This document shows, piece by piece, positions 1 through 35,255 of a stretch of DNA of 35,255 nt. The position numbers and the translations under genes were made by a program. Source of the stretch: an uncultured Chitinophagales bacterium. Lineage in GTDB: Bacteria; Bacteroidota; Bacteroidia; Chitinophagales; JAHDHT01. The stretch's first letter is position 1; each line of letters opens with the position of its first letter. Where the stretch lies: the NCBI GenBank assembly GCA_938023075.1, contig CALHDG010000120.1:1-35255 (forward strand), read 5' to 3'. The notes under the pieces were generated by a model. The model did no database searches and was not told the origin of the DNA. It worked only from the letters and a program-made list of their open reading frames with translations.

Positions 1-4
1 GAAA

Positions 5-121
5 TTTGTTGTACAACCAGTTAAATCAAATAACATAGTATACTATTGCCTTATGTGTCTATGTGGTTCAAAAAAACAAGTAGTTTGTTGTACAACCAGT
101 CAAATTAAATAACATAGTATA
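5..121. repeat. Two copies of a 37-bp direct repeat, 79 bp apart
   Basis: Positions 5-41 and 84-120 match with two mismatches; both begin TTTGTTGTACAACCAGT and end in AAATAACATAGTAT. Each contains the perfect 10-bp palindrome GTTGTACAAC. The DNA after each copy also shares CTATGTG-like segments, so this may be the end of a longer tandem array that continues left of the window. It lies 3' of the ATPase gene. No reading frame crosses it. Function unknown; a protein-binding array or a relic of a repeat element are both possible. Confidence 0.75.
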
Positions 122-164
122 GCCTATGTGCACTATGTATCAGGTAATTTTTTGATGCAGTACA

Positions 165-1397
165 TTAATCCTCTTCTTCAATAGTTATTAAAGTCTCTAA
201 TTTCAACACTTCCGATTCGTTGGGATCCACCATTTGTTTCAAAGCACTCAACTTTTCTTTGGCAAGAGAAATGTTAGGTTTTTCATCATCTAATAAAACT
301 TCTATATCATTAATTAAATTTTCTACCTTTTTAGGTTTAGCAGAAGCGCCCATAAAATCGGTAATGATAGAATTTACATCTCTGCCATACGTATTGTGCA
401 CATGAATACCTTCGGTAATTTTAAAATCATCTAACAAAATTAAATTTTCGTTTTTAAGATGATTAATCACTAAAGGCGAATGTGTGGTAACGATAAATTG
501 TATGTTTGGAAAGGTTTTATGCAAAGCCTGTAAAATAGAAGGCTGCCATTTGGGGTGGAGGTGGAGTTCTATTTCATCTATTAGAACTATGCCAGGAGTT
601 TGAAAAGAGTTATTTGAATTTTGGTCATAAAAAAATGAGTCCTTTGCGATTTCCAATAATATACCAAAAACTGCTTTTTCTCCCGAAGAAAGTTGGCTAT
701 ACTCCACTTTTTCTCCATTTTCCTTTTCTATAAATAGTACCAATTCATTTTCATAATTGCTCTTATCAGTAATTACACGTAAGAATTTATGGTCTGTAAG
801 ATTTCTTAAAAATGTGTTTACCGCTTTGATAATTAAGCTTGTAGAAGGAATTTGGTAATCTAAGACACTGCCTGCACTTTTGTTATCCTGAAGGTTTTTA
901 ACTATTTCATTATTTCGAATGTTAATTTGTTCCTTATACCAATATGCAAAACTATTATGATTATACGATGCATTAGTTTCTAAGTCTCTTCTATTATTAT
1001 ACTTTTTGAAAACTAGATTGTCTGAAAACTTAAATTTTTCTGGTTGTAATTTACCTTCAATCGCATTGTATCTTTTATCATCATCAAATGAATATATAAA
1101 TTCTGGCTCCTCGCAATTATCCATAAAAAGTTTTATTTCTGTTTGTGTTTTTGAATAAGAAATGTCAGTTTTATGATTTTGCTTATCTCTCCAGTCGTAA
1201 TAATCTTTTCCTATAAATTGCCTATACATATTGCCAGAAAATATTGCGAAAAAAGGATAACTAATCGCATCCAAAACCGAAGTCTTCCCAGCCCCATTAG
1301 CCCCAATAATCACATTAATATAATCACTATGCAATTCAAACTCATGAACGCCTTCAAAACCTCTAAAATTCTCTAACCGTATTTTTTTTATGATCAT
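165..1397 (-). CDS. AAA family ATPase, RecF/SMC-like (AAA_21/AAA_15 type)
   Basis: A 410-residue ABC-class ATPase that should bind and hydrolyse ATP as a head-domain dimer. Visible motifs, in order: Walker A GANGAGKTS (residues 32-40), ABC signature LSSGEK (236-241), Walker B VLIDEIELHLHP (271-282) and the switch-like TTHSP (304-308). Only about 190 residues separate Walker A from the signature, so there is no long coiled coil as in RecN or Rad50. The C-terminal YGRDVNSIITDFMG stretch is typical of stand-alone ATPases found in defence loci such as Septu (PtuA) or retron-linked ATPases. In those systems a nuclease gene usually sits beside the ATPase; none is visible in the 164 bp downstream before the window ends. 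It lies 49 bp downstream of, and on the same strand as, the peptidase gene, so co-transcription is possible. The family is clear; a defence role is inference. Confidence 0.85.
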   Translation of the reverse strand: MIIKKIRLENFRGFEGVHEFELHSDYINVIIGANGAGKTSVLDAISYPFFAIFSGNMYRQFIGKDYYDWRDKQNHKTDISYSKTQTEIKLFMDNCEEPEFIYSFDDDKRYNAIEGKLQPEKFKFSDNLVFKKYNNRRDLETNASYNHNSFAYWYKEQINIRNNEIVKNLQDNKSAGSVLDYQIPSTSLIIKAVNTFLRNLTDHKFLRVITDKSNYENELVLFIEKENGEKVEYSQLSSGEKAVFGILLEIAKDSFFYDQNSNNSFQTPGIVLIDEIELHLHPKWQPSILQALHKTFPNIQFIVTTHSPLVINHLKNENLILLDDFKITEGIHVHNTYGRDVNSIITDFMGASAKPKKVENLINDIEVLLDDEKPNISLAKEKLSALKQMVDPNESEVLKLETLITIEEED

Positions 1398-1446
1398 TTA
1401 AGTTCACATTTTTTGTATTGGATTTTGGAATTGTGTAATAGGAATT

Positions 1447-3654
1447 TCATTCAAACACCGGCTCAAAGCCCATATTTTTCCAACAAAAGGCATAAATATC
1501 GGCAATCAATTCAATTCTTTGTGTTAAAGATACCGATGAATGCCCGGCATCTGTTTGGATACGAATTAAGACCGGATTTTCACCCTCGTGCCTTTCTTGC
1601 AAAGTAGCGGCAAACTTAAAGGAATGTGCCGGCACTACCCGGTCATCATGATCAGCGGTAGCCACCAAAGTAGCCGGATAAGCTGTTCCTTTTGTTAAGG
1701 CATGCAAAGGGGAATACTTTTTAAGATAATCAAACATTGCCGGGCTATCGTCGGCTGTGCCGTAATCATCTGCCCAACCGGCACCGGCTGTAAATTTATG
1801 GTAGCGCAACATATCTAATACCCCAACTTCGGGCAAAGCAACTTTGGCTAAATCAGGTTGTTGACATATGACCGCACCCACCAATAAGCCGCCATTCGAT
1901 CTGCCAGCCAAAGCTAATTTTTCCGAAGAAGTATAGCCTTCTTTAATTAACCATTCGGCTGCGGCTATAAAATCATCAAATACATTTTGCTTGTTCATTT
2001 TAGTACCTGCTCTGTGCCATTTTTTTCCATACTCGCCACCACCGCGTAAATTGGCTTGAACAAAAATGCCGCCTTGCTCTAACCAAGCTACACGCGATGC
2101 CTTAAAAGCAGGCGTTAAGCTAACATCAAAACCACCATAACCATATAAATAAGTTGGGTTGTTTCCATCTAATGTTAGCCCTTTTTTATGGGTAATAAAC
2201 ATGGGTATTTTTGTACCGTCTTTGCTGGCATAAAATACTTGTTTTGTAGTATACAAATCAGGATTAAAATCAATTTCAGGTTTAAAGTATACTGTTGACT
2301 CTCCATTTTCAAGATCATATTCATATACAGTATATGGAAATAAAAAAGAAGTAAAGCCATAGTAAACGGTAGTGTCTGTTTTTTTACCCTTAAAGCCATA
2401 AGCTGAACCAATACCCGGCAATTCAATATCTCTAACCAAATTACCTTGCATATCATATTGCTTTACTGCAGTTTTGGCATCAATTAAATAATTGGCAAAA
2501 ATATATGAACCCGCTTTAGACGCACTGAGCACATGTTCAGTTTCCGGTATGATATCAACCCAATTTTCAATGGCAGGTTTTTGAATATTGACTTTTACTA
2601 AACGCTTATTGGGCGCATTTACATTAGTTATCAAATAAAATTGATCGCCTTCGTTTTCTATAAAAAAGCTTTCTGTAGTATAATCCCCTTCCAATAAAGT
2701 AAAAGGAACATCTTTATTAACGGGTTTTACATACAGTTGGTTGCCATTGGTATTTTCAGAAGCGTAGATTATTAAATATTGCTGATCTTCGGTTATTTCA
2801 GCACCTATATATCTGTTTTCTTCTCCTTTGCCTCCAAATATTAATTGATCTTCACTTTGCGGTGTTCCTAATTGATGGTAATATAATTTATGATTATCGT
2901 TTTCGGCAGATAAATCAGATGCTCCATCAACTTTATCGTAACTACTGTAAAAAAAGCCTTCATTGTTTAACCACGAAATGCTTGAAAATTTAACCCGTGA
3001 AATGGTATCGTCTAACATCTCTTTGGTTTCAGCATGCATCACAACTATTTTTCTCCAATCAGAACCACCTTCGGTAATGCTAAGGCTTAGCAAACTACCA
3101 TCATTAGTAAAAGAGAGAGCAGTTAATGCCACCGTGCCATCTTCGGAAAATGTATTCGGATCAATAAATACCTCGGGTTCATCATCAGAATTGATCAGAC
3201 TTCTATAATATACACTGTGATCTTGCGATCCATCATTTTTTCTGAAATACTCATATTTACCTTCTTTAAAAGGTGCCGATACGTTTTCATAATCCACCAG
3301 GTTTTTAATTCTGCCGGTTAGTTTTTCTCTAAAAGATATGTCATCTAAATAACCAAAAGTAACCTTATTTTGAGCTTCAACCCAAGCCGCGGTTTCATCC
3401 GATAAATCATCTTCTAACCATCTATACGGGTCAGCAACTTCAACACCGTGATATATATCAATGTGTGCTCCTTTTTTTGTAAGCGGATAAGTTAGACTCA
3501 TTTGTTCAGATTCTGATTTTAGTTCTGCTTCAGGGGCTGTTTCAACAGCTTCTTCAGTTGGTTTTTCATTAGATGTTTTATTGATAGCTACTTTATTGGT
3601 ACAAGCATAAGTTAAAACCAGTAAAGAGCTTATGAAAACTAAAAGTCGGTTCAT
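1447..3654 (-). CDS. Prolyl oligopeptidase family serine peptidase (S9A), lipoprotein
   Basis: A 735-residue prolyl endopeptidase that should cut small peptides after proline. An N-terminal lipoprotein signal with lipobox LTYAC (Cys18) predicts an envelope-anchored, probably periplasmic, enzyme. Next comes an acidic linker (about 28-52), the S9A N-terminal region with the family hallmark DPYRWLEDD (75-83), a seven-bladed beta-propeller (about 120-470) and the alpha/beta-hydrolase domain. Catalytic elements: the nucleophile Ser586 in GRSNGG, the Asp in ADHDDRV (667-673) and His705 in DAGHSS. Length fits the family (about 700-730) plus the lipoprotein leader. It is divergent from the T9SS gene that begins at 3760. 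Confidence 0.95.
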   Translation of the reverse strand: MNRLLVFISSLLVLTYACTNKVAINKTSNEKPTEEAVETAPEAELKSESEQMSLTYPLTKKGAHIDIYHGVEVADPYRWLEDDLSDETAAWVEAQNKVTFGYLDDISFREKLTGRIKNLVDYENVSAPFKEGKYEYFRKNDGSQDHSVYYRSLINSDDEPEVFIDPNTFSEDGTVALTALSFTNDGSLLSLSITEGGSDWRKIVVMHAETKEMLDDTISRVKFSSISWLNNEGFFYSSYDKVDGASDLSAENDNHKLYYHQLGTPQSEDQLIFGGKGEENRYIGAEITEDQQYLIIYASENTNGNQLYVKPVNKDVPFTLLEGDYTTESFFIENEGDQFYLITNVNAPNKRLVKVNIQKPAIENWVDIIPETEHVLSASKAGSYIFANYLIDAKTAVKQYDMQGNLVRDIELPGIGSAYGFKGKKTDTTVYYGFTSFLFPYTVYEYDLENGESTVYFKPEIDFNPDLYTTKQVFYASKDGTKIPMFITHKKGLTLDGNNPTYLYGYGGFDVSLTPAFKASRVAWLEQGGIFVQANLRGGGEYGKKWHRAGTKMNKQNVFDDFIAAAEWLIKEGYTSSEKLALAGRSNGGLLVGAVICQQPDLAKVALPEVGVLDMLRYHKFTAGAGWADDYGTADDSPAMFDYLKKYSPLHALTKGTAYPATLVATADHDDRVVPAHSFKFAATLQERHEGENPVLIRIQTDAGHSSVSLTQRIELIADIYAFCWKNMGFEPVFE

Positions 3655-3759
3655 TTTTATAAAGTTTAATTTTAAAAGATGTTCTTTTTTTAAATATTGC
3701 TATAAAATAAAACGATGTACAGCAATTATTTGTAATTTTACAAAAATAAATCAAATATA

Positions 3760-5703
3760 ATGAAATCATTTTACATGATAACTTTAGGGTATTTGTTGTG
3801 TATGGTCAGCCAGTTAAGTATAGCTCAAAATATACATAAAGCACCTGAAATAAAACAAGACTTAAATACAAGGGCACATTTTGATCGAATTGATAAATCA
3901 GTCGCTAACCAATATACCTTAAACTATGCCTCCTTAAAAAAAGAGCAACATTTCGATATTTTTTACCCAGCTTACGATTCATTAGATTATGATTTAACTC
4001 AAGGAATTTTTTGGCGGATTCACGAAGATTTTGAACCAGAAGAATATATATATTTTGATACGCCTGATGGCGAAGCGGATTCGATTAACATAAAATTTAA
4101 AAATGCGGTAGTTGCCTATAATTGGTTAAACGATTCGTTTAATGAAGATTCCGTTACGGTTGCATTTGAAGATGCCGGACCAATTACGGTAGATACCATC
4201 TTTTATTTTTATGGGCATGCCAACAGAAGTGGAATGACCAATACCCTAAGAACCCGCATTATGCCGGTAAATGAAGAAACTGGCCAACCCATTTTAAATG
4301 CAACGGCACTTTGGGAAGATGTAGTTGTAACAGATACCTCACTAACTGCACCAAACGATAATCCCGACAGTATTTTTTTAGATTTAAGAGTGTTGCCGGT
4401 CAATTTCACCTTACCTGAAAATAAACCTTTTGCAGTATTAGTAGAATTTAGTGGTGGCAATAAAATTGAAGACGAATTTAATTTATTAGCCACTTTTAAC
4501 CAGCCTTGTGGAAATACCAGAGTTGCTCAACAATCAAAATTTTATGCTAATAGTTATTATGAAATTAGTGCTTTGGTAGGGGGAGTGGGTATTGAACAGT
4601 TTTTCCCCTTAGCCGATTTAGGTGGCTTAGGTTTTGATTTTGATAATGATATGGTTGTGGGTGAAAGTGAAGAATGCGAAAATTTTTATATCCAAAATTG
4701 GCACATTGGCGCTACTGTTACTTTTGATGTGGCTTTAAAAGCGCAAATTACCGCCTCTGCCGATACCATTTGTAAAAACGGAGCCGTTGATTTAACAGGA
4801 ATAGGCTTGTTTGGTGAACCACCTTACAGTTATAATTGGTCGCCAACAGATGGTTTAACACAAACAACTGCCGGAAATACCACTGCCGCTCCAATAGAAA
4901 CCACCACTTATACATTAACGGTGAAAGACGCTACTGACTCAGAAACCAAATTAAGTTATACGATATACGTAAATGATTTGACTGTAAATTTAGGTGATGA
5001 TGTGATGGTTGATTGTGGCTCTCCTCATCAATCTATACCCGAAGTAACCAATAGCTTTGGTAACGAAATTAGTTATCAATGGAATCACGGTCAAACTTCT
5101 TCTGTTACACCTTTATTTCCTGGCAATTATCAATTAACGGTAAAAGATGGCAATTGTGAGGCTAGCGATGATATTGTAGTTGGATTGTCAAATTCTGATT
5201 TGATAGTCGATTTTAATGCCGATAATATTTTTAATGCGGTAGTTAGCTTTGAGAACTTATCTGAAAATGCCAATTTTTACGCTTGGAATTTTGGAGATGG
5301 TAATACCGCTTCTGATCAAAGTCCACAGCATGCCTATCTTTCTGGTGGCACCTATCAAGTTTCGTTAAATGCAAGTAGTGGAAACTGTTCTTATACTAAA
5401 TATACGACTATTCAAGTAGGTACAGCTTCTTCGGTTTATTATATTGAGCAAATTAACAACATAAAAGTTGGTCCTAATCCGGTAAGCAACCAAATCAACT
5501 TTACAATTCATCCATCTTATGTGAAAAACGATTTTGAGATGATGTTATACAATATGAAAGGAGTATTAGTGCAAAGACATCAATTTGCCAAAAACAATAC
5601 TCAAGGGAGTATGGCTATCTCTGATTTATCAAATGGTATCTATTTTGTTTCTTTTAAGATCGGTTTCAATAGTTATCAACAAAAAATAATAGTTATCCCA
5701 TAA
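3760..5703 (+). CDS. T9SS-exported protein with PKD domain and type A sorting domain
   Basis: A 647-residue secreted protein. It has a signal peptide (about 1-22, ending SIAQ), a long N-terminal region of unknown fold that includes an acidic stretch, an Ig-like segment around 330-400 (YNWSPTDGL, TYTLTVKD), a second around 410-470, and a PKD domain near 480-550 with the hallmark FYAWNFGDGN. The last 75 or so residues form a type IX secretion C-terminal sorting domain: VGPNPVSNQINF, then MLYNMKGVLV, then LSNGIYFVSF. The product should therefore cross the outer membrane by T9SS and be attached to the surface or released. No enzymatic motif is visible, so an adhesive or structural role is the best guess. 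It is divergently transcribed from the prolyl oligopeptidase gene. Confidence 0.88.
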   Translation: MKSFYMITLGYLLCMVSQLSIAQNIHKAPEIKQDLNTRAHFDRIDKSVANQYTLNYASLKKEQHFDIFYPAYDSLDYDLTQGIFWRIHEDFEPEEYIYFDTPDGEADSINIKFKNAVVAYNWLNDSFNEDSVTVAFEDAGPITVDTIFYFYGHANRSGMTNTLRTRIMPVNEETGQPILNATALWEDVVVTDTSLTAPNDNPDSIFLDLRVLPVNFTLPENKPFAVLVEFSGGNKIEDEFNLLATFNQPCGNTRVAQQSKFYANSYYEISALVGGVGIEQFFPLADLGGLGFDFDNDMVVGESEECENFYIQNWHIGATVTFDVALKAQITASADTICKNGAVDLTGIGLFGEPPYSYNWSPTDGLTQTTAGNTTAAPIETTTYTLTVKDATDSETKLSYTIYVNDLTVNLGDDVMVDCGSPHQSIPEVTNSFGNEISYQWNHGQTSSVTPLFPGNYQLTVKDGNCEASDDIVVGLSNSDLIVDFNADNIFNAVVSFENLSENANFYAWNFGDGNTASDQSPQHAYLSGGTYQVSLNASSGNCSYTKYTTIQVGTASSVYYIEQINNIKVGPNPVSNQINFTIHPSYVKNDFEMMLYNMKGVLVQRHQFAKNNTQGSMAISDLSNGIYFVSFKIGFNSYQQKIIVIP

Positions 5704-5711
5704 AGCCTTAG

Positions 5712-5733
5712 ATTTGCCGTTTAGCCGACAAAT
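5712..5733 (+). terminator. Weak hairpin after the T9SS gene
   Basis: ATTTGCCG and CGACAAAT pair as an 8-bp stem with one mismatch around a 6-nt loop, 9 bp after the stop codon. There is no T-run after it, so terminator activity is uncertain. Confidence 0.3.
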
Positions 5734-5752
5734 ATTGGCAAAACATAATGTC

Positions 5753-5760
5753 TACCTTTG
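5753..5760 (+). promoter_or_regulatory. Candidate Bacteroidota -7 promoter box
   Basis: TACCTTTG matches the Bacteroidota consensus TAnnTTTG exactly and sits 68 bp before the ATG of the cytochrome-like lipoprotein gene. A convincing -33 TTTG at the usual 19-21 bp spacing is not clear; ATTGG lies closer. This would drive the cytochrome-like gene and probably the YceI-like gene after it. Confidence 0.4.
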
Positions 5761-5827
5761 AGCGGTATTAATAAAATAAAGAAATCATTTTAAACCAAAT
5801 AAAAATAAACTTATCCAATTGAACAGT

Positions 5828-6196
5828 ATGCGATATTTTAGTTTTGTAGTATTGCTAAGCACCCTCCTTTTTGCATGTACAAACGATTCGGCAGATGAAC
5901 CCAATGCTGTTGAATGCGGTTTGACTGATGTAAGTTTTAAAACTGATGTAATGCCCATTATAGAACGATCTTGTTCATATCAAAGTTCTTGTCACGCAGG
6001 CGGTGCTTCAAATGGAGATTTTACTACCTTCGAAACGTTAAAAGTTGATTTGGACAATGAAAAGTTTGCCACACGGGTTTTACAGAAAAAAGATATGCCG
6101 CCTTCTTATGCTCCGGAAGACAGACCTAGATCATTAGAAGATGCGGAAATAAATATTATACAATGTTGGGCAGATGGTGGCTATCAAAATAATTAA
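5828..6196 (+). CDS. Small lipoprotein with a cytochrome c-like haem motif
   Basis: The ATG at 5828 gives a 122-residue protein; a TTG nine bases upstream is in frame but less likely. The leader ends in LLFAC, a lipobox, so the mature protein is lipid-anchored in the envelope. The mature part has the layout of a small monohaem cytochrome: VMPIIERSC followed by CH in the pattern C-x5-CH, and a later KKDMPP that could give the distal Met ligand. The usual haem motifs are CxxCH or, in a known envelope family, Cx4CH; five intervening residues is unusual. The C-terminal IIQCWADGGYQNN resembles the end of this cytochrome family. It is followed 27 bp later by a YceI-like gene, probably in the same operon. 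Whether haem is actually attached is unproven. Confidence 0.75.
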   Translation: MRYFSFVVLLSTLLFACTNDSADEPNAVECGLTDVSFKTDVMPIIERSCSYQSSCHAGGASNGDFTTFETLKVDLDNEKFATRVLQKKDMPPSYAPEDRPRSLEDAEINIIQCWADGGYQNN

Positions 6197-6223
6197 ATCA
6201 ATTTAAACTTAAAATAATTTTAT

Positions 6224-6775
6224 ATGAAGTATTTAATGCTTATAGTTGTGGGCTTGGCTCAAATAGGGTTGTTACAAGCACAAGATATACAAATTTGTAA
6301 AGATGTATATGTTAAAATTTATTCAGAAGCACCTTTAGAAAATATTGAAGCAGTTTCAGAAAAAGGGGTATCAGCAATTAATCCTGCCGAAAACTCTTTG
6401 TACTTTGAAGTGCCTATGCGTTCATTAGATTTTGAAAAAGATTTGATGGAAGAGCATTTTAACGAAAACTATATGGAAAGCGAAAAGTATCCAACTGCTA
6501 AATATAATGGTACTTTTTCATCTAATGTAGATTGGGCAACGCCAGGAGAATATGAAGTAACCGTTGAAGGTACTTTTGAAGTACACGGAGTTGAGCAGCA
6601 AAGAACAGATGCAGGCAAAGTAGTTATAGCTGAAGATGGTACTATTACTGCAACTGCAGCATTTAATGTAGCATGTGCCGATCATAAAATTAAAATACCA
6701 AAGTTGGTGGTTAAAAATATAGCCGAAGAAATTGAAGTGTCGCTTAAAGGAAAATATGCCCCAATTAGCAAATAA
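6224..6775 (+). CDS. YceI-like domain secreted protein
   Basis: A 183-residue protein with a signal peptide (about 1-19, ending LLQAQ) and a YceI-like lipocalin-fold domain. Family hallmarks are present: MRSLDFEKDLMEEHF, then MESEKYPTAKYNG, then a repeated EVTVEGTFEVHGV strand pattern. YceI proteins bind isoprenoid or other hydrophobic ligands in the periplasm; the ligand here cannot be read from sequence. The gene follows the cytochrome-like lipoprotein by 27 bp and is closed by a strong hairpin with a T-run, so the two probably form a two-gene transcript. YceI-like proteins and small c-type lipoproteins are often neighbours in this phylum, which suggests a shared redox or membrane-quinone role (inference). 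Confidence 0.85.
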   Translation: MKYLMLIVVGLAQIGLLQAQDIQICKDVYVKIYSEAPLENIEAVSEKGVSAINPAENSLYFEVPMRSLDFEKDLMEEHFNENYMESEKYPTAKYNGTFSSNVDWATPGEYEVTVEGTFEVHGVEQQRTDAGKVVIAEDGTITATAAFNVACADHKIKIPKLVVKNIAEEIEVSLKGKYAPISK

Positions 6776-6803
6776 GATAATCTTATTAATTGCAAATAGA
6801 TAG

Positions 6804-6835
6804 AGCTCTCCAAGAAATTGTGAGGGCTTTTTTTT
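6804..6835 (+). terminator. Rho-independent terminator after the YceI-like gene
   Basis: AGCTCTC pairs with GAGGGCT (one G-U) around an 11-nt loop, followed by eight or more T residues. It starts about 30 bp after the stop codon at 6775. Confidence 0.8.
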
Positions 6836-6882
6836 ATATTCAATTCTATAAATTTGGTATTTGTATGTTGAAATTAGACGAG

Positions 6883-7230
6883 CTATTCAATAGATAACTC
6901 AATCATCGGGTCCCAAAAAAAAAGCTCAAATTGTTGAATTTGATCATCAATTATTAACAAGCCTTCTTTTTCTAATAGTTGTTGCATGGTGTTTGGCCCA
7001 TTGTTAAAATGGTGCTTTCCGGTTAACAAACCAATTCGGTTAACTACTCTATGTGCAGGCACTTTCGGGCTAACGCTACCGGCTTTATTCATTGCCCAAC
7101 CAACCATACGGGCAGATTTTCCGGTGGCAATATATTTAGCAATTGCGCCATAAGTGCTTACTCTGCCCTTTGGTATTAACCGTACAACTTGATAAACTTC
7201 GTCAAAAAAATGATTGTTTGTCTTTTTCAT
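6883..7230 (-). CDS. Alkyltransferase-like (ATL) protein, MGMT family without the active cysteine
   Basis: The ATG at 7230 gives 115 residues (MKKTNNHFFDEVYQVV); an in-frame start 39 bp upstream would add a tail not seen in the family. The fold is that of the DNA-binding domain of O6-alkylguanine-DNA alkyltransferase: IPKGRVSTYGAIAKYI (19-34), the arginine-finger region SARMVGWAMN (39-48) and the active-site motif. That motif reads PAHRVV (58-63) instead of PCHRVV, so Ala59 replaces the acceptor cysteine. The protein should bind alkylated guanine and flip it but not repair it, handing the lesion to nucleotide excision repair, as known for ATL proteins. It is convergent with the YceI-like gene and divergent from the Omp28-type gene. 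Confidence 0.92.
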   Translation of the reverse strand: MKKTNNHFFDEVYQVVRLIPKGRVSTYGAIAKYIATGKSARMVGWAMNKAGSVSPKVPAHRVVNRIGLLTGKHHFNNGPNTMQQLLEKEGLLIIDDQIQQFELFFWDPMIELSIE

Positions 7231-7297
7231 TCGAAAAATTTTTCCCAAAAATGAAAACTTTCCAACCAAAATACATAAAATTCATTAACTTTATGAA

Positions 7298-8164
7298 ATG
7301 AGTTATATTCAAAAATGGGTAAGTATATTTTGTATAAGCGCACTTTTTTTTGGTGCGTGTGAAGAACAAGGACCTTATATAAATTTTGAAGAAGAAACCG
7401 AAACGGCCACTCCGCAAGAGAATGAAAATCCCACAGTAAATAATGAAGATGTTCAAAAAGTTGTTTTGCTGGAAGAATTTACTGGGGTACGCTGTCCTAA
7501 TTGCCCTGCGGGAGCAGTTTTAGCTGAGCAATTAGCAGACCAATACGAGGGGCAAGTTATCATCGTTTCTATTCATAGCGGCTTTTTTTCTATCCCTTAT
7601 GCTGAAGCAGAAAATTTTAAAATTGAAGCAGGTCAGCAAATTGAAAATCTATTAGGAAAGGCGGCGGCATATCCTTCTGCAGCCATTAACCGAACTTTAT
7701 TTGAAGGCGAAAATAGAGCCATCATACCTAGTACAAAATGGAATAACTATATCAAGACTGAATTAGATGCTCCTGTCTTAGCCTCTATAAATATTAATAC
7801 GTTAAATTTTGATGAGGGAACTTTAAAGCTTTCTACCACAGCTCAGTTTTTAGAAAAAGTTGAAGGAACGGTTAAATTATCGGTACTTCTAATTGAAGAT
7901 GGTATTATAAGTCCACAAGATGTAGATGGTGTTAAGGTAGATGACTATGTTCATAAACACGTATTGCGAGCTATGCTTAGCCCTTCTAATGGAGTTTTGT
8001 TGGGGCTTTCTGCCGATAAAGATAGTGTGTACCAGAATGAGTTTACCTTTAATAATTTTGAAACATATTGGGATAAAAGTAAAATGTATGTGGTAGCTTT
8101 TGTACACGGAAGCGGAGATAACTTGAGTGTGTTAAATGCGGTTCAAATACCTTTAATTGAATAA
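7298..8164 (+). CDS. Omp28-type lipoprotein with thioredoxin-like domain
   Basis: A 288-residue envelope lipoprotein: the leader ends LFFGAC (Cys21), then an acidic, low-complexity linker (about 25-50). The folded part begins VVLLEEFTGVRCPNCPAG, a thioredoxin-like start with a CPNC motif at Cys66-Cys69, followed by VIIVSIHSG. This is the pattern of the Omp28-related family of Bacteroidota. The C-terminal half is a beta-rich domain without recognised catalytic residues. A redox-active or disulfide-handling role is possible from the CxxC, but many members have no known activity. The last 12 bp overlap the 3' end of the convergent histidine kinase gene. Confidence 0.85.
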   Translation: MSYIQKWVSIFCISALFFGACEEQGPYINFEEETETATPQENENPTVNNEDVQKVVLLEEFTGVRCPNCPAGAVLAEQLADQYEGQVIIVSIHSGFFSIPYAEAENFKIEAGQQIENLLGKAAAYPSAAINRTLFEGENRAIIPSTKWNNYIKTELDAPVLASININTLNFDEGTLKLSTTAQFLEKVEGTVKLSVLLIEDGIISPQDVDGVKVDDYVHKHVLRAMLSPSNGVLLGLSADKDSVYQNEFTFNNFETYWDKSKMYVVAFVHGSGDNLSVLNAVQIPLIE

Positions 8165-9847
8165 CTTTTTTGAAATGGTAAAGTAAAAGGTAGAGCCTTT
8201 GTTTAAGGTAGATTGTACCCATATTTTACCTTTATGCTGTTGAACAATTTTTTTGCAGGTAGATAAACCAATTCCTGCATTATCAGAATCGTCTGCAGCA
8301 TTTAATTTTTTGAAAATCAGAAAAATTTCTGTTAAGTAAGCTTTTTCTATACCAATACCATTATCTTCAATTGCAAATTGGTGCTTATCGCCATCTTCTT
8401 GATGTTTAATTTTTATCTTAGGTACACATTCAGTTTTTCTAAATTTTATAGCATTCGATATTAAGTTAAAGAATAATATTTTTATTTTCCTTTCATCTGC
8501 CTTTAGTTTATGAGGCAAGTTGATTAACTCAAAATTGATATTGAAGCCACTATATTTACTTTCAATTTCTTTAAATATATTTGATAAGAAAATTGAAAAC
8601 CTAATGTTAGAATTGATGGATTTAGAAACAGTAATTTTGGCATATTCAGATAAATCATTAATTAAAAAGTTCATTTTTTGCGCGGCGTGTTTAATAAAAC
8701 TCAGATATTCTAAACTCTCTGTGTCTAGTTTGTTTTTGTTGTTCCGTTCTAATAATTGCGAAAAGCTAACCAACGACCGTATAGGTGTTTTTAAATCGTG
8801 AGAGGCTAAGTGCGCAAAATTTTCAAACTGTAAACTTCCTTCAATGTATTCAGTTAATTGTGTGTTTTTATTATTCAACTCTTCTAATTGTGCACTAATA
8901 ATTTTTTGATTCTTAACCTCTTCAGTTACGTTTTTGAATAGATAAATAGTGATAGTTTGTAACACATCGTGCAATTTAGCAATGGTAATTTTTGTGTGAA
9001 TTATTGTTTTATCTTTGGTTAAAAAAGTAAACTCATTTTCAATTCGATTTGCTTTTTTTAAAGTATGTTGTATTTGATTAAAATAGTCAATAGATAAAGA
9101 GCCGTTGGGTTGATATTTTGGAAGATAATCGGAAATATGTTGGATGGAAAAATCAGGATCATTAAATAAACTGAAGACTTGAGGATTAGGTATTTCATAG
9201 CGTGTTTGTTTAAAAGTGTTGATGTGTACACTCACAATTCCTTCGTAAGTATTGTTAAACAAGGTCTGATAAATTAAATTATTTCTCTTTACTGACGACT
9301 CAGATTTAATATATAAATTAAATATTAATAATCCCTTGTACATAAAACTAATTCCAAAAAGAATGATGATTAATACTTGTAAAGGCTTAATAGCTATAGA
9401 TTGAACTTGAGAAACCGGAGACACTTCGAACAAACTAAAAAAAGAAAATAAGGCAATGTGTAATACGAAAAAAAATTGGTTGAATTTTTGATTAGCAGTA
9501 TAGATAAAAGCCGAAAGGCTAAGCGAGATAAAGAAAATACGGATGTTATAGATAGATCCGAATATAATGATAGCAAAAGTGGTTAATAAAATTGAAACAA
9601 ATAAGTTGGTATAAACGGCATAAATATATTTTTTTTTGTAGAGAAAAAATGAAACGACTCCACACAAGGCTAAATTACTTGCAACAAACAGATAAGCGAT
9701 AGTATTTTCAATTTTAGCTAAAATAAGAATCAGTAAAGCAAGCAACACCACAACAACACCAGCAAACATATCTGATTTGAATACAGATTTCCTGTACTCA
9801 TATATGCTTTCGATGGGTGATTTATTTTTGCTAGCCTGTATTGGCAT
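8153..9847 (-). CDS. Membrane-bound sensor histidine kinase
   Basis: A 564-residue kinase. The N-terminal ~180 residues contain about six hydrophobic helices (for example around 28-44, 50-70, 78-99, 103-118, 124-140 and 155-178), so the input domain is in the membrane. Next comes a PAS-like segment (about 190-310) ending in the PAC-like pattern IYLFKNVTEE, and a short coiled coil (315-335). Then a HisKA domain with phospho-acceptor His350 in FAHLASHDLKTPIRS. The HATPase_c domain has the N box around Asn465 (NLISNAIKF), G1 box IEDNGIGI (493-500) and G2 box GIGL (525-528). No response regulator gene is next to it, so it is an orphan kinase here and its signal is unknown. It is divergent from the aspartate-dehydrogenase-like gene. 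Confidence 0.95.
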   Translation of the reverse strand: MPIQASKNKSPIESIYEYRKSVFKSDMFAGVVVVLLALLILILAKIENTIAYLFVASNLALCGVVSFFLYKKKYIYAVYTNLFVSILLTTFAIIIFGSIYNIRIFFISLSLSAFIYTANQKFNQFFFVLHIALFSFFSLFEVSPVSQVQSIAIKPLQVLIIILFGISFMYKGLLIFNLYIKSESSVKRNNLIYQTLFNNTYEGIVSVHINTFKQTRYEIPNPQVFSLFNDPDFSIQHISDYLPKYQPNGSLSIDYFNQIQHTLKKANRIENEFTFLTKDKTIIHTKITIAKLHDVLQTITIYLFKNVTEEVKNQKIISAQLEELNNKNTQLTEYIEGSLQFENFAHLASHDLKTPIRSLVSFSQLLERNNKNKLDTESLEYLSFIKHAAQKMNFLINDLSEYAKITVSKSINSNIRFSIFLSNIFKEIESKYSGFNINFELINLPHKLKADERKIKILFFNLISNAIKFRKTECVPKIKIKHQEDGDKHQFAIEDNGIGIEKAYLTEIFLIFKKLNAADDSDNAGIGLSTCKKIVQQHKGKIWVQSTLNKGSTFYFTISKKLFN

Positions 9848-9945
9848 AATTGACCTATTTAATTAAACTTACATAACCCTTTCATTTTATTCTATAAAAG
9901 TATACTTTAGATTTTAATAATAGTTACAACAACGTAATAAGTTTT

Positions 9946-10806
9946 ATGCTTAAAAAAAAGAAAATTGGAATATTAGGTTATGGAAATACTGGTCAATTTC
10001 TATCACGTAAAATATTAAACGATACCAATCTTGTTCAACAATTTGAATTAATTTTTATTTGGAACCGTAGCGAGATAAAACACTTAGAAATTGACATCCC
10101 TTTTTTAAGTGGCGATTTAGCAACTCATTTAAATACAACACTTTTTAATCAAGTTGATTTGATTGTGGAGGTTTGTCATCCTGCTGTTATACATCAACAT
10201 GGAGTTGCATTGTTATCTAAAGCTAATCTTTTTGTGGCATCGGTAACTGCTATGGCAAACCATCAAACAGAAAATATGTTAAAAGCATGTTTAAACCAAC
10301 CAAACCATAAGCACAGTATTTTTTTACCTGCCGGAGCAGCTTGGGGCATTCACGATATAAAAAAAATGGCGCAATTAAACACGCTTGACAATTTGCATAT
10401 AACCATGCAATTTAATGCAGATGCCTTAAAACTGAAGGGACATCTAACACAAATTTTAATTAACTACAAAAATGATGAACAGCAGATTGAACCCTTAGTT
10501 TTATATGAAGGAAATGTAAGAGAATTAGCGGCTTTAGCACCTAATAATGTAAATACCATGACTTGCTTAGCCCTCGCCGCTAATACTATTGGTTTAGATA
10601 AAACGCAGGGCAAATTAATTGCCCAAAAAAACAGCGATGCGCATTTGGTTTTGATTGAAGTACAAGGTAAAAATGGATTTTATGTGAAAACGGAACGATA
10701 TAATCCGGCAAAAAAGGGGGCAGTAACCGGCGACGAAACTTATCATTCATTTTTAGCAAGTTTGCAAAATGCTTCGGCTAAGCAGCAAGGTATTCATTTT
10801 TGTTAA
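9946..10806 (+). CDS. Aspartate dehydrogenase-like NAD(P)-binding protein
   Basis: A 286-residue protein with an N-terminal Rossmann fold: IGILGYGNTGQFL (7-19) gives the GxGxxG nucleotide-binding loop, and FIWNRSE follows at the end of the second strand. The middle has LIVEVCHPAVIHQHG and FLPAGAAWGIHD, and the C-terminal half has YEGNVRELAALAPNNVNTM and a closing VTGDETYHS. This matches the L-aspartate dehydrogenase family (NadX/ASPDH type), which oxidises aspartate to iminoaspartate for NAD synthesis or nitrogen metabolism. No nadA or nadC neighbour is present, so the pathway is not confirmed by context and the substrate remains an inference from the family. Confidence 0.82.
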   Translation: MLKKKKIGILGYGNTGQFLSRKILNDTNLVQQFELIFIWNRSEIKHLEIDIPFLSGDLATHLNTTLFNQVDLIVEVCHPAVIHQHGVALLSKANLFVASVTAMANHQTENMLKACLNQPNHKHSIFLPAGAAWGIHDIKKMAQLNTLDNLHITMQFNADALKLKGHLTQILINYKNDEQQIEPLVLYEGNVRELAALAPNNVNTMTCLALAANTIGLDKTQGKLIAQKNSDAHLVLIEVQGKNGFYVKTERYNPAKKGAVTGDETYHSFLASLQNASAKQQGIHFC

Positions 10807-10867
10807 GTGAATAATTAATAATTTCTTTATCACAATTTTGTTTTATATTACATCCAAAAGATTGGCA

Positions 10868-12805
10868 TTGAAAAAATTATCACTCCTACTTGTAATCATA
10901 TACGCTAGTTTAAATGCAAGTTTTGTACAAGCTCAAAAAATTAAACCGGCAAATATTGAACTAGCCAAACAATGTAAAAAGCAATTAGCCGATGAACAAT
11001 TGACGGATGATCACTTAATCGCTATAAATTCTACGTTGGCTTACCGTTTTTATACAGATAAAAAATCAAATGCTATTGAAGTTGAAGTACAAGAAGCCGA
11101 GACTTACCTTTCTTTAAGTTCTAATATCAAGCACGTAAAACGAACCTATTTTGATAATTATCAAACCATTAAAGAATATTCAATAAAAAGCGAAAAAAAT
11201 AAAGCCTATCGGCACGATAAAATTTGTGGACATATAGAAGATGCAGGCATATTTTATTCAGATATTAAAGTTTGTGCTTATAACATTCCTTTTTACTCCA
11301 TAGGGCAAGTGGTTAATTATAGTGGAGAACAACATATAAACGATGCCCGGTATTTAACCAAAATATTTATTCAAACGCCGTTGTACAATAAAGAGCGATC
11401 AATTGAATTTATAATACCCAATCACCTCGAAATTGAGTTGAAAGAAATGCATTTGAACACTATTGCTATTGAAAAAGAATCAGAAAATAAAGGTAATTAT
11501 ACCAGCATCCGGTATACCATAAGTAATTTAAAAGGTTTTCCAAATGAAGAAAATATGCCTGCTTTGGCACACTTTGCTCCGCACATTTTGGTATTGGTCA
11601 AGTCAAAAACCATTGATGGAAAAAAGATAAACATTCTTTCAAATACACAAGATTTATATGATTGGTATACCAATTTAAAATCGGGTGTAAATAATGATAT
11701 GACTACTATTAAACCGTTGGTAAAAGAAATATTAAATAACACAAAAGAGATATCTGACCAAAAAAAAATTGAAAAACTATACTATTGGGTTCAAGATAAT
11801 ATTAAATACATCGCTTTTGAAGATGGAATTGCCGCCTTTCAACCCGAAGATGCACAAACCGTTTTGTACAATCGTTATGGCGACTGTAAAGGCATGTCGA
11901 ACTTATTAAAAGAGATGCTTTTACTTGCTGGTTTTGATGCCCGTTTAACTTGGGTTGGCACAAGGCGTATTCCCTACAATTACGATACGCCATCGCTTGC
12001 CGTTGATAATCATATGATCTGCTCTGTTATTTTACCCGATACCACTTTGGTATTAGATGCTACCGAAAGTTTTCAGGGTATTGAAACAATTGGGGAAAGA
12101 ATACAAGGCAGACCGGTTTTAATTGAAGATGGCGAATCGTACATCTTAAAAAAATTATTGTACGAAAACCTAAAGAATAATTTAATTGAAGAAGAATTAG
12201 CAATAGAAATTGACAAGCAGACTTTAATAGGAAAAGGCAGCAAAAAATTATATGGAGAACATAAAAAAAAGCTAAAGTACTTTTGGGATGCAATTGATAA
12301 TGAAAAGCAAAGTCTTTTGATGGAATACGTGGTAAACAATGGTAAAAGCAGAGATTATGAGTTGTTAAAAGTATCGGAATTTAATAGAAAAGAACCCGCA
12401 CAAATTGACTATGCAGTTAAGCTGAACAATCAAATACAACAATTTAATGATGAGTTGTATATTGATTTAGATGTGTCCAAACAATTGTTGGATTATATGT
12501 TGCCCAAAGAGCGTGAAGCCCCCTACGATTTTAAAAACAAGTTATGTATTGAAGAAACTGTTAGCCTAACCATTCCAGCAGACAGAGCAGTGAATAATTT
12601 GCCAAAAGATTTGCAACTCAATAATCATTTGATGGATGTTAGTTTTCAATATTTGGTTGAAGACAATAAAATTAAGTATCTGAAAAAAATAAACGTACTG
12701 CAATCCATTTTAAAAAAGGAAGACTTTGAAGAATGGAATGACGCTATAAAAGCCATTAATCAATTTTATGCCCAGCAAATTACATTAGGAATGAGAAAAA
12801 AATAA
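10868..12805 (+). CDS. DUF3857 and transglutaminase-domain exported protein
   Basis: The frame has no ATG or GTG before the signal peptide; TTG at 10868 gives MKKLSLLLVIIYASLNASF, a good leader, while the frame opens at TTG 10838. With the 10868 start it has 645 residues. A DUF3857 N-terminal domain is followed by a transglutaminase-like core with a complete triad: Cys340 in YGDCKGMSN, His382 in VDNHMICSV and Asp397 in LVLDATE. The preceding LYYWVQDNIKYIAFE is the usual helix before the catalytic loop. A beta-rich C-terminal region follows. The family is typical of Bacteroidota envelopes; substrates are not established. The neighbour at 12868 has a related architecture, so the two likely act together or arose by duplication. 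Confidence 0.85.
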   Translation: MKKLSLLLVIIYASLNASFVQAQKIKPANIELAKQCKKQLADEQLTDDHLIAINSTLAYRFYTDKKSNAIEVEVQEAETYLSLSSNIKHVKRTYFDNYQTIKEYSIKSEKNKAYRHDKICGHIEDAGIFYSDIKVCAYNIPFYSIGQVVNYSGEQHINDARYLTKIFIQTPLYNKERSIEFIIPNHLEIELKEMHLNTIAIEKESENKGNYTSIRYTISNLKGFPNEENMPALAHFAPHILVLVKSKTIDGKKINILSNTQDLYDWYTNLKSGVNNDMTTIKPLVKEILNNTKEISDQKKIEKLYYWVQDNIKYIAFEDGIAAFQPEDAQTVLYNRYGDCKGMSNLLKEMLLLAGFDARLTWVGTRRIPYNYDTPSLAVDNHMICSVILPDTTLVLDATESFQGIETIGERIQGRPVLIEDGESYILKKLLYENLKNNLIEEELAIEIDKQTLIGKGSKKLYGEHKKKLKYFWDAIDNEKQSLLMEYVVNNGKSRDYELLKVSEFNRKEPAQIDYAVKLNNQIQQFNDELYIDLDVSKQLLDYMLPKEREAPYDFKNKLCIEETVSLTIPADRAVNNLPKDLQLNNHLMDVSFQYLVEDNKIKYLKKINVLQSILKKEDFEEWNDAIKAINQFYAQQITLGMRKK

Positions 12806-12867
12806 ATTTTCCATTTTGGAATAGATTATTTTTTCTTAGAATAATAAATAAAATATAAGATAAACAA

Positions 12868-15018
12868 ATGATACGCCTTTACACAAGTTTGCTTACTATT
12901 TTTTTAATAGCTAGCACCAATTATTTACTGCAAGCTGATAGTGATAAAAAAGCCCAGGAACTGAAAACTTATTTTTGGAACAACAGCAGTGACAATTTTA
13001 AGGTAACTAACATACCGGATAAATGGACTAATAAATCGGCAGTAATTATAGCGCGCAGTTACGAAAAGTATTATACCAAACGCCTTATTGGTGGTTTAAT
13101 GCATTTAGATTATGTGCATTACCGGGTTAAAATATTATCAAAAAAAGCCTTAGAAGAATTTGCTCAGTTTACCTTTCCTAAAAGTACCAAGGTTGGGGTT
13201 TATCAATTTAATTTTTATGCCGGCTATAAAATTATTAAGCCAAATGGAAAGGAAATTGAAGTGCCCTTGAGCGATGCCGTTGAATCAGAGATGGAGGTAA
13301 ACCGGTATCAATTCAACACCTTAAAATTGGCAATCCCTAATTTAGAAATTGGTGATATTGTTGATTATTATATTGCTGAAGAGCAAAGCATACCGGCAAA
13401 CAAAGATTACTATAGTTTTGATCCGGTCATTTTCCGGTTAAATAGTGACTATCCGGTAATGAAACAAAAAATATTGTTTGATGTAGAGCGGAAATGTTAT
13501 TTAAATGCCAAATCGTTAAATGGAGCGCCGGAGTTGGTTAGAAGCAATAAAGAAACCAATGATGTATATATTTTAGAAGATGAAGACCGGGAAAACGTAA
13601 GAGAAATTAAATGGTTTTACCCCTACCGCGAATTACCGGCTATTAAATTTAAAGTTGTGTACGCGAAAGGGGCAATAAGTAATTCTCCTTTGTTTCTTGG
13701 TAGTCCCGGCGTTTTAAAAAGCTCTGTTAGTAAACGGGAAGCGGTTAAGTTTGCCTTAGCCTATTTAAATGATTATCAGTTAGAAGGCATGCGTTTATAT
13801 AAAATTACGAAGAAACAATTTAAAGAAGAAATAGACAGGAATGTATTAGCTAAACAACTCTATTATTTTGTAAGAAGTCGCTACGTAAGTAAATATACAG
13901 AGGCATTAATTAATCAAGGTATTGATCAATATCAGGAAGTTAGTGCCTATAAAATGGCAGGTATTCTTACTTACTTATACAAAATGCATAATATAAAATG
14001 TAATATATTGCTGGGTATTCCACGCAGCATTTCATCAGTTGATGATTTAATTTTAGAAGATGAAATGATTTGTACAATCGAGGTCAATCCAACTGCTGAC
14101 GAGACATTTTATATAGGTGACCTTAGCAACTATTCTATGGTTGGCGATTATTATTATTTAATGGAAGGCACTGAAGTGTTTAAATTTATTACCGAATTTG
14201 ATGTAGAAACCGTTGATTTTCCACAAAGTAAAAAAGATGATAATAGTATTAGAACCAGGATAGAATTGATGGTTAACGATTTCGATACCGGCAATTGCAC
14301 TGCAAAAATAAGAAGCCGCATCGAGGGGCATTTTAAGAAAAACTTTCAGTATCATTTATTAGATTTTTATGATTACAAAAATGAAGAAATTACTAAATAT
14401 CAAATAGCTGATTTTGGGTCGGATTTGAAGAAAAAAGCCAAAGCCAATTATACGCAAAAAAAGATTGCCTATTTAGAAGAATTAGAACAACAAAAGCTAG
14501 ACTATCTTAAAGAAAATGCGGAAGAAAATTATGATTTCGATATTCAAAAAGTGAAAGACTTAAATATATTATCGCACGGCAGGCATCATGAAACACCGGC
14601 GTTTGAATATGTATATAAAATAGATTTTAATGGCATTGTAAAGAAAACGGGCGATAGCTATTTGATTAACCTTGGTAAACTAATTGAAAGTCAGGTTACT
14701 ATTGAAAAAGAAGAGTTAGAAAGAAAGTATGATGTATATATGCCATATGCACGTTCTTTTGCGCACAACATTATTTTAAACATACCTAAGGGTTATGAGG
14801 TACAAGGTTTAGAAAATTTGATGATCGATCATCAAAACGAAACCGGTGGTTTCAGTTGTACTGCTAAAATTGAAAATTACAAACTAAAAGTAGAAACCTA
14901 CAAACATTACGATACCAACTTTGTGAACAAAAAAGATTGGAGTGACTTAGTTGATTTTTTAAAAACTGCTGAAGATTTTAATCAGAAAAGTATTTTGTTG
15001 AAACCGATTAATAAATAG
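12868..15018 (+). CDS. DUF3857 domain exported protein with degenerate transglutaminase region
   Basis: A 716-residue protein with a signal peptide (about 1-23, ending LLQA), a DUF3857 domain (IIARSYEKYYTKRL, then HYRVKIL, then EIGDIVDYYIAEE) and a helical region aligned with a transglutaminase core: LYYFVRSRYVSKYTE, then QEVSAYKMAGILTYLYKMHN. Where the upstream paralogue has YGDCKG, this protein has SAYKMAG, so the catalytic cysteine is missing; the region after it (IKCNILLGIPRS) keeps the fold pattern. The C-terminal region has mixed charge with a predicted coiled-coil stretch near 520-560 (KKIAYLEELEQQKLDYLKE). It starts 62 bp after the active-looking paralogue and is probably co-transcribed. 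Likely a non-catalytic partner or binding protein (inference). Confidence 0.8.
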   Translation: MIRLYTSLLTIFLIASTNYLLQADSDKKAQELKTYFWNNSSDNFKVTNIPDKWTNKSAVIIARSYEKYYTKRLIGGLMHLDYVHYRVKILSKKALEEFAQFTFPKSTKVGVYQFNFYAGYKIIKPNGKEIEVPLSDAVESEMEVNRYQFNTLKLAIPNLEIGDIVDYYIAEEQSIPANKDYYSFDPVIFRLNSDYPVMKQKILFDVERKCYLNAKSLNGAPELVRSNKETNDVYILEDEDRENVREIKWFYPYRELPAIKFKVVYAKGAISNSPLFLGSPGVLKSSVSKREAVKFALAYLNDYQLEGMRLYKITKKQFKEEIDRNVLAKQLYYFVRSRYVSKYTEALINQGIDQYQEVSAYKMAGILTYLYKMHNIKCNILLGIPRSISSVDDLILEDEMICTIEVNPTADETFYIGDLSNYSMVGDYYYLMEGTEVFKFITEFDVETVDFPQSKKDDNSIRTRIELMVNDFDTGNCTAKIRSRIEGHFKKNFQYHLLDFYDYKNEEITKYQIADFGSDLKKKAKANYTQKKIAYLEELEQQKLDYLKENAEENYDFDIQKVKDLNILSHGRHHETPAFEYVYKIDFNGIVKKTGDSYLINLGKLIESQVTIEKEELERKYDVYMPYARSFAHNIILNIPKGYEVQGLENLMIDHQNETGGFSCTAKIENYKLKVETYKHYDTNFVNKKDWSDLVDFLKTAEDFNQKSILLKPINK

Positions 15019-15497
15019 CAGTTGGTTTAAAAGCCATTATGGCAATCGCATAAAAAACACAACGCTGATTATTGTATTTATTTTTTTGTGTTAAAATTAA
15101 AATGATTAGAGCATAACTGTAATTTTTGCGATTGCCTTACTCCGGCGGAGTAAAACCTTGATAGCAAAAAAAATTAACACAGGCAAGCTTCAGCGGAGCG
15201 ATACCTCATCGGCAAAATGTATTAGTTAATTCATTATAATTAAACAGTGTACCGCTCCTCTAGAGCTACCAGTTTTGTTACATGCTCATTCTACCAAGAT
15301 ATCGTTCCTTCTGGAAATCAAATTGTAGGTTTCAACCTAATGGAGACTACAGTTTAAATTGTATTTATTGAAGCATACTTAACCATTGATTACTTTTTAC
15401 AAAATATTTTTGTGCGGTAGCCTTAAAAAGCCATTATACCATTTGAATATGAATCGTTTTTCTTTTATCTTTATGTAAATTTTTAGTCAATTAAAAA
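15019..15497. repeat. Gene-free stretch with palindromes between 12-bp direct repeats
   Basis: No coding frame is supported. The direct repeat AAAAGCCATTAT occurs at 15029-15040 and 15426-15437. Inside are a 10-bp inverted pair GGCAATCGCA (15041-15050) / TGCGATTGCC (15127-15136), and four small hairpins: TACTCCGGCGGAGTA (15138-15152), GCTCCTCTAGAGC (15254-15266), TTCCTTCTGGAA (15305-15316) and TAGGTTTCAACCTA (15326-15339). Small, sequence-variable palindromes like these recall degraded REP-like intergenic elements. A bounded insertion (MITE or repeat relic) is possible because the direct repeats flank the whole set. Confidence 0.6.
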
Positions 15498-16097
15498 ATG
15501 ATGACTGCACAAAGTTTACAACAATTAAGTATTAAAGAATATGTTGAGTTAGAACAATCTACCCAAACCAAATACGAATATCATAATGGTGAAGTATTTG
15601 CTTTAGCAGGTGGCACTATTAATCATTCCTTATTATGTGGAAGTATTTATGGAGAATTGAGACATCAGCTTAAGGCTAAAAATAAGGATTGCCTAGCCTT
15701 TACCAGCGAAATGAAATTAAATATAGCGCATTCAAAAAGTTATGTCTATCCTGATGCAATGGTAGTTTGTGGTGAATATAAAATAGGGGCAGATTATAAA
15801 CATGCAATCACCAACCCAGTTTTAATTGTTGAAGTGCTTTCTAAATCCTCAGCCGATTACGACCGGGGAGATAAATTTTATAAATATAGAACGATTGATA
15901 GTTTCCAGGAATATCTTTTAATAGAGCAAGATAAACCGCAAGTAGAATTATTTTATCGAAAAAAAGATGCCCATACATGGCAAATTGATCGCTTCGAAGG
16001 CTTAGACGCTGTTTTTCCATTGCAATCGCTTTCCATTGAAATTAGCATGAATGCCTTATATGATAAAGTGAAATTTGCAAAAGATGATGTGGCTTAA
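15498..16097 (+). CDS. Uma2 family (DUF820) PD-(D/E)XK nuclease-like protein
   Basis: A 199-residue protein of the Uma2/DUF820 family, a restriction-endonuclease-like fold abundant in cyanobacteria and also found in Bacteroidota. Family marks: KYEYHNGEVFALAGGTINHS (about 26-45), SYVYPDAMVV with Asp86, and NPVLIVEVLSKSS with Glu112 as the second acidic position. The tail has EYLLIEQDKPQVELFYR, also characteristic. Cellular role is not established for the family. Two adjacent ATG codons compete as start. The following gene begins about 13 bp after this stop, so the two are likely co-transcribed. Confidence 0.85.
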   Translation: MMTAQSLQQLSIKEYVELEQSTQTKYEYHNGEVFALAGGTINHSLLCGSIYGELRHQLKAKNKDCLAFTSEMKLNIAHSKSYVYPDAMVVCGEYKIGADYKHAITNPVLIVEVLSKSSADYDRGDKFYKYRTIDSFQEYLLIEQDKPQVELFYRKKDAHTWQIDRFEGLDAVFPLQSLSIEISMNALYDKVKFAKDDVA

Positions 16098-16109
16098 AAT
16101 CAACTATTG

Positions 16110-16595
16110 ATGAATAAATGGTCAACGATTTTATGTAAAAACTCGATTTCAAAACATTTACTTGAGGAAATTAAAAATGAAGGTAACAACAACCTTACTC
16201 TATCTGTCTTTAATGTTATTTCGACTGAAATCAATGATCAAAATGATTTTAAAAACTTAAAAGAAGCCATACCATATTTGAAAGACCATCTTTCAGAAGG
16301 ATTGTATAACGCCATTTTAGAAGAGCAAGAAGAAATTCAAAAAGATTTAAAGTGGATCAGTACAAAAAGAGGAAAATATATTCTGGCAATAAACAATTGG
16401 CAAGAAAGTTTCTATACAGAATTCAGATCTAAACATGAATTTGATAATGTTTTTATAGGAGGTCATGCTGCAAGAATGGTAATATTTTTAACAGGAAAGG
16501 TAGATGGAAAAGATACTTTTGACGACCTTTTAACTTATGTAAATTCAAAAAATCCTCCGTATAAATTATTGATTCAGATTGAAATTATGGAATAA
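16110..16595 (+). CDS. Hypothetical protein, unknown family
   Basis: The ATG at 16110 gives 161 residues; a TTG three bases earlier is in frame. I do not recognise the family. It looks soluble and is likely cytoplasmic: no signal peptide, no membrane helix, and a mixed charged composition with a helical middle (LYNAILEEQEEIQKDLKW). It is placed immediately after the Uma2-like gene, in the same orientation, which suggests co-expression. Base composition is like its neighbours. Confidence 0.65.
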   Translation: MNKWSTILCKNSISKHLLEEIKNEGNNNLTLSVFNVISTEINDQNDFKNLKEAIPYLKDHLSEGLYNAILEEQEEIQKDLKWISTKRGKYILAINNWQESFYTEFRSKHEFDNVFIGGHAARMVIFLTGKVDGKDTFDDLLTYVNSKNPPYKLLIQIEIME

Positions 16596-16648
16596 ATTAA
16601 CTAACATTTTGGTAAGGCTACCCATTTATTTTCAATTGATTATTCTTC

Positions 16649-18133
16649 TCAAGCCTCCAAGGCATCTTCAATAAACAATTCAGCATGTTTTTGATGGTCA
16701 ATCTGTTTATCTTTACTTAACCGGTTATAGGTATGCACCATCATTGCCATTCTGGGGTTCGATAGAAAAAAGGACTGATGCTTAGAAATGAAACGCCAAA
16801 ACAACCCATCCCAAATGTTTGCCCAATCACCTTTTGGATAGTTGCTCATTTTTTTAATATAATTTGATCCGCCAATATAAGGTTTGGTCGACAGCGTGCC
16901 AGCATCAGCAAATTGACTCATACCATAAACATTGGGAACCATTACCCAATCGTAAGCATCAATAAAAAGCTCCATAAACCAGCGATACACTTCGTTGGGA
17001 TCAAATTCACACAACAACATAAAATTACCTAATATCATTAAGCGTTCTATATGATGACAATAACCCGTTTTCAACACTTTTTTTATGGTATCATCAACCG
17101 GTTCAATACCAGTAGAACCATCATAAAATGAAGCAGGAATTTTACGAGTAAAGTTCCAGAAATTCCGGGTTCTGGAAAACCTGCCTTTGCACACATACAT
17201 CCCTCTAATAAACTCGCGCCAACCAATAATTTGCCGAATAAAGCCCTCCGTAGAATTGATGGGAATGTTTTCTTGCTGAGCAAAATGAATACTCTCATCC
17301 ACTACGGCTTGCGGTAATAATAAGCCAACATTCATTAAGGGTGACAACACGCTGTGGTTTAAAATAAGCTGCTCTTTTACAATGGCATCTTCATAAACAC
17401 CAAAATCAAAAAAGCGGTAAGTTAAAAATTGATTGAACCAATCTTTTGCTTCTTGAGGAGTAATTGGGTAAAACCTTTCGGTAGAAACACTGCCCGGATT
17501 ATCGTTAAAATTGTTTACCGTATAGTCTACCGCCTCATCCCAACAATCGTGTTGTTTTGGAAAATAAACAGCCGGCGGAGTTTTACCTTTCGGGTATTTT
17601 TTGCGGTTTTCGGTATCGTAAGTCCATTTGCCACCAAGCGGTTGGTCGTTGGCTGCTAACAAAATATTGCGCTTTTTCCGTTGCTGTTTGTAAAAGGTAG
17701 TTTGAAAGAAAGATTTTTTGGTTGGTTTAAAAAAGGAAGTGAGTTCTGCTCTCGTATTTAAAAATTGTAGATTTTCATAGATGACCAATTTACAGTTTTT
17801 AGCAGATTGACGAATACGCCGTTCTAACCAATCATCAGTCGGGTCAATTACATGTATTTCATTAAGTTGTTGCAGCTCAATCTCTTTATGGAACAGTCTA
17901 ATATCAGATCGTTCATCAGTTGATTCGATGTAATGAATGGTCTTACCTAAGCCTTCCAAATGTTGTTGATAGGCTTTCATTGTTGCCCGGTGAAACGCAA
18001 TTTTTTGTTGATGAAAACCGTATTGTTTAAAAAATAAATATTCTTCTATCAGATAAATGTCATATTCATTTTGAAGCAACTCACTATCATAAAATAGTTG
18101 ATGTGGAAAAATTAAGTTAACGGCTTTTGTCAT
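16649..18133 (-). CDS. DPRP-type cryptochrome/photolyase lacking the Fe-S cysteines
   Basis: The ATG at 18133 gives a 494-residue protein ([14 protein letters not shown]); a GTG 27 bases upstream is less likely. The family is the deoxyribodipyrimidine photolyase-related group (COG3046, FeS-BCP/PhrB type), which normally binds FAD, a lumazine antenna and a [4Fe-4S] cluster and repairs (6-4) photoproducts. Hallmarks: LIFPHQLF at the start, [18 protein letters not shown] (296-313), [18 protein letters not shown] (357-374) and [14 protein letters not shown] (419-432). In cluster-bearing members the last motif runs into a CxxC and a further Cys; here residues 433-442 read [10 protein letters not shown] and no cysteine follows. 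The upstream ligand site is also non-Cys (about 343-346, IEPV). So the cluster is predicted absent. It overlaps the DUF2256 gene by 17 bp and is the last gene of the operon. Confidence 0.92.
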
Positions 18134-18263
18134 TATTTTTGTTTCGTTTACAGCGTTCACTACAATATTTAACTTGGTCCCAATCTCTTGCCCATTTCTT
18201 ACGCCAATTAAAAGGGCGTTTACAAACTAAGCATATTTTTGATGGCAAGTTACTTTTACGCAT
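18117..18263 (-). CDS. DUF2256 domain small zinc-ribbon-like protein
   Basis: A 48-residue protein starting ATG at 18263: [14 protein letters not shown], then [19 protein letters not shown], then CSERC. Four cysteines (11, 14, 34, 38) are arranged CxxC...CxxxC, which fits a small metal-binding fold. It matches DUF2256 proteins, which are very often encoded next to photolyase/cryptochrome genes. The 3' end overlaps the start of the DPRP photolyase by 17 bp, and it starts 20 bp after the upstream photolyase stop. This points to translational coupling and a role in expression, folding or cofactor delivery for that enzyme. The biochemical function is unknown. Confidence 0.88.
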
Positions 18264-18283
18264 TTGGTTAAAGTTTATATAAA

Positions 18284-19750
18284 TCAACGGCGTTTTTTTA
18301 ACGCCCGGTTTCTGGTATGCAATTTAATAATACGTTGGTTCTCCTGTTTTACAGCGCCTACTTTTCTATGCCCCCAAATTTTATCTCTTGCTTTTTTTCC
18401 GCTGCTTTCCAAATCAACAATAGGCGAAGGATAAGTCATATCAATATGGTTAAACGCTTTATCTAATGCGGTCATCTTCCAGGGTTCGTGAATAAATTGA
18501 ACCGGAACATCTCTCAATTCGGGCACCCATTGTTTAATAAAAATACCTTGAGGATCGTGATCTTTAGATTGCTTCACCGGATTGTACATTCTTATAGTGT
18601 TGATGCCGGTAGTACCCGCTTGCATTTGAAATTGTGGATAATGGATGCCCGGCTCATAGTCTAAAAACAAGTTGGCTAAATGATAAACCCCATCTTTCCA
18701 ATTACAATCAAAATGATGACAAAATACCGATACCAACATAGCTCTCATTCTAAAATTAATCCAACCGGTTTGCTGCAGGCATCGCATACAGGCATCTACT
18801 AACGGAAAACCAGTTTGTCCATTTTTCCAAGCCTCAATTTTTAGTGGATCATTTGCATAAGGCATTAACTCATAACCCCGATTCACGCAACGGGTTTCAT
18901 AATCACATTCTACTTCAAACTTTTGAATAAAATGACAATGCCATTTTAGTCTCGTCAGTAATCCATTAAAACTTCTTTTGTTGTTTGGTTGATTTGGATG
19001 TGTTTTTACAAACTGATAAACTTGGCGGATACTCAAATTGCCCCAAGCCAAATAAGGCGAAATTCGTCCGCAAGACTTCCTGCTTTCTAAAGGCTTCGAA
19101 ATATATCTGCTATAGTTTTTACCTCTATTGTCACAAAAGGATTTCAAATATCTCCAGGCATAAATTTCACCAGCTTGTTGAAATGACTTAGGATAATTCA
19201 TTAGCGCATCAACAAAATCTTTCGGCAAGCAAAAGGGATGCTCGGGTAGTTGAAAACTTCCTTCAGAAAATTGATTAGCAATAGTATCTTTAATCATCTG
19301 AATAAACCACTGCTTATCCCAATTGTTCCGGTTTCGAATGCCTCGTAAAATGCCATCGCGTTGACATTCATACCAACTTATTTGTTGTTGCTTAAAAAAT
19401 TTTGCCACCGCTTTGTCACGTTGCCAAGTTGTTCTAATACCACTTTCTTGATGTGAAAAAACATGATCAATAGAAAATCTGTTATTCAGAAAAGAAAAGA
19501 CTTCAAGGGCTTCTGCATAAAAAATGATCACCTGTCTGTTATAGTTTTTCAGCACTTTGTTCATAGCTAAAATAGAATGATAAACAAACTGCTGATGCCT
19601 TAGAGAACTATCAGGATAAGCCAACATCGATGGTTCAAATAGATAGATTGGTACATACTCATTTGCTTCTTTTTCTGTCAGCAAAAAAGGCTCGTGGTCT
19701 TGCAAGCGAAGGTCGCGTTTTAACCAAACAATATTTATTGGGGCAGGCAT
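18284..19750 (-). CDS. Photolyase/cryptochrome family FAD-binding protein
   Basis: The ATG at 19750 gives 488 residues; an in-frame start 21 bases upstream is possible. An N-terminal alpha/beta antenna domain ([18 protein letters not shown], 5-22) is followed by the helical FAD domain: [30 protein letters not shown] in pieces (211-240), [10 protein letters not shown] (314-323), [14 protein letters not shown] (328-341), [15 protein letters not shown] (354-368), then [15 protein letters not shown] and [12 protein letters not shown]. The segment where canonical CPD photolyases have NGGWQWSAGT reads [11 protein letters not shown] (370-380): the FAD-facing Asn and the proximal Trp are not conserved. 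Repair or signalling function is therefore uncertain. It overlaps the end of the permuted photolyase gene upstream by 16 bp. Confidence 0.9.
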
Positions 19751-20781
19751 GCTTTCAAATCTTTCTTGCATTTTTTCCAGAAGGAGAAAAAAGAAGGATA
19801 ATAGCCGCTAACACTACTCATCCAATCACGTGGTTCTTCATTACCCTTATAATGTTGGTTTAAAGGATGTTCTTTATATATGATTTTGTCAGAATTTATT
19901 TGCTGAGCCAGTTCGTCAAATTCACCAACAAACATCTTACAATTATTAATATTTTTGGAAAGATCAACTACAAAATTAATGCATAGTTGATTGACCGGAT
20001 GCTTTTTAAAAACCGATGGCTCTAACAACAATACGCGTTGCACATCTTCACCTTTATACCAAAAAGGATCAAGGTTGTAATAATTATAAATCAAGGTAGT
20101 TTTATCTTTTTCGAGCTTTGGTTGATCAACATTTGGCAAAGTTGTTTCTAACTCAAAAGCTACTACATGCTTCAATACTTCAGGTATGCTATGATGACCA
20201 AAATGATCATAGTCAACATCAAGAAAGGTATTTTTTTGAGTACTGTGGAAAAATTTATTGATGTTACTTTGATTGGCGTAATATTTTTTATTGGCATTAG
20301 CCCCGGCTACCCATTGCCAACTCAATTGATTACTAGCAAGGTCTCCATCAAACAGATTTGCGTACATCCATTTAGCCGGTTGCAGCCAATGTGCATTTGC
20401 CATATTACAGCAAATGGAGGCAACATACATCCGCATATGATTGTGCATATAACCAGTTTCATAAAGTTGCTTAATGGCTTCATCAACCACTTCAATTTCA
20501 GTACACGCTTCAATAACGGCTTTGGGTACTTGCCGGTTAGCAACAGGCGATTGCGTATTTTTAAGATCGCTGTTTATTGCCGGTCCTTTTGCCCGCCAAA
20601 CTTGCTGCCAATAGTCTCGCCATGCTAATTCTTGTATCAATTTTTCGGCACGATGCCAAGGCAAATCTAACGCAATAACATGTTCGTAAACTTGACGGGT
20701 AGTAATTACCCCTCTCGAAATATAAGGGCTTAAATAAGTAACTGCGCCATCCACATAATTTCGGCTCGAGGCATATTTCAC
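19735..20781 (-). CDS. Photolyase FAD domain protein, apparently circularly permuted
   Basis: GTG at 20781 gives 348 residues, but 19 more in-frame codons upstream (to ATA at 20838, beside the preceding stop TAG) encode FPTDIASILERIQNINP, which fits the family N-terminus; the true start is unresolved. There is no antenna domain at the N-terminus; it opens directly in the FAD domain: [16 protein letters not shown] (11-26), [14 protein letters not shown] (49-62), [14 protein letters not shown] (109-122), [16 protein letters not shown] (132-147) and [12 protein letters not shown] with Asn151 and Trp155 conserved. After residue 225 a Rossmann-like alpha/beta segment appears ([14 protein letters not shown], then [14 protein letters not shown], then [13 protein letters not shown]) that resembles the antenna half-domain. 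That order is the reverse of normal photolyases. It ends in the first codons of the next gene. Confidence 0.88.
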
Positions 20782-20834
20782 CGGATTAATATTTTGTATC
20801 CGCTCTAATATGCTTGCTATATCGGTTGGAAAAT

Positions 20835-21110
20835 CTATCGCTTTGAAATTTTACTGTTTGAAACTTGTCGTTGTCTAGAACATTTAAACCGTTTAATATC
20901 CTCGCTTCTTTTCTTTAAATGTTTTTGGCTAACGCCACTGTTCACCCGTTTTCTCCACAGCTTAAACGAACGCTGTTTAAGTTCTCTTCTCATCAGCTTA
21001 ATTACTGCAGCCTCCGGTAATCCAAATTGAAATTTTATTGCTTCGAAGGGGGTTCTATCTTCCCAAGCCATTTCTATTATTCTATCGGTTTCTTGTTCGG
21101 TCAATTTCAT
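20835..21110 (-). CDS. DUF2805 (TIGR03643 family) small protein
   Basis: The ATG at 21110 gives 91 residues. The N-terminal half is a compact helical domain: LTEQETDRIIEMAWEDRTPF, then FGLPEAAVIKLMRRELKQ, which matches the DUF2805/TIGR03643 family and looks like a helix-turn-helix. The second half is strongly basic (KRVNSGVSQKHLKKRSEDIKR and a Lys/Arg-rich tail), suggesting nucleic-acid contact. Genes of this family are usually found beside photolyases, as here. Its stop codon overlaps the first codons of the permuted photolyase frame, so translation is probably coupled. It is the first gene of the overlapping operon. Its function is unknown; a light-operon accessory or DNA-binding role is inference. 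Confidence 0.88.
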   Translation of the reverse strand: MKLTEQETDRIIEMAWEDRTPFEAIKFQFGLPEAAVIKLMRRELKQRSFKLWRKRVNSGVSQKHLKKRSEDIKRFKCSRQRQVSNSKISKR

Positions 21111-21151
21111 GTAGCTAAGTAACGTAAAATTAATCACTTCAATCGGTTGAT

Positions 21152-21182
21152 GTTGATATTTTTAATCTGCTTCAATATCGAC
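21152..21182 (-). promoter_or_regulatory. Inverted repeat upstream of the photolyase operon
   Basis: GTTGATATT (21152-21160) and AATATCGAC (21174-21182) form a 9-bp inverted repeat with one wobble pair around a 13-nt centre, about 42 bp before the DUF2805 start. GATCTTTG, close to the TAnnTTTG promoter box, lies immediately upstream at 21183-21190 (minus strand). There is no T-run, so an operator or leader hairpin is more likely than a terminator for the GNAT gene. Confidence 0.35.
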
Positions 21183-21205
21183 AAAGATCTAGGTTTATTC
21201 TTTTA

Positions 21206-21703
21206 TTAGCTCGGAGTTTTTAAATGCTTAAGCATAGTGAAGGCAGTGGCTTCCACTTTATAAATTTCATATCCATTGCGTTCGTAAAGTGCCTTTGCCG
21301 GATTTAATTGATCGACACTCAATGAAATTTGCTGAATACCCATTCGCCGATATACTGACGCAATATGAGCTAACAGCGCAGTGCCAATACCTTTATTTCT
21401 AAAAGCTGCTTTTACTGCCATACTAATTTCTGGAGTGTTATCATCAACATAACCATAACCTTTATTTGTAGCTCGAAATTTTCTTCCCCATATTGCGCCA
21501 ATTAGGTTGTTTTCAACTACCGCAACAATAGCAATGTCTTCTTTTTGTTGATGCCAATTGGCAACATACTTTTTAATGGCAGGTTCCTCCAATATAGCTT
21601 TTGAAAATTTGGCTTTTCCAGGTGGCACAAATAAGGCTTCGTAGAGCATCTCTTTTAAAAATGCATATTCCAATGGTTGTATTGATCTGTAAATGATTGG
21701 CAT
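21206..21703 (-). CDS. GNAT family N-acetyltransferase
   Basis: A 165-residue GNAT enzyme that should transfer an acetyl group from acetyl-CoA to an amine. Motif A is clear: EISMAVKAAFRNKGIGTALLAHI, with RNKGIG as the pyrophosphate-binding loop. The C-terminal part has ISLSVDQLNPAKALYERNGYEIYKVE, the typical motif B helix and strand. The substrate is not predictable. It precedes the photolyase operon by 95 bp on the same strand, so it may share transcription, but the gap holds an inverted repeat that could separate them. It is divergent from the M1 peptidase. Confidence 0.88.
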   Translation of the reverse strand: MPIIYRSIQPLEYAFLKEMLYEALFVPPGKAKFSKAILEEPAIKKYVANWHQQKEDIAIVAVVENNLIGAIWGRKFRATNKGYGYVDDNTPEISMAVKAAFRNKGIGTALLAHIASVYRRMGIQQISLSVDQLNPAKALYERNGYEIYKVEATAFTMLKHLKTPS

Positions 21704-21836
21704 CCTCGACGATAAGTTTTATATCCGCTATTTTTTTTAAGATTTATCTACTAAATAAAACCACTCAAATGTATAAGTTATTTTTTTTAACGTGACTTAA
21801 ATGCGTATTTTCGCCGCTACCAAACAGAAGCGTTTT

Positions 21837-24800
21837 ATGAAGTCATTTTGCAGTATGCTATTAATCACCTTTTTATGTATTAGCAGCTTGTGGGCACAGT
21901 ATAATCCATTGGCGCCGCCTAACACCTATGCCAGCGAAGACAATCCTAATTACTGGAAAAATAAAAAACCATACGAAGGCTATTGGCAGCAAGATGTACA
22001 TTATAAAATAAGTGCTTATATTGATGAAACTACGGATATTATTAATGGCGTTGAACAATTGGTCTATACTAATAATTCGCCGCATACCTTAAATAAGGTT
22101 TATTTCCACTTGTACCAAAATGCCTTTCAACCTGATTCTTATTACGATAAATATCAAAAAGCAAGAGGCATTAAAACTTCTTATGGAAGATACGAAAGTC
22201 AAAAACTCGGTACCACAATTGACAAAATACACATCACCACCGATAAAGCAGTTTATGAAAGTGTGGAGACCGAATTAGATAACACCATACTAATAGTGCA
22301 ATTACCCGAACCCTTGCTGCCTAATCAATCGATTGTATTTGATATTGATTTTAAAACTTACTTTGATGCCGGCACCGTTCGCCGGAGAATGAAAGTTTTT
22401 AATGCCTATAAAAAAGGAGAGGTGCCTCGTAAAACAGACCCATCTTACAACCACGAGTTACATGCCAACAAACATTATGATGGGGTGCATTGGTATCCGC
22501 GAATTGCGGCATTTGATCGTAAATTTGGCTGGACGACTGACCAACATCTTGGAAGAGAATTTTATGGCGATTTTGGCACTTTTGATGTGGCGTTAAATTT
22601 TTCGTCAAATATGATTGTGGAGGCAACGGGTTATTTACAAAACCGTGATGAAGTATTACCCGATTCGTTGATGGCAAAAATTGAGTTGTCGCAATTTGCC
22701 AACAAACCTTGGGATGAAATACCCTCTGTACCCATTGGCTATGATGCCAATATGCGGAAGGTTTGGAAGTACCATGCCGAAAATGTACACGACTTCGCTT
22801 TTACTGCCGACCCCACTTATCGTATAGGCATTGACGAATGGAATGGAGTGAAGACCGTTGCGCTTGCCAGAGAGCACCACGCCAGCGGTTGGCAAAATGC
22901 AGCCAGTTATGCGGCGAAAGTGATCAAAACTTTTTCAACTGACATAGGCGAATATGTTTGGCATAAAATTATTGTAGCCGATGCGAAAGATGGGATGGAA
23001 TACCCCATGATAACCTTAGATGGTGGCACCGATCCAGGACATCGGGGTTTGCTGGTACACGAAATCGGTCATATGTGGTTTTTTGGTATGATTGGAACCA
23101 ACGAAACTTACCGCGCTGCTTTAGATGAAGGCTTTACTCAATTTTTAACCGTATATGGTTTAGAAGCAATTGATGGAAAATACATACCAGAGAATGAACC
23201 AGCTAAAAAATATTTGGCAAGGTTTAAAGAAAGACAGATCACTATTGATAGACGGGCTTATGGTGCCTATTTGAGAGATGCCAAACATCACGAAGATCCG
23301 CCTTTAAATATTCATTCTAATTATTATAAAAAGCCGAATTCTGGTTATCGGCATGTGTACTATAAAACAGCTACTATGTTGTATAATTTACAATATGTAT
23401 TGGGTGATGAATTATTTCTAGGAGCCATGCAACATTATTTTAAGCAGTGGAAAATTGCTCATCCCTATTTTGATGATTTTAAAAAATCGGTAACGGAATA
23501 TACAGGTGCCGATTTAAATTGGTTTTTTGATCAGTGGATTGAAGGTTCTGGTAATATCGATTATGCCATCAAATCAGTAAAACAAGCTGGTGAAGATGGA
23601 GAAGCCAAAATTACTTTTGAACGAAAAGGCGATATGAGCATGCCCTTAGATGTTACGATTTTATATGAAGATAGTTCTGAGCAAAAAATTTATATACCCA
23701 ATACTTATTTCATAAAGAAAACCAATGCCACCATTTTACCAAAGTGGACCAGCTTTAATTTTTTAAACAGAACTTATGAAGCCAGCATACCAACGCGTGG
23801 TAAAATTAAAGATGTGATTATTGACCCAAGCAACCGGATGGCAGATGTAAACATGTTGAACAACCGGAAGAAAGGTTTAATTCAATTAGAGTTAGATCAT
23901 CAGCTATACGAACCAGAAAACCGCTATGCTTATGATTTAAAATGGCGACCCGCTTTATGGTATAATGCTTATGATGGATTGAAGGCAGGCGTTCATTTTA
24001 ATGGCGATTATTTTGGTTATAAACATCAGGTAGATGCGACCCTGTTTTTTAATACAACTTTGGGTAGATTTACTTTTGCAGATCATGCCTTGAGATATGG
24101 AGATCAAAAAGACAATGATCTGCTTTCTTACCTCATCAATTATAAAACCAGTATTGATAAATTTATACCCAATACCGATTTTTTTGCCGGCATCAAACAC
24201 TTAGATGGATTAGATGGTTTTAACATTGGTTTAAGTACGGTGCTCGCCGAAAAACATAAAGTGACGGCTAAAATTAAAACGATGGTTCGCCGCGATTCTT
24301 CTGACTTAAATTATTTATTACACGATAATGAATGGGCAGCTGGAAAAAACAACAATGTTTTAGATATCACCTACAACTATGCTTACCGCATCAGCAATAA
24401 TGCCATAGCTGGAAGAGGAGATATTGAAGTTGGTTTGCGCAGTTCAACCTTGTTTAGCGATTCGCAATACCAATATGCTTATTTAAATGTAGTGAACCGT
24501 TTAAAGCGAAACAAATTAGAAGGTAGAACTAGGGTTTATATTCAAGCGGGTTCAGGTTCGGCACCGGCAGAATCAGCATTGTTCTTATCAGGCGCTAATA
24601 ACGAAACTTTGATGGATAATAAATATACTCGTTCACTTGCTTTTAGAAATATGGGTGTTGGGAATTTTGGTATCGAAACTAATCATTTTCATCATGGCGG
24701 TGGTTTAAATCTTCGCGGTTATAGCGGTTATCTGGTAGTTGATGAAGATGATGATAATACCGAATTGGACTTTGCTTATAAAGGGAGTTCCGGATGGGCT

Positions 24801-25124
24801 TTTAACGCAGAAGTTGATTTTGATCAATACCTGAAAAAGTACATTCCGAAGACGAAATTTTTAAAGCCCTTTCAGTTAGATGCCTATGGATTTTTTGATA
24901 TTGGCAGCATTCGTTACACTCAATTTGATGGTACAGATACTTTTTCTGACGTGCGATTTAATGTAGGAATTGGAACCGCCCTTACCATAAAAAGATGGTG
25001 GGTATTGCAAAAAGTAAAACCCTTAACCATCCGTTTTGATGTACCGTTTTTTGTAAATCATAAACCATACGAAGAATCGTATTTTAAATTTAGATGGTTG
25101 TTGGGCATTAACCGGGCATTCTAG
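21837..25124 (+). CDS. M1 family zinc metallopeptidase, exported, with C-terminal extension
   Basis: The ATG at 21837 begins the leader MKSFCSMLLITFLCISSLW directly; the longer frame opens at ATG 21801, which overlaps a promoter-like TATTTTCG. From 21837 it has 1095 residues. The M1 aminopeptidase core is clear: GMEYP as the GAMEN-like motif, then zinc site HEIGH (408-412 in this numbering) with the third ligand Glu 19 residues on in ALDEGF, and a GYRHVYYKTATMLYNL segment carrying the catalytic Tyr region. It should remove N-terminal residues from peptides in the periplasm. After about residue 640 a long C-terminal part (about 450 residues) is rich in alternating beta strands and ends in FRWLLGINRAF, which resembles an outer-membrane barrel ending in an aromatic residue. 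That would make an unusual peptidase-barrel fusion, though it is known in this phylum. Confidence 0.92.
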   Translation: MKSFCSMLLITFLCISSLWAQYNPLAPPNTYASEDNPNYWKNKKPYEGYWQQDVHYKISAYIDETTDIINGVEQLVYTNNSPHTLNKVYFHLYQNAFQPDSYYDKYQKARGIKTSYGRYESQKLGTTIDKIHITTDKAVYESVETELDNTILIVQLPEPLLPNQSIVFDIDFKTYFDAGTVRRRMKVFNAYKKGEVPRKTDPSYNHELHANKHYDGVHWYPRIAAFDRKFGWTTDQHLGREFYGDFGTFDVALNFSSNMIVEATGYLQNRDEVLPDSLMAKIELSQFANKPWDEIPSVPIGYDANMRKVWKYHAENVHDFAFTADPTYRIGIDEWNGVKTVALAREHHASGWQNAASYAAKVIKTFSTDIGEYVWHKIIVADAKDGMEYPMITLDGGTDPGHRGLLVHEIGHMWFFGMIGTNETYRAALDEGFTQFLTVYGLEAIDGKYIPENEPAKKYLARFKERQITIDRRAYGAYLRDAKHHEDPPLNIHSNYYKKPNSGYRHVYYKTATMLYNLQYVLGDELFLGAMQHYFKQWKIAHPYFDDFKKSVTEYTGADLNWFFDQWIEGSGNIDYAIKSVKQAGEDGEAKITFERKGDMSMPLDVTILYEDSSEQKIYIPNTYFIKKTNATILPKWTSFNFLNRTYEASIPTRGKIKDVIIDPSNRMADVNMLNNRKKGLIQLELDHQLYEPENRYAYDLKWRPALWYNAYDGLKAGVHFNGDYFGYKHQVDATLFFNTTLGRFTFADHALRYGDQKDNDLLSYLINYKTSIDKFIPNTDFFAGIKHLDGLDGFNIGLSTVLAEKHKVTAKIKTMVRRDSSDLNYLLHDNEWAAGKNNNVLDITYNYAYRISNNAIAGRGDIEVGLRSSTLFSDSQYQYAYLNVVNRLKRNKLEGRTRVYIQAGSGSAPAESALFLSGANNETLMDNKYTRSLAFRNMGVGNFGIETNHFHHGGGLNLRGYSGYLVVDEDDDNTELDFAYKGSSGWAFNAEVDFDQYLKKYIPKTKFLKPFQLDAYGFFDIGSIRYTQFDGTDTFSDVRFNVGIGTALTIKRWWVLQKVKPLTIRFDVPFFVNHKPYEESYFKFRWLLGINRAF

Positions 25125-25128
25125 TAGA

Positions 25129-25147
25129 GGTCGCAATTGTTGCGACC
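25129..25147 (+). terminator. Perfect hairpin after the M1 peptidase gene
   Basis: GGTCGCAA TTG TTGCGACC is an 8-bp perfect stem with a 3-nt loop, 4 bp after the stop codon. No T-run follows, so it may stabilise the mRNA 3' end rather than act alone as a terminator. Confidence 0.5.
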
Positions 25148-25307
25148 CTCCAGCATCTCGACCAATTATGCTCTAATTTTTTCGCATCAGTTGGCAGTTT
25201 CATTGGTTTCACTGCTTTTGTTGAAGCATAAATCTTACTCACAAAAGTTAACATTTAACACCCAATTATCCAAAAGCTTTATACCATCATAATAAAACCG
25301 CAACAAG

Positions 25308-25333
25308 ACTAACCATAGAAAATACTGGTTAGT
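25308..25333. repeat. 8-bp inverted repeat in the 25125-25392 intergenic region
   Basis: ACTAACCA (25308-25315) and TGGTTAGT (25326-25333) pair perfectly around a 10-nt loop. A second small palindrome, AACTAA ACC TTAGTT, follows just downstream. The rest of the 268-bp gap between the peptidase and the reductase shows no gene. Confidence 0.45.
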
Positions 25334-25392
25334 TGAATTTAATCTCACCAATCCTTAAGCCAACTAAACCTTAGTTATGGGTATTTCGTATC

Positions 25393-25932
25393 TTATTTTA
25401 TTCGCTTGTAGTGATGCTGGGTCACTTGATTCAAATAGGTTTTTGTTTCTATCAGTTCAAATTTTAGTTCGTTCGGTAGTTCAGAAAATAAAGAAGAACC
25501 ACCACCTAATAAAATTGGAATTGTGGTAAGCACCATTTCGTCAATTAAGTCTTCTTTTAGAAAATTTCTTATGGTGGTTCCTCCGTCAATGTAAAGTTGG
25601 TTAAATCCTTTTTCACGGATTTGATTTAATATTTCTGTCAGTGTTCCTTTAACCAAAAATGCTTTTTCTTTATGACTTTGAGGTATTTCTTTTAATGTAT
25701 TACTCAATACGAAAACTGGTTTGTCATAGGGCCAATCCACATCAAATCCACATACGGTTTCAAATGTTATTCGTCCCATAACAAGGGCGTCAATTCCTTC
25801 GTTAAACGCTACATATCCCATATCATCATTTTTTGGATTTGGTATGGTATGTAGCCAATCAAGCCCGCCATTTTTATCGGCGATATATCCGTCTAAACTT
25901 GTCGCAATAAATACACTGTTTTTCTTGTTCAT
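25393..25932 (-). CDS. RibD C-terminal / dihydrofolate reductase-like protein
   Basis: A 179-residue protein of the RibD_C/DHFR-like family, which uses NADPH to reduce pteridine- or pyrimidine-type substrates. Hallmarks: FIATSLDGYIADKNGGLDWL (about 8-27), ALVMGRITFETV (49-60), KPVFVLSNT and the C-terminal LYIDGGTTIRNFL with the nucleotide-binding glycines, then TTIPILLGGGSSLF. Stand-alone members like this one are common and their physiological substrate is usually unknown. It lacks a deaminase domain and no riboflavin gene is near, so a riboflavin role is not supported. Confidence 0.9.
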   Translation of the reverse strand: MNKKNSVFIATSLDGYIADKNGGLDWLHTIPNPKNDDMGYVAFNEGIDALVMGRITFETVCGFDVDWPYDKPVFVLSNTLKEIPQSHKEKAFLVKGTLTEILNQIREKGFNQLYIDGGTTIRNFLKEDLIDEMVLTTIPILLGGGSSLFSELPNELKFELIETKTYLNQVTQHHYKRIK

Positions 25933-26040
25933 TTATTTTTAGGTTTTGTTTTGCTATATGAATGCCAATGGTTTGCATAAGAGTAGAAACGGATTTACTC
26001 TTACTTACTTTTCGTAGTACAATATACATAATTTAAATGC

Positions 26041-26074
26041 AAAAGCGGTTTGGATTAAAACCCTAACCGCTTTT
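26041..26074. terminator. Strong bidirectional hairpin terminator
   Basis: AAAAGCGGTT and AACCGCTTTT pair as a perfect 10-bp stem with a 14-nt loop; the A/T tails on both sides give T-runs on either strand. It lies between the RibD-like gene and the truncated SnoaL-like gene, and best fits the 3' end of the latter on the minus strand. Confidence 0.65.
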
Positions 26075-26110
26075 ACTTTTATGCCTTGTGTTGTAATTAT
26101 TGTTTTTAGC

Positions 26111-26335
26111 CTAAAAGTTAAATTTCCCGTTACTGTTTTTGTGTTCAGAAGTTGGTGCAATTGTTTCCATCACATCCCAATGTTCAGTAATTTTTCCATT
26201 TTCAATTCGGAAGAGGTCGTAAAAAGAAGTGTGTTTTCCGGCAAATTGCCCTTCGCTTACAGAAAGCACAAAGTTACCTTCGCCTAAAACAATATGATTT
26301 TTTTCGTAAATCGTAAAATAGATTACAAGACACAT
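26111..26335 (-). pseudogene. Truncated SnoaL/NTF2-like protein (C-terminal fragment)
   Basis: The frame encodes IYEKNHIVLGEGNFVLSVSE, then a SnoaL-like C-terminal half with FYDLFRIENGKITEHWD and ends SEHKNSNGKFNF. Proteins of this family (about 130-150 residues) have a further N-terminal half of roughly 60 residues that is absent here; the homology stops near 26320 where the next ORF region begins. The fragment therefore marks a break, probably from insertion or deletion at the left edge of the accessory region. It is unlikely to be functional. Confidence 0.7.
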
Positions 26336-26343
26336 ATTTTACA

Positions 26344-26649
26344 GTGTCGAATTTATTAGAACGTTTAGCATGTAATGAAGATAAAAATAAAGGTCAAGAT
26401 ATTGCGGACTACCTAATAAAGTTTGATTGGCGAAAGTTTAGAACCCTAAATATAAATAAAGAAACTCCAAAAATTCAAAAAGCAATATCAATAAATGAAG
26501 TTTTTGAAACAGAAAAACCGATAGTTAAAGAGTTGCCCAAGCCCAAAGAAATAGCTAAAGAATCTACTGCCTATATTACCAACGATGGCAAACTATTGAT
26601 ACCAACACCAACCAGTAACGATACATTTTACCATGTACCCAAATATTAA
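26344..26649 (+). CDS. Hypothetical ORF at the island edge, possibly a C-terminal fragment
   Basis: A 101-residue frame starting at GTG 26344; the frame stays open back to 26317, with no ATG. No family is recognised. The middle is Lys/Glu/Pro-rich (IVKELPKPKEIAKES), like a linker, and it ends with ITNDGKLLIPTPTSNDTFYH. The position right after the truncated SnoaL-like gene, the missing ATG and the linker-like body suggest the 3' end of a larger gene lost at the junction rather than an intact gene. No partner is visible. Treat as low-confidence coding. Confidence 0.4.
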   Translation: MSNLLERLACNEDKNKGQDIADYLIKFDWRKFRTLNINKETPKIQKAISINEVFETEKPIVKELPKPKEIAKESTAYITNDGKLLIPTPTSNDTFYHVPKY

Positions 26650-26961
26650 GGCTTTTAATAAAAGAACTGTATTGCCGATATTTGTCAAAAGAGCAAACTA
26701 CGAAATTGATCATTTAAAAAGTGTATTGATTGATCTTAACACATTGACTATTGATGTTAATTGCCCTCTATAATGGGATGCATTATTTATAATTATCGGG
26801 TTTGATTTTTGGTGTCAGCTTCAAAAGCGTTTTTTCTGTTGGCAGTTATTTAATTAGTGCCTTTTTACTTCATTTAGTTTTGTCAAGTTTAAATTTTATA
26901 TTTGAAGCCTTAACCACTTCCATCTAACCAAAACATTAAAAACTTAATACAATTTAGCACT
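26650..26961. other. Intergenic stretch before the helicase gene
   Basis: No gene or RNA is recognised here. The only notable element is the promoter-like box near its right end. Composition is AT-rich like the helicase gene. Confidence 0.5.
26873..26904 (+). promoter_or_regulatory. Candidate promoter of the helicase/AlbA_2 operon
   Basis: TATATTTG (26897-26904) matches the Bacteroidota -7 box TAnnTTTG exactly; TTTAG at 26873-26877 is an imperfect -33 TTTG at 19-bp spacing. Predicted start of transcription is about 50 bp before the helicase ATG. Confidence 0.45.
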
Positions 26962-29900
26962 ATGGAAAACATAATTGGTTTTATAGATTTTTTAAGAGAA
27001 TACAACAAGTTATTAGAGGGAGGAAACAAAAATATTTTTGTAGGAAATATAGCTCAAAAATACATTTGGTTACATGAAATTGAAAGACTTGTAAATAACA
27101 ATATTTGTGAAACCGAGTCAACAAATTTATTCACCTCTGAAATGAAGGTTAACTCAACAATACTTTCTTTAAAAAGACCAGTAAAGCCAGTTATAGTTAT
27201 TCCTGATGACTTCGTAGAATATATTGAATTTGACGAAGCAACAGACAAATTCAAATGTATAGATGATGAGGAAAGCGAAGAAATGGAAGAATTATTTTAT
27301 GAAACGGATGCAGCAAAAATTGAAATTCAAAAATTAAAAGATTTTAAGGAAAACAAAAAACTTTACTCAAAATTATACAGGGCATATAATGATATTGAAA
27401 ACGATTCTAACAATGAAATTGTATTGAGCTGTTGCCTAATTCAACACACAAAAAAAGCGAGAAAGGGTACAAAAAGTGAAAAAGAGGATAAGACTACTAA
27501 CATCAATCAGCATCTTTTTCACTTTCCATTAGAGATAAAACTAACAGAAACAAACATATTAAAGTTATCTTTTTCAACTGAATTGCCATATGCTGATTTT
27601 TTCTTTCTTAATGGCTTGCCAATAGAAAAAAATATTTTAGATAATATAATAGATAGATTTGAACAGCAAGCAGATGAAATTGGATATAATTACATCTTTG
27701 ATGGTAATTTTAAAAATTTAATTTGCAATAACATTATTCAAATATCATCTAATTCAACATTTGACGACACCATTTATAAGCCAGAAAATGAAGGTGTTAA
27801 AATTAGCAGTTTCAAAGTTTCCTATTCGCCAGCAATAAATATTAAAGTTAAAAAGCCAAGATTTTTTCAAAAATTAACGAATAATATAATTAATGAAATA
27901 AGGCAGCAAGGTGAAAGCCCCGACTTGTTAAACTTACTTTTGAGAAACCCTAATATTTCAAACTTATCAGAAAAGACAAACTATTTTGTTAATGAATTAT
28001 ACAATAAATATGAAGAAAGTATATCAAACCTAAACGCAGATGATGATTTTTCTACTTTCTTCCCTTTACCATATAACAACGAGCAAAAGAAAATTTATCA
28101 AGACTATTTAAACAATAGAATTACTGTTGTAACCGGACCACCAGGTACGGGCAAATCTCACACCATTGTAAATATTTTATGCACTTTGCTTGCACAAGGT
28201 AAAAGAGTTTTAGTAACAGCAGAGACAGACAAAGCATTAGAATCGTTATTAGAAAAAATACCGAAAAATTTTGATGATTTAATTTTTACAAGAGTTAAAT
28301 CAGAATCCAGTAAAAGGTTTTCACTTGAAAATAGTATTGACAACATTGTTGAGACCTTAACAAGCAATTTTAAAATTGATGTTGAGAAAAAGGTAATTGA
28401 ACTTGATAAGCTCAAAGGAGATTACTTCAATTTAAAAACCCAAATTCAAAAGACCTTAGAAAAAGAGTATAAAGATATTTCTATAAATGATAGTTTCAAG
28501 GATTTAAGGAGTTATAAAATATGGGAAAAATTTGAAAGCAAAAACACGAAAGAATGGATTTGGCTAAAAGATGAATTAACGAATGACTGGTTACAGAATT
28601 TTGAAGATTTAAAAAAAATAATAGAAGCAAATTTAAAACTTACTGAATTTGAAAATGAAGAACTTTGTAATTGCAATATCAATATAGACGATATAAACAA
28701 AAAGCTAACCAGTTTTAGTTTTGGTGCATTTCTAAAGCGGAAAATTGAATTGCAGAAACTCAAAAATTCCATTGGCATTGATGATGTACAAACTAATACT
28801 TTATTACAAACTGATTTAGAAGAAGTATTAAAGTTTGTTGAGAATTATGCAAATAACGATTTAGTTATAAGTAGCGTTCAAAAACTAAAGCAAATAACCA
28901 ATCGGTTTAATTTTTTTGAAAAACCATCTGAAGATATAACAAGTAATTTGTCGTACTCTGAACTCACAAATAATGCCTCAAAATATCTTAGAGATATTGA
29001 AACTTACTTATCCTTAATTGATGAAGAAAAGGAAAAGATAGGTTTTTTAAAAAAGCAAATTAGTAAGCAATATAAGCAAGTTGGTTACTTAGAAAGTGTT
29101 GTTATTAATTCTAAAAAATGTGATAATAAGAACACTATAAAAGACTTGAAAAATTATCTCCTGTCACTACAAAATATAAATCAAACTCTACAAGGAATTA
29201 GCAACGAAGGTTTTGCAATTTCAATTGATGAAAACTCAAACCTATCTGCTAAAACAGAATTAGCAAATCATGCAATATCTAAAGTACAAAAAAATTTAAG
29301 ACTACTTAAAGACATAAATAGCAATGAAAATATAATTAATTTTAAAAATATATTTAATATTGAAAAATCCAATGTAGAAAAAATTTATGAGACCATAAAT
29401 GAAAAAAAAGAGCTTTTAAATAAACTAAAAGAAGTCTATAAGGAATCACAAGAAGAAGAAACAATTTTAAAATATATTAGCAATAAAGTTCAAAATTCTA
29501 TTTTATTTGAGGACTTTAGAGAGTACCTGCCAATCAATGAAATAGACCATGAAAATTTATTTATTGAATTTGGAGAACAAGTAAAGCAAGCGAGTTTCAA
29601 AATAGAACAAGCAAAAGCATACCGAGAGACAAAACGTAGTTTGTTAAATATTATACCCAATACTTTTACTTCACTTAGAGAAATACCAACAGAATTTATT
29701 ACTAAAGAAAATGCAGAATACGCTCAAGTCAATAATTATTTCAAAAATAAAAAAATAATTAACCTTCAAAAAAGGAAAGAGGAACTTAGCAATGTTTACC
29801 AAAAGATATTTCAAAAGAAATGTGAAATATTACACGATTTGGCAAAGTTTAGTTTTAAAAATAATTTTAACCATAGTAGTATAGATGAGTTTGTAAACTT

Positions 29901-32055
29901 ACTGAAAAGCTATAAAAAGAATCTGCAAATTAGTGAATCTTACGCAAGAGATAATATTAAATTTAAAATTTTAGCAAGAAAAGAGATTAAACAAATAAGC
30001 GAAAATATTTCTTGTTGGATAATGAAGTTTGGAGACGTGCTTAATTCTGTTGGTAAACAACGAGAAATTTTTGATTGCATTATCGTTGATGAAGCAAGCC
30101 AGTTAAACTTTAATAGCCTATTATTAGGCTACTATGGTAAAAATATGATTATTGTAGGCGATGAAAAGCAAACAACACCAAGATCAATGACTGGAGTGAG
30201 TGACAATGAACTCAAATCAATTAAAAACAAGCAATTAAAATTTTTAGGTGATTATAAGTTGCAAATTAAAAATAGTATTGGTTTGTTTAGTTTGGCCACT
30301 ATGGTTGCTGGTAGGTCAAACACAAAATTAAAAGAGCATTTCAGATGCCTTCCAGAAATAATTGATTTTTGCAAACAAAATTTTTATACCTATCTGCAAC
30401 CACTAAAACAAATTAATTCAACAAATAGGCTAATTCCAATTGATAAAATATATATAAAAAATAGTTTTAGGGAAGATAGTGTAATACAAAAAGAAATTGA
30501 TGCTATCAAAGAAAAATTAAAAGAAATATTAAAGGAAGATAGTTATAAAGATAAGACCATTGGGGTAGTCAGTTTAGGAACTACTATACACACAAAAAAA
30601 CTTAAAGAAATCAAGGAAGAATTGTCTGTTGAGTTTGGAAGAAAAGAGATTGAAAAACATAAATTGACGATTGAAGAACCTCGTAAATTTCAAGGTGATG
30701 AAAAAGATGTAATGTTGGTTTCACTCGGTGTTGGTCTCAATGCTGAAAAGATAAAAGCTAATAAAAATCCTAAACCAACAACAATAGTTAATGATGGTAG
30801 AATTAAGGTGGAAACACAAAAAATTAATGTGGCACTTAGCAGAGCTAAAGAACAGATGATATTGTTTCATTCAGTTAAAAATGAAGATTTAAAACAAGAT
30901 GATTTTAGAAACGATATACTAAAGTTCTTTTATGGTAAATATAAAGGAATAGAGATATTAGTATTGCCAAAAGATGAAACGGAACGAACCAGACACAATG
31001 TTCCTGAACCTTTTGAAAGTTGGTTTGAATATGATATTGCAGAGGATTTAATTACACGAGGCTATCATTATATCAAACCACAACACAAAGTAAAAGAAGA
31101 TGACACCTATTATAACCCAAGAACTGAAAAAGAGACTTATGTAAATTTTAGACTTGACCTTGTTGTTTCAAATAATGGAAAATTGGTAGCCATTGAATGT
31201 GACGGCGACCCTTTTCATACTTTACCAATAGATGTAGAATATGACACAGAAAGACAAGAATTTCTTGAAAGAATTGGCTGGAAAATTTGCAGGGTTTTAT
31301 ATTCTGCCTATAAAAGAAACCCAGTTGAGGAAATTGATAAACTTGTTGAATTTATTGAAAGGCATACTAAGAATGATAAACCCACAAAAGAAAAACAGAA
31401 GGTTCATCACAAAGAAGAACAAAAAGAATTTGATAAATCAATAGAAATTGAAGAAAAACCAAACAACTTAAATTCAATAAACAAAATTGAAAAGATTAAT
31501 AATACTAATGAAATTATCCGATACTTTAATTTGAATGAAGATGGTACTTACACTTTAGATGTAGAACAAAAACCAAATTCTTTTAAAACAATTACTATTT
31601 TTGAAAAAGACAAATTTGGCTATCTATTGCAAGGTTATGATAATGGCCATTTAAACAAAGTCCTAATTTCAGCTTTACTTTCTAAAAAAGTTGGCAGGGT
31701 TTATAAAAACGGTTTTAACAAAGATGCTAAACTTATTTTTCTTGAAATAATTAGCCGTGATGAAATATTAGCAATTCATTTTAAAGAAGATGGTGTCAAA
31801 AAGTTTAAGGCTCACTTAACAAAAATTATTTCAACCAGAGAGGAACTCCGTTTACAAGGCTATAAAGTTGTTTATAATAATTTTTTTGAGCTTTCATTTA
31901 AAGTAATACCAATTGAGAAGCACAAGAAAATCAAAAGACTTGTTTTTCAAAGTTTCACAGCATTAGGGAAACCAATAAGTAATACTTATTATGCAGATGA
32001 ATGGAAGGAATTAGGATTGATTGACAAAGAAGATGCACAACCAAAACTATTTTAA
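26962..32055 (+). CDS. SF1 helicase with C-terminal Vsr-like nuclease (putative defence protein)
   Basis: A 1697-residue fusion. An N-terminal region of about 370 residues has no recognised domain. The UPF1/DNA2-like SF1 helicase core then begins with Walker A GPPGTGKS (392-399), is split by a long charged, coiled-coil-rich insertion (about 460-1000), and resumes with Walker B VDEASQ (Asp1043-Glu1044), VGDEKQTTPR, LKEHFRCLPEI, KFQGDEKDVMLVSLGVG and NVALSRAKEQ. A Vsr/MTES_1575-like PD-(D/E)XK nuclease follows, with Asp1399 in RLDLVVS and Glu1412-x-Asp1414 in IECDGDPFH. The last 270 residues form an unidentified domain. Single-protein helicase-nucleases of this kind (Hhe-type) act in anti-phage defence. 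The gene is low in GC and is followed 13 bp later by the AlbA_2 gene. Confidence 0.88.
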   Translation: MENIIGFIDFLREYNKLLEGGNKNIFVGNIAQKYIWLHEIERLVNNNICETESTNLFTSEMKVNSTILSLKRPVKPVIVIPDDFVEYIEFDEATDKFKCIDDEESEEMEELFYETDAAKIEIQKLKDFKENKKLYSKLYRAYNDIENDSNNEIVLSCCLIQHTKKARKGTKSEKEDKTTNINQHLFHFPLEIKLTETNILKLSFSTELPYADFFFLNGLPIEKNILDNIIDRFEQQADEIGYNYIFDGNFKNLICNNIIQISSNSTFDDTIYKPENEGVKISSFKVSYSPAINIKVKKPRFFQKLTNNIINEIRQQGESPDLLNLLLRNPNISNLSEKTNYFVNELYNKYEESISNLNADDDFSTFFPLPYNNEQKKIYQDYLNNRITVVTGPPGTGKSHTIVNILCTLLAQGKRVLVTAETDKALESLLEKIPKNFDDLIFTRVKSESSKRFSLENSIDNIVETLTSNFKIDVEKKVIELDKLKGDYFNLKTQIQKTLEKEYKDISINDSFKDLRSYKIWEKFESKNTKEWIWLKDELTNDWLQNFEDLKKIIEANLKLTEFENEELCNCNINIDDINKKLTSFSFGAFLKRKIELQKLKNSIGIDDVQTNTLLQTDLEEVLKFVENYANNDLVISSVQKLKQITNRFNFFEKPSEDITSNLSYSELTNNASKYLRDIETYLSLIDEEKEKIGFLKKQISKQYKQVGYLESVVINSKKCDNKNTIKDLKNYLLSLQNINQTLQGISNEGFAISIDENSNLSAKTELANHAISKVQKNLRLLKDINSNENIINFKNIFNIEKSNVEKIYETINEKKELLNKLKEVYKESQEEETILKYISNKVQNSILFEDFREYLPINEIDHENLFIEFGEQVKQASFKIEQAKAYRETKRSLLNIIPNTFTSLREIPTEFITKENAEYAQVNNYFKNKKIINLQKRKEELSNVYQKIFQKKCEILHDLAKFSFKNNFNHSSIDEFVNLLKSYKKNLQISESYARDNIKFKILARKEIKQISENISCWIMKFGDVLNSVGKQREIFDCIIVDEASQLNFNSLLLGYYGKNMIIVGDEKQTTPRSMTGVSDNELKSIKNKQLKFLGDYKLQIKNSIGLFSLATMVAGRSNTKLKEHFRCLPEIIDFCKQNFYTYLQPLKQINSTNRLIPIDKIYIKNSFREDSVIQKEIDAIKEKLKEILKEDSYKDKTIGVVSLGTTIHTKKLKEIKEELSVEFGRKEIEKHKLTIEEPRKFQGDEKDVMLVSLGVGLNAEKIKANKNPKPTTIVNDGRIKVETQKINVALSRAKEQMILFHSVKNEDLKQDDFRNDILKFFYGKYKGIEILVLPKDETERTRHNVPEPFESWFEYDIAEDLITRGYHYIKPQHKVKEDDTYYNPRTEKETYVNFRLDLVVSNNGKLVAIECDGDPFHTLPIDVEYDTERQEFLERIGWKICRVLYSAYKRNPVEEIDKLVEFIERHTKNDKPTKEKQKVHHKEEQKEFDKSIEIEEKPNNLNSINKIEKINNTNEIIRYFNLNEDGTYTLDVEQKPNSFKTITIFEKDKFGYLLQGYDNGHLNKVLISALLSKKVGRVYKNGFNKDAKLIFLEIISRDEILAIHFKEDGVKKFKAHLTKIISTREELRLQGYKVVYNNFFELSFKVIPIEKHKKIKRLVFQSFTALGKPISNTYYADEWKELGLIDKEDAQPKLF

Positions 32056-32068
32056 ATTAATTTTCTTA

Positions 32069-33412
32069 ATGAACGAAAACCAAAACATAGAATGGAAAAG
32101 CAATTGGCGAGACGAGTACCTGAAATGGGTTTGCGCTTTCGCTAATGAGCAAGGCGGTAAATTGTTTATTGGTAAAGATGATACGGGTAAGGTGGTTCAC
32201 TTAGCTAACTTTAAAAAATTGTTAGAAGATATTCCGGCAAAGATTAAAAACTATTTGGGCATCATCTGTTCGGTAAGGCTAAAAGAAGAAGCAGCCAAAA
32301 AGTACATTGAAATAGAAGTAAAACCCTATTCTGTTCCAGTTTCTTATACTGGTAAATTTTATGTTAGAAGTGGCAGCACCACAACCGTATTAACAGGCAT
32401 TGAGTTAACCGAATTTCTGTTAAAGAAAACAGGCAAAACGTGGGATGATGTAATTGTAGAAGATGCCACCATTGCCGATATTAACAGCAAGGCGATTCAA
32501 CAATTTATTAAAGATAGCAACAGCCCCGAAGGTAAAAACCGTATGCCCGAAACCAAAGGTTTAAGCAATTTTGATATATTAGATAAGTTGCGTTTAACAG
32601 AAAACAAGCATCTAAAAAGAGCAGCCTTAGTATTGTTTGCCAACGACCCAAACCGCTTTTTTACCAACTGTAAAGTAATGATTGGTCGCTTTCGGATAGA
32701 TAGTACCGATTTAATTTTTCAAGAAGTGATAGAGGGTAATTTAATCTACACCTTACACGAAGTAATCACACAACTCAACCATAAGTTTCTAATCAGAAAA
32801 GTTGACTTTAAAGGGATGCTTCGGATTGAGCAAGGGGAGTACCCATTGGCTGCATTACGTGAAATGTTGTTAAACGCATTGGTACATAAAAACTATATGG
32901 GTGCTGCCACAATTCAGTTAAGGGTTTTTGATGATAGAATTACCATTTGGAACGAGGGCAAATTACCCGAAGGTCTAAACGCTGAAAGTTTGTTACGTGA
33001 GCATAGTTCCCGACCAAGAAACCCATTTATTGCCGATGCCTGTTTTAAAGCCGGATATATTGATACGTGGGGTAGAGGTACTTTAAAAATAATCAACACA
33101 TGCATCGAAGCAGGATTACCTACACCGCAAATAATTGAAAAAGATGGTGGTATTGAAGTGACGCTGTTTAAGCAGAAGGTTGACGAACCCGAACCAACAA
33201 CGGTTAATCCATTAGAGAGAGACTTAAACGCACGGCAGTTAGAAGCCATCAAGTACCTGCAAAGCCATCAAAAAATTACCAATAAAATTTATCAGGAAAT
33301 TAACAAATGTTCAAGAAGTACCGCATCAACCGAGTTAGCCAAATTAGTTGAATGGAACATTGTTAAGAGTAGCAAAACTAAAGGCGCAGGGGCTTCATAC
33401 GAGTTAATTTGA
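32069..33412 (+). CDS. AlbA_2 (Schlafen-like) DNA-binding, ATPase and winged-helix protein
   Basis: The ATG at 32069 (MNENQNIEWKSNW) gives 447 residues. Order: an AlbA_2/Schlafen-like N-terminal domain (about 1-120: IEWKSNW, AFANEQGGKLFIGKDD, VRSGSTTTVLTG), a middle domain, then a GHKL-like ATP-binding domain (about 230-370: LREMLLNALVHKNY, RITIWNEGKLP, DTWGRGTLKI), and a C-terminal winged helix (about 395-447: ARQLEAIKYLQSHQ, RSTASTELAKLVEWNIV). Proteins of this type are frequent in defence islands and act as ATP-dependent regulators or effectors. It starts 13 bp after the helicase-nuclease gene, so the two almost certainly form one operon. A function in the same defence system is inference. 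Confidence 0.9.
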   Translation: MNENQNIEWKSNWRDEYLKWVCAFANEQGGKLFIGKDDTGKVVHLANFKKLLEDIPAKIKNYLGIICSVRLKEEAAKKYIEIEVKPYSVPVSYTGKFYVRSGSTTTVLTGIELTEFLLKKTGKTWDDVIVEDATIADINSKAIQQFIKDSNSPEGKNRMPETKGLSNFDILDKLRLTENKHLKRAALVLFANDPNRFFTNCKVMIGRFRIDSTDLIFQEVIEGNLIYTLHEVITQLNHKFLIRKVDFKGMLRIEQGEYPLAALREMLLNALVHKNYMGAATIQLRVFDDRITIWNEGKLPEGLNAESLLREHSSRPRNPFIADACFKAGYIDTWGRGTLKIINTCIEAGLPTPQIIEKDGGIEVTLFKQKVDEPEPTTVNPLERDLNARQLEAIKYLQSHQKITNKIYQEINKCSRSTASTELAKLVEWNIVKSSKTKGAGASYELI

Positions 33413-33549
33413 ATTGCACATTAATTGCACAATATTCAGAAAATGTATTTATAATAAAATTATACTTAAATATATTGCTATCAAATATTTAATCGCAAAT
33501 CAATTGCACAATAATTGCACAATAATTGCACAATTTTTAAGGTGCAATT
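33412..33549. repeat. AATTGCACA repeat array, 11-bp spacing
   Basis: AATTGCACA occurs directly at 33412, 33423, 33502, 33513 and 33524, and inverted (GTGCAATT) at 33542-33549. Within each cluster the copies are exactly 11 bp apart, about one helical turn, as in protein-binding iterons. The array starts in the last base of the AlbA_2 stop codon and fills the gap before the next ORF. It may be bound by the AlbA_2 winged-helix protein or the next winged-helix ORF (inference). Confidence 0.85.
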
Positions 33550-33598
33550 AGCTTTAATACTTTAATCCAAAGATACTAAATTAAATACCCTCGAATTC

Positions 33599-33947
33599 GT
33601 GGGTTTTAAAAGAATAACAGAACAGCTTACCCATAAGCCGGAAAATAGCAAACACCTTTTTGAACAAGCCTATCATTTATTTACTACTCAATTGAGTTCA
33701 GTTTATGGCTTTAGTTCGGAACAAATTCGGAATAAATTCGGAACAAATTCGGAATAAATTTAGCGATAATAAAGCCCTGTTAATTTTTATGATCGCTTTA
33801 AGAAGTGATATTACTGCCAGCAATGCAGCCCAAAAATTAGGCTTAAATCAGCGCACTATTGAAAACTATTTAGCGGAGCTAAAACAAGCCAAAATTATAA
33901 GCCGTAAAGGTGCAAATAAAACAGGCTATTGGACAATTTCAATATAA
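33599..33947 (+). pseudogene. Winged-helix ORF split by an 11-bp tandem repeat (broken or phase-variable)
   Basis: A frame from GTG 33599 encodes VGFKRITEQLTHKPENSKHL and runs to YGFSSEQIRNKFGTNSE before a stop inside the repeat. In another frame an ATG at 33705 encodes an 80-residue protein ending in a winged helix (AAQKLGLNQRTIENYLAELK, then KTGYWTISI). The overlap holds four 11-bp units, TTCGGAACAAA/TTCGGAATAAA alternating (about 33717-33760). Removing 22 bp joins SSEQIRNKF straight to SDNKALLIF in one frame. So the intact gene either lost its frame by duplication or switches by repeat number. The winged helix resembles the C-terminal tail of AlbA_2 proteins. Confidence 0.6.
33717..33760 (+). 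repeat. Four tandem 11-bp units (2 x 22 bp)
   Basis: TTCGGAACAAATTCGGAATA starts the 22-bp unit, which is present twice in a row with no mismatch; each half is a near-copy of the other. A gain or loss of one 22-bp unit shifts the reading frame by one base; three 11-bp units would be in frame. Confidence 0.85.
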
Positions 33948-34387
33948 GGTACTTGGCAACAACTTAAATGTTATTGCTCATTAAACTGAGCTTTCAATGC
34001 AAAGGAACTACCTAAAAGGGAACAAGGTGTAAACATCGTACTAAATTAAGTAACGGTTATTGCTATCAGCACACAAAACGGCAGAATAGTAGTTTACCAT
34101 ATTGGGCTAAAATTCGATAGGAGGCTTTTGTGCAGACGGTTTCTTCTACAAGCCGCATACATACTGGATTTATGGCGGTTTTTCGAGCCTTTTTTAAAAA
34201 GGGTTTTGATAGGGGGTGCTTTAACGGGGGAGTTCTACGGAAACGCCCAAAAACCTTGTATTTAGGCTGTTCCAACAAGCTAAACCAATGCAAAGCACTA
34301 TTTTTGGTTTTAGGGGAGCGGGGGCAGTAAGACCGCTTTTTTCAGGGTATATTGACATTATCAACTACGCCCAAAAACATTACCGAA
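33948..34387. other. Non-coding stretch with a GC-richer patch
   Basis: No gene is supported. A small hairpin GCTCA...TGAGC lies at about 33977-33992. From about 34080 to 34340 the DNA is richer in G runs (GGGGGTG, GGGGGAG, GGGGAGCGGGGG) than its surroundings and stays open for about 200 bp on both strands, but neither translation looks like a real protein. A structured RNA or mobile-element relic is possible. Confidence 0.4.
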
Positions 34388-34596
34388 TTAGTATTTTGAA
34401 CTGTCTATACTGTTATAAAATTTAGCTTCAATTTCTTTAGTTGGTTTGATTTGTCGCAATTCTTGTATTACCCAATAATCAGGTAAATAAAATGTTTTTC
34501 TGTTTATACTTACCCTATATGATTTGTCTATATCCTTTTATAATGTTTTGAATATTTGATGTCAGCAGCAGAAGCATTTTTAAATAGTTTACCCAT
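34388..34596 (-). pseudogene. Possible small gene with a 2-bp frameshift
   Basis: ATG at 34596 opens MGKLFKNASAADIKYSKHYK in one frame, which stops at a TAG after KRI. Two bases later the frame DKSYRVSINRKTFYLPDYWV continues to TAA at 34388. Removing an AT dinucleotide from the ATAT at about 34537 would join them into about 68 residues. The two halves look like one protein by composition, but the family is not recognised. Confidence that this was a gene is modest. Confidence 0.35.
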
Positions 34597-34943
34597 GATG
34601 GATTTACTACACATTAGAGGGTGAGGGCTGAAACAGTTATACAGTTAACACCACATTGTTGTTAATTGCGCAATTGGTTTTAATAGGGGGGTGGGTTCAT
34701 ATACACAAATTGCTTTTGCAGACATAATATTATATAGTCATTAGAAAGTATTGGTTCTGTTGGTACTTGTTGAATAGAGATTAGAGATAACAGCCTTTAG
34801 ATAATGGTTAATTGTGTGTGTCAACGGTAGAACCAATTTTTAATAATAAATGTAATCTTTAAGCTATCTGGTTAGATTGTCACCCGTTATTAAGAATTGA
34901 GCAAAAAAAGAGAAAATTGTTTTTATAATGTTTTTATAGGACT
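34597..34943. other. Intergenic stretch before tRNA-Glu
   Basis: AT-rich DNA with no supported reading frame, RNA gene or clear repeat. A short GGGGGGTGGG run occurs near 34685. I see no integrase gene or att-like repeat here. Confidence 0.4.
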
Positions 34944-34979
34944 AAAAAATCCTTCACAACACACTGATTGTAAAGGATT
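34944..34979 (-). terminator. Rho-independent terminator of tRNA-Glu
   Basis: On the minus strand AATCCTTTACAA pairs with TTGTGAAGGATT (one G-U) around an 8-nt loop and is followed by a T-run. It begins 12 bp after the tRNA 3' end. Confidence 0.8.
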
Positions 34980-34991
34980 GATAATTTTATT

Positions 34992-35066
34992 TGGCAGCCC
35001 GTAGGGGAATCGAACCCCTGTTTCCAGGATGAAAACCTGGCGTCCTAACCCCTAGACGAACGGGCC
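34992..35066 (-). tRNA. tRNA-Glu (anticodon TTC), CCA encoded
   Basis: The acceptor stem GGCCCGT pairs with ACGGGCT (one G-U at the end), the discriminator is G and the CCA end is encoded at 34992-34994. The D-arm holds TCTAGGGGTTAGGA, the anticodon stem CCAGG/CCTGG encloses the loop TTTTCAT with anticodon TTC, and the T-arm is GGGGTTCGATTCCCC. All stems pair. It sits at the right edge of the accessory region and is a plausible integration target, though no integrase or duplicated 3' end is visible. Confidence 0.95.
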
Positions 35067-35199
35067 TAATTTTAGGAACATATCAAAAATAGGTTTTTAA
35101 CCTTATATACATTACTAAAATTGGACTGCAAAGATAATGGTTTTATCAATTTTGGCAACTCATTTCAAGGTTTTTTTTGAAAAAAATATTAGTTCTTAA

Positions 35200-35255
35200 T
35201 CAATAATCTTCAATAGGGTCATAGCCCTCATTTAATTGATGAATAAACTTCAAAA
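35200..35255 (-). CDS. 3' end of a gene running off the right edge (partial)
   Basis: The last 18 codons of a minus-strand frame are visible: LKFIHQLNEGYDPIEDY followed by TGA at 35200-35202. The gene extends beyond the window and no family can be assigned. It is on the same strand as, and upstream of, the tRNA gene. Confidence 0.45.
   Translation of the reverse strand, partial: LKFIHQLNEGYDPIEDY

Follow-up and report, generated by a model that had tools for sequence, protein, structure and literature searches.

A photolyase with its FAD domain first and an antenna-like domain at its C-terminus in a Bacteroidota-centred clade without Fe-S cysteines

The window analysed here, a stretch of 35,255 nucleotides from an uncultured Chitinophagales bacterium (contig CALHDG010000120.1), carries on its minus strand, at positions 16649-21137, a gene cluster that includes three members of the photolyase family. 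The gene under study, a short photolyase reading frame in which the FAD domain comes first (19735-20838), lies directly downstream of a gene for a DUF2805/TIGR03643 small protein (20835-21137), with the stop codon of the one overlapping the start of the other. It is followed by a classical-order, antenna-first and DASH-like photolyase/cryptochrome paralogue (18284-19771), by a DUF2256 small protein (18117-18287) and by a DPRP-type (prokaryotic 6-4 photolyase-like) paralogue (16649-18160), and one further FAD_binding_7 protein is encoded elsewhere in the genome. Among 91 loci of the family, DUF2256 was found within about 4.5 kb at 60 or more, DPRP at 57 or more, DUF2805 at 54 or more and the DASH-like gene at 30 or more, all of these counts being minima since contig ends interrupt some of the loci. 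In the accessible literature we found no link between DUF2256 and photolyase. As for the two paralogues, the DASH-like protein groups with its own relatives away from ordinary class I enzymes, on a branch that is long (about 2 changes per column), and the DPRP-type protein appears to be devoid of the Fe-S cysteine pattern, since it reads MSNYPKGDW where Fe-S members of the DPRP group presumably have CxxC.

The first canonical start codon of the FAD-first frame is the GTG at 20781, which gives the 348-residue protein of the original prediction. The conserved frame begins 19 codons 5' of this GTG, at an ATA (20836-20838) that occupies the conserved start position and overlaps the TAG stop of the upstream gene. 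Read from there, the frame comprises 367 codons plus a stop, and an in-frame stop lies four codons 5' of the ATA. The additional residues include an FPT motif at positions 3-5 that is kept in the 68-sequence family alignment, with F3 nearly invariant, and because of this conservation they look like genuine protein. In the 367-residue numbering, residues 1-225 (20164-20838) make up the helical FAD-binding catalytic domain with the active-site residues of CPD photolyases, residues 226-246 (20101-20163) a linker, as delimited from the secondary structure of the model, and residues 247-367 (19738-20100) a C-terminal antenna-like alpha/beta domain whose last helix spans approximately residues 350-363.

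As had been predicted, the protein begins directly in its FAD domain. Pfam detected FAD_binding_7 (PF03441) at residues 68-196 (1.9e-22, 80.1 bits against a cut-off of 27), and neither Pfam nor NCBIfam showed anything other than the photolyase FAD domain, with no N-terminal antenna domain ahead of it. The open frame therefore departs from the classical order of class I/III and DASH proteins, in which the antenna domain comes first. The AlphaFold2 model of the full-length protein reached a mean pLDDT of 97.1 and a pTM of 0.93, and residues 1 to about 225 aligned with solved photolyases in VIA-align with Z up to 16.2 and an rmsd of 2.6 Å over 214-219 residues.

We then mapped the active site by HMMER alignment to E. 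coli photolyase (1dnp), whose corresponding residues have well-established roles, and took conservation from the 68 homologues. The equivalents of E. coli E274, W277, R278, N341 and R344 (E70, W73, R74, N133 and R136) and of D372, D374, N378, W382 and W384 (D164, D166, N170, W174 and W176) are invariant in 68/68 sequences. N170 and W174 are the Asn151 and Trp155 that had been pointed out in the SNQLSWQW motif, and their conservation bears that observation out. The equivalents of M345 (M137) and W359 (W151) are kept in 67/68 and 66/68 homologues, respectively, and the distal triad tryptophan W306 is not conserved, the place being taken by V99 or N101. Judged from the sequence, the CPD-photolyase active site is complete and the outer electron path altered; photoreduction may use another path, the distal Trp being unconserved.

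Because this active site is complete, the protein probably acts in the light-driven repair of CPDs. The N-terminal domain would hold FAD, which in its reduced form would most likely be excited by near-UV/blue (blue/UV-A) light. Since the active site is conserved, the excited cofactor would then most likely reduce a flipped-out CPD by electron transfer, the mechanism of class I enzymes. By analogy with NewPHL, single-stranded DNA might be the preferred substrate. In the accessible literature we found no biochemistry on this clade.

Some of these data would also fit a cryptochrome-like protein, FAD-first but no longer active in DNA repair, that serves as a photoreceptor or regulator. The distal Trp is missing, and two photolyase-family genes adjoin while a fourth FAD_binding_7 protein is present in the genome, so that repair by the FAD-first protein could be redundant. 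However, the clade is diverse, and yet the CPD- and FAD-contacting residues examined vary little or not at all within it, the asparagine equivalent to N378 being present in every sequence aligned. We consider such a loss of repair unlikely.

The original prediction also held that the C-terminal alpha/beta segment resembles the antenna domain. AlphaFold2 predicts residues 247-367 as an alpha/beta domain with a mean pLDDT of 97 in the full model and of 95 when folded alone. No solved relative of the C-terminal half emerged from the sequence search, in which every PDB match was confined to the FAD domain, and Foldseek with the domain alone gave no match below 0.001. When Foldseek's 1000 best candidates were re-ranked with VIA-align, the top matches were antenna domains of photolyases and cryptochromes (1owl and 6kii, Z 6.7, rmsd about 4 Å over 121-122 of 128 residues), and the antenna domain of 2ijg, aligned to 41-206, gave Z 6.2 and an rmsd of 3.5 Å. 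A mismatch between the C-terminal 120 residues and the photolyase alpha/beta domain, which would have spoken against the prediction, was thus not what AlphaFold2 and VIA-align returned.

Since VIA-align Z values below 8 can reflect a common arrangement, we also sought evidence from the sequences. Aligned directly with the classical antenna in hhalign, the C-terminal domain gave P values of 0.02-0.05, with a score that was also reached by 4 to 9 of the 150 shuffles. The comparison with the C-terminal domains of Fe-S SPL proteins gave P 2.1e-5 (score 35.9; none of 150 shuffles scored above 17.2), the homology being colinear through the final FWKK helix, and the SPL C-terminal domain matched the classical antenna with P 1.2e-9 (4e-10 with classical sequences only). 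The SPL set consisted of Deinococcus sequences plus a split gene in L134; a first hhalign with four SPL sequences had given no match, and the match appeared after a fifth SPL and two divergent relatives had been included and the domains recut and realigned. Because the domain of the window protein matches the SPL domains and these match the antenna, its link to the classical antenna is transitive but firm. No sequence similarity to the NewPHL Z-domain was detected by hhalign (P 0.24). In the direct alignment, hhalign picked the same register that had been proposed for VLLLEPSVF against the neighbouring photolyase, and a different sequence does replace the classical VWFRRDLRL strand. The C-terminal end of the chain was matched by hhalign with the segment of FTPFWK type that comes after the antenna domain in classical photolyases.

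One may instead propose that the antenna was lost and that an unrelated Rossmann-like domain of the universal-stress-protein/HUP type was separately recruited. Foldseek did return alpha/beta folds, universal stress proteins among them, although their E-values were poor, the universal stress protein 7ji4 attains Z 6.5 against the C-terminal domain, and the direct sequence comparison with the antenna is far from decisive, as given above. Nevertheless, universal stress and HAD-type proteins, although close in Z, align over 82-96 residues against 117-124 for the photolyase antennas, and such a recruitment would not account for the colinear homology to an SPL domain that is itself homologous to the antenna. 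We regard it as distinctly unlikely.

We therefore describe the C-terminal domain, from models and profiles, as a reduced antenna-like alpha/beta domain at the end of the chain, the probable counterpart of the classical N-terminal antenna shifted to the other end. It would most likely cover the FAD side of the catalytic domain, and its role is more likely to be shielding of the FAD site than light harvesting. A circular permutation in the strict sense would require the C-terminal domain to be docked where the classical antenna domain sits. Considering all the above, we find it highly probable that the gene encodes a FAD-first photolyase of the SPL/NewPHL kind, from an Fe-S-free Bacteroidota-centred clade, which likely repairs CPDs and whose C-terminal domain is the relocated antenna.

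Sequence comparisons place the protein in a widespread Bacteroidota-centred clade without Fe-S cysteines, for which we assembled 94 loci, a few pairs of them representing the same genome twice (e.g. L002 and L053). Close relatives at 55-69% identity occur at 80 loci, of which Bacteroidota supply most, while a few bear the label Verrucomicrobiota and one comes from a gammaproteobacterial assembly; related genomes carry members at 41-69% identity. An even draw of Bacteroidota genomes contained a family member in 18/395. With a Deinococcus SPL as query, 17 Bacteroidota genomes gave a match, and in 16 of them the best one was a member of this clade. Among viral contigs and phages we found no full-length relative; the matches to phage records lay inside the FAD domain and covered no more than about 40% of the protein. 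The 68-sequence alignment keeps the full length and the domain order at 39-69% identity, and the homologues scanned have no internal stops. This conservation, together with an ATA start that recurs in many species, cultured isolates among them, contradicts the reading of a degenerate or truncated gene in which the absent antenna and the lack of ATG, GTG or TTG at the conserved start would be signs of decay, and we give that reading almost no credence.

We placed the clade with a FAD-domain tree of 67 rows, calculated by a careful IQ-TREE run; the DPRP outgroup was left out owing to its long branch, and the tree, being unrooted, is silent on which domain order arose first. The window clade (100/99), the NewPHL-like proteins (100/100) and the SPL-like proteins (97/92) each form a single clade, and a branch with 100/100 support has all FAD-first groups at one end and the classical-order proteins at the other. 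The AU test did not reject a union of the window clade with NewPHL (p-AU 0.20), nor one with SPL (p-AU 0.45).

The reversed domain order is real, yet it represents a further branch of a published kind and not the new architecture that had been claimed. NewPHL/Phr7 has an N-terminal FAD domain and a C-terminal Z-domain, and Phr4/Phr5 and Phr6 show a "reverse domain order" with Fe-S cysteines (PMC9426592); an inverted domain topology is likewise described for NewPHL/SPL (PMC13274461). The FAD-first proteins were published in 2020 (NewPHL; Emmerich et al. 2020, NAR 48:12845, as described in PMC9426592 and PMC13274461), 2021 (SPL; attributed to Xu et al. 2021, as cited in PMC9649867) and 2022 (Phr4-Phr6).

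Like SPL and Phr4/Phr5/Phr6, the window protein has its FAD domain first and no N-terminal alpha/beta domain, and with SPL it also shares a homologous C-terminal domain. On the other hand, the SPL proteins compared (Deinococcus L115-L117 and L167, plus L134) have four Fe-S cysteines that are missing from the window clade. The stretch that links strand 4 to the last helix is also shorter in the C-terminal domain of the window protein, and the clade is separate on the tree, although its joining to SPL is tolerated. The four cysteines are reportedly present in only some SPL, so the window clade may already be counted within SPL as originally defined. In two loci, L134 (1061-2853) and L167 (696-1987), the SPL gene is split into a FAD-domain frame and an antenna-domain frame in another reading frame, an arrangement that resembles Phr4/Phr5.

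The likeness to NewPHL/Phr7 lies in the inverted order with the FAD domain first, in the lack of Fe-S cysteines and in an about equal size. The NewPHL-like alphaproteobacterial proteins, which we picked by taxon, length and architecture and not by accession, nonetheless form a clade of their own, and their C-terminal domain, compared by sequence only, has no detectable similarity to that of the window protein. With the class I/III CPD photolyases (1owl, 1dnp, 4u63) the protein shares the fold and active-site residues of the FAD domain, whereas in those enzymes the antenna is N-terminal and they lie on the opposite side of the 100/100 branch. Altogether, the clade extends the inverted photolyases by a branch that is centred on Bacteroidota and free of Fe-S cysteines. 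Taken with the SPL sequences, it indicates that the antenna of inverted photolyases has not gone missing but has moved to become the C-terminal domain, a result that is relevant to the proposed descent of the family from short photolyases.

The start of the gene deserves a separate comment. At 24 of the 94 loci, the window gene included, none of the codons ATG, GTG and TTG occurs close to the conserved start, where the codon reads ATA in 20 cases, ATT in 3 and GTA in 1. In most of the 24 this codon overlaps the stop of the upstream DUF2805 gene as ATAG or ATAA; at some other loci, the same position reads ATGA, GTGA or TTGA. Besides the window gene (20835-20838), ATA occupies the start position at L033, L036, L039, L041, L045, L048, L057, L059-L061, L063, L065, L071, L072, L075, L077, L078, L081 and L082, and at L059 no canonical start occurs before codon 131, which already lies within the catalytic domain. 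Carriers without a canonical start include cultured Cyclobacterium, Brumimicrobium, Hanstruepera and Agaribacillus, and since several are cultured isolates, an assembly error is unlikely to lie behind its absence. The pattern suggests, as its simplest reading, a conserved AUA initiation coupled to termination, and it would also be compatible with frameshifting from DUF2805 into the photolyase frame. The family thereby offers an opportunity to examine whether Bacteroidota initiate translation at AUA.
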